A stretch of DNA of 64,000 bases from Zymomonas mobilis (GTDB lineage Bacteria; Pseudomonadota; Alphaproteobacteria; Sphingomonadales; Sphingomonadaceae): NCBI RefSeq assembly GCF_006715975.1, contig NZ_VFOF01000001.1, forward strand, positions 382,001 through 446,000, read 5' to 3'. Both the position numbers and the translations under genes were made by a program. The notes under the pieces are model-generated. The model was given only the letters and a program-made list of their open reading frames with translations. It was not told where the DNA came from and did not search any database. How positions within the stretch are numbered: the first letter of the stretch is position 1; each line of letters starts with the position of its first letter. Positions 1 through 64,000 of this stretch are shown piece by piece.

Positions 1-106
1 AGTTTTTGTCACCCGTATTCGGAAAAAATTAGGGCAGGATGTTATTACGACTATCCGTGGTTTGGGCTATGCCCTGAATGACCCTGAGGATCGGAATCAC
101 GACTGA
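1..106 (+). CDS. Response regulator, C-terminal end (partial)
   Basis: The reading frame is open from the window edge (codons start at base 2) to TGA at 104-106. It encodes about 34 residues ending in TTIRGLGYALND. That is the recognition-helix and wing end of an OmpR/PhoB winged-helix DNA-binding domain, where the RGxGY motif is diagnostic. The receiver domain lies outside the window. The histidine kinase starts 2 bases after the stop, so the two form a two-component operon. This gene should be the kinase's phosphorylation partner and DNA-binding output. The regulon cannot be read from here. Confidence 0.85.
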   Translation, partial: VFVTRIRKKLGQDVITTIRGLGYALNDPEDRNHD

Positions 107-108
107 TT

Positions 109-1566
109 ATGACTTCCGGTCGTTCCGATAATACTGGCCGGAGTCGTCTTTTTAGTCGTGTTTTTCGCCGGAAACAGGCCGAAGAACAGGAACGTCCCGT
201 CGGAGAAAATGCCGATCAGGAGCCGTTGATCCGTCCGACCGGATCGTTAACCCGTCGTCTGATTGCTATTTCAGCCTTGTGGATATTTATCCTGTTATCG
301 GGCGGCGGCGTGACGTTGGATCGGGTGCTGACCCAAGCGGTTACCGATAATTTTGATAGCCAGCTGGATTATGTTTTGGCGGCGATGATTGCCTCTTCCG
401 AGATTGATCCCGAAGGAGCGGTTCGGCTGAACCGTCCTTTGGGAGATCAGCGGTTTTTAGAAGCGCATAGTGGGCTTTATTTCCAAATCAGCGGTAGCGG
501 ATATGAACGGTTCCCATCGCCATCCCTTTGGGATCGATCGCTGAATGTAAGCACAATGCAGAAAGGGCAGTTGGTGCGAACATATGACAGCGATGAGTTT
601 TCCGATGGCCCTTTACGGGTGATGGAACGCGATGTTCGTTTGCCCGGTTCTTCTGTCCTATGGCGGTTCCAAGTCGCAGAAATTCGCACATCGCTTGATA
701 ATCAAATTAGAAAATTACGGCATACCCTTGTTAAAGCCTTTTTGATTTTGGGTAGTGGATTGATCGTTATCACCGTTTTGCAGGTGACGATCGGTTTATG
801 GCCATTACGGAAATTAAGGCGCGAAATTAGCGCGGTTCGTAATGGTCAGGCTTCGCGTATTCACAATCGGATGCCGAATGAAGTCGCGCCTTTGATTGAA
901 GAATTGAATGCTTTGTTACGCCATAACGAGCGGCAGGCCGAAGAAGCGCGCCGTCATGCTGGTAATTTGGCACATGCGTTGAAAACGCCATTAACGGTGG
1001 TAACCAATGAGGCCAATGCCGATAGTGCTTCTTTGAAAGAAGTCGTTCTGCGGGAAGTGATGACGATGCGGCGGCATGTCGATCATCATCTGGCGCGGGC
1101 GCGGGCTATCGGAAGACGAGGGAATGCCCAAAGCCAAGCCGAGGTTTGGCCAGCTTTATTGGCAGTCGAACGGGCGGTTACCCGACTTTATCCTCATGCA
1201 ACGATTGATTTGACCGGCGTTAAGGATGCTGTCGTTCGAATAGAGCGTCAGGATTTAGATGAAATTTTGGGCAATCTGATTGAAAATGCCGCCAAATATG
1301 GCCAAGGGCGCGTTTTTGTTACCGTTGAAAGGCGTGGAAAGCAGATTGAAATCCTGATTGAAGATGATGGCACAGGTATTCCGGAAAATCTGCGTGGTCA
1401 GCTTTTTAAACGGGGGGCGCGTCTGGATACAGATAAACCCGGAACAGGATTAGGTTTGGCGATCGTTAGAGATGTTGTTGAAATTTATGGCGGTAGTGTC
1501 GCCTTGGAAGAAAGCGAAGATTTAGGGGGCTTGTTTGTCCGATTGGCTTTGCCCGAGGTGAAGTAA
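109..1566 (+). CDS. Two-component sensor histidine kinase (PhoQ/FeuQ-like)
   Basis: A 485-aa inner-membrane kinase. A basic cytoplasmic N-terminus leads to TM1 (about residues 48-68), then a periplasmic sensor loop of about 140 residues, TM2 (about 208-230) and a HAMP linker. The H-box NLAHALKTPLT contains the phospho-acceptor His289. The catalytic ATPase domain has an N-box (NLIENAAKYG), a G1 box (EDDGTGI) and a G2 box (GTGLGLAI). The H-box form is that of the PhoQ/FeuQ branch of alphaproteobacterial kinases. The ATG is 2 bases after the regulator stop, which indicates translational coupling. The signal sensed is unknown; envelope or cation stress is a guess from the family. Confidence 0.9.
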   Translation: MTSGRSDNTGRSRLFSRVFRRKQAEEQERPVGENADQEPLIRPTGSLTRRLIAISALWIFILLSGGGVTLDRVLTQAVTDNFDSQLDYVLAAMIASSEIDPEGAVRLNRPLGDQRFLEAHSGLYFQISGSGYERFPSPSLWDRSLNVSTMQKGQLVRTYDSDEFSDGPLRVMERDVRLPGSSVLWRFQVAEIRTSLDNQIRKLRHTLVKAFLILGSGLIVITVLQVTIGLWPLRKLRREISAVRNGQASRIHNRMPNEVAPLIEELNALLRHNERQAEEARRHAGNLAHALKTPLTVVTNEANADSASLKEVVLREVMTMRRHVDHHLARARAIGRRGNAQSQAEVWPALLAVERAVTRLYPHATIDLTGVKDAVVRIERQDLDEILGNLIENAAKYGQGRVFVTVERRGKQIEILIEDDGTGIPENLRGQLFKRGARLDTDKPGTGLGLAIVRDVVEIYGGSVALEESEDLGGLFVRLALPEVK

Positions 1567-1665
1567 CCGTCTTTTCTGAGCAGTTTCAGATTTCATTGAA
1601 AGACTCTTCTGATATTATCTGGTCGTTTATCAAGCAAAATAGGGTTTTATGAAGGAGAGATAGGG

Positions 1666-2316
1666 CTGTCCGATTTTAAAAATTCGCGACTGGCCTGCCA
1701 AAATGTCAGTTGCGTTCGGGGTGATCGATTGCTTTTTACCCATTTGTCTTTTGAAGTGAAGGCTGGCGAGGCGTTATTGATAACCGGAGCCAATGGTATT
1801 GGGAAAAGTAGTCTTTTGCGTTTGCTGGCTGGTTTTTTGAAACCTTTTTTAGGGCAGATTGAAAGATTGGGGCGGCTGGCTTTTGCCGACGAGGCTTTGG
1901 CGCTTGACCGACATATGTCTTTGCAACAGGCCTTAGCGTATTGGGCGGCTTTAGATGGCTTTTCGGGCGCTGAAAAAGACGCGATGAGGATCATGGCTCT
2001 CGATAAATTAGCAGAATCACCTGTCCGCTTGCTCTCTACTGGGCAACGAAAAAGAGCTGTGTTAGCGCGTTTATTGGCCAGTCGAGCGGCTATCTGGTTA
2101 TTGGATGAACCGGCGAATGGTCTTGATAAAGCTTCGATTATGGCATTGCTACGGATGATCGAAAAGCATCGCGACAAAGGGGGTGTCGTTTTGGCCGTCA
2201 GTCATCAGGGGCTAGATATGGCTGATTATGCTACCTTATCTTTGGAAGATTTTAGATCGAAGAATAATCATCAATCGGTGTTTTTTGATTTTGATGACGA
2301 AAGTGCGGCGTTTTGA
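1666..2316 (+). CDS. ccmA: Haem exporter ATP-binding subunit CcmA
   Basis: This is the ATPase of the CcmAB(CD) ABC complex, which drives release of haem-CcmE during cytochrome c maturation. It has Walker A GANGIGKSS, a signature region LSTGQRKRAVLARLL and Walker B WLLDEPANGLD. The first standard start in frame is TTG at 1729, but that would remove the conserved first strand (LACQNVSCVRGDRLL). The natural start is CTG at 1666, preceded by AAGGAGAG at 1652-1659 with good spacing, giving 216 aa, close to the family length. No ATG, GTG or TTG lies in frame between that ribosome-binding site and 1729. It overlaps ccmB by 4 bases. Confidence 0.85.
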   Translation: MSDFKNSRLACQNVSCVRGDRLLFTHLSFEVKAGEALLITGANGIGKSSLLRLLAGFLKPFLGQIERLGRLAFADEALALDRHMSLQQALAYWAALDGFSGAEKDAMRIMALDKLAESPVRLLSTGQRKRAVLARLLASRAAIWLLDEPANGLDKASIMALLRMIEKHRDKGGVVLAVSHQGLDMADYATLSLEDFRSKNNHQSVFFDFDDESAAF

Positions 2317-2960
2317 TCCGGCTTGTTTTGTTGATCCGGCGAGATTGCTCGGTTTTGATCGGGGCGGCTGTTTTTTTGCCGATACTGTTTTTTCTGTTGG
2401 TGGCAGTTCTATTCCCTTTTGCTGTGGGCAGTGACCGGATGATTTTATCCCGAACCGGAAGCGGGGTGCTATGGGTCGCGGCTTTATTAGCCTCTTTATT
2501 ACCTATTGATCGTTTGGTTACTCCCGATATCGAAAACGGTTTTTTTGATCATTATGCAGCGCGCAATATCAGTGAAGAATGGATCGCAGTTGCCCGTATT
2601 ATTGCCCATTGGTTGAGCTTTGCTGTGCCTTTGATGGTGGCGTTATTACCGGCATCCATGTTGTTGTCTTTAGACTGGTCTGTTTTTTGGAAATCGGAAG
2701 CCGGATTTTTATTGGCAACCCCCGGATTGGCTGCCTTGGGGGTTATGATTGCTGCTTTGACGGCGCGTGTAAAAGCAGGAAGCGCATTAACCGCTTTGCT
2801 CTTGCTGCCTTTGGCTGTGCCGTTGCTTATTTTTGGGTGTGGCGCAGTCGATGGGCATCAACCCGGGGCTTTTTTATTATTGGCAGCCAGTTCACTTTTC
2901 CTATTAGCCGTTGCACCTTTTGTTATCGGGGCTGCGTTACGTGTTGGACAAGAAGGATAA
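2313..2960 (+). CDS. ccmB: Haem exporter membrane subunit CcmB
   Basis: A 215-aa polytopic membrane protein with about six hydrophobic segments, the permease partner of CcmA. The N-terminal half shows the CcmB pattern: a hydrophobic block, then FPFAVGSD, then GVLWVAALLASLLPIDRL and an acidic D.ENG.FD segment. The TTG start at 2313 overlaps the ccmA stop (TTGA), so the two are translationally coupled. ccmC and ccmD, which often follow, are absent: 8 bases downstream lies the end of an opposite-strand accessory gene. The rest of the system must be elsewhere in the genome. Confidence 0.88.
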   Translation: MIRLVLLIRRDCSVLIGAAVFLPILFFLLVAVLFPFAVGSDRMILSRTGSGVLWVAALLASLLPIDRLVTPDIENGFFDHYAARNISEEWIAVARIIAHWLSFAVPLMVALLPASMLLSLDWSVFWKSEAGFLLATPGLAALGVMIAALTARVKAGSALTALLLLPLAVPLLIFGCGAVDGHQPGAFLLLAASSLFLLAVAPFVIGAALRVGQEG

Positions 2961-2967
2961 AAGCTGT

Positions 2968-4413
2968 CTAGCTTATCTTTTTGAGGCAGGCTTTATGATT
3001 GATGAAGTCGAGATAGAGGTCAGCTTTATCGATAATAGACAATCCGATGATTGTGGCTAATCGAGATGTATTATCTTCTATAACTATTTCTTTTTTTTGT
3101 CCGTAATCCATATTATCGATAGATAAATCGCCTTTATTAAAATAAGTTGCAAATTTTAATTCTTTGTTGTTTGGGTCTGGCCTTACTTCGAAAGATTTTT
3201 CTTTTTCTTGTGGCGTAAATTCTGGCTTATAAGTTGTTAAATTATAAACAGTATCATCTTGAGTAAAGTCAACTACGGCTAAACGCGTGTGTCCTTGCCA
3301 TATAATCGGGTATTGGAGCGATTGGAAATCGCCACCGAATGCACTACCAAGGTGAATATCTTGTTGACAGTTACAATTGATATCCTTGCCAAAGGTCATC
3401 TGCTGTTTGTCTATTTTGATTTTTCCCAGTTTTTGAAGAACCATCAGTCCCAGATAGGCGTGGCTGACATTGGTAAAAAGAAAGGGAACGTTTTTTAAAA
3501 CCGCTTTCCCGATTTTGATTTCATCAACAATGCCTAGATCGCCACTAAAAAATTCAGAAGCTCCATTCTTTGCCCGATCGAGATGCCCAACGATATGGAC
3601 ATGGGGAGAATGACGCCACTCTTCTGGTAATTTGCCAATAGCGGCACTGGTTTCCAAAAAGAAAGGCGCATCTTTTTCGTTTAGGGATGCTGTTATATGA
3701 GGGGCGTAGTTAGCACTCCGCCTATCTTCTTCCTCTAAAGCTATGTCAAATTGCAGTGGAATGCTTTGCGCGTAATCTATCCCAGTAACCTTGAAGGGAG
3801 GGATTGAATTCGGGGAGACCGACAATCGACCCATTTCGGCATCGGTAAGAGAGAATTCTTCTAATCCTGCTATTTTTCGGATGGGTGGGTAATAGACGTT
3901 TCTGATAAAGTCGAGGGTTTTGCCCCAAGCCTTGAGATTGCCATCCAAAAAGTAATTACCCACCAATGTTTGTTTGCATATTATCCCTATGCCACTGATG
4001 GGCGGAAGTGGGTCGGGGTCATTGGATTTTTGAAAAAAAGTCTTATCGCATATATCAAGTAATTTATTGGCATTTTGATAGTCACCTTTAACGCGAAATT
4101 TGTTTATTTCAGCATATTTTTGGACAAGGTGACTGTTTCTTAAATCTTTGGCCGCTTTGTCAATAAGCAGGTCGTCTCCATCCACCAATCCTTTTCGCAT
4201 TTCATTACCGCCTGATCGCAATTCGATACCGTTTTTTAAATCTTTAGGCGTTTTTTGCTTAAGAAGCTCAATCAGTTTTGGCGAAATTAAGGGTTTTTCA
4301 GCCTTTAGTTCGGCAAGAAAAAGACTGTTCAAAAGGAAAGGGTAAAGCAGGAGACGATATTTTTTAGATATGACAAACCTTGCAAGTATAGTATTTAAAA
4401 TTTCCAATTCCAC
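2968..4413 (-). CDS. Diverged retropepsin-like (aspartyl protease fold) protein
   Basis: A 481-aa protein with a GTG start and a hydrophobic N-terminal segment (residues about 18-37), so probably exported. It resembles bacterial retropepsin-like proteins. The hydrophobic strand FFLETSAAIGKL sits where FLLDTGA is expected. It is followed by a flap-like region and by AYLGLMVLQKLGKIKIDKQQMTF, which matches the family's closing ILGxxxLxxLxxxIDxxxxxL element. A second similar closing element, TIIGLSIIDKADLYLDF, ends the protein, which suggests two lobes. In the first lobe Glu-Thr-Ser replaces the catalytic Asp-Thr-Gly, so activity is doubtful. It overlaps the broken upstream gene by 19 bases. The family call is by eye only. 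Confidence 0.5.
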   Translation of the reverse strand: MELEILNTILARFVISKKYRLLLYPFLLNSLFLAELKAEKPLISPKLIELLKQKTPKDLKNGIELRSGGNEMRKGLVDGDDLLIDKAAKDLRNSHLVQKYAEINKFRVKGDYQNANKLLDICDKTFFQKSNDPDPLPPISGIGIICKQTLVGNYFLDGNLKAWGKTLDFIRNVYYPPIRKIAGLEEFSLTDAEMGRLSVSPNSIPPFKVTGIDYAQSIPLQFDIALEEEDRRSANYAPHITASLNEKDAPFFLETSAAIGKLPEEWRHSPHVHIVGHLDRAKNGASEFFSGDLGIVDEIKIGKAVLKNVPFLFTNVSHAYLGLMVLQKLGKIKIDKQQMTFGKDINCNCQQDIHLGSAFGGDFQSLQYPIIWQGHTRLAVVDFTQDDTVYNLTTYKPEFTPQEKEKSFEVRPDPNNKELKFATYFNKGDLSIDNMDYGQKKEIVIEDNTSRLATIIGLSIIDKADLYLDFINHKACLKKIS

Positions 4414-5133
4414 TCTACATTTCCTTCACTATCTTGAAGATTTTTAGGATGTATTTTTGAATTGACCTTAAAATTTCCGTAATTCTTTGAATTATATTCG
4501 AATATAGGATTAATAGAATTGTCTTTACCGAATGTCCCGCTACTTTGAAGAGATAATTTGTCTTTTTTGTATGTCGCACCGACATTGATATTGCCTGGGC
4601 TGGTACCCTCCTGAAAAACCTATACTTCGACTACCGAGATCATGTGTAATACTTCCATTTAAAATACGTTTTCCTTGGTCATCTATATTTATTTGTGTCG
4701 GATATTGCTCTTCAGGTGGCGTATAAGTTGGAATCGGATCGAGACGTTGTGATTGATTTGGGACTGACATTGAAGAATACTTTTGGTTCAATGTATTATT
4801 TAACGCTTGATATATCGGGCTATTATTACAAATGTTTTCCATTCTTCTTTGTAAATTTTGCCATTCTTGGATTCGTTGTAGGCTATTTTTTGATGAGAAA
4901 GGTAGCATGTTGTTTGAATTTTTAGGTAAATAACTTTTCATTGCTAGTAATAATGGATTTGAATTACTGGTTATGTTGGTTTTTCCTCCGCTATAAAGCT
5001 CCTTACAAAGGTCGCTTCATAATATTGGGTATTTTGAATTAGCATTATTTATTATTGAGTCGTTATCCAATTTTATAATCCATCCATTAATATTAAAGTG
5101 ATATGGAGTGGTATATCTATTTTTATCCAACAA
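4395..5133 (-). pseudogene. Broken gene upstream of the retropepsin-like protein
   Basis: Read on the minus strand, one frame runs from about 5133 (first codons LLDKNRY) to an in-frame TGA at 5019-5017. It then continues through a 133-codon segment (ATG at 4941). Near 4600, at a GGAGGGTACC stretch, the sensible reading moves by +1: the old frame becomes Cys/Arg/Gln-rich junk and stops at 4540. The shifted frame gives a regular polar sequence (TSPGNINVGATYKKDK, then NPIFEYNSKNYGNF) ending at TAA 4397-4395, inside the start of the next gene. One stop plus one frameshift point to a decaying gene, a sequencing error or recoding. I do not recognise the product. Confidence 0.55.
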
Positions 5134-5199
5134 TTATTATATGAAGTTATATTTTTATTTAAGATATTGGTTTGTGTGATGATGGGTGGCTGATCTGAC

Positions 5200-6951
5200 T
5201 TGCCTTTTTCGTTTTCTATTGAGATAGCCGGTTTTGTGACTTGGATTTTTGCATTTCTGGCCGGATTGGTCGCGGCCTTGGGATTACAGCCTTATAATCT
5301 TTGGGGATGTAGCCTTGTGGCTGTGGCTGGCTGGCTGGCTTTATTGCGGCAGACCAAAAAGACTTGGCAGATTTTTGCGGTTAGCTGGCTTTTTGCCTTT
5401 GGCTTTTTCTGGTTAGGGTTGGACTGGATAGCGACTTCTTTTACCCATCAGGCTGCGATGCCGTCATGGTTGGGTTGGGTCGCGGTGCCTTTGTTATCCT
5501 GTTATTTGGCCTGTTATATTGCTCTTTTTACTTTGCCTATCCGGCTTTTATGTCTTTCTTTCGGGCGGAGGAACGGGGACGGGCTGGGTTTTCAACCTTC
5601 TGAAGTGAATGAAGGGGAGGGGGCGATTTTTACGGGGCGTCTTTCCTCCGTTGATGATAGGGCTTTGGTGGCGCGTGAAAAAAAGGCGGAAAGCCGTTTT
5701 TCTCCTGTCTTTGATAAATCTTTGTCGCAAGTATCGCTTTGGCGTTTGACGCTCGCTTTGGCGGGGTGTCTGGCATGGGGTGAGTGGATTAAATCCTGGG
5801 TTCTGACCGGATTTCCTTGGAGTCCACTGGGCGTTATTTGGCTGAATATGATGCCGATTGCCCATAGCGCCCGATGGATTGGCAGTTATGGTTTGTCAGC
5901 CCTTGTTGTTATTGCCGCCGGTATTGTTCTGTCTTTATATGACATCGCCAAGCTTGGGATGGTGGCGAAGTTGTCGTCTTTTTCTACCTTTGCAAAGCCG
6001 ATTATTCCGGCGGTTATGATGCTTTTGCCTTTTGTCGGATGGTGTCTGGTTGATGGTCACGATACGCATTGGCAAAAATCAGAGCGGAAACCTGCCCATG
6101 TCGTTATTGTTCAACCCAATATCCCGCAGGATGAAAAATACGATCTTCGTTATAAAGCACGTCACGACGCTATTTTTGTAAAGTTGTCAGGGAAGGGCGA
6201 TGCCCATAATCCACGTCTGATTTTATGGCCGGAAGATGCGGTGCAAAGCTATTTAGAAGAAGAGCCTTTGGCGCGGGCGGCTTTGAGTCGATTATTGGGT
6301 GAAAATGATCTGTTGCTGACGGGAGGAGATGCCCTGATTTCAGATAGTTCGGGGCGGATTGCTTCTGTCAGGAATAGCCTGTTTGCTATTGATGCCAAGG
6401 GCGATATTCTAGACCGCTATGACAAAGCTCATCTGGTACCATTTGGCGAATATATGCCGCTTCGGAAATGGGCAGCCTATGTTGGGTTGGGACGGTTGGT
6501 GGCCGGTGATCTGGAATTTACCGAAGGGGCGCAGCCAGAAAGCCTTGATCTGGTGCCTTTTGGTCTGGTCGGGATTCAGATTTGCTATGAAATAGTCTTT
6601 TCTGGTCGAGTGGTTGATCGCGCCCATCGCCCCGATTTTATTTTCAATTTATCCAATGATAGCTGGTTTGGTCGGTCGGGTCCGCCTCAACATTTGGCAC
6701 AGGCGCGATTGCGGGCGATTGAAGAGGGGCTGCCTATCGCACGGGCGACTTCTACCGGTATTTCCGCTATTATTGATGCCGAAGGGTATATTCTTTCTGC
6801 CTTGCCCGAAAATACAGAAGGAAGCCTTTCCGTTTCCATGCCACGGGCGTTGCAGCCGACTTTTTTTGCCCGTTATGGAAATCTGACTAGTGTGCTTTTT
6901 GCCACGGCTCTGTTGCTCATTGCCCTGTTTGGGCGTATTAAGCTACGCTAG
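5200..6951 (+). CDS. lnt: Apolipoprotein N-acyltransferase
   Basis: A 583-aa inner-membrane enzyme that N-acylates the diacylglyceryl-cysteine of lipoproteins, the last maturation step. Hydrophobic helices at the N-terminus and a C-terminal helix flank a nitrilase-fold periplasmic domain. The catalytic triad is visible: Glu345 in ILWPEDA, Lys409 in DKAHLVPFGEY and Cys462 in QICYE. These correspond to E267/K335/C387 of E. coli, displaced by about 75 residues. Much of that is a polar insertion at about residues 123-180, between membrane segments. The start is TTG at 5200. It lies upstream of metK on the same strand. lgt and lspA, the other two steps, are also in this window. Confidence 0.93.
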   Translation: MPFSFSIEIAGFVTWIFAFLAGLVAALGLQPYNLWGCSLVAVAGWLALLRQTKKTWQIFAVSWLFAFGFFWLGLDWIATSFTHQAAMPSWLGWVAVPLLSCYLACYIALFTLPIRLLCLSFGRRNGDGLGFQPSEVNEGEGAIFTGRLSSVDDRALVAREKKAESRFSPVFDKSLSQVSLWRLTLALAGCLAWGEWIKSWVLTGFPWSPLGVIWLNMMPIAHSARWIGSYGLSALVVIAAGIVLSLYDIAKLGMVAKLSSFSTFAKPIIPAVMMLLPFVGWCLVDGHDTHWQKSERKPAHVVIVQPNIPQDEKYDLRYKARHDAIFVKLSGKGDAHNPRLILWPEDAVQSYLEEEPLARAALSRLLGENDLLLTGGDALISDSSGRIASVRNSLFAIDAKGDILDRYDKAHLVPFGEYMPLRKWAAYVGLGRLVAGDLEFTEGAQPESLDLVPFGLVGIQICYEIVFSGRVVDRAHRPDFIFNLSNDSWFGRSGPPQHLAQARLRAIEEGLPIARATSTGISAIIDAEGYILSALPENTEGSLSVSMPRALQPTFFARYGNLTSVLFATALLLIALFGRIKLR

Positions 6952-7031
6952 TCTTGATATAAGGAAAGATTTATATCTTTATATTCTATCTTTCTATAGC
7001 GTGTCACTTTTAGATGGGGATTGGTTTTGGG

Positions 7032-7101
7032 GAAGCTAGTCTGTCGCGAAAGGCAGAAGGTTATTGCCCCTATCTGATCGGGAAACTGTCAGGCCAGCTT
7101 C
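7032..7101 (+). promoter_or_regulatory. Structured metK leader, candidate riboswitch
   Basis: A closed three-way fold can be drawn by eye. P1 is GAAGCT (7032-7037) with AGCTTC (7096-7101). P2 is CTGTC (7041-7045) with GGCAG (7052-7056) around a GCGAAA loop. P3 is CTGAT (7074-7078) with GTCAG (7088-7092). The junctions are 3, 17 and 3 nt, and the long one carries GCCCC, which could pair with the GGGG at 7029-7032 as a pseudoknot or alternative helix. It lies 38 nt before the metK ATG. Many bacteria control metK by SAM-sensing leaders, but I could not match this to SAM-I, SAM-II, SAM/SAH or the SAH classes by eye. Confidence 0.45.
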
Positions 7102-7120
7102 ATTTTTAGGTTTAACAGAT

Positions 7121-7133
7121 AAGGAAAATCCTT
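7121..7133 (+). promoter_or_regulatory. Hairpin occluding the metK ribosome-binding site
   Basis: The only purine-rich ribosome-binding site near the metK ATG (7139) is AAGGA at 7121-7125. It pairs perfectly with TCCTT at 7129-7133 across an AAA loop. Coupled to the leader fold just upstream, this could serve as a translational expression platform. Five base pairs alone are weak. Confidence 0.35.
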
Positions 7134-7138
7134 TTTCT

Positions 7139-8317
7139 ATGCGTAGCAACTACCTGTTTACGTCCGAGAGCGTGTCCGAAGGCCATCCCGATAAGGTTGC
7201 TGACCAGATTTCTGATGCTATCGTTGATTTGTATCTTTCTCGCGATCCAGAAGCTCGCGTTGCCTGTGAAACATTGGTTACCACGCAGCGTATCATTTTA
7301 GGCGGTGAAGTCCGTTCGGCTGTTCCGGTCAGTGAAGAAGAAATTGAAAAGACGGTTCGTGAAACTGTCCGTGAGATCGGTTACGAACAGACTGGTTTTG
7401 ACTGGAGAACCGCTGAATTCGCTAATCATCTGCATGCGCAGTCTGCCGATATCGCCCAAGGTGTCGATGCCGGTGAAGATAAAGATGAAGGCGCTGGCGA
7501 TCAGGGTATCATGTTCGGTTTTGCTACCGATGAAACGCCTGACTATATGCCCGCGACGCTTTATTATGCTCATCGTATTCTGGAACGTCTGGCCGAAGAC
7601 CGTCATCAGAAAAAAGTCGATTTTCTGGAACCCGATGCCAAGAGTCAGGTTACTTTGGTTTATGAAAATGGCGTGCCTGTCAGAGCCGCTGCTTTGGTCT
7701 TGTCGACCCAGCATAGTCCTGCTTTGAGTTCGAAAGAGGGGCAGGCCAAGCTGCGCGATTATGTCAAATCGGTCTATGAAGATGTTCTGCCTAAGGGTTG
7801 GATGCCAGAAGATAAGGCTATCTTTGTTAATCCGACCGGTTTGTTTGAAATCGGCGGTCCTGATGGCGATGCTGGTTTGACGGGTCGTAAGATCATTGTT
7901 GATACCTATGGTGGTGCAGCACCTCATGGTGGTGGCGCATTCTCTGGTAAAGATCCGACCAAGGTCGATCGTTCTGCGGCTTATGTTGCCCGCTATCTTG
8001 CCAAGAATATTGTAGCCGCCGGTTTGGCCAAGAAAGTTACCATCCAGCTTTCTTATGCTATCGGTGTTTCTGAGCCTCTGTCGCTTTATGTTGACACGCA
8101 TGGTACCGGAACGGTGGATGAAGCCAAGATTGAAGAAATCTTGCCGAAGCTCGTCCGTTTGACCCCGAAGGGTATCCGCACCCATTTGCAGTTGAACAAG
8201 CCGATCTACAAGCCTTCTGCTGCTTATGGTCATTTTGGCCGCAAAGCCGATGGCGATTTCTTCCCGTGGGAAAAATTGGATTTGGTTGATAAGCTGAAAG
8301 CGGCTGTCGCTGCTTAA
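7139..8317 (+). CDS. metK: S-adenosylmethionine synthetase
   Basis: MetK makes S-adenosylmethionine from methionine and ATP in the cytoplasm. It has 392 aa, as usual. The N-terminus is [19 protein letters not shown]. The ATP-site motif reads [16 protein letters not shown] and the P-loop-like segment [19 protein letters not shown]; both are complete. The frame is open back to 7064, but those 25 codons overlap the structured leader and do not resemble the family, so the ATG at 7139 is the start. It follows lnt by 187 bases and ends in a strong terminator facing the convergent rpoN. Confidence 0.97.
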
Positions 8318-8350
8318 TAAAGCCTGTCATTAAAGACGTCTTTAGAATGA

Positions 8351-8387
8351 AAGCCTGCTTCCTGAAAAAGGGGGCGGGCTTTTTTCT
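8351..8387 (+). terminator. Rho-independent terminator of metK
   Basis: AAGCCTGCTTCC pairs over 12 positions (some G-U) with GGGGGCGGGCTT around a TGAAAAA loop, followed by a T tract. It lies 33 bases after the metK stop and separates it from the converging rpoN. Confidence 0.85.
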
Positions 8388-8409
8388 TGGGTTCGCGTTT
8401 TTAGGGTTT

Positions 8410-9936
8410 TTATGAGGCGCTAATGGCTTTTTGGCGGCGGCGTTGCACCGAGGAGCCAAGGCCGATTGCTTCCCGATATTTGGCAACTGTTCGGCGGGCA
8501 ATGGCAAAGCCTTTGGCCTTGAGAAGGTCAACCAGCTTGTCATCGGATAAAATATGATTGCCTTCCTGTGCGATGAAGCGAGCAATATGGCTTTTGACGG
8601 CTTCGGCGGCGGCACCTTCTTCGGAACCGCTGGATTGGATGCCGCTGGAAAACAGATATTTTAATTCGAATATGCCCTGCGCGCAGGAAAAATATTTGTT
8701 GTTTGTGACCCGACTGACTGTCGATTCATGCATGTTAATGGTTTCGGCAACCTGTCTGAGGGTCAGAGGTTTAAGTTGTTCGATGCCTTTGAGAAAAAAG
8801 CCTTCTTGATATTGGACAATGGCTTGGGTGACTTTGATGATGGTTCTGGCGCGTTGATCTAGCGCACGTATCAACCAATTAGCGCTGGCCAATTTTTCAT
8901 CCAGCCAGCTTTGTTCTGGGCGGTCGCTGGGCTGGGCTTTCAATTCGGCATAATAGGCGCGGTTGACCAGTAATCTGGGTAAGGTTGCGGTATTGAGTTC
9001 GATTGCCCAGCCGTCTTTCATCTGTTTGATGAAAATATCCGGTGTGACCGATTGGATCGGCGAAGAACCGAATTTTAGCCCCGGTTTAGGATTATAATTC
9101 CGCAATTCCTGAATCATGTCGGCGAAATCTTCATCATCGACCTGACATAATTTTTTCAGGCGTGACAAAGCGCCGCGTGATAGCCATTCAAGATTGGTAA
9201 TCAGTTTTTTCATCGCCGGATCGAGGCGGTCGGCTTCTTGTGCCTGAAGCATCAGGCATTCGGATAAATTACGTGCGCCGACACCCGTCGGGTCGAAGCC
9301 TTGAATGACGGTTAAAACCTCGGAGGCGTCTTCTTCTGTGATGTTCAGATGGGCGGCGATCGAAGCAAGGGATTCAGTCAGATAGCCCGCCTCATCAATC
9401 AGGTCGATCATGTGATTGGCGATGGCGAGTTTATCCCCCGTCAGACATAACCTCGCCTGATGTTCGAGGTGATCGGCCAAGCTTTCCTGATGATGGTCGG
9501 CAAATTCCCGATCGACGCCTTCATAGCCACCAGTATGATGAATAGTGTCGAAGCCTAGGCTGCCGTCTATTCCGGCTTCGCCTGTGAAGCTGGTCGGGTT
9601 GTCGGACGGGCTGTCATGGTGAAAGACTTCCTGTGCATAACCAGCATCGAGGTTATCGCCCTGATTAGTATAATCGGTCAGACTATGATCGGTCGCCTGA
9701 GCAATATCGGGTTCTGGAAGAGGCGCTTCTTGTAAATCAGGGCTATCGTCTACCCCTGCTATATTCGGGCTGTCGTCGTTATGACCTGCTTCGAGAAGAG
9801 GGTTGCTGTTCAGTTCTTCGGCTATGAAGCTTTCAATTTCAAGATTGGAAAGGGCAAGAAGACGAATCGCCTGCTGGAGTTGCGGCGTCATAACCAGAGA
9901 CTGGCTTTGTCGTATGTCTAGTCTTGGACTTAGCAA
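8410..9936 (-). CDS. rpoN: RNA polymerase sigma-54 factor
   Basis: A 508-aa sigma-54, which directs RNA polymerase to -24/-12 promoters and needs AAA+ activators. Region I is present (RQSQSLVMTPQLQQAIRLLALS), followed by an acidic region II, the core-binding domain, the helix-turn-helix (LRQVAETINMHESTVSR) and the RpoN box ARRTVAKYRE near the C-terminus. The start is TTG at 9936; no other start keeps region I whole. It lies 47 bases downstream of lptB on the same strand, the usual alphaproteobacterial order. I saw no convincing -24/-12 promoter in the window. Confidence 0.96.
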   Translation of the reverse strand: MLSPRLDIRQSQSLVMTPQLQQAIRLLALSNLEIESFIAEELNSNPLLEAGHNDDSPNIAGVDDSPDLQEAPLPEPDIAQATDHSLTDYTNQGDNLDAGYAQEVFHHDSPSDNPTSFTGEAGIDGSLGFDTIHHTGGYEGVDREFADHHQESLADHLEHQARLCLTGDKLAIANHMIDLIDEAGYLTESLASIAAHLNITEEDASEVLTVIQGFDPTGVGARNLSECLMLQAQEADRLDPAMKKLITNLEWLSRGALSRLKKLCQVDDEDFADMIQELRNYNPKPGLKFGSSPIQSVTPDIFIKQMKDGWAIELNTATLPRLLVNRAYYAELKAQPSDRPEQSWLDEKLASANWLIRALDQRARTIIKVTQAIVQYQEGFFLKGIEQLKPLTLRQVAETINMHESTVSRVTNNKYFSCAQGIFELKYLFSSGIQSSGSEEGAAAEAVKSHIARFIAQEGNHILSDDKLVDLLKAKGFAIARRTVAKYREAIGLGSSVQRRRQKAISAS

Positions 9937-9983
9937 CCTGTCTTTTCACTCCTGCTTTCTAGCCAGTCAGGCAAAATCAGATT

Positions 9984-10778
9984 TTAAAGGGTGAAGTCTT
10001 CTCCGAGATAGAGCCGCCGGACATTCTCATCAGCAACCAAGGCTTCCGGGTTACCCTGAAAAAGCACCCGACCGCCATAGATAATACAAGCCCGATTAAC
10101 GATATCAAGCATTTCCCTGACGTTATGATCGGTGATGAGCACCCCAATCCCGCGATTGGAAAGATCTTCGATCAAATCGCGGATATCCGATATCGAAATA
10201 GGGTCGATACCAGCGAAAGGTTCATCAAGAAGCATAATAGACGGATTGGCGGCTAAAGCGCGTGCAATTTCGCAGCGTCTTCTTTCACCACCGGAAAGTG
10301 CCATAGCGGGTGAATCATATAATTTTGTTAGATGAAATTCGGAGAGAAGTTGATCGAGCCGTTCTTTTCGTGCTTTTTTATCGGGGTAATGCAGTTCGAG
10401 AACAGAATCGATATTCTGCGCCACAGATAAACCACGGAAAATAGAGGTTTCTTGAGGAAGATAACCAAGCCCGAGTATTGCGCGGCGATACATCGGAAGG
10501 CCGGTAATATCGTGACCATCCAGCAGAATGCGTCCGGCATCCGGTTTAACCAGACCCATGACCGAATAAAAACAGGTGGTTTTACCTGCCCCGTTAGGCC
10601 CCAATAAGCCCACCACTTCACCACGGGCAACATTTAACGAAACATCTTCCAGCACTTGGCGATGGTCATATGATTTCGCGATGGAAATAATGGATAACCC
10701 TTGCGATGTACCTGACTCATACGCTTCTGTGAGAAGGCTATCCTTGGTTTTCTGGGCAGAATGCATCATCAAATCCAT
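9984..10778 (-). CDS. lptB: LPS export ABC transporter ATPase LptB
   Basis: The cytoplasmic ATPase of the LptB2FG complex that extracts LPS from the inner membrane. It has 264 aa with Walker A GPNGAGKTT, Q-loop YLPQETS, signature LSGGERRRCEIARAL, Walker B IMLLDEPFAGIDP and H-loop ITDHNV. About 25 extra residues precede the conserved start (LSIISIAKSYDHRQVLEDVSL), compared with about 241 aa in E. coli. It follows lptA by 217 bases containing a perfect inverted repeat, so it may also have its own promoter. LptF and LptG are not in the window. Confidence 0.95.
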   Translation of the reverse strand: MDLMMHSAQKTKDSLLTEAYESGTSQGLSIISIAKSYDHRQVLEDVSLNVARGEVVGLLGPNGAGKTTCFYSVMGLVKPDAGRILLDGHDITGLPMYRRAILGLGYLPQETSIFRGLSVAQNIDSVLELHYPDKKARKERLDQLLSEFHLTKLYDSPAMALSGGERRRCEIARALAANPSIMLLDEPFAGIDPISISDIRDLIEDLSNRGIGVLITDHNVREMLDIVNRACIIYGGRVLFQGNPEALVADENVRRLYLGEDFTL

Positions 10779-10880
10779 GTCAGGGAATAAGGCAGAAAAA
10801 AAGAGGCAGTCTGTTTAGGGTATTGAAAAACAGGCAACCTTGTGAAGTGATCTTAACGTATAAATAGAAAAAATATGAAC

Positions 10881-10910
10881 GGGAAAAATAAATAACAACA
10901 TATTTTTCCC
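10881..10910. repeat. Perfect inverted repeat between lptA and lptB
   Basis: GGGAAAAATA and TATTTTTCCC form perfect 10-base arms around a 10-base loop in the 217-bp lptA-lptB gap. On the minus (transcribed) strand it follows lptA and is succeeded by a T-rich stretch, so it could be a weak terminator or attenuator, an mRNA-stability hairpin, or an operator for lptB. No other gene is seen in this gap. Confidence 0.5.
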
Positions 10911-10995
10911 GAAAGGCTTTTTATTTGGGTTACTCGAAGCGGAAATGGCCTTTTTATCTGGCTATTTCTTTATCGGGCTATGGCGTGCGAATATT

Positions 10996-11583
10996 TTACT
11001 GTTTTTGGCCGTTTTGATTAGAAGGCGGCACCACAAAATGGCCAGTTACCCGTCCTTTGCCTTGGCTGCTGTCGGAGCCAACAAGGCTGCCGTCCATTGT
11101 GCCTTTACCGGTGTTAAGGTCAATAATCAGCCTTGCGCCATGCACAACAGAATCGCCCCGCACCATTTCAACATGGCCGATCAGGGTTACCAATCTTTTT
11201 GGCACATCATAAATAGCGATTTCACCTTTGGCCATTTCATCCGGTGTTTGAATAGTGACTCCACCGGAAGCATCCAGCCTTTGCATTTGAGGGGATGCTT
11301 CGCCAGTTTTTTTGGATTGGGGCATCGTATAAGCAATGCGAACATAGGCCGCCGTGATGGTCATGTCTGCTTGTCTTGCCCGCACATGGCCGGAATAGAT
11401 GGCCCGATTGTCGTTATAGAGCACTTCATTATGATCTGCATCAATATCGATCGGGGCATTGGTATCGTGATGGCGGAAGCCCTGTGCCGATAAAGGCGTC
11501 AGAATAAAGGCAATGCCGCAGAGGGATAAAGCCGCTGTTTTGAAAAAGGGAAGTGACATGTAATGTTTCAGGCCAGAATGCAT
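10996..11583 (-). CDS. lptA: LPS transport periplasmic protein LptA
   Basis: The periplasmic bridge protein that carries LPS between LptC and LptD. It has 195 aa with a signal peptide (hydrophobic core AALSLCGIAFIL, cleavage near SAQG) and an OstA-type beta-jellyroll containing IDIDADHNEVLYNDNRAIYSG, typical of the family. The frame is open further upstream into lptC, but CAGGAG 9 bases before the ATG at 11583 favours this start. It begins 4 bases after the lptC stop. The C-terminal tail is polar and lacks structure. Confidence 0.9.
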   Translation of the reverse strand: MHSGLKHYMSLPFFKTAALSLCGIAFILTPLSAQGFRHHDTNAPIDIDADHNEVLYNDNRAIYSGHVRARQADMTITAAYVRIAYTMPQSKKTGEASPQMQRLDASGGVTIQTPDEMAKGEIAIYDVPKRLVTLIGHVEMVRGDSVVHGARLIIDLNTGKGTMDGSLVGSDSSQGKGRVTGHFVVPPSNQNGQKQ

Positions 11584-11587
11584 GGCT

Positions 11588-12226
11588 TTAATCTCCTGAC
11601 CGGCGATCAAAATGGGTGTGGGTCTGGCCATCCATAACAGCCTTGCCATTGATGAGGTCTACATTGATACTTTGGCCTTGGAAATGACCGTTAGGTGTTT
11701 TTCCAGAAACCGGACGTTGGCTTGTAATAAGTCGTTTATCAAGATCAAGAACAATATCCTGTCCATTGACATGATAGCCATTTGACATAACCAATTCGGC
11801 AGGCCCGTCGATCGTTAAGATATTGGAATCCATATTATAGCGTCCATGGGGCGCGGTAACGGTGGCGGGGCCGCTGTCTAAAGTTATTTCGGCAATAAGA
11901 TCCGTTAGAAAAAGTTGTGGGTCGCTGGAATCAGGTTGTGTTGCCGATTCAGCCTTGAGTTCAAAAACGCGGCCATGATCGTCATGGCCGCGGTAAATCG
12001 CCTTTTTGAGGTTCATTCGCTCTTTTGATGTCGCGATATGATCGCGTGACAACATAAAGCTGAGATCTCGTCGCCCGATAAGGGGCGTAATCGCCATCAT
12101 GGCCACCACGATGATAATCGCGATGGGAAAGATAATCCGAAGGATGTGGATTATCCTGTCATGGCTACCTCCAGCCAGAGCCCAGCGGCGTTGGATAAAT
12201 TGGTCAGAAGGAGCCATGCCCGGCAT
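11588..12226 (-). CDS. lptC: LPS export protein LptC
   Basis: The bitopic inner-membrane protein that passes LPS from LptFG to LptA. It has 212 aa with one N-terminal membrane anchor (IIFPIAIIIVVAMMAITPL, about residues 32-50) followed by a periplasmic LptC/OstA-like fold. It sits in the order rnd-lptC-lptA-lptB and ends 4 bases before lptA. Sequence conservation in LptC is low, so the assignment rests on topology, length and gene order together. Confidence 0.88.
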   Translation of the reverse strand: MPGMAPSDQFIQRRWALAGGSHDRIIHILRIIFPIAIIIVVAMMAITPLIGRRDLSFMLSRDHIATSKERMNLKKAIYRGHDDHGRVFELKAESATQPDSSDPQLFLTDLIAEITLDSGPATVTAPHGRYNMDSNILTIDGPAELVMSNGYHVNGQDIVLDLDKRLITSQRPVSGKTPNGHFQGQSINVDLINGKAVMDGQTHTHFDRRSGD

Positions 12227-12259
12227 GAGAGAATCAATCCTAAAACGGCGTTTTTATTC

Positions 12260-12877
12260 TTACATATGAGCGAAAATATCGGTATCCGGCCAACCGGCAA
12301 TATCCAATTTTGCCCGCGTTGGAAGAAAGTCGAAGCAAGCCTGTGCCAGTTCTTCCCGTTTTTCACGTTTCAGACGGATGTCCAGCTTTTCTTTTAAAGC
12401 GTGGAGGAAACGAACATCGGAAGCCGCATATTCGCGCTGTGGATCGGATAATTTTTCCCCGCCCCAATCAGAGCATTGCTGCTGCTTGGAGATGTCACTT
12501 CCCAGTAATTCCCGCACTAGTTCTTTTAAACCGTGGCGGTCGGTATAGGTTCTGATCAGCTTTGAAGCAATTTTGGTGCAATAGACCGGTGCAGCCATAA
12601 CACCGAGGTAATAAAGAATCGCGGCGATGTCGAAGCGGCCAAAGTGATAAATCTTGAGTCGTTTTGGGTCGGCCAACACAGCTTTCAGATTGGGCGCGCT
12701 ATAATCGCTGTCTGGTGCGAATCGAACCAGATGCTGGTCGCCTTTACCATCAGAAATCTGCACAACACACAGTCGATCACGACGGGTAATCAGCCCCATT
12801 GTTTCTGTATCGACGGCAACAGGCCCCTCAGAAAGCGCATCTTTGGGTAAATCTTCTTCGTGGAAATAAACAGTCAT
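12260..12877 (-). CDS. rnd: Ribonuclease D, short alphaproteobacterial form
   Basis: A 205-aa DEDD-family 3'-5' exonuclease lacking the HRDC domains of E. coli RNase D (375 aa), as is normal for this short class. The exonuclease motifs are VAVDTETMGL (Exo I, Asp and Glu), HFGRFDIAAI (Exo II, Asp) and YAASDVRFL (Exo III, Tyr and Asp, the DEDDy type). In-frame ATGs lie at 12913, 12889 and 12877; none has a good ribosome-binding site. The last matches the conserved start (TVYFHEEDLP) best. It heads the lptC-lptA-lptB-rpoN run. Its role is structured-RNA 3' trimming. Confidence 0.88.
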   Translation of the reverse strand: MTVYFHEEDLPKDALSEGPVAVDTETMGLITRRDRLCVVQISDGKGDQHLVRFAPDSDYSAPNLKAVLADPKRLKIYHFGRFDIAAILYYLGVMAAPVYCTKIASKLIRTYTDRHGLKELVRELLGSDISKQQQCSDWGGEKLSDPQREYAASDVRFLHALKEKLDIRLKREKREELAQACFDFLPTRAKLDIAGWPDTDIFAHM

Positions 12878-13064
12878 GGAAAGCGGCATAGAACTAAGCC
12901 GCGCTTGTCTCAAGCCATATCCGCCGATTTTAGACTGTTTTCGACCCTCATCGGGTCAATTTCGACCGCTTTAATCACTCATTTCATCTGAATTATTAAT
13001 ATATTTGTTAGTTTGGTGTGGAAACTACTCGCAGTTATCGTGTTTTAAAGGTAAAGAAGATATG

Positions 13065-13090
13065 TGTTGTGCCGAGCGGTCGGTGCAGCA
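13065..13090 (+). promoter_or_regulatory. Leader hairpin of the cold-shock gene
   Basis: An 11-bp stem (TGTTGTGCCGA with TCGGTGCAGCA, three G-U pairs) closes on a GCGG tetraloop about 70 bases upstream of the ATG. Several csp genes have temperature-responsive leaders, so this hairpin in the long untranslated leader is a candidate element. The frame starting at 13064 crosses it but gives no family-like sequence. Confidence 0.4.
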
Positions 13091-13159
13091 GGGTATGCGT
13101 CTCTCGTTCGATGCATGCCCAGAATTGAAGTTGGACGAACCAAGAAAGTATTTAAGGGC

Positions 13160-13936
13160 ATGAGTTTCGATAGAGGCAGACGTAGCCAACGTGGCGGCCG
13201 AGATAAACGTGAGAGCTTCGGCGGCGACGATTATAGTTTTGGTGGCGGTGATCGTTTCGGTGGCGGTTTTGGCGGTGGTGACCGCTTTGGTGGTAATGAT
13301 CGTTTCGGTGGTGGCGGTGATCGCTTCGGCGGCGGCGGCGACCGTTTTGGCGGCGGCGGCGGTGGCTTCCGCGGTGGCCGTGGTGGCGGCGGCGGTGGCG
13401 GCATGCCCCCGCAGGTTGTCGGTGAAGGCACCGGTGTAGTAAAATTCTTTAATGCCCAAAAGGGTTTCGGCTTCGTCGTTCGCGATGATGGCGGCGAAGA
13501 TGTTTTTGTTCACATTTCTGCCGTTGAACAGGCAGGATTGACTGGTCTTGCTGAAGGTCAGCCTTTGAGCTTCACTTTGGTTGATCGTGGTGGACGCGTT
13601 TCCGCTACCAACCTTGGTATTGAAGGCGAACCTTTGCCAATTACTGAATCTGCACCTGCTCCCCGCGGTGGTGAATTCGGTGGCGCCCGCAGTGGTGGCC
13701 CACAGCGTCAGCTGACGGGTGAAAAATCCAGCGGTACGGTCAAATTCTTCAATGCAATGAAAGGCTTTGGCTTTATCCAGCGCGATGATGGCCAGCCGGA
13801 CGCATTTGTTCACATTTCTGCCGTTGAACGCGCAGGTCTGCCGAGCTTGAACGAAGGTGATCGTCTTACCTTTGAACTTGAAGTAGATCGTCGCGGTAAA
13901 TACGCCGCAGTTAACCTGAGTCAGTTAGACGATTAA
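13160..13936 (+). CDS. Glycine-rich protein with two cold-shock domains
   Basis: A 258-aa nucleic-acid-binding protein. Residues 1-10 are basic, and about 12-85 are a low-complexity Gly/Phe/Arg/Asp tract with repeated DRFGGG units and an RGGRGG cluster. Cold-shock domain 1 (about 88-157) has RNP1 KGFGFV and RNP2 VFVHIS. Domain 2 (about 190-258) has KGFGFI and AFVHIS. The ATG at 13160 is preceded by AAGG. Paired CSDs are common in alphaproteobacteria; the long RGG/FGGG-like N-terminus is less so and recalls eukaryotic glycine-rich RNA-binding proteins. Probably an RNA chaperone. It is a single-gene unit with its own terminator. Confidence 0.88.
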   Translation: MSFDRGRRSQRGGRDKRESFGGDDYSFGGGDRFGGGFGGGDRFGGNDRFGGGGDRFGGGGDRFGGGGGGFRGGRGGGGGGGMPPQVVGEGTGVVKFFNAQKGFGFVVRDDGGEDVFVHISAVEQAGLTGLAEGQPLSFTLVDRGGRVSATNLGIEGEPLPITESAPAPRGGEFGGARSGGPQRQLTGEKSSGTVKFFNAMKGFGFIQRDDGQPDAFVHISAVERAGLPSLNEGDRLTFELEVDRRGKYAAVNLSQLDD

Positions 13937-13953
13937 TTCTTTCTGATTTTGCT

Positions 13954-13990
13954 AAAAAAGACCGGCTGGTTCATTCCAGTCGGTCTTTTT
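13954..13990 (+). terminator. Terminator of the cold-shock gene
   Basis: AAAAAGACCGGCTGG and CCAGTCGGTCTTTTT pair around a short loop, flanked by A and T tracts, so it could act in both directions. It starts 18 bases after the stop. Confidence 0.85.
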
Positions 13991-14019
13991 TTTGTCTTTT
14001 ATGAAAATAGAGCTTGTTA

Positions 14020-14056
14020 GAAAAAACGAGCCTTCTTTTGCGGAAAAAAGACTCGT
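14020..14056 (-). terminator. Terminator of the tetR-family gene
   Basis: On the minus strand ACGAG pairs with CTCGT, and an inner A/T stem closes over GCGG-type sequence. A run of T follows directly. It lies 20 bases beyond the tetR stop. Confidence 0.6.
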
Positions 14057-14075
14057 GCTTTCGTTAGGGCGCTTT

Positions 14076-14732
14076 TTATTCTGATTTTTCTGCGATGCGA
14101 ATTCCGCGTAAAAAGATAGCGACGGCTTCACGGACTTCTTTGGATGATTCTTCGATGGGTTGTTCTTCTAGTGAGAAAAGTCGGTCGAGCAGCATGCTTC
14201 CCACGGTCATATTGAAAACCATATAGGCATATTTGACCGGATCGGAGATAGCGTAATTTCCCTTTTCCTTTTGATCAAAAAACCATCTTGTCAGATTGTC
14301 TTCTGTGTGGCCGTCTAGAATATCATTAAAGATATGCCGCATTTCTTTTGATTTATGCTCAACCGTCAGAATACGAAACAGGCATACTCGATCGGGGCGT
14401 AGAATCGTTCTGGCGATGGCCATGAGTAAGCCGCAAAGATGTTCTTCGGGGTCTTCAGAAATTTCTTCTGTTGGCCATTCGATAGAGAAAAGTCGATCTT
14501 CGAGTAATTTGGTAAATAATATCTGTTTGGACGGAAACATCTGATAGACTGTTTTCTTGGACATGCCCGCCTCGCGGGCAACCCGATCCATACTGGAGCC
14601 ATCATAGCCATAATTTTGCAATACTATTGCAGCAGCCTTTAGAATGAGGGCACAGCGCTTTTTCTCATCAAGCTGTGGTGGGCGTCCTACATGGCGTTTT
14701 GAAGAACAGCTATCGGATGGTTCGGGTGACAT
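14076..14732 (-). CDS. TetR-family repressor of the RND efflux operon
   Basis: A 218-aa TetR-type regulator. The helix-turn-helix covers about residues 28-72 (ILKAAAIVLQNYGYDGSSMD, then VAREAGMSKKTVYQMFPSK), and the rest is a helical ligand-binding and dimerisation domain. It is transcribed divergently from the efflux operon. The shared 225-bp gap holds a perfect 11-base inverted repeat just after a promoter -10, so it most likely represses the pump and is released by a pump substrate. The ligand cannot be predicted. Confidence 0.9.
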   Translation of the reverse strand: MSPEPSDSCSSKRHVGRPPQLDEKKRCALILKAAAIVLQNYGYDGSSMDRVAREAGMSKKTVYQMFPSKQILFTKLLEDRLFSIEWPTEEISEDPEEHLCGLLMAIARTILRPDRVCLFRILTVEHKSKEMRHIFNDILDGHTEDNLTRWFFDQKEKGNYAISDPVKYAYMVFNMTVGSMLLDRLFSLEEQPIEESSKEVREAVAIFLRGIRIAEKSE

Positions 14733-14817
14733 GGTGTTTGAATAATGTCCTTTAACTGGGATGAAAGCACAAGGTCGGAGAGGTTTTTCTGTTCATCTAA
14801 ATGAAAGAATTTTTGTC

Positions 14818-14846
14818 TTGACCTCTTTATAGAGGAACGATATTTT
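14818..14846 (+). promoter_or_regulatory. Promoter of the RND efflux operon
   Basis: A -35 TTGACC (14818-14823) and a -10 TATTTT (14841-14846) are separated by 17 bases and face the efflux genes. The operator repeat begins 3 bases after the -10. Confidence 0.6.
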
Positions 14847-14849
14847 TCA

Positions 14850-14875
14850 AATAAGAAACTTATCAGTTTCTTATT
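14850..14875. promoter_or_regulatory. Probable TetR operator
   Basis: AATAAGAAACT and AGTTTCTTATT are perfect 11-base inverted arms around TATC. They lie immediately downstream of the predicted -10 of the efflux promoter, where a bound dimer would block transcription. Size and symmetry fit a TetR-family site. Confidence 0.7.
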
Positions 14876-14957
14876 ATCAGATTCGATGTAGCCTTTTAAA
14901 AAACTTTTTTAAAAAAGTCTTAGCGAAATATAAAAAAATCAGGATAGGGGTTTCCGG

Positions 14958-16127
14958 TTGAAACGAAAAATCGCTGTGTTGCCTGTTTTGGCCGGATCAC
15001 TTCTGATCCTGACGGCTTGCCATCATCAGCAGAAAGAAGCGGAACTTCCATTACAGGAAGTGAGCTTTGTTGAAGTAAAATCGCAGCCTTTAACTATTCA
15101 TAGTAGCCTACCGGGGCGGACTTCTGCCTATGAAGTTGCCGAGGTTAGACCACAGGTTAATGGTGTGGTTATGGCTCGCTACTTTAAAGAAGGTACCGAT
15201 GTTAAAAAAGGGCAGCCGTTATTTTTGATAAATCCGGCACCCTATCAGGCGACCTATGATGTAAATAAAGCACAGTTAGCGCGTGCTGAGGCGCAGGAAA
15301 AAACGGCTGCGGCAAAATTGGAGCGTTATAAGGCGCTGGCACCTGCTCAGGCTATTAGCCGTCAGGATTATGATGATGCCTTGGCTACGGACCGCTCCGC
15401 AAAAGCCGATATTGCCCAAGCAAAAGCGAATATCGAATTATCCGCCGTTAATTTGGGATATACCCATGTGACTGCCCCGATTACGGGGCGTATTGGCCGT
15501 GTTTTGACAACGGTTGGTGCCTTGGTGACATCGGGGCAAAGCTCCAACATGGCGATTGTGACCCGTCTTGATCCAATTTACGTCGATGTGAATTTGCCTA
15601 CCGTCGATTTTTTACGGTTGCGGCGCGAATTAAAGGCTGGAACCTTGAAACGGAATGGCAATGATGCCGAGGTTTCCTTAATTCTGGACGATAATTCAAC
15701 CTATAACCAGACTGGGCGGCTGGCTTTAAGTGAAGTCAGTGCCGATCCCCAGACCGCAACGATTATTGTCCGTGCGGTTTTCCCCAATCCCGAACGGTTA
15801 TTGTTGCCGGGTATGTTTGTTTATGGCCGGATAGAAGAAGGTGTCGATCCGAACGCCCTTTTGGTTCCGCAAGAAGCCATTTTCCGGAATAATCATGGCG
15901 ATCCAATGCTGTATATCGTCAATAAAGACGATGTCATTGAAACGCGCCAGGTGAAAACCGGTGAAGCCGTTGGAAACCAGTGGGCCATTATGTCGGGCTT
16001 GAAGAAGGGCGAACGCGTTCTGGTAACGGGTCTTCAGAAAGTAAATATCGGCGATAAAGTTCACCCGGTGAAAGCTTCTTCGTCTTCGGAAGCGGCTCCA
16101 CCAGCTGAGAAGGGTAGCAACGCGTAA
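14958..16127 (+). CDS. RND efflux membrane fusion lipoprotein (AcrA/MexA-like)
   Basis: A 389-aa periplasmic adaptor of a tripartite drug efflux pump. A lipoprotein signal ends in LTAC, lipidated on Cys21. Biotinyl-lipoyl halves (EVRPQVNGVV and APITGRIGRV), an alpha-hairpin, a beta-barrel and a membrane-proximal domain follow in order. The TTG start at 14958 has AGGGG 7 bases upstream and begins right at the signal peptide. The inner-membrane pump starts 2 bases after its stop. Expression is expected from the TetR-controlled promoter upstream. Confidence 0.94.
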   Translation: MKRKIAVLPVLAGSLLILTACHHQQKEAELPLQEVSFVEVKSQPLTIHSSLPGRTSAYEVAEVRPQVNGVVMARYFKEGTDVKKGQPLFLINPAPYQATYDVNKAQLARAEAQEKTAAAKLERYKALAPAQAISRQDYDDALATDRSAKADIAQAKANIELSAVNLGYTHVTAPITGRIGRVLTTVGALVTSGQSSNMAIVTRLDPIYVDVNLPTVDFLRLRRELKAGTLKRNGNDAEVSLILDDNSTYNQTGRLALSEVSADPQTATIIVRAVFPNPERLLLPGMFVYGRIEEGVDPNALLVPQEAIFRNNHGDPMLYIVNKDDVIETRQVKTGEAVGNQWAIMSGLKKGERVLVTGLQKVNIGDKVHPVKASSSSEAAPPAEKGSNA

Positions 16128-16129
16128 AT

Positions 16130-19100
16130 ATGGCTCGCTATTTTATTGACCGCCCTGTCTTTGCCTGGGTTATCGGTTTAATCATTATGTTATTGGGTGG
16201 ATTGGCCATTCTTAAAATGCCGATCGCCCAATATCCGAATGTGGCACCGCCTCAAGTCGAAATCGGGGTTTTCTATCCCGGGGCTTCCGCTGAAACTATT
16301 AACAACACCGTTGTGCGACCCATTTTGCAGCAGATGCATGGGTTGGATAATCTGGAATATATCTCCGCATCGTCCTTTGCATCTGGTCAGATGACGATCG
16401 ATTTGACCTTTGCGCAGGGCACCGATGCCGATATCGCGCAGGTGCAAGTCCAGAATAAACTGCAATTGGCGCAGCCTCGCCTGCCGTCAGATGTGGTGAA
16501 TCAGGGTATTACGGTTAACCGTTCTGCCAAAAGCTTTATGATGATCATGTCGTTCATCTCGACCGATGGCAGCATGTCCTATCAGGACATTAACGATTAC
16601 GTGGCATCCAATATTGCTGATCCTTTAAGCCGTGTTTCTGGTGTTGGGGATTACACCCTGTTCGGTTTTGAATATGCGATGCGTATCTGGTTAGATCCGG
16701 CCAAGTTATATAAATATAATTTGACGGTTGCCGATGTTCAAAGTGCGATTTCAACCCAGAACGTCCAGTTGTCTTCGGGTGAATTAGGCGGTTTGCCAGC
16801 CGTAAAGGGTATCCGTTTGGATGCGACCATTATTGGCCCAACGCGCTTGACGTCACCGGAAGAATTCAAAAATATTCTGATTAAAGCTTTATCTGACGGT
16901 GCCCAGATTAAATTGGGTGACGTGGCTAAAGTTGAGCTGGGGGCACAAAATTATAGCTTTGATATTCGCTATAATAACCAGCCGGCCTCCGGCATCGCTA
17001 TCAAATTGGCACCGGGTGCGAACCAGCTTCAAACCGAGAAAATGATCCGGCAGCGCTTGGCTGACTTGGAGCCATTCTTCCCGCATGGTTTGAAGATCGA
17101 ATATCCGGTTGATACCGAACCTTTCATTACCGCGTCTATTCACGAAGTTGTCGAAACTTTGGTTGAAGCCATTGTGCTTGTTTTCTTCGTGATGTTGATT
17201 TTCTTGCAGAATTTCCGAGCGACTTTGATCCCGACCATTGCTGTCCCTGTTGTTTTATTGGGTACCTTTGGTGTGCTTTCTGTCCTTGGATTTTCAATCA
17301 ATACGTTGACGATGTTGGCGATGGTGTTGGCAGTCGGCCTGTTGGTTGATGATGCTATTGTCGTTGTCGAAAATGTTGAACGTTTGATGCGAGATGAAAA
17401 GCTGTCTCCAAAAGAGGCGGCCAAGCGCTCGATGGATGAAATTTCCGGCGCTTTGATCGGTATTGTGTTGGTTTTATCTGCCGTGTTCTTGCCTATGGCG
17501 GCATTCTCGGGATCCACAGGGGTTATTTATCGTCAGTTCTCGATCACGATTGTGGTCGCGATGGGACTGTCTGTTTTGGTGGCTATGGTGATGACACCGG
17601 CGCTTTGTGCGACGATGTTAAAGCCGATAGATCATGAAGCTGAAGCCGAGAAAAAACCGGGAATATTTGGCCGTTTTGCCAATGGTTTTAACCGCGCCTT
17701 TGATAAGCTGAATAATGGTTATCTTGGCGGTGTTTCTTGGTTGTTGGGTCGATCAATCAAGGGGGCTGTTGCCTTTTTGATTATCGTCGTCGGCGTTGGT
17801 TATTTATTTACCCGTTTACCGACCGGCTTCTTGCCTGATGAAGATCAAGGTGAGTTTATCGGTCAGGTCACATTGCCAACGGGTGCGACGCAAGAACAGA
17901 CTTCGGAAGCCGTTCATAAGGTAACCGATTATTTGTTGGCTGCCGAAAAAGACAGTGTTCTGTCCGTGATGACCGTCAGTGGTTTTAACTTTGGTGGTCA
18001 GGGGCAAAATGCCGGTTCCTTCTTCGTTCGTCTGAAGCCATGGGGGCAACGTCCAAAATCATCACAAACAGCATCGGCTTTGGCGATGCGAACGATGATG
18101 CATTTCTGGAATGATCCGACAGCCATGACCTTCGCCTTTAATATGCCTGCTGTTCGTGACTTGGGTAATGCCACGGGTTTTGACCTTGAGTTAGAAGATC
18201 GCGGCCATATTGGGCATGAAAAATTCTTGGAAGCCCGCAATATGTTGCTGGCTATGGCAGCCAATGACCCGCGTTTAAGTGGGGTCCGCCCGAATGGTAT
18301 GGAGGATGCTGCCCAGTATCATTTGACGGTTGATTACGGCAAAGCCGTCATGATGGGATTGACCCCGAATGACGTCAATGTGGCTTTACAGGGATCTTTA
18401 GGGTCGATTTACGTCAACCAATTTATGCGTGATGACCGTGTGAAGCAGGTTTATCTGATGGGAACGCCCGCCGCCCGCATGTTACCTTCCGATTTTTCGA
18501 AATGGTATTTGCGGAATAATGTCGGAACGATGGTGCCATTTAGTGCCTTCATGACAGGTGAATGGCAGAAGGGCCCTCAGAAAGTCGAAAACTATAACGG
18601 TTATAATTCATTTGAAATCATGGGCACGCCGGCACCGGGGCATAGTTCGGGTGAAGCCATTCAAGCCATGACTGAGATTATCCATAAATTGCCTACGGGT
18701 GTTGGGCATGAATGGACTGGACTTTCGTTTGAAGAGCAGGCGGCGGGTTCGTCAACCATGTCTCTTTATGCGATTTCCGCTATCGTGGTGTTGTTCTGTC
18801 TGGCTGCGCTTTATGAAAGCTGGGCGGTGCCGATATCGGTTATTTTGGTTCTGCCACTGGGTGTCTTGGGTGCGGTTGCAGCAACCTTGATGCGTGGGCT
18901 TTCAAACGATGTCTATTTCCAGATTGGTTTGTTAACGACTGTCGGTTTGACCGTTAAAAACGCCATTTTGATTGTCGAATTCGCGAAAGCCTTTTTTGAT
19001 AACGGCATGCCGTTAATGCAGTCTGTTGTTCAGGCAGGGCGCGAGCGGTTAAGGCCAATTTTGATGACCTCTATTGCCTTTGTGTTAGGGGTTATTCCGT

Positions 19101-19276
19101 TGAGCATTGCAACGGGGGCATCATCAGCGGCTCGTATCGCGATCGGAACGGCGGTTGTGGGCGGTATGGTGACCGCAACTTTGCTGACGATTTTCTTTGT
19201 GCCGCTTTTCTTTGTGGTGGTTTTGAAGCTGTTCCGCGTGAAACCGAATAAGCTGAATGCGGAGGAAGCCGCCTGA
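16130..19276 (+). CDS. RND efflux pump, inner-membrane transporter (AcrB/MexB, HAE1 family)
   Basis: A 1048-aa proton-driven exporter, of normal HAE1 length. It has twelve membrane helices with two large periplasmic loops. The TM4 proton-relay aspartates are present in GLLVDDAIVVVENV, and TM10 has the relay lysine in TVGLTVKNAILIVEF. The start MARYFIDRPVFAWV is canonical. The gene is sandwiched between the adaptor (2-base gap) and the outer-membrane factor (1-base TGATG overlap). I recall equivalent Zymomonas genes being studied for inhibitor tolerance; that link is memory, not sequence evidence. Confidence 0.96.
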   Translation: MARYFIDRPVFAWVIGLIIMLLGGLAILKMPIAQYPNVAPPQVEIGVFYPGASAETINNTVVRPILQQMHGLDNLEYISASSFASGQMTIDLTFAQGTDADIAQVQVQNKLQLAQPRLPSDVVNQGITVNRSAKSFMMIMSFISTDGSMSYQDINDYVASNIADPLSRVSGVGDYTLFGFEYAMRIWLDPAKLYKYNLTVADVQSAISTQNVQLSSGELGGLPAVKGIRLDATIIGPTRLTSPEEFKNILIKALSDGAQIKLGDVAKVELGAQNYSFDIRYNNQPASGIAIKLAPGANQLQTEKMIRQRLADLEPFFPHGLKIEYPVDTEPFITASIHEVVETLVEAIVLVFFVMLIFLQNFRATLIPTIAVPVVLLGTFGVLSVLGFSINTLTMLAMVLAVGLLVDDAIVVVENVERLMRDEKLSPKEAAKRSMDEISGALIGIVLVLSAVFLPMAAFSGSTGVIYRQFSITIVVAMGLSVLVAMVMTPALCATMLKPIDHEAEAEKKPGIFGRFANGFNRAFDKLNNGYLGGVSWLLGRSIKGAVAFLIIVVGVGYLFTRLPTGFLPDEDQGEFIGQVTLPTGATQEQTSEAVHKVTDYLLAAEKDSVLSVMTVSGFNFGGQGQNAGSFFVRLKPWGQRPKSSQTASALAMRTMMHFWNDPTAMTFAFNMPAVRDLGNATGFDLELEDRGHIGHEKFLEARNMLLAMAANDPRLSGVRPNGMEDAAQYHLTVDYGKAVMMGLTPNDVNVALQGSLGSIYVNQFMRDDRVKQVYLMGTPAARMLPSDFSKWYLRNNVGTMVPFSAFMTGEWQKGPQKVENYNGYNSFEIMGTPAPGHSSGEAIQAMTEIIHKLPTGVGHEWTGLSFEEQAAGSSTMSLYAISAIVVLFCLAALYESWAVPISVILVLPLGVLGAVAATLMRGLSNDVYFQIGLLTTVGLTVKNAILIVEFAKAFFDNGMPLMQSVVQAGRERLRPILMTSIAFVLGVIPLSIATGASSAARIAIGTAVVGGMVTATLLTIFFVPLFFVVVLKLFRVKPNKLNAEEAA

Positions 19277-20823
19277 TGACCTTGTTTTCTTCTTCTGCTG
19301 CTCCGGTAAAGCGGAGTAAAAAAAGATGGCATCGGCCTTTGATGGTGTTTCTTTCGGCCAATATGTTGTTGGCCGGATGCACCATGGCACCGAAATATCA
19401 TCGTCCGGCTGCATCCGTTGCCCCGCAATGGCCGAAAACGGCAGCACCAACGGTTGTGGATAGCCACTCACTGAAGCCCAATCCGATGGCAAAGGATATC
19501 GGTTGGGAAGAGTTCTTTAAAGATCCACGTCTGAAAGCCTTGATTGCGATTGCTATTCGTGAAAACCGCGATTTGCGTTCGTCTATTCAGGCTATTGGAG
19601 AGGCACAAGCCCGATATCGGGTGCAAAGAGCGTCTTTGTTACCAGCGATTGGTGGCACCGGCGAGGTGATGTATCAGCAGCCTTCGGGTAAATCTGGTTT
19701 GAGCTTTGCTCCGGGTGTCGGTGAAGGCATCCCGCGTTTTCATTATTATTCAATGGGTATTGGTTTTTCTTCCTATGAAATCGATATCTTTGGCCGCATC
19801 CGCAGTTTGAGCAAAGAAGCGGCGGAGAGGGCGTTAAGTCAGGAAGAAACCGCGAGAGGCACGCTGATCAGTCTGATTTCGCAGGTGGCGAATAGCTATA
19901 TTGCGTGGTTGGCTGATCGAGAAATCCTGAATTTGGCAGAGGAAAGCTATCAGGCCGCCAAGCATAATTTCGAATTATCGCGGGCTTTATTAGAGCATGG
20001 TGAGGCCAGCCTCCTTACGGTAAATCAGGCAGAAACGCTGTTCCAGCAGAAAGCCGATCTGCGTGAGCAGGCGAGACGCCAAATGGCATGGGAAGAGAAT
20101 AATCTGACCTTGTTAATTGGTCAGCCGATACCTGCGGATTTGCCGTCACCATTACCTTTTGGTGAGCAAAATATCATGGAAGATTTATCGGCAGGTTTGC
20201 CTTCCGATCTTTTGCAAAACCGGCCTGATATTAGAGCGGCGGAACATGATTTGAAGGCAGCCAATGCCGATATTGGTGCTGCACGAGCCGCCTTTTTCCC
20301 ACGCTTGGCACTGACTTCTTCGGTGGGTAATTCCAGTCTTAAGCCTTCGCAGATTATTACGACGGCAGCAAATACTTGGGGATTCCAGCCAGAATTGACG
20401 GTTCCTATTTTTAACTGGGGACAAAATCGCGCGAATTTGAAAATATCTAAAGCCGAACGTGATATGAAGATTACGGCCTATCAGAAGGCTATTCAAAGCG
20501 CGTTTAGAGATGTTTCCAATGCGTTGGTTGGACGGGATACCTATCATCAAGAAGAGGTCGCCTTAGCCCAAGCGGCAGCCAAAGCCGAGAATAACTGGAG
20601 TTTGGCGCGTTTACGGCAAGCGCAGGGAAGTGATTCTGCGATTACGATGCTGAATTATGAGCAGACCTATTACCAAGCCGAATATCAGGCGGTGCAAAAT
20701 AGGGTTGCCCGATATCAGAATTTAGTCACGCTTTATGCGGCTTTGGGAGGGGGCGTAAAAGAAAAATCGCCACCTTTGGATCAAACGGTAGCGCCCAATA
20801 AAGGGGTGAATAAAGTCAATTAA
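19276..20823 (+). CDS. Outer-membrane efflux lipoprotein (NodT/OprM family)
   Basis: A 515-aa TolC-like channel that completes the tripartite pump. A lipoprotein signal ends in LLAGC (Cys35). Two repeats of the OEP fold follow, with coiled-coil helices and motifs such as LISQVANSYIAWLADRE and LLQNRPDIRAAEHDL, both usual for NodT proteins. The ATG overlaps the pump stop codon. The Lys/Pro-rich C-terminal tail ends just before a perfect bidirectional terminator, marking the operon end. Confidence 0.93.
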   Translation: MTLFSSSAAPVKRSKKRWHRPLMVFLSANMLLAGCTMAPKYHRPAASVAPQWPKTAAPTVVDSHSLKPNPMAKDIGWEEFFKDPRLKALIAIAIRENRDLRSSIQAIGEAQARYRVQRASLLPAIGGTGEVMYQQPSGKSGLSFAPGVGEGIPRFHYYSMGIGFSSYEIDIFGRIRSLSKEAAERALSQEETARGTLISLISQVANSYIAWLADREILNLAEESYQAAKHNFELSRALLEHGEASLLTVNQAETLFQQKADLREQARRQMAWEENNLTLLIGQPIPADLPSPLPFGEQNIMEDLSAGLPSDLLQNRPDIRAAEHDLKAANADIGAARAAFFPRLALTSSVGNSSLKPSQIITTAANTWGFQPELTVPIFNWGQNRANLKISKAERDMKITAYQKAIQSAFRDVSNALVGRDTYHQEEVALAQAAAKAENNWSLARLRQAQGSDSAITMLNYEQTYYQAEYQAVQNRVARYQNLVTLYAALGGGVKEKSPPLDQTVAPNKGVNKVN

Positions 20824-20829
20824 GGGTAA

Positions 20830-20865
20830 AAATATTCCGGATCAGATGACTGATCCGGAATATTT
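20830..20865. terminator. Bidirectional terminator between the efflux operon and the SIMPL gene
   Basis: Perfect 16-base arms (AAATATTCCGGATCAG and its complement) flank an ATGA loop. T-rich tracts lie on both sides, so it serves the two convergent units. Confidence 0.9.
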
Positions 20866-20874
20866 GTTTTTATT

Positions 20875-21651
20875 CTATTCCAGTTCGAAAACTGCCTGAA
20901 TAGTAATCGAGACGCTTTGCTGTCCTGATACAACGGGCGTCGTCGGTGAGACATCTGCAGAACGGGCGCTGACCGACATTAACATCGGTCGTATACCCGA
21001 TGGCGTATTCGGTTGGCCTTCTGAAATAAGAACGATGCGTTTGACACGCATGCCGACCGAACGGGCATAAAGGTCAGCCCGACTTTTTGCAGCTGCAATG
21101 GCTTTAATTCTTGCCTGATCCTGCGCCTGATCGGAGTTTGAAAGGGAAAAGTTGGGCCCTTCTAAATCCTCGACATTGGCCTGCACCATTTTATCGACGA
21201 TTGCACCGATGCGGTTAAGATCGTGAATACGAACTTGTATCGAGCTGCGTGCCTGATAGCCGATGCGCTGTGGTGGTTTATTCTGATCATAGCGATAGCG
21301 CGGGCTTATATTGATATTCCGCGTTTCGATATCGTCATTGCTGATGCCGCTTTCCCGCAGGCTGGCCAGCAAATTCGTCATTTTCTTCGCATTTTCGGCC
21401 GTTGCCGTGGCTGCTGTCGCGCTGTCGGCACTGGTCATCGCGGTGATTGTTGCCAGATCGGGGGTGGCCTTTACTTCACCTGTAGTAGAGATCACAAGTT
21501 TTGTGCCGGACATTTGCATATTGGATTCAGTCATTTCTGATGAACGCGCCGCCTGCAACGACATAACCGGCACAGCGGCAAGCAAGCTTCCGATCGCAAT
21601 TGTTTTCAAGGAGGCTGAAGAGTTTTTCCATAAAGTTTTCAATTTTGACAT
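20875..21651 (-). CDS. SIMPL-domain (DUF541) periplasmic protein
   Basis: A 258-aa secreted protein with a basic N-terminus, a hydrophobic core (TIAIGSLLAAVPVMSLQA) and likely cleavage after LQAA. The rest matches the SIMPL/DUF541 family: the opening strand ISTTGEVKATPDLATITA, the central SPRYRYDQ region and the helix AIAAAKSRADLYARSVGMRV. Family members are envelope proteins linked to oxidative stress or outer-membrane integrity; the molecular function is unknown. It is a single gene, with a terminator shared with the efflux operon and a divergent orphan adaptor upstream. Confidence 0.85.
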   Translation of the reverse strand: MSKLKTLWKNSSASLKTIAIGSLLAAVPVMSLQAARSSEMTESNMQMSGTKLVISTTGEVKATPDLATITAMTSADSATAATATAENAKKMTNLLASLRESGISNDDIETRNINISPRYRYDQNKPPQRIGYQARSSIQVRIHDLNRIGAIVDKMVQANVEDLEGPNFSLSNSDQAQDQARIKAIAAAKSRADLYARSVGMRVKRIVLISEGQPNTPSGIRPMLMSVSARSADVSPTTPVVSGQQSVSITIQAVFELE

Positions 21652-21761
21652 TCTATTCGCCCGACATGGTAATAAGATAAAGAAAAAACGTTATTTTCGA
21701 CGAAAGGTTTCGTTTGAAAGTAAATAATTTTCTTTATTGAGTGGCTATGTTGCGTTGAATG

Positions 21762-21791
21762 TTGTCAGTTTTTGGGAAGAACAAATATATT
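21762..21791 (+). promoter_or_regulatory. Possible promoter of the orphan adaptor gene
   Basis: TTGTCA (21762-21767) and TATATT (21786-21791), 18 bases apart, face the adaptor gene in a 350-bp AT-rich gap that otherwise holds no gene. The octamer TTGTCAGT occurs twice, 28 bases apart (21762 and 21790), which could be a regulator site. Confidence 0.35.
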
Positions 21792-22001
21792 GTCAGTGCT
21801 TTCTATATTAAAATTTCATTAATTTTTATTTATCTATTTCTAATTTTGAAATTTTTTTCAGAGTTTTATGAAAAAGAGTGATGGCAGAAGTATATTACTT
21901 TGCCTTTTGTAGGCTGATGGAAAAGAGATTTTTATCCATAAATACTTTTGCTAAAAGCCTTTTGTTACAGCGCAGGTTCGAAAGACAGGAAGTGGGGGAC
22001 G

Positions 22002-23150
22002 ATGACACATGACCACGATCAAAATAATGAAACCGAACCTTTTGGTTTAACGGCGGAAGAGCTTGCCCGCGCGCAAAGACATCGTTTGGTTATTATTATC
22101 CTTGGCATCATTGCCATTGCGTTACTGATTATCTTTATTGCATGGCGCGCTAAAGTGACGGCTCCGGTACAAATCATTGCGGAACCCGTGCATGTTTCGA
22201 CAGTGGCGCCTGTTCAACGCTCTGTAACGGGGATGGTTTCAGCAAATGGCCATTTGGCACCTGCAAAAGAGATTGTCGTTACTGCCCCGAATATTGATGG
22301 TAAAGTTGTCAAAGTCCTTGTTGCTGTGGGGGATCGGGTTCAGGCTGGTCAGCCTTTGGCTTTGATAAGTCATAGCGATTCAGATCAAAGCAATTTTGAA
22401 CAGCAGGCCTTGGCAGAATCCCAGTTGGCTGATCTGGTTATTGCAGAAAGCGAATATAAAAGAGCGGAAGCGGCTGGTGACACGACCTTGGCTGAAATTT
22501 TAAAGAAAGATTATGACGAAGCGTCCCGACATGTTCGCCATAAGGTTGGGAAATCCACCCGTAAGAAAATCGTTACCCTGACACCCGTAACGGCACCTGT
22601 CAGTGGTATGATTTTATCTTGTTCGGCAGAAAAAGGGGCTGCCGTTATTTCTAATTCGACCGAGCTTTTCCGGATTGCTGAAAAAGGCGAAATCGAAATG
22701 CAGGCGAATGTCGGTGAAAAAGACCTGCCGAATATTTCGGTGGGTGCCTCGGCTGATGTTAAAATTGCCGGATTGGATAACAGTTTTTTTGGCCGGATAT
22801 CTGCCATTTCGCCGGTTGTTGATAATATCACCCATATGGCAACGGTGCATATTTTGTTGGACAACAATGCGACCTTGAAATCTGGTTTATCCGCTGAAGC
22901 CCATATCCATACGATGCCTGTTCAAGCGCTCGTTTTGCCCGATGCGGCTATTATGAGCGATGATACCGGTCATTACGTTTATAGTTTGGATGAAGGTAAT
23001 GCGGTTGCCCGTCATCAGGTAGCTTTGGGTCAAAAAACATCCGATGGACAATGGGAGGTCTTATCAGGCTTGCAAAAACAGGATAATATCGTGGCCTCGT
23101 CCGGTTCGATGGTAAGCCCCGGTGACAGGGTTATTGTCGATAAAAAGTAG
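22002..23150 (+). CDS. Membrane fusion (HlyD/RND-adaptor) protein without a partner
   Basis: A 382-aa periplasmic adaptor anchored by one N-terminal helix (about residues 30-50, LVIIILGIIAIALLIIFIAW). Lipoyl halves (APNIDGKVVKVLVAVGDRV and TAPVSGMILSCSAEKGAAV) flank a short hairpin, followed by beta-barrel and membrane-proximal parts (VGEKDLPNISVG and ALVLPDAAIM). GGGGGAC precedes the ATG at 22002, so the 18 further codons upstream are not used. Such adaptors normally sit beside an RND or MacB pump. Here the next gene is DUF445 after a terminator, so its partner must be elsewhere. Confidence 0.85.
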   Translation: MTHDHDQNNETEPFGLTAEELARAQRHRLVIIILGIIAIALLIIFIAWRAKVTAPVQIIAEPVHVSTVAPVQRSVTGMVSANGHLAPAKEIVVTAPNIDGKVVKVLVAVGDRVQAGQPLALISHSDSDQSNFEQQALAESQLADLVIAESEYKRAEAAGDTTLAEILKKDYDEASRHVRHKVGKSTRKKIVTLTPVTAPVSGMILSCSAEKGAAVISNSTELFRIAEKGEIEMQANVGEKDLPNISVGASADVKIAGLDNSFFGRISAISPVVDNITHMATVHILLDNNATLKSGLSAEAHIHTMPVQALVLPDAAIMSDDTGHYVYSLDEGNAVARHQVALGQKTSDGQWEVLSGLQKQDNIVASSGSMVSPGDRVIVDKK

Positions 23151-23178
23151 TTTTTTTGCTGAAAATAAAAGCGTTAGG

Positions 23179-23212
23179 AAAGCCTTCCGGTATTTTATCG
23201 GGAGGCTTTTTT
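23179..23212 (+). terminator. Terminator of the orphan adaptor gene
   Basis: AAAGCCTTCCG and CGGGAGGCTTT (11 pairs) around GTATTTTAT, followed by T residues, 29 bases after the stop. Confidence 0.8.
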
Positions 23213-23279
23213 GCAAAATGGTTCTTTTCTAAGATAGCTCTTTTCTGGCAAAAAATCTTGTCATGCCCATATACTGGCT

Positions 23280-24536
23280 ATGTTTAGATCTATGGCACAT
23301 CAGATGACCGTGAAAACGGCAGCCACCTTACTTCTGGTTTTGATGGTTGCGCTGTTTTTTATCGGGCGCGAGCTGGATCATTTTTACCCCGGCCACTGGG
23401 CTTGGGGTTTTTTGATTGCATTTTCTGAAGCGGCGATGGTCGGCGGCTTGGCTGACTGGTTTGCTGTAACGGCTTTGTTTCGGCATCCTTTGGGGCTGCC
23501 ATTCCCGCATACGGCGCTTATTCCCCATGCCAAAGATCGGATTGCGGTCAATTTGGCAGGTTTTATTGAAACCCATTTTTTGCGTTCTATTGTTTTGGCA
23601 CGTCGGCTGAAAATGGTCGATGCAGACCGTTTTCTGTTGCGGCTGACAGATGACAAGATAACAGCCGATAATGCCCTGAAGAGCCGTCTGCGGCGTTTCT
23701 GGCCTAAATTAGGGGGGCATATCAACTATCCCGCCGTCAGCGAAGAAATTACAGGTAGCGTATTAGGTATAATTAAAAAATCTGACCCAACGATTACCCT
23801 TGGTGATGTGTTGAAAGAAGCTTTGGAAAAGAAGAAGCAGGTCGATTTGATTACCTCTGTTCTGCGTTCATTTGCAGATTGGCTGGTGCATCATGAAGAT
23901 GTCATTCGCGAGATGGTCAGTAAGCGTTCTGGCAGCTTTTTGAGATGGACGGGGCTGGATTCTCGTTTGGCAGATAGCATCTATGATGCGGTTAACCGTC
24001 TGGTGAATGAGATGATGGTTGATCCAGAACATCCATTGCGTTTGCGTTTTGATGAGACTTTATGGAATTGGGTTGAAAAGCTGCGGACTGATCCGGCGCT
24101 GCAAATACGACTTAATCATATCAAAAATCTGATTTTGGATAATCCTGCCATTCACGATCGAGTGAAAGCCAAAATAGAAAGTGGTTTGCAGGGATTTCTT
24201 TTAGATAAAGATGAAAAGAGCGCTTCGCCGATAGCGATTAATAATCGTTGGCGTTCTTTACTCGCCGAATGGGGGGAAGCCGTTACCGAAGATAGTCAGA
24301 CGAGAGCGGCTTTTAACCGCATTTTTAGGCGAATTATGATTGGGGTTATCGTTCCGCATAGCCATCAGATCACCCGATTGATTACGGATACGGTGGAAAA
24401 ATGGGATGGTGACGAGGTCGCCGGACGGATTGAAAAAGCAGTTGGTGGAGAGCTTCATTATATCCGTTTATCCGGCACCTTCGTCGGTGGAGCGATTGGC
24501 CTGTTATTGCATATCGCTAGTTTGATTATACGTTGA
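23280..24536 (+). CDS. DUF445 family membrane protein
   Basis: A 418-aa protein with membrane segments at the N-terminus (about residues 13-30 and 40-65) and one at the C-terminus ([17 protein letters not shown]). The family hallmark [20 protein letters not shown] is followed by [17 protein letters not shown] and a long soluble helical region. DUF445/YjiN proteins are inner-membrane proteins of unknown function. Its 3' end overlaps the convergent lgt by 11 bases, so no separate terminator fits between them. Confidence 0.85.
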
Positions 24537-25383
24537 TATGGCGCTTTTTTGACGTGACGATAAGCCATAGGCCAGAGAGCACCATCGGAATGGTGAGGGT
24601 TTGTCCCATCGTCAGACCCCATGAGAGTGTGCCAAGCTGGACATCCGGTTCTCTGAACCATTCAACAATAAAGCGGGATAGGCCGTAGCCAACCAGAAAG
24701 AATCCGGCGAGTTTCCCCGGATGAAAACGGGATTTGGTGGCAAAAAATTGGTAATTCAGAAAAGCAAACAGGATAATGCCTTCTAAGCCGGCTTCATAGA
24801 GTTGGCTGGGATGGCGGGGTAGGGCGCCAGCCTGCGGGAAGATAACCGCCCAAGGCATTGTGCTGGGGCGTCCCCATAATTCACCATTAACGAAATTAGC
24901 CAATCGTCCAAGGAACAGGCCAATAGGTGCTGCACAACCGATGTAATCGGCTATTCTGAGCCAGCTGAGGCGGTTTGATGTCTTTACCCACCAGATGGCA
25001 AGAAAGACGCCTATCATGCCGCCATGATAGGACATGCCGCCTTCCCATAATTTGAAAACTTCTAGAGGGTTTTCGAGAATGGCCGGTTGATAGAACAAGA
25101 CATAAGCCAGTCGTCCACCGACGAGAATGCCCAATGTTGACCAGAAGACCAAATCATCGGTTTGTTCCGGTTTCATCGGTGCGCCGGGTTGCTTTAAAAG
25201 GAAAAGCACATAACGCCATGCCAAAAGAATGCCGGTGATATAGGCCAAAGCATACCAATGGATCATTGGATGAAGCGTTAATCCAAAAAGATGCCAGATC
25301 CCAAGATCAAAGGCGATCGGGGATAATCCCAAAGCATCAAAATGGATAACGCTTTTCATCTGTTTGATAAAAGCGAATGGCAC
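24526..25383 (-). CDS. lgt: Prolipoprotein diacylglyceryl transferase
   Basis: A 285-aa inner-membrane enzyme that attaches diacylglycerol from phosphatidylglycerol to the lipobox cysteine, the first step of lipoprotein maturation. About seven membrane helices are present. Family motifs are visible: MSYHGGMIG and the signature [16 protein letters not shown], then [15 protein letters not shown] at 25383, 7 bases after AAAGGA, is the best-supported start; ATG at 25356 is the alternative. The product feeds LspA and Lnt, both encoded elsewhere in this window. Confidence 0.93.
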
Positions 25384-25593
25384 AGAAAATCCTTTCAACA
25401 CTAAAAGCAAGATATCCGCTGAAATGATGAATAATAAATGGCCGGAAAAACAAGGTTAAGGTGATATCAGCCATTGTGAACAGTTATAGCGGGATAAATG
25501 AGTGATTTTATAGCTGCCATATAAAGAGGCAGAGAAAAAGACAAAGAAAAAGACAAAGAAAAATCGAATTATCCTGATCTTTGCCAGATACAA

Positions 25594-25625
25594 AAAATCC
25601 GGCCTTTTTTAAAAGACCGGATTCT
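25594..25625 (-). terminator. Terminator of the sugar porter gene
   Basis: On the minus strand AATCCGG, then AAAAG-type inner pairs, closes over a short loop and is followed by TTTTTTG. It is 25 bases beyond the porter stop. The rest of the 25384-25593 gap is A-rich, with a 12-base unit (AAAAAGACAAAG) repeated twice, and no gene. Confidence 0.75.
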
Positions 25626-25649
25626 TGAGGTGATAAACAGCTTGTTTGG

Positions 25650-27098
25650 TTATTCTGCTACGGCCTCAGCTTTTTTCGGTAAAAAAGTACCGTCTTTTAA
25701 GCTGGATTCGATTTCTTCCAAACTGCGGCCTTTGGTTTCAGGCACCGCGAAATAGACGAAAACAAAGCCAACCGCGTTCAAGCCACCATAGAACCACATG
25801 GAACCACCGATACCGAGCCAGCCGGTCATCGTTAACGCGGTTGAAGTCAGAATGAGGTTTGAACCCCATAATGTTGCCGCATGAAGGCTGGTTGCACGAG
25901 CGCGGATGCAAAGCGGGTAAACTTCGGAACCGATAAGCCAACCAATGACCTGAATACCACCCGCATTAAAGATCATGAAGGCAAACAGGCAGGCGAGAAT
26001 GAGCCAGCGATGTTCGGATGCGCCACCTGGAAGGTTAAAGGCAATACCCAAAGCAAAAAGGCTGAGTGCGGCAAGAGGCATCATCATAAGCGCTAATTTG
26101 CGACGACCCACGTGATCGACCAGTAATTTACCGATTGTCGTCATGATGACGTAGATAACGGCAACGCCCAAGGCCGAGTAATAGGCCATTTGTTCGGTGA
26201 AGCCAGAATCACGCAAAAAGGTTGGGGTGTAATAGATCATCATTTCAATACCGGAAAGCTGGGTGAACGCAGCCACACCTAAACCGGCAATCAAGGCAGG
26301 ACGAACCCAAGGTTCAGTTAATGCCTTCCAACCATCTTGGGCTTCTTCTTTCGTCCGGTTGCTGATCCGTTTAATGGAACGCAATTCTTTCGTGACTTCG
26401 CCTTCGGTTTCACGAACCGAATCCAGCATGTCACGGGCTTCTTCAACGCGTTCCTGACGCACCAGCCAACGCGGGCTTTCCGGAAGCATCATCATCGAGC
26501 AAAGCAGCACAGCGGCCGGAATGGCGGCAACGCTGAACATCGTCCGCCACGTCCATTCTTCCTGTAAGAAGGCGCCGACCATACCGGCGGCCAAAATACC
26601 AAGGCCGATTGAGATGTTATAGAAGGTGACCATGCGGCCGCGTTGGTTGGCAGGTGCCAATTCGGCAATATAGACCGGCACAATTTGTGAAGATCCACCG
26701 ACGGCAAAACCCAAAATCAAGCGGGCAACGCCCAGCCAAAAGGCAGAAGGGGCATAACCAGCAGCAACAACGCTGACCCCGAAGATGGCGGTAACGATCA
26801 TAATCATGTGGCGGCGGCCAATAAAGGCGGAGATCCGTCCACATACCAAAGATCCGACAACAGCGCCGAATAACAAGATACTGGTGATGATTTCTTGTTG
26901 ATGGGCATCAAGTTTGAAATCATGCGCAATATTCATCAGAGCGCCTGAAATAATACCCGTGTCATAGCCATAAAGAAAACCGGCAATAGCAGCGACAAGC
27001 ACTGTGCCTAGTAAATATAATTGTGATCCGATATAATCTGAAAAAGTATTTCGGACATTTGTTTGGGTATCATTTTCTACTTCTGAATTGTTATTCAT
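25650..27098 (-). CDS. MFS sugar porter (GalP/XylE/IolT type)
   Basis: A 482-aa, twelve-helix secondary transporter. Sugar-porter signatures are clear: GFLYGYDTGIISGAL in TM1, GRRHM between TM2 and TM3, PESPRWLV after TM6, QLSGIEMMIYYTP in TM7, GRRKL between TM8 and TM9 and PETKGRSLEEIE at the end. It differs from the well-known Zymomonas glucose facilitator Glf, which I remember as starting differently and lacking the 25-residue polar N-terminus seen here. A proton symporter for a hexose, pentose or inositol is likely; the substrate cannot be told. It has a long AT-rich upstream region. Confidence 0.88.
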   Translation of the reverse strand: MNNNSEVENDTQTNVRNTFSDYIGSQLYLLGTVLVAAIAGFLYGYDTGIISGALMNIAHDFKLDAHQQEIITSILLFGAVVGSLVCGRISAFIGRRHMIMIVTAIFGVSVVAAGYAPSAFWLGVARLILGFAVGGSSQIVPVYIAELAPANQRGRMVTFYNISIGLGILAAGMVGAFLQEEWTWRTMFSVAAIPAAVLLCSMMMLPESPRWLVRQERVEEARDMLDSVRETEGEVTKELRSIKRISNRTKEEAQDGWKALTEPWVRPALIAGLGVAAFTQLSGIEMMIYYTPTFLRDSGFTEQMAYYSALGVAVIYVIMTTIGKLLVDHVGRRKLALMMMPLAALSLFALGIAFNLPGGASEHRWLILACLFAFMIFNAGGIQVIGWLIGSEVYPLCIRARATSLHAATLWGSNLILTSTALTMTGWLGIGGSMWFYGGLNAVGFVFVYFAVPETKGRSLEEIESSLKDGTFLPKKAEAVAE

Positions 27099-27269
27099 CT
27101 AGAAATTTATCCCTTTTTTTAGTGTCCTTTCATAAAAATACTGTTTTAATAATAATAAAAATTACTATTTTTATTTATCTATAGTAATAAATATTTAAAA
27201 AACAAAAATATTCAGAATAAATAAAAGTAAACTAAATTAATGTTTAAACTATTATTTATTATAATATAC

Positions 27270-27289
27270 ACGTTATGTAAAAATAACGT
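27270..27289. promoter_or_regulatory. Inverted repeat upstream of the sugar porter
   Basis: ACGTTAT and ATAACGT form perfect arms around GTAAAA, inside a longer AT-rich imperfect palindrome. It lies 172 bases before the porter start and 30 bases before a small ORF on the other strand. A regulator-binding site is plausible. Confidence 0.35.
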
Positions 27290-27318
27290 ATATTTTAGAT
27301 AAAAGGACAGGAGAGAGA

Positions 27319-27420
27319 ATGAAGGATCATCCTTCCATTTTCGCTAGATTATACATAAAAACTTTTAAAAATCAAATATGTTCCAATAACCTTAAAAATC
27401 GTAACATTTTACAGCATTAA
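27319..27420 (+). CDS. Small ORF, 33 aa, hypothetical
   Basis: ATG at 27319 follows a purine-rich ribosome-binding site (AGGACAGGAGAGAGA), one of the best in the window. The product begins MKDHPSIFARLYIK and ends at TAA 27418-27420. It is basic, has no membrane segment and no family I recognise. It lies alone in a 650-bp AT-rich gap, divergent to the sugar porter. It could be a small protein, a leader peptide, or chance in AT-rich DNA. Confidence 0.3.
   Translation: MKDHPSIFARLYIKTFKNQICSNNLKNRNILQH
27348..27375 (-). promoter_or_regulatory. Possible promoter of the sugar porter
   Basis: Read on the minus strand, TTGATT is followed after 16 bases by TATAAT (27353-27348), preceded by TG as in extended -10 elements. 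It would give the porter mRNA a leader of about 240 bases. The 12-mer GATTATACATAA containing the -10 is repeated near 27452. The rest of 27421-27749 is AT-rich and shows no gene. Confidence 0.35.
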
Positions 27421-27749
27421 AATATCTTTTTTTTATGAAAGGATTCCAGAGGATTATACATAATGTTTGTTACATTTTTTTGTGTGGAAAAAGGGCTGTA
27501 AAATTTTTTGAAAAACGGATTGGAAATGCGGGATTCTAATTTTTTTATGTCCGTTTTTAAGTGTTTTTTGAAATTATAAAGGTGATCTTTGAAAAAGATG
27601 AAGGGGCGAATGACCTGACCTCTAAATGTATTATTTTATAATATTAAATGTTTATTTTTTAATTTTAATAAAAAATTTGCCATTCGAAGAAACGGTGCTG
27701 CCACCGCGATTGTCTTGATAGGACGTAGGCAATTTTAGCGCTTGGGCAT

Positions 27750-27780
27750 AAAAAAAGCGCATACCCAAAAAGGCATACGC
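27750..27780 (-). terminator. Terminator of rpmB (distal)
   Basis: On the minus strand GCGTATGCC pairs with GGGTATGCGC (two G-U pairs) and is followed by TTTTTTTAT. It is about 90 bases after the rpmB stop and follows a second hairpin. Confidence 0.6.
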
Positions 27781-27811
27781 AATCATTTAGTTTTTAGAAT
27801 ATGTCTTCTGG

Positions 27812-27856
27812 CGTCAGAGACAGTAAAAAACGCTTTTGCGTTTTACTGCCCTGACG
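27812..27856 (-). terminator. Long hairpin just after rpmB
   Basis: CGTCAG/CTGACG and CAGTAAAA..CGC/GCG..TTTTACTG stack into a long stem with small internal bulges and a TTTT loop, 15 bases beyond the rpmB stop. No U tract follows, so it may protect the 3' end or help the distal terminator. Confidence 0.45.
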
Positions 27857-27870
27857 TTCCCAGAACCAGC

Positions 27871-28158
27871 TTAGGCTGCAGCGAGCTTTTTGGTAACTTC
27901 ACGTTTTACCTTAATGGCTCGTGTAGAAAGCTTTTCGTTTTTGGTCTTTAACAACCAGTTGTCCAGACCACCGACATGTTCAACAGAACGCAGGCCGTGG
28001 GTTGAAACACGAAGCGTAACACCTTTGCCCAGAGCATCGGAGATCAACGTAACATTCTGAAGGTTAGGCAGAAAGGTCCGTTTCGTCCGGTTATTGGCGT
28101 GGGATACGTTATTGCCTACCTGGCGGCCTTTGCCGGTCAGTTCGCAAATGCGCGACAT
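27871..28158 (-). CDS. rpmB: Ribosomal protein bL28
   Basis: A 95-aa large-subunit protein. The bL28 start [27 protein letters not shown] is intact in pieces along the first 27 residues. The alphaproteobacterial form continues with [17 protein letters not shown] and a basic C-terminus. It lacks the zinc-binding CxxC pairs of some bL28 proteins. It is a single-gene unit, divergent to tadA, with two stacked hairpins downstream. Confidence 0.96.
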
Positions 28159-28498
28159 TTTCTCTCATCCTGAATGGCCGGGAGGATCGACAGACGGACA
28201 TACATCGCCCAAAGCCCGTGATCATTCCCCTTATGGAAAGCAAAGGCGGATAGCCTGCCTTGCCAGATTCGTCAAGCAAAGAAGCCATTTCGCCCAGTAA
28301 TGGCAGCCATTATAGCCCATTCCTGTCAAAAATACTACATATTTTGCCAAGAGAAAAAGAGAGGTCTTTTGGGAGTCGTGGAAGACATTTGCTTTTACCC
28401 GTTAGTGGACAGAGGGCAGAATGATGCCGTAAGGATGACCGCATTTCTGTTATTTTAGAATAAGGTTTGCCCCCATTTCGAGTTTTCCGCCCTTTCCA

Positions 28499-28945
28499 TT
28501 GCCCGAACCAATGCAAGTCGCGCTTTTGCAGGCTGAGAAGTCTGGCGATCAGGGGGAGGTGCCTGTCGGTGCGGTGGTAACTTTTCAAGGCAAAATTATC
28601 GCGGTAGCCGGTAATGCGATGCAGCCACCCTTTATTGACCCGACAGGACATGCGGAAATACGTGCTTTACGCCAAGCGGCCCTTGCTTTGGGATCAAGCC
28701 GCCTTGATCAATGTGATCTTTGGGTAACTTTGGAGCCTTGTGCCATGTGTGCAGGTGCCATTGCAACTGCCCGTATTCACAGGCTTTATTATGGTGCGGA
28801 GGATGTAAAAGGGGGCGCCGTTTTATCGGGCCCTCGTCTGTTTTCGCAGCCCACTTGTCACCATCAGCCTGAAATTTATAATGATCTTGGTAGCGCCCAA
28901 GCCGCAGAATTATTGCGACAGTTTTTTAAAAACAAAAGAAAATAG
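28499..28945 (+). CDS. tadA: tRNA-specific adenosine deaminase
   Basis: A 148-aa zinc enzyme that converts A34 to inosine in tRNA-Arg(ACG). The zinc site and catalytic Glu lie in GHAEIRA and the two cysteines in PCAMC, with the TadA-type RLYYGAEDVKGG loop and a C-terminal helix ending LLRQFFKNKRK. The start is uncertain: TTG at 28499 or ATG at 28511; neither has a strong ribosome-binding site. Similar sequence (SFPPFPLPEP) continues in frame upstream without an ATG, so a rarer start near 28475 is possible. Confidence 0.92.
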   Translation: MPEPMQVALLQAEKSGDQGEVPVGAVVTFQGKIIAVAGNAMQPPFIDPTGHAEIRALRQAALALGSSRLDQCDLWVTLEPCAMCAGAIATARIHRLYYGAEDVKGGAVLSGPRLFSQPTCHHQPEIYNDLGSAQAAELLRQFFKNKRK

Positions 28946-29011
28946 AGAAATAATAGCCTTCGTTTAAAAACAGTTTTTCTTATTTTTTATGTCTGTTCTA
29001 TGGTTAGCTGA

Positions 29012-29027
29012 CCTTAATCAATTAAGG
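29012..29027. promoter_or_regulatory. Palindrome upstream of the CNNM/CorC gene
   Basis: CCTTAAT and ATTAAGG are perfect arms around CA, in the 254-bp AT-rich gap between tadA and the CNNM/CorC gene. It has the size of an operator for a small dimeric regulator. No gene is seen in the gap. Confidence 0.3.
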
Positions 29028-29199
29028 CCATGCTATTTTAACATGCGGGATATCAAACTGTATTTTTCCAAAAAAATAATGATGTTTTAAATATAGAGAA
29101 AAATTCTTTGTTTAAATTTTTACTCTTTGCCATTTATTTTCTGTTGTTTTGATATAAAATCGAGCGCATGATGAATATCATTTATATATTTTTAGAATC

Positions 29200-30525
29200 G
29201 TGACACCACATCCTTCTCTGACACCTTTCCCTTGGCATGATTGTCTGCTTCTCGTCGCGTTGATAGCTTTTAACGGCTTATTTGCGATGTCCGAGCTGGC
29301 TATTATTTCATCCCGTCGTCCTAAGCTTGAAGCTATGGCGCGGTCGAGCAAGGGAGCAAGTGCGGCTCTGACCTTAAGTGCGCATCCAGGCCGCTTCCTA
29401 TCAACAATGCAGGTCGGTATTACCGGCATTAGCACCTTGGCGGGTGCTGTCTCCGGTGAAACACTGGGGGGGCCGATCGGTCAAAGGCTGGCGCTGCTGG
29501 GTGTTCCCAATGCTATGGCATGGGGTTTCACTGTAGCAATCGTCGTCACAACCTATTTTTCCCTTATTGCCGGAGAGCTGGTTCCTAAACAGATTGCTCT
29601 GCGTGCGCCGGAACAGATTGCGGCTGTCACCGCTATTCCTGTTTTATGGCTATCCCGTATTACGGCACCAGCCGTCTGGTTACTGGATAAATCCAGTGCG
29701 CTTGTTTTCCGTTTGGCCGGTATGAACCGTGAAACCCATAATCAAGTGACCGCGGAAGAAGTCCGGCTGACGATTACCGAAGCCTTTCAGGCAGGGGTTA
29801 TCGAGGAAAATGAAAGACAGATCATTTCCGGTGTTATCCGGTTGGCTGATCGGCCTGTTCGTGAAATCATGACGCCAAGAACTGAAGTCGGATGGCTGGA
29901 TATGGAAGCAGATATTCCGACTTTGTCCAAAAATTTGGCTTCTATGCCGCATAGCCGGATGCCGGTTGCGATCGGATCGGTTGATAATATTATCGGTGTT
30001 GTGCATTCGCGCGATATCGTGCGTGTTTTGATGCGTGGCGAGCGTTTGGATATCAAACGTCTGATGCGGCCTGCGCCTATTGTTCCTGACCAGACTACGG
30101 TTATGGCGGCTCTTGATAGTTTGCGTCTGGCCGAAGTGCCTTTAGGGCTGGTTCATGACGAATATGGCCATTTTGAAGGGGTTGTTGCCCCTGCCGATTT
30201 ATTGGCCGCAATGAGTGGTCATTTCGTTTCGGATGCGGGTGGAAAAAATGATCCTTCTATTATCGAAGATACCGAAGGGCATTATATCATTTCCGGTTCT
30301 TTATCCGCTGATCAGATGGCAGATAAGCTTGGCTTTGAGCTAGATGAAGACCGCGATTATGCCACGGTTGCTGGTTTTGCGCTTTCGGTTTTGCGGCATT
30401 TGCCGGTCGTAGGCGAATATTTTATTTCGCATGGTTGGCAATTTGAGATTTTGGATATTACCGGCCACAAAATTGAAAAAGTAGGCGTATCCAAAGCTGA
30501 ACCTGAAGCGGTCGAAGAAGAATAA
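29200..30525 (+). CDS. CNNM/CorC-family (HlyC/CorC) membrane protein
   Basis: A 441-aa protein. It has an N-terminal DUF21/CNNM membrane domain (about residues 1-185, beginning LLLVALIAFNGLFAMSELAI). A CBS pair follows (from REIMTPRTEVGWLD to about 340), then a C-terminal CorC/HlyC domain (about 355-430). Members are linked to Mg2+/Co2+ efflux or membrane ion homeostasis. The GTG start at 29200 has little ribosome-binding site. It is a single-gene unit, ending in a perfect terminator that overlaps its stop codon. Confidence 0.92.
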   Translation: MTPHPSLTPFPWHDCLLLVALIAFNGLFAMSELAIISSRRPKLEAMARSSKGASAALTLSAHPGRFLSTMQVGITGISTLAGAVSGETLGGPIGQRLALLGVPNAMAWGFTVAIVVTTYFSLIAGELVPKQIALRAPEQIAAVTAIPVLWLSRITAPAVWLLDKSSALVFRLAGMNRETHNQVTAEEVRLTITEAFQAGVIEENERQIISGVIRLADRPVREIMTPRTEVGWLDMEADIPTLSKNLASMPHSRMPVAIGSVDNIIGVVHSRDIVRVLMRGERLDIKRLMRPAPIVPDQTTVMAALDSLRLAEVPLGLVHDEYGHFEGVVAPADLLAAMSGHFVSDAGGKNDPSIIEDTEGHYIISGSLSADQMADKLGFELDEDRDYATVAGFALSVLRHLPVVGEYFISHGWQFEILDITGHKIEKVGVSKAEPEAVEEE

Positions 30526-30564
30526 AAGCTTCAAAGACTTGATATTTAAGTCTTTGAAGCTTTT
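30524..30564. terminator. Perfect bidirectional terminator
   Basis: Perfect 17-base arms (AAAAGCTTCAAAGACTT and its complement) around GATATTT. The upstream arm begins inside the TAA stop of the CNNM gene. T and A tracts allow use in both directions, serving the convergent HhH gene as well. Confidence 0.9.
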
Positions 30565-30599
30565 TAGAGAATTAATTTTTAAGGATACGGGCGTTCCAC

Positions 30600-31319
30600 T
30601 TAGCGGTGGAGCGCACCGAATTTGCTTTCAAAAGTTTCGATATCGCCAGCATCCAATAATTTGGCCTGTTCTACCCAATGTTCACGCGCGATTCTGCCGC
30701 TGAATGCGCCCATTTTGGGGTCGATTTCAGCAATGTCGGCTTCTGTCCACGCGGCAATTTGTGAAAAACGAGTGATATTCAGACCCGCCAATATTTTGTT
30801 GGCTTTGGGCCCGAGGCCTTTTATCTGGGTTAGCTTATCTGCACCATTATTATCCGAAGAGACATCGTTTGCCGGAGCCGGAATATCCGTTTTGATTTTC
30901 GCAGCTTCTGGTTGTGGATGAGATTCTTGAGGTTTTTCGGCGGGCTTTTCGTTTTCGGTTGATTTTGCCGTTACCGGAGCGGTTGAAGTTGCGCTGCTTT
31001 TGTCTTCTTGGCGCTCGCTGTTCGGAGTGGCTGCTGATGTTGTTTCTTCGGAAGTGGCTGTCGCTTTAGGAACGATCGGGATATCTTTGTGGATAGGGAT
31101 TATTTCAGCTTCTTTTTTATCCGGCGTTAAATTTTGATAGGCCGGAGGTGGTGCTACTGGCTCAAAAGTCCGCTGAAGTTTGGGAGGCTGTGCCTCATCC
31201 TGTGTTTCTTCGATCGTTTTTACGGGTTTCTGGCGACGTCTGGCCAAAAACATAATCACGACGGCTACCGCTACAACAACGATAAAGGCAGCAACGGCCA
31301 TTATTTCCGTTTGCGTCAT
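30600..31319 (-). CDS. Membrane-anchored helix-hairpin-helix protein
   Basis: A 239-aa protein with a single N-terminal membrane helix (about residues 6-26), then RRRQK (cytoplasmic side), then a long Pro/Ala/Lys/Glu/Ser linker (about 35-160) predicted disordered. The C-terminal domain is KLTQIKGLGPKANKILAGLN followed by RFSQIAAW and IAREHWVEQA. The IKGLGPK part is a helix-hairpin-helix of the kind seen in DNA-binding and DUF4332-like domains. Similar short proteins are common in sphingomonads and of unknown role. It lies between the CNNM gene and purD. Confidence 0.75.
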   Translation of the reverse strand: MTQTEIMAVAAFIVVVAVAVVIMFLARRRQKPVKTIEETQDEAQPPKLQRTFEPVAPPPAYQNLTPDKKEAEIIPIHKDIPIVPKATATSEETTSAATPNSERQEDKSSATSTAPVTAKSTENEKPAEKPQESHPQPEAAKIKTDIPAPANDVSSDNNGADKLTQIKGLGPKANKILAGLNITRFSQIAAWTEADIAEIDPKMGAFSGRIAREHWVEQAKLLDAGDIETFESKFGALHR

Positions 31320-31494
31320 GTGTTTACTCCTTACAATATCGGGGGCAAATTTCTCTGGATAAAGCTGTTTATCAGGGCGCTATGTCCGTTTTACTTCAGA
31401 CGGGAAAGCAAGCCTTCTCGTCTGAAGTATCTAATTTCTGTCCTATAAATAGGTTTTTATGGCCGATTTGGCAGAGGATAGAAGGAATTTAAAT

Positions 31495-32748
31495 TTATAA
31501 ACCGATATCACCGCGCCAAAATCCATCGGGATAGTCGATGATATTGACGGCCTGATAGGCAAGATCGCGGGCTGCGTTGAAATCGGCGGCTTTGGCGGTG
31601 ACATTCAGCACCCGACCACCGCTGGCTTTTAAAGTCTGGTTGTCGAGGGTCGTGCCTGCCTGAAAAACAACTGTGCCACAGGCTTCGGCTTCATCAAGTC
31701 TGGTGATGATGCCGCCTTTTTTCGGGCTGGCCGGATAGCCTTGTGCCGCGACAACAACCGTGACGGCGTAGTCATTGGAAAATTCAGGCGCAGGTTGATC
31801 CTGCAATTTCCCGATAGCGGCGGCGTAAAGTGACGGCAGGATATCGCTGTTCAGCCGCATCATCAGCACCTGACATTCAGGATCGCCCAAGCGAGCGTTA
31901 TATTCGATCAGTTTGGGGCCTTCATTGGTCAGCATCAATCCGGCATAGAGAATACCGACGAAGGGCATGCCTTGTTCTTTCATCGCCCGAACGGTCGGGG
32001 TAACGATTTCTTGCATGACCCTTTTTTCAAGATCAGCCGTCAGCTTTGTTGCGGGGCTATAAGCTCCCATACCGCCGGTATTGGGGCCGGTATCACCATC
32101 GCCAACCCGTTTATGATCGCGTGCCGTGCCGAAAGGGCGAACATTTTCGCCGTCGCTGATTGCAAAGAAGCTGGCTTCTTCGCCGCGCATGAATTCTTCA
32201 ACAACAATTTCGAGACCCGCATTACCGAATGCGCCCGCCGTCATATCTTGAATAGCTTGTTCAGCTTCCAATCGGCTTTCGGCGATAATGACACCTTTGC
32301 CTCCGGCGAGGCCGTCGGCTTTTATGACAACGGGGATGTCGAAATGATCAAGGGCGGCTAAGGCTTCTTCGGCGCTGCGGCAGCGTTTATAGCCCGCCGT
32401 CGGAATATTGTAGCGGGCGCAAAGGTCTTTCGTAAAACCTTTTGAACCTTCGAGCTGGGCTGCGGCTTTGTCGGGCCCGAATACCGCAATATTGGCGGCA
32501 CGCAGGCTATTTCCTAAACCATCGACAAGCGGCGCTTCGGGGCCAATAACCACCAGATCAATATGGTTGTCCTGACAAAAGCGGACAACAGCCGAATGAT
32601 CTGTTACAGTCAGGGCTGCCGGTTTAGCCAGTTTTGCTATACCGGGATTGCCTGTTGTGGCATATAAGGTATCAAGTGATGGCGACTGGGCAATCTTCCA
32701 TGCCAAAGCATGTTCGCGGCCGCCGGTTCCGATAAGCAGGACGTTCAT
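31495..32748 (-). CDS. purD: Phosphoribosylamine-glycine ligase
   Basis: GARS, step two of purine synthesis: phosphoribosylamine + glycine + ATP to GAR. It has 417 aa with the canonical start [19 protein letters not shown], the ATP-grasp segment [12 protein letters not shown] and the signature RLGDPECQ. The frame is open 35 codons further upstream, but these are the antisense of xseA, and the conserved start fixes the ATG at 32748. That ATG overlaps the xseA ATG on the other strand by two bases. GAGAAAG serves as a weak ribosome-binding site. Confidence 0.97.
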
Positions 32749-34351
32749 GAATTCTTTCTCTTTTGATGGCTCTGATCTGTTAGCTGACTCTAGCGCAACA
32801 GACAATGTGCGTGCCTTTTCTGTATCCGAAATTTCTGGCGCTTTGAAACGCACTGTTGAAGATGCTTTTAGCCATATTCGGGTCAGAGGGGAAATAACCG
32901 GTTTTACCCAAGCGGCGTCAGGGCATTGCTATCTGTCATTGAAGGATGAAAAAGCGGTTTTGAATTCGGTGATATGGCGCGGTTCTGTGTCACGGATTAA
33001 GTTTCGGCCTGAAAATGGCATGGAAGTTATCGCTACCGGACGTTTGACAACCTATGCCGGTAATTCCCGTTATCAATTGGTCATTGAAAGCTTGGAAATC
33101 GCCGGTAAAGGGGCGTTGATGGCCTTGCTTGATCAGCGGCGTCGGGCGTTGGCGGAGGAAGGGCTATTCAGCCCTGAGCGAAAGCGCGCTTTGCCCTTTA
33201 TGCCGAAAATTATCGGGGTGGTTAGCTCGCCTTCGGGGGCGGTTATCCGTGATATTTTGCATCGTTTGGCTGATCGTTGCCCGACCCATGTTATTTTATG
33301 GCCGGTTCCGGTGCAGGGAGATCAAGCCGCCGCTAAAGTAGCCGCCGCCGTTAGAGGTTTTTCTGCTTTGAAAGCGGGCGATAGTATCCCAAGGCCGGAT
33401 TTGTTGATTGTCGCGCGCGGCGGCGGATCTTTGGAAGATCTGTGGCCTTTTAATGAAGAAATTTTGGTTAGAGCGGTTGCGGATTCTTCTATTCCCGTGA
33501 TTTCAGCGGTTGGTCACGAAACCGATACGACGTTATGTGATTATGCGGCCGATTTACGTGCGCCGACCCCAACAGCGGCGGCTGAATTGGCGGTTCCAGT
33601 AAGAAGCGAATTGGCAACGGGTCTCAATACGCTTCATTTGCGGATGAATAATGCGGTTAGCCGCTATTATAAATTATCGGAAGAACGGTTTGAAGCGGTA
33701 CGTCGTCGTTTGCCCGATGGCGAGCGTTTGATGGCGCCTTTTGTCCAGTTATTTGACGATAGATCCTTGCAGTTGGATCGCCATATTTCCGACCGGATGG
33801 CGAATGCGCGTCATAAATTGGATTCCTATGCGGCGACTTTAAGGCCATCATTATTGGCGGCAAGAATTGCCCGCGAGCAAGCGCGATTATCAGCATGTCG
33901 CTTGCCCTCTGGTCAGCGTTTTATTGCCCAAGAGCAGCAGCGGGTTGATTTAGCTTTTGGCCGTTTGAAGCAAGCCTATCAGCAGCGTTTATCGCATACC
34001 TCTTTACGCTTTGGATTTTTGGCTGAGAAATTGCAGCCCATTTTAATCAAACAGAAATGGCAACAGAAATCTGATCAATTAGCCGCTTGTCATTTGCGGG
34101 CGGATTTAGTGATATCCCGTTTGAATGTATGGCAGAAAAATCTGGATCAGTTATGGCGGGTCGCAGAACAGGCGCATCCCGATAAGATTTTAGCCAAAGG
34201 ATATGCCCGTGTTGAGGATAAGAACGGGCATGTGGTCGGTGATGCCAAGACAGCCAAGCAGCTTGCCGAGCTAAATCTGGTTTTCCATGATGGAAAGGTT
34301 GTGGTTCAGCCGAAAGATCAACAGCCAGAGCAGCTGAGTCTTTTGCAATAA
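32747..34351 (+). CDS. xseA: Exodeoxyribonuclease VII large subunit
   Basis: A 534-aa subunit of the single-strand nuclease Exo VII. The N-terminal OB fold ([20 protein letters not shown]) is followed by the catalytic domain with [14 protein letters not shown] and [20 protein letters not shown], a long helical region, and a C-terminal barrel ([14 protein letters not shown]). AGGA 6 bases before ATG 32747 supports this start and leaves about 23 residues before the conserved [12 protein letters not shown], as usual. The start is head to head with purD. xseB is not adjacent. Confidence 0.95.
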
Positions 34352-34467
34352 AAAGCTCTCAACAATGTAAAAATTGTTCAAATTGGTTTTTAAAGAATAA
34401 TATATTATAATAATGGACTTGGTAAAAAAAGGCGTTAGGGTATTGTAGTTGGCGGTTAGCCATTATT

Positions 34468-35256
34468 TTGTTTTCATTATGGGTCTTTTTGATGCTTCCA
34501 TCCTCTCATGCGCAAACATCTGTTTCTTCCTCTGAAAATACCTTTGATCCTAGATCAGCAAAAGGGAAAAAGAATACCTCGCGTTTTCAAAATATTCTGA
34601 AAAAGCAGGTACGCTTATGGCATTGGGTTAGCGCCGCTATCTTCTGTGTCGCGATGCTTCTTTTTGCCGTGACTGGATTCATGATGAATCATGATCATGG
34701 TATTTTCGCGCCGCATATTACAACGACAGAAAAGCAGGCTGAATTGCCGTTGAATATGGTTCCGGCATTGCAGCAGCCTTTGAAAAAGGCAGAGGAAAAT
34801 CCCGCAAAAGTAAAAGAGGGTGGTTTTGATTGGGGGCAGCTTGCTTCGCAGGAAGTCAGTCAGCCTTTGCCGGATAATGTGGTACAATGGTTAAAAGACA
34901 ACCATTTTCCGGTAAAGAAACAGGCCTTTTGGACGGATAAATTCGTTTATTTTGTGATGCCGCAACTGGGTGGCCGCGAGAGATTATTGATCGAACGCGA
35001 TAACGGCCATGTTCATTATGAATATGCATCAAGAGGCTGGATTGGCTTTGTTGATGATTTACATCGTGGCGGTCACGTCGGTTCGGTATGGCAGCTATTC
35101 ATTGATGCCTTTGCCATTGCTTGTGTTATCTTTTCCATAAGCGGCATCTGGCTTTTGCAAATTCACGCCAAGAAACGGCGGTCAACATGGCCATTGGTGG
35201 CTTTGGGTGTCGCAGTGCCGATCATTATTATTTTGATCGCTATGCACTCTCATTGA
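34468..35256 (+). CDS. PepSY-associated membrane protein
   Basis: A 262-aa protein with an export-like start (ending SSHAQT), then a membrane helix preceded by LWHWVSAAIFCVAMLLFAVTG. A periplasmic part includes YFVMPQLGGRERLLIERDNG, followed by FVDDLHRGGHVGSVWQLFIDAFAIACV and a last helix. The histidine pattern WHW and LHRGGH with paired helices is that of PepSY-associated TM proteins, often linked to iron reductase or cytochrome-like functions. The TTG start at 34468 is unsure; ATG 34492 is the alternative. Its end overlaps the convergent RHH gene by 17 bases. Confidence 0.75.
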   Translation: MFSLWVFLMLPSSHAQTSVSSSENTFDPRSAKGKKNTSRFQNILKKQVRLWHWVSAAIFCVAMLLFAVTGFMMNHDHGIFAPHITTTEKQAELPLNMVPALQQPLKKAEENPAKVKEGGFDWGQLASQEVSQPLPDNVVQWLKDNHFPVKKQAFWTDKFVYFVMPQLGGRERLLIERDNGHVHYEYASRGWIGFVDDLHRGGHVGSVWQLFIDAFAIACVIFSISGIWLLQIHAKKRRSTWPLVALGVAVPIIIILIAMHSH

Positions 35257-35533
35257 GTAGATTGTGAGTTAGAGCTTCTTTTTCCTGCCAGAGGGTAAAG
35301 AACAACCATATCCGAAGGGCGCTTGCCAGATTAGGGATATCGTTGGCCTTTACTCTTTCGGCATCAATACGAGCGATGAGAGCATTTAGGGGGAGGTCGC
35401 GTTTTAGCGCGGCCTGTTCCAGATTTTGCCAGAAAAACGGTTCAAGACTGATTGAAGTCGAATGACCAGCAATCATGACCGACCGTTTAACCAATCCATG
35501 ATAAGGCACAGAAGCACCGTCTGAAGGTTGCAT
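35240..35533 (-). CDS. Ribbon-helix-helix domain protein
   Basis: A 97-aa protein with the strand RSVMIAGHSTSISLE followed by two helices (FFWQNLEQAALKRDLPLNAL and DIPNLASALRIWLFFTL). This is the RHH_4 pattern, common as single small genes in alphaproteobacteria. A DNA-binding role is assumed from the fold, but targets are unknown. It starts 20 bases after hemH on the same strand, so the two are probably cotranscribed. Confidence 0.78.
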   Translation of the reverse strand: MQPSDGASVPYHGLVKRSVMIAGHSTSISLEPFFWQNLEQAALKRDLPLNALIARIDAERVKANDIPNLASALRIWLFFTLWQEKEALTHNLLNESA

Positions 35534-35553
35534 TTTATCTGTCCCTATGTTTC

Positions 35554-36546
35554 TTATAACCAGCCAGAAATGGCCTGTTCCACCAAAGTTTTAAGCATTG
35601 ATATACCTTCTTCGCTGTCATTCAGGCAGGAAAGGGTCGCAAAATTTTTGCCGCCTGCATCAAGAAAAGTCTGTCTGCCTTGCAAGGCAATTTCTTCCAG
35701 TGTTTCGAGACAATCAGCGGCAAATCCCGGCATGGCAACGGCCAAATTTTGGACATTTTGCTGTGGCAGATTTTGCAATGTCACATCCGTTGCAGGCGTG
35801 AACCATTTTTGTGAGCCGAAGCGGGATTGGAAGCTGGTTATAATCTTGATATTTAAAACCGATGATAACGCCTGACTGGTTGCCATACATTGATAATAAT
35901 AGGGGTCACCCTCTTCCCGCGTTTTGACGGGCATGCCGTGATAGCTGAGGAGTAGGCAATCTGGTTTGAAGTTTAGGTTGGCGAGTTGTTTTTCAAGATT
36001 GATTTTTAAAGCCTGAATATAGGCGGGATGGGTATAATAGGATTCCAGACTGCGTAAGGCTGGTTGCCAGCGGATTTTTTGTAGATAGCGATAGGCTTCA
36101 TCTTGCACGGTGGCGGTGCTGGCCGCGGAATATTGCGGATAAAGCGGTGCTAGCAAAATACGGCGGCAACCGCTGGCGATCAGTTTTTCAATACGCGACG
36201 GAATAGAGGGTTCCCCATAGCGCATGGCATAGTCAATAACGATATTCGGCATGTGTTGTTGCAGAGCTTTTGATTGCTGTGCAGTAATGGCCGCCAGTGG
36301 AGAGCCATCTTTTGTCCAGATTTTTTTATAAGCACGGGCAGAGCGCGGGGAGCGAAAAGGTAGAATAATGCCCTGCAGAATAATTTGCCATAAGGCGGGC
36401 GGTAATTCGATAACCCGCCGATCAGAGAGAAATTGCCCGAGATAACGCCGCAAGGCCTTTGCCGTTGGCGCGGTAGGTGTTCCAAGATTGACGAGTAGCA
36501 CCCCGACTTTATCGGAAACAGGCAGCGGGTTATCGGCTTGTTGCAT
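35554..36546 (-). CDS. hemH: Ferrochelatase
   Basis: HemH inserts Fe2+ into protoporphyrin IX, the final step of protohaem synthesis. It has 330 aa. Motifs are [16 protein letters not shown] at the N-terminus, the catalytic His in [19 protein letters not shown] and the [10 protein letters not shown] region near the C-terminal metal and porphyrin cleft. ATG 36546 is taken as the start because the conserved part begins about 14 residues later; ATG 36594 would add 16 residues. It is probably in operon with the RHH gene downstream. Confidence 0.95.
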
Positions 36547-36710
36547 AGGGAATCGTTCTTTTCTGAGAAAATGATCTTTGTTTAAGAAAGACAAAAACAG
36601 CTATTTTCTGATTTCGTGGAAAATAAAAGGACGATCTTATCCATTCTGCCTTTTGCCAGAGGAAAGGCTATCGCTTTATGTCGGCTGGCAAGGCGGCAAA
36701 AAAGAATGGC

Positions 36711-37241
36711 CTATTTATTGGCGACTTTAAAATCGAAGACCAGTGCTTTTTCTAAAAAGCTGCCTACGAAGGCTTTGAAATTTTCATGAGCCGGATCAAA
36801 TAACGCCGGATCATTTATAAGCGGGCGACCGACATAATAATTACGATCACCTTCGGAATTGAACGTGACAATATAGCCTTGATCCATGCCCATGCCAGCA
36901 TCTTCGCCGCTATTTTGTGAACCGGTTTCAATAGAAACGATCACGGCTTTTCCATCGGGTCTTTTGGATGTTTTGGCCAGTTCCTGAAAACGGCGGGTTG
37001 CTTCGCGGCGATCGGCTTCTGTGGCAGTTTTTTTGAAACGGAACAGGACGATATGCTGTAATTTCCCCGGGTGAAAATCAGGAGAAGTGAACTTTTCGGC
37101 TCCGACCTCTTTCAAAAGGGCGCGGGCGGCTATGGTGGCATTATCTGGCGATGGCACCGTTCCGGCTTGGGCTGTGGTCATGAAAAAGCCTCCTGCTATG
37201 AGAATGATAAATCTTTTAACGGTTTTGAAAGCAAAATTCAT
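36711..37241 (-). CDS. Secreted Dabb (stress-responsive A/B barrel) protein
   Basis: A 176-aa protein with a signal peptide (FIILIAGGFFMTTAQA) and a Dabb domain beginning LQHIVLFRFKKTATEADRR. Dabb domains are dimeric ferredoxin-like barrels, usually cytoplasmic; an exported version is less common. AAGG 9 bases before ATG 37241 supports this start over the ATG at 37286. It lies 48 bases downstream of the glycosyltransferase on the same strand and may be its operon partner. The function is unknown. Confidence 0.8.
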   Translation of the reverse strand: MNFAFKTVKRFIILIAGGFFMTTAQAGTVPSPDNATIAARALLKEVGAEKFTSPDFHPGKLQHIVLFRFKKTATEADRREATRRFQELAKTSKRPDGKAVIVSIETGSQNSGEDAGMGMDQGYIVTFNSEGDRNYYVGRPLINDPALFDPAHENFKAFVGSFLEKALVFDFKVANK

Positions 37242-37289
37242 ATCAAAGCCTTGGTCATTTTTATGGTCGAATGATCGCCTGCCCATAAG

Positions 37290-38567
37290 TTATGATTGTG
37301 CCGCGATAACAGCCAGCACTTTTCTCATGTGATCTTGCCATAGCATTGGATGCCAACCTTTCAGCCGCATTACCTGCGTTTGTCGCCGCGAGGAGAAGGG
37401 ATTCATATATTCGCTGATCGCTTCTTCCCAAGCCGCACCATTAAGAGGATCGATGTAATCGGCCATTTGGCTGCTGATTTCGCGATAGACAGCAATATCG
37501 CTGGCAATGACGGGTAATCCGTGGCGCAAAGCTTCGGCGATAACCATGCCGCGTCGTGCAAAAAAAGCGGGTTTTAACAAAGCCCGCGCTTGTTGCATCA
37601 TAAGGCTTAGTTGTTGATCGTTCACGCTTTCATAAAAACGGATATGGCGGCGGAGATCAGGATTGCGCGCCAGCATTTCTTCTAGTTTGGGCGACTCTTT
37701 TCGATCATGTCCCAAGATCAGCAGATCTGGTGCCTTTTCTCCGAATTGAAGAATGAGTCTTTTCCAGACTGCGACCAGCATTCCGGTATTATTGGCAGAG
37801 TGATTGGATTCAATCGCAAGGAAATAGGGATGTTCCGGCGGTTGTCCTGTTTTTGGTGCGGTGTTTTGTAATTTCAGATTGGGAAGGCCGTCTGCGCCAA
37901 GGGGTATGGTAACAACTGGAATGCTGCGTCCGGCTTCTGCCATGAAAGGCAGAAAACGGTTTCGGGTGGCTTCGCTGTCCGCGATAACGCAATCGGCGTA
38001 ACGGGCGATGATATCGAGCCGTTTCCGCAAATTCTGCCATTCTGACGGTTTGATATATTCCGGATAGTCAAGCTGATCCGTATCATAAATCAGGCAGACA
38101 AAGCTGGCCTGTTCTTTTTCCAGAATGTTTTTTAAGGCCGCTTCGTTATCAAGATGATGTGGCGAGGCTTGCAGTAGAATTCTGATGCCGTTTTGCGGCT
38201 TGAAAAGATGTGGCCATAATTCGATCAAGGCTTTGGCTTGATAAAAGCTTTGTTTACAGCTTTGCCCAAAATTCTGGGCTTGGTTTTTTTGCCAGACATT
38301 TTCTGTCTGGGTGATCATGTTTAAAACGGCCGTTTGCGATAAACGTCCGTAGCGTCCGAAGCGATTTAAACGGGAAAAAACAACCCGATCGGAAAACCAG
38401 CCGATCAGTAATTTTATCCATGCCATTTCGATACGGCTGATGCCGTCAGTCATGACGGCTTTTCCGGCGCGTTCAGTCAGCCATGAAACATCAAGGATAA
38501 TTTCGCCATCACTAGCTTCTGATGCGTCGTTCAGAGCCTGATTTGAAGAACCGCTGTCTGTCATCAA
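37290..38567 (-). CDS. GT4-family glycosyltransferase
   Basis: A 425-aa retaining glycosyltransferase with the GT-B fold. The C-terminal half shows PYFLAIESNHSANNTGML, LLILGHDR, the acceptor-side PAFFARRGMVIAEALRHGLPVIAS (GT4 E-x7-E region) and YIDPLNGAAWEEAI. An N-terminal segment (DVSWLTERAGKAVMTDGISRIE) resembles the opening of mannosyltransferases that act on surface polysaccharides. It is 25 bases downstream of the KpsC-like gene, so the two probably act on the same glycan. The sugar is unknown. Confidence 0.85.
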   Translation of the reverse strand: MMTDSGSSNQALNDASEASDGEIILDVSWLTERAGKAVMTDGISRIEMAWIKLLIGWFSDRVVFSRLNRFGRYGRLSQTAVLNMITQTENVWQKNQAQNFGQSCKQSFYQAKALIELWPHLFKPQNGIRILLQASPHHLDNEAALKNILEKEQASFVCLIYDTDQLDYPEYIKPSEWQNLRKRLDIIARYADCVIADSEATRNRFLPFMAEAGRSIPVVTIPLGADGLPNLKLQNTAPKTGQPPEHPYFLAIESNHSANNTGMLVAVWKRLILQFGEKAPDLLILGHDRKESPKLEEMLARNPDLRRHIRFYESVNDQQLSLMMQQARALLKPAFFARRGMVIAEALRHGLPVIASDIAVYREISSQMADYIDPLNGAAWEEAISEYMNPFSSRRQTQVMRLKGWHPMLWQDHMRKVLAVIAAQS

Positions 38568-38592
38568 TCCTCCTATGCCCCTGCTCAGGTTG

Positions 38593-40338
38593 TTACGATT
38601 TACCAGCGCGTGGGTTGCTTACCGTTGCCCGCCGAAGAGCCGTGCAAAATTTGCCTTGGAAATGGCGTATCCATGTGACCGGCGTCATTTTGGCCTTTGG
38701 CGTATCGATAAGCCTTTCTATCAGAACTTCCGGTGAACAGGGCACGCCCGTTTCGGGATCAAGATAGCGCGGATAGAGAATAAGTGTAACGGCTGCAAGC
38801 TCTGTTATATCAAGCCGTCTTTTCCGTCTGGCGGGAATATGACCTAGGTCACGCGTTAAGCCCCAGCCAGCATAAAAAGGTGTGCCATGGCAGATGACCT
38901 CGCGATGGCGAAGCAGAGCTTCAAAACCGGCTAGGGATGTCCATACATGGACAGCATCAACCTGATCGAGCAATTTTGCAATCGGGTAATGGCGGATGAC
39001 GATATCAGCATATTTTTCAGCGGCGCCTTGTGAAACGAAGCCTTTTCGGTGGCCAGCCTCAACATCGGGATGGGGTTTGAAAATAATATAGCTGTCGGCT
39101 TCGGCTTCCCTTGCCCGACGAAGCAGATCGAGATTCCCTTTGACTGCGCCGCCGCCCAATCTTACCGAACGGTCATCTTCCACTTGGCCTGTGACCAAGA
39201 CGATCCGTTTTCCTGTCGGTAGAGAAAAGGATTCTTCGGTCTCCGTTCCCATATATTTACTGATATGTGCCGATTGAATTCGGGTAATCAATTTTTTGGT
39301 GCGGTCGATCAGCTCTTTTGAAAAACGGGTCTGGTTGAATAGGGTTTCGATATCGGAAGGATGGCTTGGATCGTAATAAATCCCTTGTTTATCAACCACG
39401 ATCGATAGGGGCGGGTGGAGGCCACTGCCAAGACCTACGGAACGGATGAAACCATCTTCGACTTCGTAAAGGGCATGTTGTTTAGCAACAGCTGCGCGTA
39501 ATCCTGTCGGTTCGCGGGATGGCCATAGGGCGATAGCATCCTTTCTTTCATCCAGAAAAGCGAGAGCATCTTCTGTTTTTCGAGGCATAGGAAGCGTTTC
39601 ATCGGTTCCCGACCAGAGGAAGCTTCGGATTGCCTGTTTTTTCCACCACGCCATGCCACAAGCCGCCTTTATCGGGCGGTTGCTGTCTATTAAAACGCGC
39701 CATTCCGATAATTGAGCGATTGCCTGACGGAGCGATATCGGTTTTTTCGTGAAAATATCGTAATATTGGAAAGCCGCCAGTAAGCGATTTACCAATTCAG
39801 CCGTTGTCATATCAGGAGAAGCGAATAGGCTGGCGAAATCAGGTCTGGCAGTTGGCGATAATCTGATGGGCATATTGCCCAATCGAGCGACAAGACCGAT
39901 GTCGATCGTATGAATCGAGCGCCCGCTACAGATGATTTCCCGTGTCTGGCCGATGAGACTCCACGGATCAAAAAGGCCGAGATGAACGCGGAATCCTTGC
40001 TTTTTTAAATTTTCAGCCAAAGCTGTATCCGACTTTTGATCCAAAAGGATAAAAAGGTCGGTCTTATTCGCCATTGTCGCAAAAAGTGCTGCGTCTGGTT
40101 GGTCATCAGGAATGAAAATACGCTGTTTTCTAGAAATTTGAGGGAGAGGCGTTGCCCAGAAAGCGCCGCCCACCCGCATTTTAGTCAGCTTTTTTACAAG
40201 AGCTTCGGATTCTTGCAATGACAATGGGGCATTATCCTGCGGTTGCCCTGTATGGATGCGAGGCTGAACGAAATCGGCAAGCGTGACAGTAGCCTTTGGG
40301 AAAGGCGGCAGACGTAAAAAAGGTAAAGACAGCGGCAT
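38593..40338 (-). CDS. KpsC-like capsule polysaccharide Kdo transferase, single module
   Basis: A 581-aa protein. Residues about 220-560 match the module of KpsC/LipA-type beta-Kdo transferases: GMAWWKKQAIRSFLW, then YEVEDGFIRSVGLGSGLHPP, YYDPSHPSDIETLFNQTRFS, FKPHPDVEAGHRKG and CHGTPFYAGWGLTRDLGHIP. Full KpsC carries two such modules; here the first 220 residues do not show the second set of these motifs. KpsC enzymes build the Kdo linker that anchors capsule to lipid. No kpsS, kpsM/T or kpsD/E lies nearby, so the product may be another surface glycan. It heads an operon with the GT4 gene. Confidence 0.82.
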   Translation of the reverse strand: MPLSLPFLRLPPFPKATVTLADFVQPRIHTGQPQDNAPLSLQESEALVKKLTKMRVGGAFWATPLPQISRKQRIFIPDDQPDAALFATMANKTDLFILLDQKSDTALAENLKKQGFRVHLGLFDPWSLIGQTREIICSGRSIHTIDIGLVARLGNMPIRLSPTARPDFASLFASPDMTTAELVNRLLAAFQYYDIFTKKPISLRQAIAQLSEWRVLIDSNRPIKAACGMAWWKKQAIRSFLWSGTDETLPMPRKTEDALAFLDERKDAIALWPSREPTGLRAAVAKQHALYEVEDGFIRSVGLGSGLHPPLSIVVDKQGIYYDPSHPSDIETLFNQTRFSKELIDRTKKLITRIQSAHISKYMGTETEESFSLPTGKRIVLVTGQVEDDRSVRLGGGAVKGNLDLLRRAREAEADSYIIFKPHPDVEAGHRKGFVSQGAAEKYADIVIRHYPIAKLLDQVDAVHVWTSLAGFEALLRHREVICHGTPFYAGWGLTRDLGHIPARRKRRLDITELAAVTLILYPRYLDPETGVPCSPEVLIERLIDTPKAKMTPVTWIRHFQGKFCTALRRATVSNPRAGKS

Positions 40339-40682
40339 TTTTTTCCTGAGAAATACGATCGTCTGGCAGTGTTTGTGGCCAGATAATTGGCGTGAGCCAT
40401 ATGGGTTAGTTAGGCTATGTTTTTATTGAGAAATAATAAACAATAAATCCGAAAATAGCGCCTTTATTTTATTCGATAGTCTAAATCAAAAAGACTGGAA
40501 TAAGGAGATATCCTTTTCTCCAGAATGGTGTTTCTTGCAACTATATAGCCTGAGGCTGGTTGTTAAGGGTAATAGACGGGATGCCGTTTTGAGACGGCTT
40601 TCGGCCTTAAAAGATTCTTTCATAACCTCTGATTTTCAAGAGAGTCATATCCGGATGACGGATAAATGAGGAGCTATATCTG
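40339..40682. other. Gap between the KpsC-like gene and the Tat-type SDR
   Basis: A 344-bp divergent promoter region without a gene. It contains a small hairpin, GCCGT-TTTGAG-ACGGC (about 40581-40596), roughly 90 bases before the SDR start. GAGGAGC directly before the SDR ATG is a good ribosome-binding site. No clear -35/-10 pair was found. Confidence 0.5.
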
Positions 40683-41699
40683 ATGGCCAATAATCCAACT
40701 ATTTCCGAAGGACGACGCAATGTGATGGCTGGTCTTGCTACGGCGGGGCTTGTTTCTGGTTTGAGTACTGCCGCCTCTGCTGCTAATCGTGATAAAGAGC
40801 CTGCGGTGACAGGGGGCAAAACGATGTATGACCCCCGTGATGCCTATCCGCGTGCACCTTTTGCTGGACAGGATCAGCCTTGGCCGGGTTTGGCCAGCAA
40901 GATGATTCCTAGACCAGATCACGGCGAAACAAGTTATCGTGGTTCGGGCAAGCTGCAAGGGCGGAAAGCTTTGATTACCGGCGGTGATTCCGGAATCGGT
41001 CGCGCGACAGCGATTGCCTATGCGCGGGAAGGGGCTGATATTGTTATCAATTATCTGCCGCAGGAAGAATCCGATGCCCGTGAGGTGGTTTCCTTGTTAC
41101 AGGGTGAAGGGCATAAGGTTTTTGCCTTGCCCGGAGATTTGCGGAATGAGAATTTCTGTGTCCAGTTAGTGCAGGAAGCAGCAAAGCGTTTGGATGGTTT
41201 GGACATTCTGGCCAATATCGCCGGACATCAGCATTACAACGAGTCCATCCTGACGCTTTCTACGGCTGATTTTGATGATACTTTGAAGACCAATGTCTAT
41301 GCGATGTTCTGGCTATGCAAAGAGGCATTGAAAATCATGCCTGCTGGTTCAGCGATTGTGAACACGTCTTCGACCCAAGGATATCGTCCTTCGGCAATAT
41401 TGCTTGATTATGCGACCAGCAAAGCTGCTATTGCCAATTTTACCCGTGCATTGGCTATCCAATTGGCACCGAGAGGTATTCGGGTAAATGCTGTCGCACC
41501 AGGGCCATTTTGGACACCATTGCAGGTTTCGGGTGGTCAGCCGACTTCAGCCTATAGCAATTTTGCTGCCAACACGCCGATGAAAAGACCGGGGCAGCCA
41601 GTCGAGATTTCGCCTGTTTATGTCTTTTTAGCTTGCGCTGAAAATAGCTATGTCACTGGTGAAGTTTACGGTGAAACGGGTTGCGCCCAGATTTTTTAA
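40683..41699 (+). CDS. SDR oxidoreductase with twin-arginine leader (YghA-like)
   Basis: A 338-aa short-chain dehydrogenase. An N-terminal Tat-type leader (GRRNVMAGLATAGLVSGLS, ending ASA) is followed by the YghA/GSP39 family linker (YPRAPFAGQDQPWPGLASKM). The Rossmann motif is TGGDSGIGRA, the catalytic Ser lies in NTSSTQGY and the Tyr/Lys in DYATSKAA. E. coli YghA and B. subtilis relatives are cytoplasmic with the same linker; the twin-arginine leader suggests export with bound cofactor. The substrate is unknown. It is a single gene with its own terminator. Confidence 0.9.
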   Translation: MANNPTISEGRRNVMAGLATAGLVSGLSTAASAANRDKEPAVTGGKTMYDPRDAYPRAPFAGQDQPWPGLASKMIPRPDHGETSYRGSGKLQGRKALITGGDSGIGRATAIAYAREGADIVINYLPQEESDAREVVSLLQGEGHKVFALPGDLRNENFCVQLVQEAAKRLDGLDILANIAGHQHYNESILTLSTADFDDTLKTNVYAMFWLCKEALKIMPAGSAIVNTSSTQGYRPSAILLDYATSKAAIANFTRALAIQLAPRGIRVNAVAPGPFWTPLQVSGGQPTSAYSNFAANTPMKRPGQPVEISPVYVFLACAENSYVTGEVYGETGCAQIF

Positions 41700-41716
41700 T
41701 GAAGAAGCTTTTCTTG

Positions 41717-41746
41717 AAAAGGCAGCGTTTTTTACGCTGCCTTTTT
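41717..41746 (+). terminator. Terminator of the Tat-type SDR
   Basis: AAAAGGCAGCG and CGCTGCCTTTT flank a T-rich loop, then a further T. It also faces the convergent proC. Confidence 0.88.
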
Positions 41747-41767
41747 GGGAATAGCGAAGGTGAAAAG

Positions 41768-42583
41768 TTAGTCTTTCTTCTGGCCTAATTCGGTTGTTCT
41801 TTTGACGGCGGCAAGGACGCTTTTTTGTAAACCCGCCGTGAAGTCGCTTTGATTCAAGGCAAAAAGGCTGTTCATGCCAACACCGGCCGGTGAATTGTTG
41901 ATATCGAGCAACTGGCGCGGATGCTTTCCTGATAATTCCAGCATTTTTACAGATCCGACCAAATTTTCCATGGTCGTTTTCCAAGCGATATCCCGTGGAA
42001 GACCCGCTAGAACACCGGCATCAACCAAGGCTTCGATAAAATAATAGACGTAATTGGGCCCGCAGACGCCGAAACCGGTAAAGATATCTATCAGGCTTTC
42101 ATCGAGGAAAAGGGCTTTTCCAAAGCCGGAGACAAATTTTTCGGTTAAATCCTTGTCTGCATGGCTGTTGATGACAACACCGCTATAGCCCAATCCGGTA
42201 TCGGTTAAGGTGTTTGGAATAATGCGTGCGATAGCATAGTCGCTGCCGACCAAGCTTTCTAGTTGGGCGAGGGTGACACCCGCAACGATAGAAACCACCA
42301 AAGCTTTTTTATCGGCATTTTCGGCAATGTCTGCCCCTACGGCTTTTAAATCATCCTGTGGTCGCACCCCGATGACAATAATATCCGCCTTTTTGATGGC
42401 TTCGATATTTTTCCGGTCTTTGTCAAAAGCCGTGATACCATAGCTTTCTTGTAATTCTTTTTTCCGTTCTGGCCGGATGTCATAAGCCGTTATGTCGCCT
42501 TTAGACGCGGTTTTATGCTTGATGATGGCTCTGATCATCGCTTCGGACATCTGCCCGCTACCGATAAAATGAATATGGCTCAT
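41768..42583 (-). CDS. proC: Pyrroline-5-carboxylate reductase
   Basis: ProC reduces pyrroline-5-carboxylate to proline with NAD(P)H. It has 271 aa. The N-terminal Rossmann motif is FIGSGQMSEAMI, with VIGVRPQD in the middle. The P5C site segment near the C-terminus reads GKHPRQLLDINNSPAGVGM, with PNTLTDTGLGYSGVV in between, all in family order. The C-terminal form (DINNSPAGVG instead of the usual VTSPGGTT) is a little divergent. It is a single gene on the minus strand. Confidence 0.9.
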   Translation of the reverse strand: MSHIHFIGSGQMSEAMIRAIIKHKTASKGDITAYDIRPERKKELQESYGITAFDKDRKNIEAIKKADIIVIGVRPQDDLKAVGADIAENADKKALVVSIVAGVTLAQLESLVGSDYAIARIIPNTLTDTGLGYSGVVINSHADKDLTEKFVSGFGKALFLDESLIDIFTGFGVCGPNYVYYFIEALVDAGVLAGLPRDIAWKTTMENLVGSVKMLELSGKHPRQLLDINNSPAGVGMNSLFALNQSDFTAGLQKSVLAAVKRTTELGQKKD

Positions 42584-42813
42584 GGCATTACTCTTTGGCT
42601 GGGAAGGATGTTTTTATAAATTGTGATTCTAACGCAGTTTTATGTCCCGATGATATGCCTTCTTTGTTTTATTGCAAAAAACAATTTCTTGGATAGCGAA
42701 ATGACGGTTGGGCTTATAAAGTGGTTCTTTAGAGCGAAAGTTCTCTCCCTTTTATCTGCTGTGAATATGGGCGGTTTTTGAAACCGGAATATTTTTCAGA
42801 TTGTGAGGTCAAA

Positions 42814-43956
42814 ATGAATTTAGAAGACAAGCTGATCTCTTTACGTCGGGAATTACATCAACATCCTGAACTGTCAGGCGAAGAATTCCAGACAACCAAG
42901 AAATTGACCGCATGGCTGAAAGAAGCCGGAATTCGTATTTTACCTTATGATTTGAAAACTGGCGTTGTAGCAGAAATCGGTCATGGTTCCCCTATGATCG
43001 CTTTACGGGCGGATATTGATGCTTTGCCGATTGAAGAAAACTCGGATGCCGTCAGTCCGTCTTTGGAAAAAGGGAAGATGCATGCCTGTGGCCATGATTT
43101 TCATTCAGCCGTTTTATTGGGCGCCGCACTTTTTTTAAAACAGAATGAATCCCGTTTGGTCGGTACCATTCGTTTATTATTTCAGCCTGCAGAAGAGAAT
43201 TATTCCGGTGCCTTGCAATTGATAAAAGCAGGTGTCTTGAATGATGTTGATGTCGTTTTCGGTTTTCATAATGCCCCGAATATGCCGGTCGGTGAATTTG
43301 GTACCTGCCATGGTGCCATTATGGCGAATGTTGATCGTTTCGAGATCAATTTAGCCGGTGTTGGCGCACATGCAGCTTACCCCGAAAATGGTGCTGATGT
43401 GATTGTGGCTGCATCAGAAATTATCAATAGCCTGCAAACTATTGTCAGCCGTAATATTTCTAGCCAACAATCCGCAATTATCAGTGTGACCCGCATCAAT
43501 GCCGGTAGCGGATGGAATATCTTGCCTGAAAAAGCAGAATTGGAAGGCACAGTCAGAACCTTTGATGCTGAAATAAGAAAAGAAATTCAGCGCCGGATGA
43601 GAGATATTATCTATTATATGGCGAAGGCGATGGATGTTGGCGCACAGTTTTTATGGCATGAAGGCCCGCCAGCGGTCATTAATACAGATTATTGGTCTGA
43701 TTTTTCGGCTAAAATTGCACGTCAATTTGGCTATGTTGTCCATAATGTAACCCCGCAAAATGGTGGCGAAGATTTTGCCCATTATCTTCATTATCGCCCC
43801 GGTGTCTTTTTTCATATTGGCACGGGCAGCCCTGAATCTTTGCATCATCCAGGCTTTAATATTGATGAAAAGGCGATTCTACCGGCGGCTGAATATTATG
43901 CCTTGTTAGCGGAAGAAGCGTTGAAAGATTTGAAATCGTCGAAGGCTTCGACCTGA
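42814..43956 (+). CDS. M20-family amidohydrolase (hippurate hydrolase-like)
   Basis: A 380-aa dinuclear metal amidohydrolase. The opening RRELHQHPELSGEEF is the family signature. Metal ligands and the catalytic Glu lie in ALRADIDALPI, HACGHDFH and QPAEENYSGA, with the last ligand in GGEDFAHYL. A dimerisation lid domain spans about residues 180-290. GAGG precedes ATG 42814; the earlier TTG at 42778 is unlikely. It is followed after 29 bases by an ATC-hydrolase-like gene. Substrates of this class are N-acyl or N-carbamoyl amino acids. Confidence 0.9.
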   Translation: MNLEDKLISLRRELHQHPELSGEEFQTTKKLTAWLKEAGIRILPYDLKTGVVAEIGHGSPMIALRADIDALPIEENSDAVSPSLEKGKMHACGHDFHSAVLLGAALFLKQNESRLVGTIRLLFQPAEENYSGALQLIKAGVLNDVDVVFGFHNAPNMPVGEFGTCHGAIMANVDRFEINLAGVGAHAAYPENGADVIVAASEIINSLQTIVSRNISSQQSAIISVTRINAGSGWNILPEKAELEGTVRTFDAEIRKEIQRRMRDIIYYMAKAMDVGAQFLWHEGPPAVINTDYWSDFSAKIARQFGYVVHNVTPQNGGEDFAHYLHYRPGVFFHIGTGSPESLHHPGFNIDEKAILPAAEYYALLAEEALKDLKSSKAST

Positions 43957-43985
43957 GGCGAGTTAAAATTTTCGGATAAGAAAGG

Positions 43986-44492
43986 ATGTCTTTGATGACG
44001 GCCAAATCTGGCACCGAAATGGGCATTTTAAAACGGCGGCGTATCGAAGCCGAGATTGTCAAACCGATCTATGAAGCGATGATTCGCCATTTCGGAAAAG
44101 AAAAGGCGCAGGCTGTTTTAAAAGAGGCCATTACCGCCGATGCGGTACGTGCCGGAAAAGAAATGGCCGCCAAGCAAGAAGGTGGAGCAACTCTCGAAAA
44201 TTTTGCAGCGATGCAATATCTTTGGGAGCAAGATGACGCCTTGAAAGTCGATATATTGGCCAGTGATGACCAGCATTTGGATTATAACGTCACACGATGT
44301 CGTTATGCCGAAATGTATCGAGAAATGGGATTGGGTGAGATAGGATCAATCCTGTCTTGCACAAGGGATGAGTCTTTTATCCAAGGTTATAATTCCGATA
44401 TTGAAATGAGCCGAAGTCAGACGATTATGAAAGGCGCTGATTTTTGTAATTTTCGTTACCGGCTGAAAGAAAAGCAGAAAGAAAACCTGTAG
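43986..44492 (+). CDS. L-2-amino-thiazoline-4-carboxylate hydrolase-like protein
   Basis: A 168-aa protein matching the ATC_hydrolase family (PF14196 from memory): long N-terminal helices, then the region NVTRCRYAEMYREMG and the C-terminal cysteine motif GADFCNFRYRL. In Pseudomonas an ATC hydrolase opens 2-amino-thiazoline-4-carboxylate to N-carbamoyl-cysteine, which a second amidohydrolase cleaves to cysteine. Adjacency to an M20 amidohydrolase on the same strand fits that logic, but many homologues are untested and the substrate may differ. Confidence 0.8.
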   Translation: MSLMTAKSGTEMGILKRRRIEAEIVKPIYEAMIRHFGKEKAQAVLKEAITADAVRAGKEMAAKQEGGATLENFAAMQYLWEQDDALKVDILASDDQHLDYNVTRCRYAEMYREMGLGEIGSILSCTRDESFIQGYNSDIEMSRSQTIMKGADFCNFRYRLKEKQKENL

Positions 44493-44515
44493 AGTAAGGC
44501 AAAAATGCTCGCATT

Positions 44516-45934
44516 TTATAGGAGCGGGCTTACCAATCTGGCTAGATTTTCCATGATTTTACAGCGGCAAGATCGCAAACGCCATGCGGTCTTGTTTACT
44601 TCATCGGCATTACGCAAATAGGCCATTTCGATATTTTGCAGTTGGGTGATCGCTTCTTGGTCGTAGATAATCAGGCTGACTTCTTCATTTAACAGGAATG
44701 AACGAATATCGACATTACTGGAGCCGACCATCGCCAATTTGTTATCAACGCTGATATGTTTGGCGTGGAGAAGTTTATCCCGGTAGCGGTGGATGTGAAT
44801 ACCGGCGTTGAGTAATTCCTGATAATAGCTTTTTTGCGCCAGACTGACTAATTTTTGATCCGCAATTCTAGAGACGATAATATCGATCCTGACCCCGCGC
44901 AAAGCCGCCGTTTTCAAAGCGGCTAGTAGATCGCTATCTGGAATAAGATAGGGCGTGACAATCACCATCTGTTTTTTTGCGGCGTAAATGCCGGAAACCA
45001 GCATGGTTTCAAAGCCTGCCAAGCGGTAATCGGCTCCGCTGGGTAAAAGCTGTAAAATATGAGAGCCTTCTTCTGGCGGAACCAGATGAGGCGTATCCCG
45101 CATTTTGTCCGGCAATTCTCCGCTTTCGAGATACCAATTTATGGCGAAGAGCGTTTCCATCTCGAAAACGATGGGGCCTTCTACTCTGACGGTCAGTTCT
45201 TGATTAATAACACCCGGTCGCCAGTCGCGGTTGATGATGTTTTGTGATCCAGCGTAGCCGATTTTACCATCTATGATGAAAAGTTTCCGATGGTTCCTCA
45301 TATCACCGCGTGTCCGTCCTCTTAAAAGGCGGAAGGGCAAGGCTTCACGAGCATCAACGCCAAGACTTTTTAATTGGCGGATCACTTGTTTACCGGAACG
45401 GCGTGAACCCAAAGCATCGATCAGAATCTGGCAATTAACGCCTCTAGCCGCAGCCCGACCTAAGGCAGAAATAATCTGTTGGCCGGAACGGTCGCTGTCG
45501 AAAATATAGATAACTAGATGGATATGTTGCTGGGCTTTGTCGATATCGGCCGCCAGATGATCAAAAAGCGCCTGATAGTCAGAAATATAGAGCATCTGAT
45601 TACCAGCAAGTGCCGGCATATGGCCAAGATGTTCCGCAAGATCGGCAGCAGCATTCGCTTCGGGCGAGAGTGCCGCTACTGAATCTTGTAATTTTTGCCT
45701 TTGTTCGTCGAGAAAAGATTTAAGATTGGCAAAGCGTTCTGCCCGCCATGCAGGAAAACGCGCCTGACCAATCAAAAGATAAAGAAATAATCCAAAAGCG
45801 GGCTGAAAGAAAATCAGTAACAGCCAGCTACCAGCTGCTTGCGGTGTCCGACGCATAGGCACAATGACAAGCATGGTTAATCTTATCATCCATGCGACTA
45901 CTTCATAAAAACTTCCAAGCGTCATTAAAGTCAT
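44516..45934 (-). CDS. cls: Cardiolipin synthase (phospholipase D family)
   Basis: A 472-aa membrane enzyme that makes cardiolipin from phosphatidylglycerol. Two N-terminal hydrophobic helices (about residues 10-28 and 35-56) precede two PLD domains. The HKD motifs are HRKLFIIDGKIGYAGSQN (about residue 215) and HAKHISVDNKLAMVGSSNVD (about residue 390), both complete. Length and layout match ClsA types. It lies downstream of the MliC-like lipoprotein on the same strand, 63 bases apart. Confidence 0.93.
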   Translation of the reverse strand: MTLMTLGSFYEVVAWMIRLTMLVIVPMRRTPQAAGSWLLLIFFQPAFGLFLYLLIGQARFPAWRAERFANLKSFLDEQRQKLQDSVAALSPEANAAADLAEHLGHMPALAGNQMLYISDYQALFDHLAADIDKAQQHIHLVIYIFDSDRSGQQIISALGRAAARGVNCQILIDALGSRRSGKQVIRQLKSLGVDAREALPFRLLRGRTRGDMRNHRKLFIIDGKIGYAGSQNIINRDWRPGVINQELTVRVEGPIVFEMETLFAINWYLESGELPDKMRDTPHLVPPEEGSHILQLLPSGADYRLAGFETMLVSGIYAAKKQMVIVTPYLIPDSDLLAALKTAALRGVRIDIIVSRIADQKLVSLAQKSYYQELLNAGIHIHRYRDKLLHAKHISVDNKLAMVGSSNVDIRSFLLNEEVSLIIYDQEAITQLQNIEMAYLRNADEVNKTAWRLRSCRCKIMENLARLVSPLL

Positions 45935-45997
45935 TGCCAGACATCAAAACAGAAAAAAGGGAAAGCTATTTATCCCTGAAATTCCAAAAAGAACAAC

Positions 45998-46384
45998 CTA
46001 TGGTTCAGAAAAAGGGGAGGAAAGGCGGTCAACCGACTGATCCATCAGCATGGTGTCGTCTGGGTAACAGTTTATCGGTTGGGCATTGCGGCCATTTTTC
46101 CAGACAATATATTTATCTTTGATAATGAGGCTGTGGCTGAGATCGCCGTAACGGACGTCGTTACTGGTTTGAACCTGTTTTAATGTCAGGGCGGAGCCGT
46201 GGAGGAAGGTTAATTGGACATCATGGTTAAGATCTCGAAACAATGTGTCCATCCCATGTCCATCATCACAGCGATAATAAACGCGATGATGGCTGGCCAT
46301 AACTTTTCTTTCCTCGGAAAGGGCGCATCCACCCAATAGGAGCAACAGGCAAGTCATAAGGCCTATATGTTTTTTTATATGCAT
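45998..46384 (-). CDS. Lipoprotein, MliC-like lysozyme inhibitor fold
   Basis: A 128-aa lipoprotein with the lipobox LLLGGC (Cys20). The mature part begins with a YYRCDDG motif. It continues with QLTFLHGSALTLKQVQTSNDVRY and a late strand, resembling the MliC/PliC family of periplasmic C-type lysozyme inhibitors (PF09864 from memory), where the YxC motif is typical. The reactive loop motif of MliC cannot be confirmed. It could also be an unrelated small outer-membrane lipoprotein. Confidence 0.6.
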   Translation of the reverse strand: MHIKKHIGLMTCLLLLLGGCALSEERKVMASHHRVYYRCDDGHGMDTLFRDLNHDVQLTFLHGSALTLKQVQTSNDVRYGDLSHSLIIKDKYIVWKNGRNAQPINCYPDDTMLMDQSVDRLSSPFSEP

Positions 46385-46555
46385 AATTCTAATGTGCCAT
46401 TTTTTATTTTTATGCCGTTAGAGCATTATTTTGCATAGATAGTTCGAATGTGAAAAATTAAAATAGTTATGAATAATTATAACATATTTTTCGATTATAA
46501 TTTTTTCTAATGTTTAATGTAAGAAATTTTATTTTATTTGTCGGTCTTTTTTTTG

Positions 46556-46615
46556 AGCTTGGTTTTTAAGCTTTTTGTTTTTGCTCTTTGAATGGTGCCG
46601 CATTTGACAATGCGG
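46556..46615 (+). other. Two hairpins with T tracts in the gap before the SDR, possible small RNA end
   Basis: In the 347-bp AT-rich gap (46385-46731) two stem-loops stand in a row. AGCTT/AAGCT (46556-46572) is followed by TTTTTG. The perfect CCGCATT-TGAC-AATGCGG (46598-46615) is followed by TTTATTTT. They look like terminators although no gene precedes them on this strand, so they could end a small RNA or attenuate the downstream SDR. No other gene is visible. Confidence 0.35.
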
Positions 46616-46731
46616 TTTATTTTCAAAATTTGTTAACGTTGTATTATTTTTTCTAAAAAATAAGGTATTTTTTTGAAACAAAAATAAATAATCTTTGTTT
46701 TAACAATCAAAGCTAATGTTAGGAGAAGATT

Positions 46732-47487
46732 ATGCGTTTCCAAGATAAAGTCGTGATTATCACTGGCGGTGGTAACGGAATGGGAAAAGCGGCTGCAGAG
46801 CGTTTTTCTTCAGAAGGTGCTATTGTTGTTTTGGCCGATTGGCAGATCAAAGATGCGGAAGAAGTCGCCCAATCTTTACCTAAAGATCGTGCATGGCCTT
46901 ACAAGATTGATGTTTCCGATGCGGCAGCCGTCAAAAAAATGATGGATGAGGTTGCCCAGAAATATGGAAAAATTGATGTTCTGGTCAATAATGCCGGTAT
47001 TTTGATCCCCGGTAAGATCATGGATGCATCAGTTGAAGACTGGCAGAAAATATCTTCCGTCAATATTGATGGCGTTATTTACTGCGCCAAATTTGCCATG
47101 CCTTATCTGGTGAAATCGAAAGGCTGCATTGTTAACACCGCATCAGTTTCCGGTTTAGGTGGCGATTGGGGCATGGTTTATTACTGTACCACCAAGGGTG
47201 CTGTTGTTAACTTTACCCGCGCTTTGGCTCTTGATTCTGGTGTTGATGGCGTGCGGGTTAATTCGGTTTGCCCATGCCTTGTCAAAACCAAGATGGCAGC
47301 GAATTGGCCGGAATCAGCACAAAACCAGTTTAAAAACAGAGTTTCTTTGGGTCGCATTCCTGAAGCTGAAGAAATTGCTTCAGTTATGGCTTTCCTCGCC
47401 AGCGATGACGCCCGCTTTGTTACCGGTGTAAATCTGCCTGTTGATGGAGGCGCGACTGCTTCGGACGGCCAGCCACATTTAGGGTGA
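46732..47487 (+). CDS. Short-chain dehydrogenase/reductase
   Basis: A 251-aa classical SDR. The cofactor motif is TGGGNGMGKA (position 2 of strand 1, with D at the end of strand 2, which favours NAD(H)). NNAG, the catalytic Ser in NTASVSGLGG, YYCTTKGA with Tyr-Lys, and the C-terminal GVNLPVDGGAT are all intact. AGGAGA lies 7 bases before the ATG. The substrate cannot be predicted; relatives act on sugar alcohols, acetoin or 3-oxoacyl compounds. It has a long AT-rich leader. Confidence 0.92.
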   Translation: MRFQDKVVIITGGGNGMGKAAAERFSSEGAIVVLADWQIKDAEEVAQSLPKDRAWPYKIDVSDAAAVKKMMDEVAQKYGKIDVLVNNAGILIPGKIMDASVEDWQKISSVNIDGVIYCAKFAMPYLVKSKGCIVNTASVSGLGGDWGMVYYCTTKGAVVNFTRALALDSGVDGVRVNSVCPCLVKTKMAANWPESAQNQFKNRVSLGRIPEAEEIASVMAFLASDDARFVTGVNLPVDGGATASDGQPHLG

Positions 47488-47563
47488 TAACCGCTCTCCC
47501 CCTATTTTCTTCTTGGTAAGTCACGAAATAGCGAAGCTTTGGAAACAAGGCTTCGCTGTTTCC

Positions 47564-47812
47564 TTATTGGAGAACATCCATAAGTTTGTAGCCATGCTGT
47601 GTTTTGTTTTGGATGAATTTTTGTAAGGCGTTTTGGGCTTCTTTGAAGGAAGGGAAAGAAATGCCTTCCCGAAAGGGATGTTTGTTTTTTTGCCCTATAC
47701 GACCCCAATCTTTTTTAATGATCCAGTCATTGAACAAACTGGGGGATAGATAGAGCTGGTAATAGCGATACATATTTTTGGCAGAGTCGATATGTTCAAG
47801 ATGATAAATCAT
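47564..47812 (-). CDS. WGR-domain protein
   Basis: An 82-aa protein that is a single WGR domain. The hallmark WIIKKDWGRIGQKNKH is followed by FPSFKEAQNALQKFIQNKTQHGYK, which matches the family closing helix and K..GY end. In PARPs WGR domains bind DNA; bacterial stand-alone versions are of unknown role, sometimes beside MolR-like proteins, which are not seen here. It is a single gene, convergent to the SDR. Confidence 0.85.
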   Translation of the reverse strand: MIYHLEHIDSAKNMYRYYQLYLSPSLFNDWIIKKDWGRIGQKNKHPFREGISFPSFKEAQNALQKFIQNKTQHGYKLMDVLQ

Positions 47813-48026
47813 ATGCGATAGCCTTTGTTATTTATTCGACTATCACTCTAAAATAATAGAATAAAAATATTTTTACAGATGAATTAAAAGAATAATTTTT
47901 TAGAGGACGCGCAAAAAGCGTCCAGTTCCGCTTTCCGATGTTTTGAAAAGCAGATTATTTCTTGAATTATCAAGAGTTTAAGGTGTGTTTTTAAGGGATG
48001 AGCAGCTTTGCCGCTATAGAAGAAAA

Positions 48027-48103
48027 TGGTCGGGGAAAGAGGATTCGAACCTCCGGCCCCTGCCTCCCGAAGGCAGTGCTCTACCAGGCTGAGCTATTCC
48101 CCG
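48027..48103 (-). tRNA. tRNA-Pro (anticodon CGG)
   Basis: A 77-nt cloverleaf on the minus strand including an encoded CCA. The acceptor CGGGGAA pairs with TTCCCCG, the discriminator is A, the D-loop arm is AGCTCAGCCTGGTAGAGC-like, the anticodon arm is CTGCC-TTCGGGA-GGCAG with anticodon CGG, and the T-arm has GGTTCGAATCC. It reads CCG codons. A TATAAT at 48197-48192 is a possible -10. GGACGC-GCAAAAA-GCGTCC at 47905-47923 is a hairpin downstream without a T tract. Confidence 0.97.
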
Positions 48104-48394
48104 ACGGATTACAGATAAGCTTGAAAAGCCTATCATTTCCTGATGACGGCTCTCATATAGGCTGCGTTATCTTCTGGCAAGCAGAATTATAAAAAAAACG
48201 TCAAAATTTTGATTTTTAAGGCAGAAAACAAGGGCAGAGCTGTTTTATTCATCAGAATCTTAGCGGTTTCCTCCTATTTTGTATGATGCTAGGGGGAGCG
48301 AGAAAATGATATTCTGTTGTATATCGACAAATCATTCAAAAATTGTTGTAGTTTGCTCGGCTTCTGTCTCTGCTGTTAGGTGTTTTATAAATTT

Positions 48395-48892
48395 ATGCCG
48401 CATTCACCTGAAATAACGATTATTCTTGCCCGCGCCCAAAATGGGGTAATTGGTATTAAAAATTCTATGCCATGGCATATTCCGGCTGATTTAAAGCATT
48501 TCAAGGCCTTAACGGTAGGACATCCGATGATTATGGGACGGCGCACTTTTGAAAGCCTGCCCGGATTATTGCCGAAAAGACCGCATATCGTGTTGACCCA
48601 TAAGCCGGATTGGCAAGCGGAAGGCGCGGAAGTAGCGCATGATTTAACCGAAGCCATAAAACTTGCCCGACAATATAGTGATAAAATTGCAGTTATTGGT
48701 GGTGCGCATATTTTTAAACAATTTTGGGACAGCGCCGATTGTATCGAGTTAACTGAAATATATCGTGATTATGATGGCGACACGGTGGTTGATCTGCCTG
48801 ATATGACGGCGTTTTCTTTAACAGCACAGGAAGAATTTGAAGCTGAAAATGAGCGTCCTGCCTTTAGTTTTAAAACATTTCGGAAAAAATAA
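48395..48892 (+). CDS. folA: Dihydrofolate reductase
   Basis: DHFR reduces dihydrofolate to tetrahydrofolate with NADPH. It has 165 aa. Motifs are ILARAQNGVIGIKNSMPWHIPADLKHFK (given here as the first-strand, PW and helix segment), MIMGRRTFESLP and IAVIGGAHIF. The active-site acid lies in PADL. ATG 48395 is chosen; GTG 48380 in frame lies just before. thyA, its usual partner, is not adjacent. Confidence 0.94.
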   Translation: MPHSPEITIILARAQNGVIGIKNSMPWHIPADLKHFKALTVGHPMIMGRRTFESLPGLLPKRPHIVLTHKPDWQAEGAEVAHDLTEAIKLARQYSDKIAVIGGAHIFKQFWDSADCIELTEIYRDYDGDTVVDLPDMTAFSLTAQEEFEAENERPAFSFKTFRKK

Positions 48893-48931
48893 TCCCGAAA
48901 TATAAAATTACAGAGCCTTGTGAAGACGTTC

Positions 48932-48956
48932 CCCGATGCGTTTTATAGGCATCGGG
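48932..48956 (+). other. Hairpin in the folA-ribF gap
   Basis: CCCGATGC and GCATCGGG are perfect 8-base arms around GTTTTATAG, 39 bases after folA. The following sequence is only mildly T-rich, so termination is unsure. The rest of the 337-bp gap (to 49229) is AT-rich with no gene. Confidence 0.45.
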
Positions 48957-49229
48957 TGAAATTTTAATGTGTTTTGGAAGTATAAATATTCTTATCTCTG
49001 ACGCATTTTTTATTAATATCATTTCTTTTTTTAAAATATTGAGCAAATCTTGTTTTTCATTAAGTGGCCGAAACTGTTTCTTATGCTAAAAAACCAAGGG
49101 CTACTTAGAAAAAGGATGTTTTCAGGGCTTTTCTTTTTTTGTCGCTTTGCCTATGCCTTTTCCACCTAAAGATTGCTTTTTCAGTTATCTTTTATGGGTA
49201 GCGCCTATGTTCTTATGTAAATCGAGACT

Positions 49230-50174
49230 ATGACCTGTCTTTTTAGTGACGCCCCTATACCCGATCATTTATATGGTGCCATTGTTGCGCTCGGTAATTT
49301 TGATGGCTTTCATTTAGGCCATCAGGCTGTGGTTGCCGCAGCCGTTGCGCGTGCCCATGCTGAAGGCCGCCCTGTTATTGTCGCGACCTTTGATCCGCAT
49401 CCGGTTCGGTTTTTCTGCCCTGAGCTACCGCCTTTTGCGTTGACGACTATTCCGCAGCGCGCACGCCTATTCAAAAACGCGGGAGCAGATGCGACTTTTG
49501 TTATTCGTTTCTCGGCGGAGATGGCCAGTCTTTCACCTGAAGAATTTATTCAGAAACAGTTGATTGGTCATTTGAAAGCCGCGGGGGTCGTTACCGGACA
49601 GGATTTTACCTTTGGTAAAGGGCGAAAAGGTGGCATCGATTTATTACAGAAGATGGGACAGGATTTAGGAATTTCTGTCGATACCATCATGCCAGTCTGT
49701 GACCAGCAAGGCGCGGTTTCTTCTACCCGTATTCGTGAAGCCTTGAAAAAAGGTGAACCGGAGACAGCTGCGCGGCTTCTTAGCCGTCCCTTTACGGTCG
49801 AAGGCATTGTCCGTCACGGTAATCAAGTCGGGCGTCAGTTAGGGTTCCCAACCGCCAATCTGTTAATGGGCGATTATGTTCGACCGGCTTATGGTATCTA
49901 TGCAGTAAGGGGGCGGTTGCCCGATGGGCGTTATTTGGATGGTGCCGCTAATTTAGGCATCCGGCCAAGCTTTTCGCCGCCGACCGAATGGTTAGAGCCT
50001 TGCTTCTTTGACTGGGAAGGCGATATTTATGACCAGACAATCGCGGTTTCTTTGATTGCTTTCTTGCGGTCAGAGCAGAAATTTAACGGCATGGATGCTT
50101 TAATCCAGCAGATTGCCGAGGATTGTAAAGTTGCCCGCGCCTGTTTAAGCGAATATGACGTTGATCCTATCTAA
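49230..50174 (+). CDS. ribF: Bifunctional riboflavin kinase / FAD synthetase
   Basis: A 314-aa enzyme making FMN then FAD. The N-terminal adenylyltransferase domain has GNFDGFHLGHQAV and the late SSTRIREAL motif. The C-terminal kinase has GNQVGRQLGFPTANL and the catalytic Glu-containing strand LEPCFFDWEGDIY. It precedes ileS-lspA, a common order in proteobacteria (ribF-ileS-lspA). No FMN riboswitch was seen upstream. Confidence 0.95.
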   Translation: MTCLFSDAPIPDHLYGAIVALGNFDGFHLGHQAVVAAAVARAHAEGRPVIVATFDPHPVRFFCPELPPFALTTIPQRARLFKNAGADATFVIRFSAEMASLSPEEFIQKQLIGHLKAAGVVTGQDFTFGKGRKGGIDLLQKMGQDLGISVDTIMPVCDQQGAVSSTRIREALKKGEPETAARLLSRPFTVEGIVRHGNQVGRQLGFPTANLLMGDYVRPAYGIYAVRGRLPDGRYLDGAANLGIRPSFSPPTEWLEPCFFDWEGDIYDQTIAVSLIAFLRSEQKFNGMDALIQQIAEDCKVARACLSEYDVDPI

Positions 50175-50228
50175 AATAGGCAATAATCGGTTAGATATCT
50201 GCTGTCTGTAAATAATCCTGTTTCTTCC

Positions 50229-50264
50229 GGGAAAGCTTTACATTAAAGGTATCTTTCCTTTTTT
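50229..50264 (+). terminator. Probable terminator after ribF
   Basis: GGAAAG and CTTTCC pair around 17 bases that can form a small inner stem (CTTTA/TAAAG-like), followed by TTTTTT. It lies 27 bases before the ileS ATG, so it could also be an attenuator in the ileS leader. Confidence 0.5.
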
Positions 50265-50290
50265 ATCCCGTTTCGTATCAGAGCTTCATT

Positions 50291-53116
50291 ATGTCCGATC
50301 AAAAATCTGCCGATGCTACCAAGGCGCGCGACTGGCGTCCGACTGTTTTTCTGCCTAAAACTTCTTTCCCGATGAAAGCCGGTTTAGCTAGAAAAGAACC
50401 GGAAATCTTAGAGCGTTGGCAAAAAGAAGACCTTTACCAGCAATTACGCGAACAGCGTAAAGGCGCGGAACGCTTCATTTTGCATGATGGCCCGCCTTAC
50501 GCCAATGGCGATATCCATATCGGTCATGCTCTGAATAAGATTTTAAAAGATATCGTAATGCGCAGCCAGACCTTGTTGGGGAAGGATGTACCTTATGTCC
50601 CCGGCTGGGATTGTCATGGCCTGCCGATTGAATGGAAAGTCGAAGAGCAGTTTCGTAAGAAAAAACTGAATGTTGATAAAGATGTGAACGCCGTTGAATT
50701 CCGTCAGGAATGCCGGAAATATGCCGTTCACTGGGTAGATACCCAGCGTCAGGAATTCAAAAGATTGGGTGTCTTAGGGGAATGGGATAACCCCTATTTG
50801 ACCATGAATTTTGAAGCCGAAGCGATTATTGCCGGTGAATTGATGCGGTTTTCTGAAACCGGTCAGATTTATCGCGGTGCAAAACCGGTTTTATGGTCGG
50901 TTATTGAAAAGACAGCTTTGGCAGAAGCTGAAGTTGATTATGCCGATGTCGATTCCACGACGATTGATTTGGCGTTTAAGATTACTGACAGCAAAATCCC
51001 TGAATTAGTCGGTGGATATGCGGTTATCTGGACGACGACACCTTGGACTATTCCGGTTAACCGTGCTTTGGCCTATGGCCCTGATATTGATTATGTTCTC
51101 GCTGATTTGAACGGCAAGCATTATCTGTTTGCAGAAGCTTTGCTGGAAGAAAGCCTGAAACGGATCGGCCATGAAGGGGATGCACCTATCCTGTGGCGGG
51201 GTAAGGGCGCAGAACTGGACGGCAGTGTTGCTCAGCATCCGATGTTTGAAAAGGGCGGTTTCTTTGCTGAACCTCGTCCGTTCTTGGGTGGCACGCATGT
51301 GACGACTGAAGCCGGAACCGGCATCGTCCATATGGCGCCTGATTATGGTGAAGATGACTTCTTGCTTTGCAAGGCGCATCAGATTGATCCGGTTTTTGCC
51401 GTTGAAGATGACGGTCGTTACCGGAAAGATTGGTTGTGGATGGGCGGCGAAGGACTCGTCATTTCGCCGAAGATCAATGCCGCGGATGGCCCGATCTGTT
51501 CCGATTTGAGAGAAGTCGGTGCTTTATTGGCCACTTCGGTTCTGCACCATAGCTATCCCCATAGTTGGCGTTCTAAAGCCAAGCTGATTTATCGTTGCAC
51601 CCCGCAATGGTTTATCGCGCTTGATCGTCAGGTCAAAGAAGGCGCAATCGCGGGTAAAACCCTGCGCGAAACGGCTTTGGAAGCGATTGACGAAGTAAAC
51701 TGGTTCCCAGCCAAAGGGAAAAATCGCATCCAGACGATGGTAGAAGGTCGCCCCGATTGGGTTATTTCTCGCCAGCGGGCTTGGGGTGTTCCGATTACCC
51801 TTTATGTTAATCGTGAATCCGGCGATTATTTACGTGATCCCGAAGTGAATGCCCGTATTCTGGAGGCCTTCCGTAAAGAAGGTGCCGATGCTTGGTTCAA
51901 AGCCGACCATCAGACTTTCCTTGGCGATAAATATCGTCTCGAAGATTATGAGCCGGTCAACGACATTTTGGATGTTTGGTTTGATTCAGGATCGACCCAT
52001 GCTTTTGTCGTAGAAGCTCGTTACGGTGAAGGCACGCGCGCCCAGCTTTATTTAGAAGGTTCAGATCAGCATCGCGGTTGGTTCCAGTCTTCCTTGCTGG
52101 AAAGCTGTGGTTCACGTGGGCATGCACCTTATGATGCGGTGATGACGCATGGCTTTACCTTGGATGGTAATGGCCGCAAGATGTCGAAATCTGTTGGTAA
52201 CGTCATTGATCCTTTGAAGGTTATCAATGAAAGCGGTGCCGATATCCTGCGTATGTGGGTGGCTTCGACAGATTATACCGAAGATGTTCGTATCGGTAAG
52301 GAAGTCTTGTCTGGCACGTCAGATGGCTATCGTAAATTGCGGAATAGCTTCCGTTATCTTTTGGGTGCCTTGGAAGGTTTCTCGGAAGACGAAAAAGTCG
52401 CCATCGCTGATTTACCAGAACTTGAAAAATATGTTCTTCATCTTCTGGCTGAGCTTGATAAGGGTTTGCATGAAGCTGTCGATGCTTTTGCATTCAACCG
52501 TTATCTGCGTTTGTTATCCGATTTCGTGAATAATGACCTGTCGGCTTTCTTCTTCGATATTCGGAAAGACCGGTTATATTGCGATATTGGTCCTGCGGAA
52601 CCGAAAGGTACCCAAGAACGGCGCGCTTATCGCACGGTTTTGGATATCCTGTTCCATGCTTTGGTGCGTTATGCTGCCCCAATCTTGTGCTTTACGGCAG
52701 AAGAAGTGTGGTTGCATCGTTTCCCTGATGCGCAGTCTGTTCATTTGTCGGTTTGGCCGGAAGTGGATAGCCAGTGGAAAAATGGCGCTTTGGGTGAAAA
52801 ATGGGCCGTTATTCGTGAACAACGCCAGATTGTAACCGAAAAGATTGAACCGTTGCGGCGTGAAAAAATCGTAGGCTCCAGCCTTGAGGCTGAAGTGACC
52901 TTGCCGGTTGATGCCGCGACCGCAGAAATTCTTTCTTCGGTTAATTTCTCTGAGCTTTGCATTACCGCCAAAATCAAGCTGGTTGATGCTGCTGATGCGG
53001 CAATAACGGTTGACCGCACCGAAAACCATAAATGTGGTCGTTGTTGGCAGCATCTTCCTGAAGTGGAAGAAGATGGCGCTTTATGCAGCCGTTGTCAGGC
53101 CGTTGTTGGTGAGTAA
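50291..53116 (+). CDS. ileS: Isoleucyl-tRNA synthetase
   Basis: A 941-aa class I synthetase. The HIGH motif lies in NGDIHIGHALNKILKD, the GWDCHGLPIE motif follows, the CP1 editing domain is present (TTTPWTIPVN) and KMSKS is intact in GRKMSKSVGNVID. The C-terminal zinc site has two pairs of cysteines (CGRCW and CSRC), as in bacterial-type IleRS. lspA starts 3 bases after the stop, so the two share a transcript. Confidence 0.98.
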   Translation: MSDQKSADATKARDWRPTVFLPKTSFPMKAGLARKEPEILERWQKEDLYQQLREQRKGAERFILHDGPPYANGDIHIGHALNKILKDIVMRSQTLLGKDVPYVPGWDCHGLPIEWKVEEQFRKKKLNVDKDVNAVEFRQECRKYAVHWVDTQRQEFKRLGVLGEWDNPYLTMNFEAEAIIAGELMRFSETGQIYRGAKPVLWSVIEKTALAEAEVDYADVDSTTIDLAFKITDSKIPELVGGYAVIWTTTPWTIPVNRALAYGPDIDYVLADLNGKHYLFAEALLEESLKRIGHEGDAPILWRGKGAELDGSVAQHPMFEKGGFFAEPRPFLGGTHVTTEAGTGIVHMAPDYGEDDFLLCKAHQIDPVFAVEDDGRYRKDWLWMGGEGLVISPKINAADGPICSDLREVGALLATSVLHHSYPHSWRSKAKLIYRCTPQWFIALDRQVKEGAIAGKTLRETALEAIDEVNWFPAKGKNRIQTMVEGRPDWVISRQRAWGVPITLYVNRESGDYLRDPEVNARILEAFRKEGADAWFKADHQTFLGDKYRLEDYEPVNDILDVWFDSGSTHAFVVEARYGEGTRAQLYLEGSDQHRGWFQSSLLESCGSRGHAPYDAVMTHGFTLDGNGRKMSKSVGNVIDPLKVINESGADILRMWVASTDYTEDVRIGKEVLSGTSDGYRKLRNSFRYLLGALEGFSEDEKVAIADLPELEKYVLHLLAELDKGLHEAVDAFAFNRYLRLLSDFVNNDLSAFFFDIRKDRLYCDIGPAEPKGTQERRAYRTVLDILFHALVRYAAPILCFTAEEVWLHRFPDAQSVHLSVWPEVDSQWKNGALGEKWAVIREQRQIVTEKIEPLRREKIVGSSLEAEVTLPVDAATAEILSSVNFSELCITAKIKLVDAADAAITVDRTENHKCGRCWQHLPEVEEDGALCSRCQAVVGE

Positions 53117-53119
53117 GGC

Positions 53120-53626
53120 GTGACCCAAAAAACAATTCTGTCCGATTTATCAACAAATAATGTCAGGGGGGCAGGCTTTTTAGTCGCCCTTCTGGCCTTT
53201 TGTTTTGACCAGTTCAGTAAATATTATGTGACATATCCCTTGGCTTTGCCTGAGCGGATGGAAATACAGATATTGCCCATTTTTCAATTAAAATGGGTAT
53301 TGAATTACGGCATTTCGATGGGATTTTTGACCGCCGGAAGTGATGTCGGGCGTTGGATTTTGGTCGGTTTAACGGCGGCCATTGCCTTGGCTGTGGTGAT
53401 TTTGATTTTACGCGAAAAGCATTTTTTTTCGGCTATGGCGCTTGGGCTTGTATTAGGGGGCGCTATCGGTAATATCACAGACCGGATACGGGCGGGCGCG
53501 GTCGTTGATTTTCTCGATTTACATTTTGGTAACTTGCATCCTTTTTTAGTCTTTAATGTCGCGGATGCTGCCATAAGTTGTGGGGTTGCTTTTCTGATCT
53601 TGCGCTCATTATGGTCAAAAAACTAG
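53120..53626 (+). CDS. lspA: Lipoprotein signal peptidase (signal peptidase II)
   Basis: A 168-aa inner-membrane aspartyl protease that removes the signal peptide from prolipoproteins after Lgt has acted. It has four membrane helices. The conserved blocks are WVLNYGISMGF (usually N.GA.FG), NITDRIRAGAVVDFLDLHFGN with the first catalytic Asp, and FLVFNVADAAIS with the second. The GTG start lies 3 bases after ileS. All catalytic residues are present. Confidence 0.95.
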   Translation: MTQKTILSDLSTNNVRGAGFLVALLAFCFDQFSKYYVTYPLALPERMEIQILPIFQLKWVLNYGISMGFLTAGSDVGRWILVGLTAAIALAVVILILREKHFFSAMALGLVLGGAIGNITDRIRAGAVVDFLDLHFGNLHPFLVFNVADAAISCGVAFLILRSLWSKN

Positions 53627-53730
53627 GATGAGAATAAGGCTACCTGATTTTTGAGGTAAGCTTCTTTCTATGAAACTTTGGGACTGAGAAACATCCTTCT
53701 CTTTTTTCCGAATCTGCTGGAGCTTTTAAT

Positions 53731-54246
53731 GTGATGATAAAAACGACCAAGAATAATCCTGTTGCTCCCTTTTTGAAGATATCTGGTATAATCATTATGG
53801 GGATGGTGACAGCGATTACGGCTGGTTGCACCACACATAAGTCTAAACCCGGGGTTTTCGCTAATCCTCGTGCCAGCGAGATGGAAGCATCCCGTCAGCA
53901 GCCTTTGGTTATCCCACCGGAATTCACCCTTGCTCCGCCAAAACCAGGTGCGCCGCGGCCTCAGGATACGGATAGTTCAACCCAAGCTTTGGCAGCTATG
54001 TTTGGGCAGCCTGCTGTAAAGGCCGCCGCCGAACGGGGGCTTTTGGAAAAAGCTTCTGCCCGTCGTGCCCAGCCTGGGATTCGTAGCTCGGTCGGTGATG
54101 CTGATACGGAAACCGTGAATAAAGGTGGTTTAACGAGTGATATCGTTGCAGCCCCTGCAAAGCAGGATGATTTGGCTGTTGTCAGGGCAGGGGGACAGGC
54201 AAGCCCATCCGCCCCGCCGGTTACCTATAAAAATATGCCGCAATAA
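53731..54246 (+). CDS. BamF/DUF3035 lipoprotein
   Basis: A 171-aa lipoprotein with the lipobox ITAGC (Cys33). The mature part contains RQQPLVIPPEFTLAPPKPG, the hallmark Pro-rich motif of DUF3035, and a disordered Ala/Pro-rich tail. DUF3035 corresponds to BamF, an accessory subunit of the alphaproteobacterial outer-membrane beta-barrel assembly machine (from memory of Caulobacter work). The location just after lspA matches other sphingomonads. Confidence 0.8.
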   Translation: MMIKTTKNNPVAPFLKISGIIIMGMVTAITAGCTTHKSKPGVFANPRASEMEASRQQPLVIPPEFTLAPPKPGAPRPQDTDSSTQALAAMFGQPAVKAAAERGLLEKASARRAQPGIRSSVGDADTETVNKGGLTSDIVAAPAKQDDLAVVRAGGQASPSAPPVTYKNMPQ

Positions 54247-54260
54247 TATTATCGGGAGAA

Positions 54261-54704
54261 TTAACGTCCCCGATAAGGTGGCACGCCCTGTTCCGGCAAC
54301 CATAAGTCCTGAGGGGGCGTTCCGCTTTGCCAGAAAACATCAATGGGAATGCCGCCGCGCGGATACCAATATCCGCCGATGCGCAGCCATTGGGCTTTCA
54401 TTTCTGTAAAAAGTTTCTCTCCGATTCCGACCGTGCAATCTTCGTGAAAAGCGCGATGATTGCGGAAAGACCCTAAAAATAATTTTAGGGATTTGGATTC
54501 GACGATCAGTTTATCTGGCACATAATCAATAACCAGATGAGCAAAATCCGGTTGTCCCGTTACCGGACAAAGCGATGTGAATTCAGGAATCGCAAAACGG
54601 ATAAGATAATTTTTCCCCTGACGAGGATTTGGGACATAATCAAGGGTAGCCTGCTCTGGCGATTGCGGCAGTGGGCTGGTTTTGCCTAAATGTGTTGTTT
54701 GCAT
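54261..54704 (-). CDS. queF: NADPH-dependent 7-cyano-7-deazaguanine reductase
   Basis: QueF reduces preQ0 to preQ1 in queuosine synthesis. It has 147 aa, the short unimodular (YkvM) type. The catalytic Cys is in [15 protein letters not shown], the NADPH motif is [13 protein letters not shown], and the catalytic Asp lies in FHEDC. No preQ1 riboswitch was recognised upstream (190 bp to the divergent fusion gene). The other que genes are not in the window. Confidence 0.94.
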
Positions 54705-54894
54705 GGGCTTATATTATCCTGTTATTTATCAGGGGAAAACCTCGAATGAGGACAGGATACCCAATATCGTTGGTAATTTTTTAAAAAATTATCAGTATTT
54801 ATTACAAATAATGAAATTAAACATTTTTGAATATGTTAAGGCATTTTTTGCTGTAAAATTTTATTTGAATACAGTTATCAGGATGAATTGAATT

Positions 54895-56931
54895 ATGAAG
54901 CTTTTGGTAACGCCAGAGTGGTTATATCGTAATCTAGCCAATCCACGATTACATATTATTGATGCCGGAAGCTATCCACCTGATGTCGATACCAAGGCTT
55001 ATGATGAATATTGCAAGGCGCATATTCCTGGCGCGCTTTTCCTTGATAACCGTCTATTAAGAGATGAAAATGCACCTTTGCCGAGAATGGTGCCCAGTAT
55101 TGATAAAGTCGAATATGAATTTGGGCGATTGGGATTAGATCCCGATGACATAATTGTTATTTACGACAATTTATCTTTACCTTCGGCCGCCCGAGCATGG
55201 TGGCTGTTGATGCTGCATGAATACCGTCATGTCATGCTGTTGGATGGGGGGCTGACACGCTGGAAAGGGGAGCGTTTGCCGGTTGAAAGCGGTGCCGCGA
55301 TTTCATCCTCGCCGATCATCTTGCAGCTTTCCCGCAATGAAGCGCTTATTCGCACCCGTAATCAGGTGATGCATAATATCGTTTCAGGGCATGAAGTCAT
55401 TGTCGATGCCCGTGCGCCTAAGGTCTTTAGTGGTGAAGCCGTTGCTAATCCAGCGCTTGCCCCAGGTCACATTCCGCATAGTCTTAATTTGCCCTATGAG
55501 GAATTGTTGGACGATAATGGGTGCTGGAAAACCACGAGCAAAATTGAGCAGGCCTTTGCGAGAAATCGGATTGATCTTGACCAACCTTTGCTGTTCACTT
55601 GTGGTGCGGGAAGAACAGCTCCGGCGTTGTTATTTGCTGCCCGCCTTTTAGGGAAAAGAGATGTTTCCCTTTATGATGGTTCATGGGAAGAATGGGGCAG
55701 TGACCCCGACACACCGAAAGAAGTAGGCCCCGCTATTCGTGAATCGACGAGGCTGATTACCGCAGGGCGTCGCCGTGAATGGGTCAAAGGGAAAGGTGGA
55801 TCGGTTGTTAATCCGCCGGTCTGGCGCGCATCGACTATTTTGTTTGATTCGGTTGCCGGATTAGAAAATGCCTCCAGTCATCCAGATGATCAGCTTTATT
55901 ATGGTCGTCGTGGCACGCCGACCCAATGGGCTTTGGTCGATGCATTAACCGAATTGCATCCCGGAGCGGAATCGACGGTGCTGTATCCGTCAGGTGTTGC
56001 CGCTTTATCCATGGCATTATTAAGCGCTTTGGAACCCGGTGACGAATTGCTGATGGTGGATAGCTGTTATGAACCGACCCGCGTATTTTGTGATACCGTT
56101 TTAAAGGCGCAAGGTATCAATGTTACCTATTATGATCCGTTGGTCGGTCAGGAAATAGAGCATTTATTCACGCCGAAAACGCGGGCTATATTTTTGGAGA
56201 GCCCAGGTAGTCTGACTTTTGAAGTGCAGGATATTCCCGGCATTTGTGAAGTTGCCCATCGCCATTCGATTACCACTATCCTTGATAATACATGGGCAAC
56301 GCCTTTGTTTTTTTCGGCTATTGAACGTGGTATTGATTTGGTCGTTATGGCCTGCACCAAATATATCACCGGCCATTCGGACACCATGATGGGATCAGTT
56401 ACCGCTGTTCCTGGTCATTTCGATAAATTGAAACGGATAAGTGGCCTTTTTGGCCAGTATGTTGGTCCTGATGATGCTAATTCTGCCTTAAAAGGATTAC
56501 GCACCCTGAAAGTCCGCCTGAAAGAGCATGAAAAAAATGCTCTTAAAGTGGCAAAATGGCTGAGTGAACAGCCGGAAGTCGCTTGGGTGCTGCATCCGGC
56601 TATGTCCTCTTGTCCGGGGCATGAATTTTGGAACCGTGATTTCAAAGGCTCGTCTGGTCTGTTTAGCTTCGTTTTGGAAGGCGGCAACAACCAAGATAGA
56701 ACGGTCTTTATTGATAGCTTGGAACATTTTGGTATCGGTTTCTCATGGGGCGGCTATGAAAGCCTTGCTTTGCCGGTCGATCCGCAGCCGATACGTACGG
56801 CGGCAAGCTGGCAGGCTGCAGGACCTGTTGTTCGTTTGCATATTGGACTCGAAGACCCTGATGATCTGATCGCTGATTTAGCTTTTGGGTTGAAACGTTT
56901 CAGGGCTTCGAGAGACCAATCCGGTTTTTAG
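54895..56931 (+). CDS. Fusion: 3-mercaptopyruvate sulfurtransferase - cystathionine beta-lyase
   Basis: A single 678-aa frame holding two enzymes. Residues 1-278 are a tandem-rhodanese sulfurtransferase (SseA-like): an inactive first domain (HIPGALFLD, LDGGLTRWKGE), then the active Cys236 in LFTCGAGRTAP, ending YDGSWEEWG. The loop is CGAGRTA instead of the usual CGSGVTA. Residues about 284-670 are a complete MetC-type PLP enzyme: AGRRREW start, YYGRRGTPTQWALVDALT, YPSGVAALSM, LDNTWATPLFF and the PLP Lys489 in ACTKYITGHSD. The join is tight, with no linker. In related bacteria the two are normally separate genes, often neighbours. Confidence 0.9.
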   Translation: MKLLVTPEWLYRNLANPRLHIIDAGSYPPDVDTKAYDEYCKAHIPGALFLDNRLLRDENAPLPRMVPSIDKVEYEFGRLGLDPDDIIVIYDNLSLPSAARAWWLLMLHEYRHVMLLDGGLTRWKGERLPVESGAAISSSPIILQLSRNEALIRTRNQVMHNIVSGHEVIVDARAPKVFSGEAVANPALAPGHIPHSLNLPYEELLDDNGCWKTTSKIEQAFARNRIDLDQPLLFTCGAGRTAPALLFAARLLGKRDVSLYDGSWEEWGSDPDTPKEVGPAIRESTRLITAGRRREWVKGKGGSVVNPPVWRASTILFDSVAGLENASSHPDDQLYYGRRGTPTQWALVDALTELHPGAESTVLYPSGVAALSMALLSALEPGDELLMVDSCYEPTRVFCDTVLKAQGINVTYYDPLVGQEIEHLFTPKTRAIFLESPGSLTFEVQDIPGICEVAHRHSITTILDNTWATPLFFSAIERGIDLVVMACTKYITGHSDTMMGSVTAVPGHFDKLKRISGLFGQYVGPDDANSALKGLRTLKVRLKEHEKNALKVAKWLSEQPEVAWVLHPAMSSCPGHEFWNRDFKGSSGLFSFVLEGGNNQDRTVFIDSLEHFGIGFSWGGYESLALPVDPQPIRTAASWQAAGPVVRLHIGLEDPDDLIADLAFGLKRFRASRDQSGF

Positions 56932-56955
56932 CCCAAAATATCCCTTAAAATATAG

Positions 56956-56991
56956 TTTCCGGCTTGTTTTTCTTCAAAAACAAGCCGGAAA
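56956..56991. terminator. Perfect hairpin after the fusion gene
   Basis: TTTCCGGCTTGTTTTT and its complement form 16-base perfect arms around CTTC, 24 bases after the stop. The T tract lies within the stem rather than after it, so termination strength is uncertain. Confidence 0.6.
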
Positions 56992-57000
56992 TAGGCTTTC

Positions 57001-57043
57001 CAAGCTTTGTCATGATCGTTAGAGAGAAGGACAACAAAGCTTG
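57001..57043 (+). promoter_or_regulatory. Leader hairpin before efp
   Basis: CAAGCTTTG (57001-57009) and CAAAGCTTG (57035-57043) are perfect arms around 25 bases, then TTTTAGG. It ends 44 bases before the efp ATG and could be an attenuator or the tail of the preceding termination region. Confidence 0.35.
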
Positions 57044-57087
57044 TTTTAGGCTTGCTCTTTTCCTTTTTTAGTAATCGCGAGACCGAC

Positions 57088-57651
57088 ATGAAAATCAGTG
57101 GCGTCGATATTCGGCCCGGTAATATTCTTGAATATGAAGGTGGCCTGTGGCGGGCTGCGAAAATCCAGCATACCCAGCCCGGTAAGGGCGGGGCCTATAT
57201 GCAGGTTGAAATGAAAAATCTGATCGACGGACGGAAGACCAATGTCCGTTTCCGTTCGGCTGAAACTGTAGAACGGGTTCGTCTCGATACCAAAGATTTT
57301 CAATATCTGTTTGCCGATGGCGATATGCTGACCTTCATGGACAAAGAAACCTATGAACAGATTTCTTTAGTCAAAGATTTGTTAGGCGATGCCGTACCGT
57401 TCTTGCAGGATGGTATGGATGTTGTCATGGAATTATATGAAGAAAAGCCGATTTCGGTTCAGTTGCCGGAACAGGTCGAAGCTGAAATTGTCGAGGCTGA
57501 TGCCGTGATTAAAGGCCAGACAGCTTCTTCTTCCTATAAACCAGCTATTCTTGATAATGGCGTTCGGGTTATGGTTCCTCCCCATATCACAGCCGGCACG
57601 CGTATTATTGTCGATGTGAATACCCAAGAATATGTAAAGCGGGCAGATTAA
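57088..57651 (+). CDS. efp: Translation elongation factor P
   Basis: EF-P rescues ribosomes stalled at polyproline. It has 187 aa and three beta-barrel domains. The modification loop reads QPGKGGAY with Lys33 at the tip, so the beta-lysylation type (EpmA/EpmB) is expected; these genes are not in the window. The start [14 protein letters not shown] fixes the ATG at 57088 (the frame is open to 57052). suhB overlaps its stop codon (TAATG). Confidence 0.96.
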
Positions 57652-58466
57652 TGGCAGCTCCTGGTCTTATTTCTATTATGGAGCGTGCTGCACGTAAGGC
57701 AGCGCCTCTCCTTCGGCGTGATTTCGGCGAAGTTCAGCATTTGCAGGTGAGCCGTAAGGGGCCTGCTGATTTTGTTTCGATTGCAGATAAACGGTCTGAA
57801 CAGACCATTTATGAAATTTTGAAACATGCCCGTCCTGATTGGGGCTTTTTAGGTGAAGAAACTGGCGCAATTCCGGGTGATCCCACCAAGCCGCGCTGGA
57901 TCGTTGATCCTTTGGATGGCACGTCCAACTTCTTGCATGCGATTCCGCATTTTGCGGTTTCCATTGCGGTCGAAGAGCCGAAAGCCGATGGCACGGGTGA
58001 AATTACCCAAGCTTTGGTTTATCAGCCAATTACCGATGAAAGCTTTTGGGCTGAAAAAGGCCGTGGTGCATGGTTGCATGATAGCCGCATCCGCGTTTCT
58101 TCCCGTCGTAATCTCAATGAAGCTTTGATCGCGACCGGTATTCCTTTCGCAGGTCATGGCAATTTCGATCAGTGGGAAGCTATTTTCCGCCAGATTTCAC
58201 CGCAGGTTGCTGGAACTCGTCGTTTCGGTGCCGCCGCGCTTGATTTGGCTTGGGTCGCTGCTGGTCGTTTCGATGCCTATTGGGAATCCGAAATTTATCC
58301 GTGGGATGTCGCAGCTGGTATGTTGCTGGTTCGCGAAGCTGGTGGTTTCGTTACCGATTTCCGTGGTGGCGATCAGCCGATCGAACGCCGTGAATTTTTG
58401 GCCGCCACGAGTGGCTTGCATTCCAAGCTTCATCGCTTGGTCGCAACGGCTTTGAAAAATATCTGA
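57651..58466 (+). CDS. suhB: Inositol monophosphatase family protein
   Basis: A 271-aa Mg2+-dependent phosphatase. Metal-site motifs are GEETGAIPGD, WIVDPLDGTSNFLHAIPHF and the late YPWDVAAGMLLVREAGG, all intact. The ATG overlaps the efp stop, so it is translationally coupled; efp-suhB adjacency is common in alphaproteobacteria. SuhB homologues also act as Nus-factor partners in ribosomal RNA synthesis in E. coli, so the role could be wider than inositol phosphate hydrolysis. Confidence 0.92.
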   Translation: MAAPGLISIMERAARKAAPLLRRDFGEVQHLQVSRKGPADFVSIADKRSEQTIYEILKHARPDWGFLGEETGAIPGDPTKPRWIVDPLDGTSNFLHAIPHFAVSIAVEEPKADGTGEITQALVYQPITDESFWAEKGRGAWLHDSRIRVSSRRNLNEALIATGIPFAGHGNFDQWEAIFRQISPQVAGTRRFGAAALDLAWVAAGRFDAYWESEIYPWDVAAGMLLVREAGGFVTDFRGGDQPIERREFLAATSGLHSKLHRLVATALKNI

Positions 58467-58490
58467 TAACGGGGGCTTTTGTCCTTAGTT

Positions 58491-58531
58491 AAAAGCGGTA
58501 GTAGGGGATAACCTTTGCTGCCGCTTTTTTT
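58491..58531 (+). terminator. Terminator of efp-suhB
   Basis: AAAAGCGGTAG and CTGCCGCTTTT pair (one G-U) around a 16-base loop and are followed by T residues. The remaining gap to 58897 is AT-rich and holds no gene that I can support; a 76-codon minus-strand frame there has no recognisable features. Confidence 0.8.
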
Positions 58532-58897
58532 ATGGATTTAGCGCAAGCGCGACTCGTAGGAAGGATTCGTTTTCTTAAAGGCGATCCTTGTCCTAGCTTT
58601 GGCTTTATTTTTCAAAACAACGTAATTTATGAAGGTCGGTTTCATACCAAAAGGTAAAACGTGCTGACGACACGACAAAAGGTCTCTTTTCGTTATTTCC
58701 GAAATCATCAAAATCATCCTATGATGACCAGTATAGTCCGAAAATCTTTTTTTTAGCTTTTGGGACAAAAGTTTTCCCCATGTTTTCGTAATACTTTGTC
58801 AATATTTTTGTGGCAAATTTAAAGGATGCACAGGTTCACTCCTTTTTTTTGAAGGGGAAAATCGAAAAGGCATTATTGTAAGGATTGAGGTGGCGAA

Positions 58898-59494
58898 ATG
58901 AAAAGAAAGCTTGGTCGTCGCCAGTTATTAACTGGCTTTGTTGCCCTAGGCGGTATGGCGATTACAGCTAATAAGGCTCAGGCTTCTTTACATCAGCCGG
59001 GATCTGATTTTCTTCACTGGGATACTGTAAAAGAAAAGCGGCTTGCTTTTCGGAATGTTCATACGAATGAACGCATTGATGCCCGTTTTTTTGGTAAACA
59101 CGGCTATGACGATGAAGGTTTGGCAGAAATCAATCATGCTTTGAGAGATTGGCGAACCGGTGACATTACCGAAGTCGATACCGATCTTTTAAATCTGTTG
59201 GTAAAAATCCGCGATCGTTTGGATATATCGGCCACTCAGCCTTTTGATCTGATTTGTGGTTATCGTTCCCCCATTACAAACCGTCGTTTGCATGAACGTC
59301 GTGGTCGCCATAGTGGCGTTGCTGTCCATAGTCAGCATTTGTTGGGTAAAGCGACCGATATCGCTATGCCGGGGATATCATTGAACCATCTCCGTATGGC
59401 TGCTGAATTCGATCAGCAGGGGGGCGTTGGTTATTATCCCGAAGATGGTTTTATCCATGTTGATACGGGGCCTGTCCGTAGCTGGCAGGGCTGA
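58898..59494 (+). CDS. DUF882 (peptidase M15-like, MepK/YcbK-type) exported protein
   Basis: A 198-aa protein with a Tat leader (LGRRQLLTGFVALGG, ending QASL). The domain has FDLICGYRSPITNRRLHER, the zinc-ligand region SQHLLGKATDIAMPG and the late FIHVDTGPVR. These are the His/Asp ligands of the LAS/M15 peptidase fold of YcbK/MepK, which cleaves peptidoglycan cross-links. Export by Tat with zinc already bound is plausible. It is a single gene with its own terminator. Confidence 0.92.
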   Translation: MKRKLGRRQLLTGFVALGGMAITANKAQASLHQPGSDFLHWDTVKEKRLAFRNVHTNERIDARFFGKHGYDDEGLAEINHALRDWRTGDITEVDTDLLNLLVKIRDRLDISATQPFDLICGYRSPITNRRLHERRGRHSGVAVHSQHLLGKATDIAMPGISLNHLRMAAEFDQQGGVGYYPEDGFIHVDTGPVRSWQG

Positions 59495-59515
59495 TCGTCT
59501 ACAAGATACCTTTTG

Positions 59516-59547
59516 AAAAGCCTGAGTTAAAAACTCAGGCTTTTTTT
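59516..59547. terminator. Bidirectional terminator between DUF882 and thiE
   Basis: AAAAGCCTGAGTT and AACTCAGGCTTTT are perfect arms around AAA with A and T tracts on both sides. The two genes converge on it. Confidence 0.92.
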
Positions 59548-59555
59548 ATTAGTGA

Positions 59556-60272
59556 TTAAGCAAGTTCGCCTTTGGCAGCTTTTTCGAGAATTTTGTTGAA
59601 ATTTTCGACGGCTTTGGTTTCGCCTTCTTTGGCTTTCCAAATGCCTGCGCAGATGGCGACAAAATCGGCTCCGGCCTTTACCAGAGGGGCGACATTTTCT
59701 GTCGTAATACCACCAATGGCAACTGAAGGCAGTTCGAACAAGGTTGCCCACCATGAAAGAATTTCTGGACGGGCATAGTAACGGACTTCTTTGCTGGTGG
59801 TGGGATAGAATGCCCCAAAAGCCACATAGTCAGCGCTTTTTTCACCTGCAAGCATCGCCAAATGGCGGCTATTATGACAGGTGACGCCGATTTGTGCAGA
59901 AGGCCCCAGAATGACGCGGGCTTCGGCGGCATCGCCATCACCTTGGCCGAGATGCACGCCGTCAGCATCCAGTCTTTTAGCGAGAGAGACGCTGTCATTG
60001 ATGATAAAAGCGACATCCCGATCATTGCATAATTTTTGCAACGGCTCTGCCAGTCTGGCGATGGCATGTTCATTGATGCCCTTCAATCGGAGCTGAAAGG
60101 CTGAAACTTCGCCGCCGTCAAAAGCTTTTTCCAAGCGTTCGACGAAATGTTCATCTATTTCGGGCGGTGAAATGAGGTAAAGGCCGCAGGGATTGTTGGC
60201 CGGCCGTTGGTAATTATCCGTGAAGGCATCTAAGGCTTCATCATGTTCGGTTAAAAGTTCGTTTTCTGCCAT
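59556..60272 (-). CDS. thiE: Thiamine phosphate synthase
   Basis: ThiE joins the pyrimidine and thiazole halves to thiamine phosphate. It has 238 aa and a TIM barrel. Motifs are FQLRLKG, FIINDSVSLAKRLDADGVHLGQGD, IGVTCHNS, YVAFGAFYPTTSK and a final VAIGGITTENV. About 25 extra residues precede the barrel. No TPP riboswitch was seen upstream, so regulation may be by another route. Confidence 0.92.
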   Translation of the reverse strand: MAENELLTEHDEALDAFTDNYQRPANNPCGLYLISPPEIDEHFVERLEKAFDGGEVSAFQLRLKGINEHAIARLAEPLQKLCNDRDVAFIINDSVSLAKRLDADGVHLGQGDGDAAEARVILGPSAQIGVTCHNSRHLAMLAGEKSADYVAFGAFYPTTSKEVRYYARPEILSWWATLFELPSVAIGGITTENVAPLVKAGADFVAICAGIWKAKEGETKAVENFNKILEKAAKGELA

Positions 60273-60678
60273 TATGCTTCCTTTGTACCCTAGAAGGGCC
60301 TTGCTTGGTTACGGCTTTTAGCAAAATAATTGGGAATTGAGCAGTGCTATAAACAGATGTTTGTTTATCTAGTATCTGCTTCTTTTGTTGTAATTAGGTG
60401 TTGCGATGCTGCCTGACATAGTTATTTACGGGTATAATGATAATCTTTCCGGTAATGTCCTATAGAAGAGAATTTATAGCCGTGACCATGTAACCGGATT
60501 GCTCATAATATAAAAATACTTCTGAAATTTTAGTTATCCCGACAATAACCTGCATTTTGCCCTTTGCAGTTATCGGTATCTTCTATCTTGTCGTAATAAT
60601 GAATATGTTTTGAGGGTCTATTACCCTGATATTAAAAAGCACGAACCGGAAAAGCGTAAAAGGAAAGGCCGAAATAAA
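60273..60678. other. Gap before the MipZ-like gene
   Basis: A divergent region of about 400 bp. TATAAT at 60433-60438 (plus strand, -35 poor) is a possible -10. ATAAC(c)TGCA with TGCAGTTAT near 60546-60573 makes a hairpin about 105 bases before the gene. The frame from 60610 to 60678 (basic residues) is not part of the protein. Nothing else is seen. Confidence 0.4.
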
Positions 60679-61467
60679 ATGTCAGCGAAGAACGCTTATT
60701 TCATTGTTTTTGCAAATGAGAAGGGAGGCTCTGGAAAGTCGACAACAGCGGTTCATGTCGCCGTGGCATTGAGTACTAAAGGCCAAAAAGTTGCAGCCGT
60801 TGATTTGGATACCCGTCAGCGGACTTTTGCCCGCTATATGGAAAATCGTGCTGAAACCGCAAAACGGTCGGGCTTGGATTTGCAGATTCCGGTCACCAAA
60901 GTCTTTGATCCCGAAAGTTGTGAAGATTTGAATGCTTTGCTGGATGAGCTTTCCCGTGATTATGATTTTGTGATTGTTGATACGCCCGGACGCCATTCTC
61001 CCGATATTCGTTGTGCCTTGGAAAGAGCCGATAGCTTAGTTACGCCTATCAATGACAGTTTTGTCGATCTTGATCTGATTGGGCAGGTTGATCCCGAGAG
61101 CTATCATATTAAGCGTCCCAGCTTTTATGCTGAATTAGTGTGGGAAGCCCGTAAAGCACGCGGTAAGCGGGATGGTATGAGTGTTGACTGGATTGTATTG
61201 AGAAACCGGCTCCAGCACTTAGAAGCTCGCAATATGCGCCATGTGGCTTCAGCGATGACTGAATTATCGAAGCGTGTCGGTTTCCGTATTATTTCTGGAT
61301 TGAGCGAACGGGTTATTTATCGCGAATTGTTTCTGCAAGGTTTGACGTTGTTAGATGTTAAGGCTTTGGGGCGTGCTGGATTAGGGCATGTCGCCGCAAG
61401 ACAGGAATTAAGAGACTTGATTGCGGGGTTAAAATTGCCAATTCAGGAAGCGGTTAAAAAAGCGTAA
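60679..61467 (+). CDS. mipZ: MipZ-like division-plane ParA-family ATPase
   Basis: A 262-aa P-loop ATPase of the ParA/MinD superfamily. The deviant Walker A is NEKGGSGKST with signature Lys15 and Lys20. VDLDTRQRTFARYMENR and FVIVDTPGRHSPDIR (Walker B) follow. The regions RNRLQHLEARN and GLSERVIYRELFLQGLTLLD match Caulobacter MipZ, which inhibits FtsZ away from midcell. ATG 60679 begins at the conserved part. It is followed on the same strand by a membrane J-protein gene. Confidence 0.9.
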   Translation: MSAKNAYFIVFANEKGGSGKSTTAVHVAVALSTKGQKVAAVDLDTRQRTFARYMENRAETAKRSGLDLQIPVTKVFDPESCEDLNALLDELSRDYDFVIVDTPGRHSPDIRCALERADSLVTPINDSFVDLDLIGQVDPESYHIKRPSFYAELVWEARKARGKRDGMSVDWIVLRNRLQHLEARNMRHVASAMTELSKRVGFRIISGLSERVIYRELFLQGLTLLDVKALGRAGLGHVAARQELRDLIAGLKLPIQEAVKKA

Positions 61468-61560
61468 TACCGTTTTTCTGGTAAAGATAATTTTAAGATA
61501 TCGTATGATAGGCATAGGATAGTAATTTTTGGGACGGCATCAGGGAATGGCTTTAATTTC

Positions 61561-62238
61561 ATGCAGATTTTAACGCTATTAGCTTTGGCCTTGGCTTTAT
61601 GGAGTTGGTGGCGTCCCATTTCGGCGGCTCTTCGTATTGGTGATTTGGCCGCTTTGATCGCTGGCCTTGGTGGTTTTTCCTTGCTGGTGAAAGGGGATGT
61701 CGTCCCTGCTGTTATCGCTATTGCTGGCGCGGTAATCTGGTTTGTGAGGCGGCAGCAACATGGTTCGGTTGCGAAAGATCGTGCCAAAAAACAGCAAGAT
61801 TTTCGGGATTCTTTTTCTTCGGCCTATATGTCCGGCCAAAAAGGCGAGAGCTTTAAACCTTATAGTGCAGCGAAGAAAAAGCCGAGTGAGTATGCCTCGG
61901 CGGCTTTTCAGGCCGCACCGCCACCCAAAAGACCGTCGCCTTTCTTCAATCAAAAGAAAAATCCTTATCCGACCGGAAAAAAGGAGAAGGTTGCATCGCC
62001 TTCTAAGACGGATATGCGGTCAGAGATTATCAACCGTATCCAGAAAATCGGTATTCCCCAGAACAGAAATGATGCTTTGAAATTATTGGGATTGAGTGAA
62101 GCGGCTGATAAAATAGCGATTAAGAAATCTTATCATCAATTAATTTCTCTGGTTCATCCCGATGCAGGCGGCACCGAAGAATGGGCGCGTCATGTCAATA
62201 TTGCCCGCGACATCCTATTAAAATTCAATGCCGGTTAA
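61561..62238 (+). CDS. Membrane-anchored J-domain protein
   Basis: A 225-aa protein. Two N-terminal membrane segments (about residues 3-25 and 30-62) are followed by a basic, Ser/Pro-rich linker (about 70-150). The C-terminal J-domain has DALKLLGLSEAADKIAIKKSYHQLISLVHPDAGG with the essential HPD intact, here split as the helix and loop. It should recruit DnaK to the membrane. It lies 93 bases after mipZ on the same strand. The ATG follows sequence without a clear ribosome-binding site. Confidence 0.85.
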   Translation: MQILTLLALALALWSWWRPISAALRIGDLAALIAGLGGFSLLVKGDVVPAVIAIAGAVIWFVRRQQHGSVAKDRAKKQQDFRDSFSSAYMSGQKGESFKPYSAAKKKPSEYASAAFQAAPPPKRPSPFFNQKKNPYPTGKKEKVASPSKTDMRSEIINRIQKIGIPQNRNDALKLLGLSEAADKIAIKKSYHQLISLVHPDAGGTEEWARHVNIARDILLKFNAG

Positions 62239-62382
62239 CTAAACTTACCCTAGATTAGAATCCTGTTTTCTTTAAAGAAAATGGGATGCCTTTGATTTAA
62301 TGGTCTTTTCCGGGCAGCTTTTCTTTTTCCGCCGCGTTATAACCCTGAATATCAAATAGGATTTTCCTAATAGGAGCTTTTA

Positions 62383-63762
62383 ATGTCCCATAAATTTGAT
62401 CCTACCGTACTGCGTGAATATGATATTCGCGGTATTGTCGGAAAAACACTTCATCCCGAGGACGCCTATGCCATAGGTCGTGGATTCGCGACCCGTTTAC
62501 GGCGTGCAGGCGGCAAACGGATTGCTGTGGGATATGATGGGCGGACGTCTTCTCCGGCTTTGAAAGAAGCCTTGATAAAGGGCTTGGTTGAAACGGGTGT
62601 GGATGTCGTCAATATCGGTTTAGCATCGACGCCGATGCTTTATTTTGCCGAAGCGACTTTGGATGTCGATGGCGGTATCCAGATCACAGGTAGCCATAAC
62701 CCTGCCGAATATAACGGTTTCAAGATGGTCTTGAAGCATAATTCCTTCTTTGGAAAAGATATTCGTGACCTTGGTGAATTGGGCGCTAAAGGCGAATGGG
62801 AAGAAGGCAAGGGCAGTGTCGAAACGGCCGATATCATGGATGCCTATGTCGAGAAGCTTGCCAAAGGATATGAAGGCGGAGAGTTCCGTATTGGTTGGGA
62901 TGCCGGAAATGGTGTCGGTGGCCCCGTTCTGGAAAGACTGGTTAAAAAATTACCGGGTGAACATCTCGTTATCTACAGTGAAGTAGATGGTCGTTTCCCT
63001 AATCATCACCCTGACCCAACGGTTGAATCCAATTTGGACGACCTGAAAGCTTTGGTCAAAAAAGAAAATCTGGATTTCGGATTCGCTTTTGATGGTGATG
63101 CCGATCGTATCGGTGCGGTTGATAGTGAAGGTCATGTCATCTGGGGCGATCAGATCTTAGCTATTCTGTCTTCGCCTGTTTTGAAGCGTCATCCCGGTGG
63201 AACGATTATCGCGGATGTGAAAGCCAGTCAGGCTTTGTTTGATCGGGTCGCTGAATTAGGGGGTAAGCCGTTGATGGGGCGTACCGGCCATTCTTTGATC
63301 AAGACCTTAATGAAGGAAACCCATTCACCTTTGGCTGGTGAAATGAGCGGTCATATCTTCTTTGCCGATCAATGGTTCGGTTTTGACGATGGTATCTATG
63401 CCGCTGTTCGCATGATTGGTGCCATTCACGATATGGGTGGTTCTTTGACCGACATTCGGAAAAAGATGCCGAAAATGCTGAATACGCCTGAATTGCGTTT
63501 CCAAGCATCGGATACGCGTAAATTCCAAGTCATTGGCGAAGTTTTAGGTCGTTTGACCGCGCAAAATGCCAATGTGAATACGATTGATGGCGTTCGCGTT
63601 ACCAATGACGATGGTTGGTGGTTGTTGCGTGCTTCCAATACACAAGATGTTTTGGTTGCCCGTGCAGAAGGGCGCGATCAGGCCGCCTTGGACCGGTTAA
63701 TTGCTCAATTGAATGATCAGTTGAAGCAGTCTGGCATTGAACCTGTCACAACAGTGCATTGA
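62383..63762 (+). CDS. Phosphomannomutase / phosphoglucomutase
   Basis: A 459-aa alpha-D-phosphohexomutase that interconverts 1- and 6-phosphates of glucose and mannose, feeding surface glycan and storage pathways. The catalytic phosphoserine loop is QITGSHNPAEYNGFKM, the Mg2+ loop is FDGDADRIG, the sugar-binding loop is GEMSGHIFF, and the phosphate-binding end is RASNTQDVLVARAEG. AGGAG precedes the ATG. It is a single-gene unit with a terminator downstream. The AlgC/ManB type is favoured by the length. Confidence 0.94.
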   Translation: MSHKFDPTVLREYDIRGIVGKTLHPEDAYAIGRGFATRLRRAGGKRIAVGYDGRTSSPALKEALIKGLVETGVDVVNIGLASTPMLYFAEATLDVDGGIQITGSHNPAEYNGFKMVLKHNSFFGKDIRDLGELGAKGEWEEGKGSVETADIMDAYVEKLAKGYEGGEFRIGWDAGNGVGGPVLERLVKKLPGEHLVIYSEVDGRFPNHHPDPTVESNLDDLKALVKKENLDFGFAFDGDADRIGAVDSEGHVIWGDQILAILSSPVLKRHPGGTIIADVKASQALFDRVAELGGKPLMGRTGHSLIKTLMKETHSPLAGEMSGHIFFADQWFGFDDGIYAAVRMIGAIHDMGGSLTDIRKKMPKMLNTPELRFQASDTRKFQVIGEVLGRLTAQNANVNTIDGVRVTNDDGWWLLRASNTQDVLVARAEGRDQAALDRLIAQLNDQLKQSGIEPVTTVH

Positions 63763-63781
63763 TTTTTGCATTGCTAGAAAC

Positions 63782-63818
63782 AAAAAAGCAGTCGGAGAAT
63801 AATCCGGCTGCTTTTTTT
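63782..63818 (+). terminator. Terminator of the phosphohexomutase gene
   Basis: AAAAAAGCAGTCGGA and TCCGGCTGCTTTTTT pair (one G-U) around GAATAA with a T tract, 20 bases after the stop. Confidence 0.9.
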
Positions 63819-63871
63819 ATATCAGACATCAAAGATCAAAATTTTGAAGTCTGATCGCGAAGTAGGGAAAA

Positions 63872-64000
63872 ATGGGTTGTGCCAAGATTAATGAAATTTC
63901 AGTCCAAAAGACGGCTGATGAAATTGGTGGGAGATTTATAAAACTGGATGTTCGTGAAGAAAAAGATTGGCAGAATGTATTCCTGTTGCCGATGTGGTCG
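63872..64000 (+). pseudogene. Truncated SDR fragment at the window edge
   Basis: The frame from ATG 63872 reads ADEIGGRFIKLDVREEKDW, which looks like the middle of a short-chain dehydrogenase (strand 3 with DV.E..W). A stop codon lies just upstream in frame, and the N-terminal glycine motif is missing. After NV the frame loses the family pattern, while another frame gives IPVADVV, suggesting a further shift. The rest is outside the window, so a gene with an unusual start cannot be excluded. Confidence 0.4.

Follow-up and report, generated by a model that had tools for sequence, protein, structure and literature searches.

The sst-metC fusion gene and its surroundings

The window analysed here is a stretch of 64,000 nucleotides from the 2.10-Mb genome of Zymomonas mobilis. 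On its forward strand, positions 54895..56931 are taken up by a single open frame of 678 codons plus stop, in which a two-domain sulfurtransferase (SST; residues 1-280, 54895..55734) is joined to a MetC-type PLP beta-C-S lyase (residues 282-670, 55738..56904). The first half is delimited by Pfam, NCBIfam and structure matches, the second by NCBIfam and a structure match to 1cl1. Pfam reports two Rhodanese stretches, the first at best covering residues 6-125 (54910..55269) and the second, which bears the cysteine, lying at 55369..55701 (437369-437701 of the contig), followed by Cys_Met_Meta_PP at residues 285-666. Since similarity to SSTs stops at residue 276-279 and similarity to MetC begins at residue 282 (residue 5 of the E. 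coli protein), there is almost no linker at the junction. An earlier note on this DNA, made from its letters alone, had described just such an uninterrupted frame, its domains joined without a linker near residue 280, and the translation of the window agrees with it from end to end; the reverse-complement frame over the same interval contains many stops.

The gene is stop-free over its full length in all four Zymomonas genomes compared, with proteins 80-100% identical to that of the window. Their agreement rules out a sequencing or assembly error or a missed stop between the domains, which the low dN/dS of both halves (see below) likewise leads us to reject. A separate MetC made from an internal start was considered as well, and the sequence argues against it: between residues 251 and 345 no ATG, GTG, TTG or CTG codon is common to the four fused frames, and thus no start-like codon for such a product appears to be conserved.

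Upstream and divergent lies queF (preQ1 synthase; 54261..54704, minus strand), assigned by NCBIfam and locus comparison, while the gene for elongation factor P follows downstream. A perfect 16-pair hairpin (56956..56991) begins 24 bases past the fusion stop and resembles a terminator only when read on the minus strand, there being no T run after it on the plus strand. Near the gene, a promoter scan returned 7 candidates against 4.4 expected, and an Rfam search at gathering scores over 50000-60500 found no known RNA. Besides, a 171-aa frame sits between lspA and queF (53731-54246); it had no NCBIfam match at 1e-20, and its start looks like that of a lipoprotein.

A conserved lyase half and a rebuilt sulfurtransferase site

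The lyase half scores 480-482 bits with the MetC model TIGR01324, above the cut-off of 365.9; four further beta-lyase models (PRK09028, 05967, 08114 and 07050) rank high for this half too, with scores that stay below the stricter thresholds set for them. Y56, R58, Y111, D185, K210, W340 and R372, which we take to be the catalytic residues of MetC, are all present in the four fused proteins. Overall, all four share the E. coli MetC residue at 15 of the 18 positions checked, including Y336, R338, Y392, D464, K489, W618 and R647, and the other three (E. coli MetC 87, 182 and 238) vary in unfused partners too. By residue alignment, codon 489 (56359..56361) encodes the PLP-binding lysine, E. coli MetC Lys210. 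A fold search with the whole-protein model returned MetC-type chains in all 50 rows listed, with no rhodanese row among them, and superimposed the lyase half on E. coli MetC (1cl1) with Z 52.0 and rmsd 1.9 over 383 aligned residues. This half most probably remains a PLP beta-C-S lyase, its motifs being in place; what sets it apart from MetC, which it matches in score and positions, is the 280-residue N-terminal sulfurtransferase.

Less obvious is where cystathionine for such an enzyme would come from. Apart from the fusion, a single strong Cys/Met PLP match turned up in this genome (777413-778549 of the contig); it is MetZ-like and fits best as an O-succinylhomoserine sulfhydrylase, albeit under the cut-offs of those models (TIGR01325, 496.8 v 510.05 bits); by eye, the frame adjoining it reads like 3-isopropylmalate dehydrogenase. 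Five PALP-family genes were typed as two cysteine synthases, a threonine ammonia-lyase, a tryptophan synthase beta chain and a threonine synthase, and none of the five passed the cut-off for cystathionine beta-synthase. Z. mobilis is described as being without metB in the introduction of PMC3668280, and according to PMC6970198 the sulfur source may decide whether a MetB/MetZ-like enzyme forms cystathionine. The genome therefore offers no evident source of cystathionine, although a MetB/MetZ-like enzyme might make some, and cystathionine may not be the main substrate of the lyase.

The whole-protein model was poor in the SST half, and in the alignment behind it the rows with SST alone were out of place, at 16-22% identity to the query. 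Folded alone, residues 1-281 gave a pLDDT of 94.1, with 5wqk, a 3MST entry, as the best row against the PDB (Z 38.2, rmsd 1.9, 278 aligned), tied with the rhodanese 8q5z (Z 37.9); 3MST and rhodanese matches overall ranged from Z 33 to 38. The half thus has the tandem rhodanese fold and a cysteine in a CGxG loop. On the NCBIfam model for mercaptopyruvate sulfurtransferase (MST; PRK11493), however, the fused half reaches just 198-201.3 bits, below the cut-off of 250, whereas six unfused partners score 232-292 bits, five of them above the cut-off and the sixth at 231.6.

Differences at the substrate site go in the same direction. In human MST, Arg188 and Arg197 are the two arginines that contact 3-mercaptopyruvate (3MP), and Ser250 of the loop belongs to a proposed Ser-His-Asp triad, according to PMC12926118. 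The position of Arg188 (codon 177, 55423..55425) holds V, V, V and L in the fused proteins against R in 49/49 unfused partners, and that of Arg197 (codon 185, 55447..55449) holds N, N, N and K against R in 45/49. The active-site loop, CGAGRTA (residues 236-242, 55600..55620), retains the cysteine, Cys236, which is human Cys248 in the alignment and invariant in all four fused and all 49 unfused proteins. Ala238 replaces the serine in 4/4 (S or T in 49/49 unfused), Arg240 takes the place of Val252 in 4/4 (R in 0/49), and the Glu195 position reads V, V, V and M (E or D in 48/49). The equivalents of what we take to be Asp63 and His74 in human numbering are absent as well; as these vary among unfused partners too (D in 19/49, H in 22/49), their loss means less. 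None of the four has lost Cys236, Gly237, Gly239, Thr241, Trp264 or R173, the DAR arginine. At least 85% of the unfused SSTs agree at 67 positions; all four fused proteins keep 53 of these and all four have another residue at 12, and three of four named residues fall among these 12 (hypergeometric p 0.016, post hoc). Thiosulfate sulfurtransferase (TST) has the loop CRKGVTA, with Arg/Lys following the Cys; this is not the loop of the fused SST.

Compared with SseA/MST (1urh, 3olh, 5wqk), the Zymomonas half therefore shares the two rhodanese domains, the C-terminal catalytic cysteine and the fold, but both 3MP-binding arginines and the loop serine are replaced, Arg240 is added and MetC is fused. 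Cys236, the PLP lysine at 489 and the CGAGRTA loop are all as the earlier note had given them; its complete tandem-rhodanese sulfurtransferase, on the other hand, is complete in fold and departs from the published active-site set. Because the loop change is part of a larger alteration of the 3MP site that is fixed in four species, a changed sulfur donor is well supported at the level of sequence, and the half probably no longer uses 3MP. Besides, no other rhodanese-domain match was found in any of the four Zymomonas genomes, the same search being positive in 13 of 14 control genomes.

Of note, milder loop variation occurs among unfused SSTs: five (L011, L018, L023, L025 and L034) carry CGTGVTA, with Thr for Ser and both arginines retained. 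Four others (L096, L100, L103 and L126) have no second arginine, and the loop of L096 reads CNSGVTA, possibly an independent drift of 3MP recognition.

Probable origin from a gene pair and subsequent evolution

Outside Zymomonas, no stop-free full-length match was listed in samples of 249 family, 386 class, 396 order and 397 phylum genomes, which overlap and each include one to four Zymomonas; every full-length match listed there carries a stop, the best two to four candidates per genome having been scored. A scan for exact peptide patterns, limited to 80 loci, likewise gave no fusion outside the genus among the matches listed. Among the genomes sampled, the fusion is thus confined to Zymomonas and Sphingomonadales has adjacent genes, which bears on the question of its spread in that order raised by the earlier note.

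Among the loci fetched, many from Sphingomonadales and from further Alphaproteobacteria contain the adjacent pair. In 51 loci of relatives, sst and metC are neighbours in the same order as in the fusion, from a 4-nt overlap (10 loci) up to 154 nt apart, distances that depend on our choice of start codons. The best-scoring 30 family loci comprise 4 fused, 25 adjacent and one (L106) without SST, and 20 of 29 further class loci have the adjacent pair; as loci were picked by score, these counts are not a census. A divergent queF lies upstream of 19 of the 51 unfused pairs, as in Zymomonas, the upstream reach of most loci being limited to between some hundred and 1500 bases. Given the shared order and the queF neighbour, an old gene pair most likely became fused where it stood, and comparison places the loss of the boundary between the ancestral neighbours in the Zymomonas ancestor. 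In the locus without SST, metC directly follows queF with no SST match between or nearby, which may reflect loss of the SST gene. In a Rhodospirillaceae locus (L034), the contig stops within MetC, yet sst and metC can already be seen to be unfused.

One locus (L010) was dropped for lying on the same contig as L004. The residue counts above cover 49 of the 51 pairs, L111 and L140 being left out with SSTs under 260 aa, and trees were built from 45 pairs and three fused proteins (48 in total), with L093, L096, L126 and L034 further excluded and L004 omitted as a near-copy of L003. In these trees of 48 proteins, the Zymomonas stem has a length of 0.996 for SST and 0.348 for MetC (within-group medians, 0.80 and 0.65), lengths that are only roughly comparable because the sister of the fused clade is L104 alone in the MetC tree and a broad clade in the SST tree. 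Distance ratios are the fairer measure: for SST over MetC, the three fused proteins are the top three of 48 (2.03-2.26), the next value being 1.85 and the median 1.13. Within the genus, dN/dS between L002 and L003 is 0.055 for the SST half and 0.043 for the MetC half, and against the most distant species (L005) it is 0.074-0.148 and 0.053-0.064, respectively, with dS near saturation. The SST half thus appears to have changed fast on the Zymomonas stem and to be under purifying selection now, if under less constraint than MetC in the comparison with the most distant species, where dS nears saturation. Low dN/dS in both halves after the burst on the stem points to new constraint rather than decay, and this course would fit a new job better than decay, a non-catalytic job being possible. 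With both the fusion and the loss of residues fixed throughout the genus, either may have come first, and the two may or may not be linked.

A possible sulfur relay and its alternatives

We favour, with a probability of about 0.4, a reading in which the fusion protein is a C-S lyase with a rhodanese half that has stopped accepting 3MP and relays persulfide sulfur from the lyase half instead. The SST half would have ceased to recognise 3MP with the loss of both arginines and the loop serine, keeping the cysteine, the loop glycines and the threonine. The lyase half would act on cystine, cysteine or related beta-substrates, and the SST half would take its sulfur elsewhere, most likely as persulfide acceptor for what the lyase releases. 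Persulfide or sulfide would reach Cys236 and then pass on to a cell thiol or protein. In favour of such a relay, cystine is turned into cysteine persulfide by a cystathionine gamma-lyase, a member of the family to which MetC belongs (PMC7483736), and a rhodanese cysteine relays persulfide in a cysteine desulfurase-rhodanese fusion, an activity weakened in a Cys-to-Ser variant (PMC8931425). Against it, MetC, unlike cysteine desulfurase, is not known to form an enzyme persulfide, so transfer would go via a free product. Moreover, deletion of metC in E. coli barely altered cysteine degradation and left H2S as in the wild type, and sulfane sulfur was traced to an aminotransferase plus MST (PMC6401616). 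The fuller version, that a Cys/Met-family lyase persulfide, e.g. from cystine, loads a captive rhodanese without a 3MP site of its own and constitutes the only rhodanese route of Zymomonas to sulfane sulfur, strikes us as rather doubtful.

Fusion need not imply traffic between the halves. With the pair already adjacent in close relatives, fusion would have needed little, and the MetC half, its residues intact, could simply make homocysteine from cystathionine next to a separate SST that has shifted to thiosulfate or an organic persulfide, the single chain only fixing equal amounts of the two; the positive charge brought in by Arg240 of the loop could serve to bind a different anion. Such an arrangement has to contend with a loop that is not of the TST type, with the MetZ-like enzyme being the only one near MetB seen in the window genome, and with an adjacency whose long conservation suggests a functional tie; we regard it as the main rival, possible though on the unlikely side. 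The SST half might instead have given up catalysis and serve the MetC oligomer as a folded scaffold, a stabiliser or a binding domain. Loss of the residues equivalent to R188, R197, E195, S250 and D63/H74, fast evolution on the stem and a constraint looser than that on MetC in the comparison with L005, all within an intact fold, would be consistent with this, but a half that is no enzyme hardly accounts for the retention of Cys236, Gly237, Gly239, Thr241, Trp264 and R173 in all four proteins or for its low dN/dS, and D63 and H74 vary in unfused partners too; we consider it improbable.

Least credible, in our estimate, is the picture originally drawn in the earlier note, in which a single chain unites a standard mercaptopyruvate sulfurtransferase with an equally standard cystathionine beta-lyase. 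The solved structures most similar to the halves are indeed 3MST/rhodanese and MetC, but the SST half scores under the curated MST cut-off and below all six unfused partners, and the 3MP-site residues are missing in 4/4. Two complete standard enzymes are thus not supported as far as the SST half is concerned. The interpretation in that note holds in part, in that the fusion exists and is maintained across the genus, with a sequence that speaks for a change of donor, and finds no support where it took the SST half to be complete. As for the direct hand-over of sulfur between the two active sites that it had envisaged, this may occur under the relay that we favour.

If the relay holds, sulfur handed over by a beta-lyase should be able to sustain a rhodanese in place of 3MP. 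Neighbouring sst and metC genes are common in Alphaproteobacteria, and no stated reason for this was met in those parts of the open literature that were searched; with a fusion provided by nature, in which the sulfurtransferase site has been rebuilt, their functional tie can be tested directly in a tractable organism. Besides, metabolic models could be led astray if the protein were named after one half only, as "cystathionine beta-lyase" or as "mercaptopyruvate sulfurtransferase".

In searches of the open literature, with subscription journals mostly outside their scope, no title dealt with an sst-metC fusion, the order of the partners or the rebuilt substrate site, and the part of PMC3658271 examined contains nothing on the fusion gene. 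The closest relative in arrangement is the alphaproteobacterial pair itself, with the same genes in the same order and the queF neighbour, differing in that it makes two proteins and that its SST has the 3MP-site residues mostly intact. Rhodanese fusions, including one with a PLP sulfur enzyme, are already known. The latter, the CD-Rhd protein of Pseudorhodoferax, likewise unites a PLP sulfur enzyme and a rhodanese in one chain, and its rhodanese cysteine relays sulfur (PMC8931425); its PLP half, however, is a desulfurase with a persulfide cysteine of its own and its rhodanese is C-terminal, whereas the PLP half in Zymomonas belongs to Cys_Met_Meta_PP and is no desulfurase. In persulfide dioxygenase-rhodanese (5ve3) and CoADR-RHD (3icr), a rhodanese is also joined to a sulfur enzyme, though going by their titles the partners are not MetC-like.
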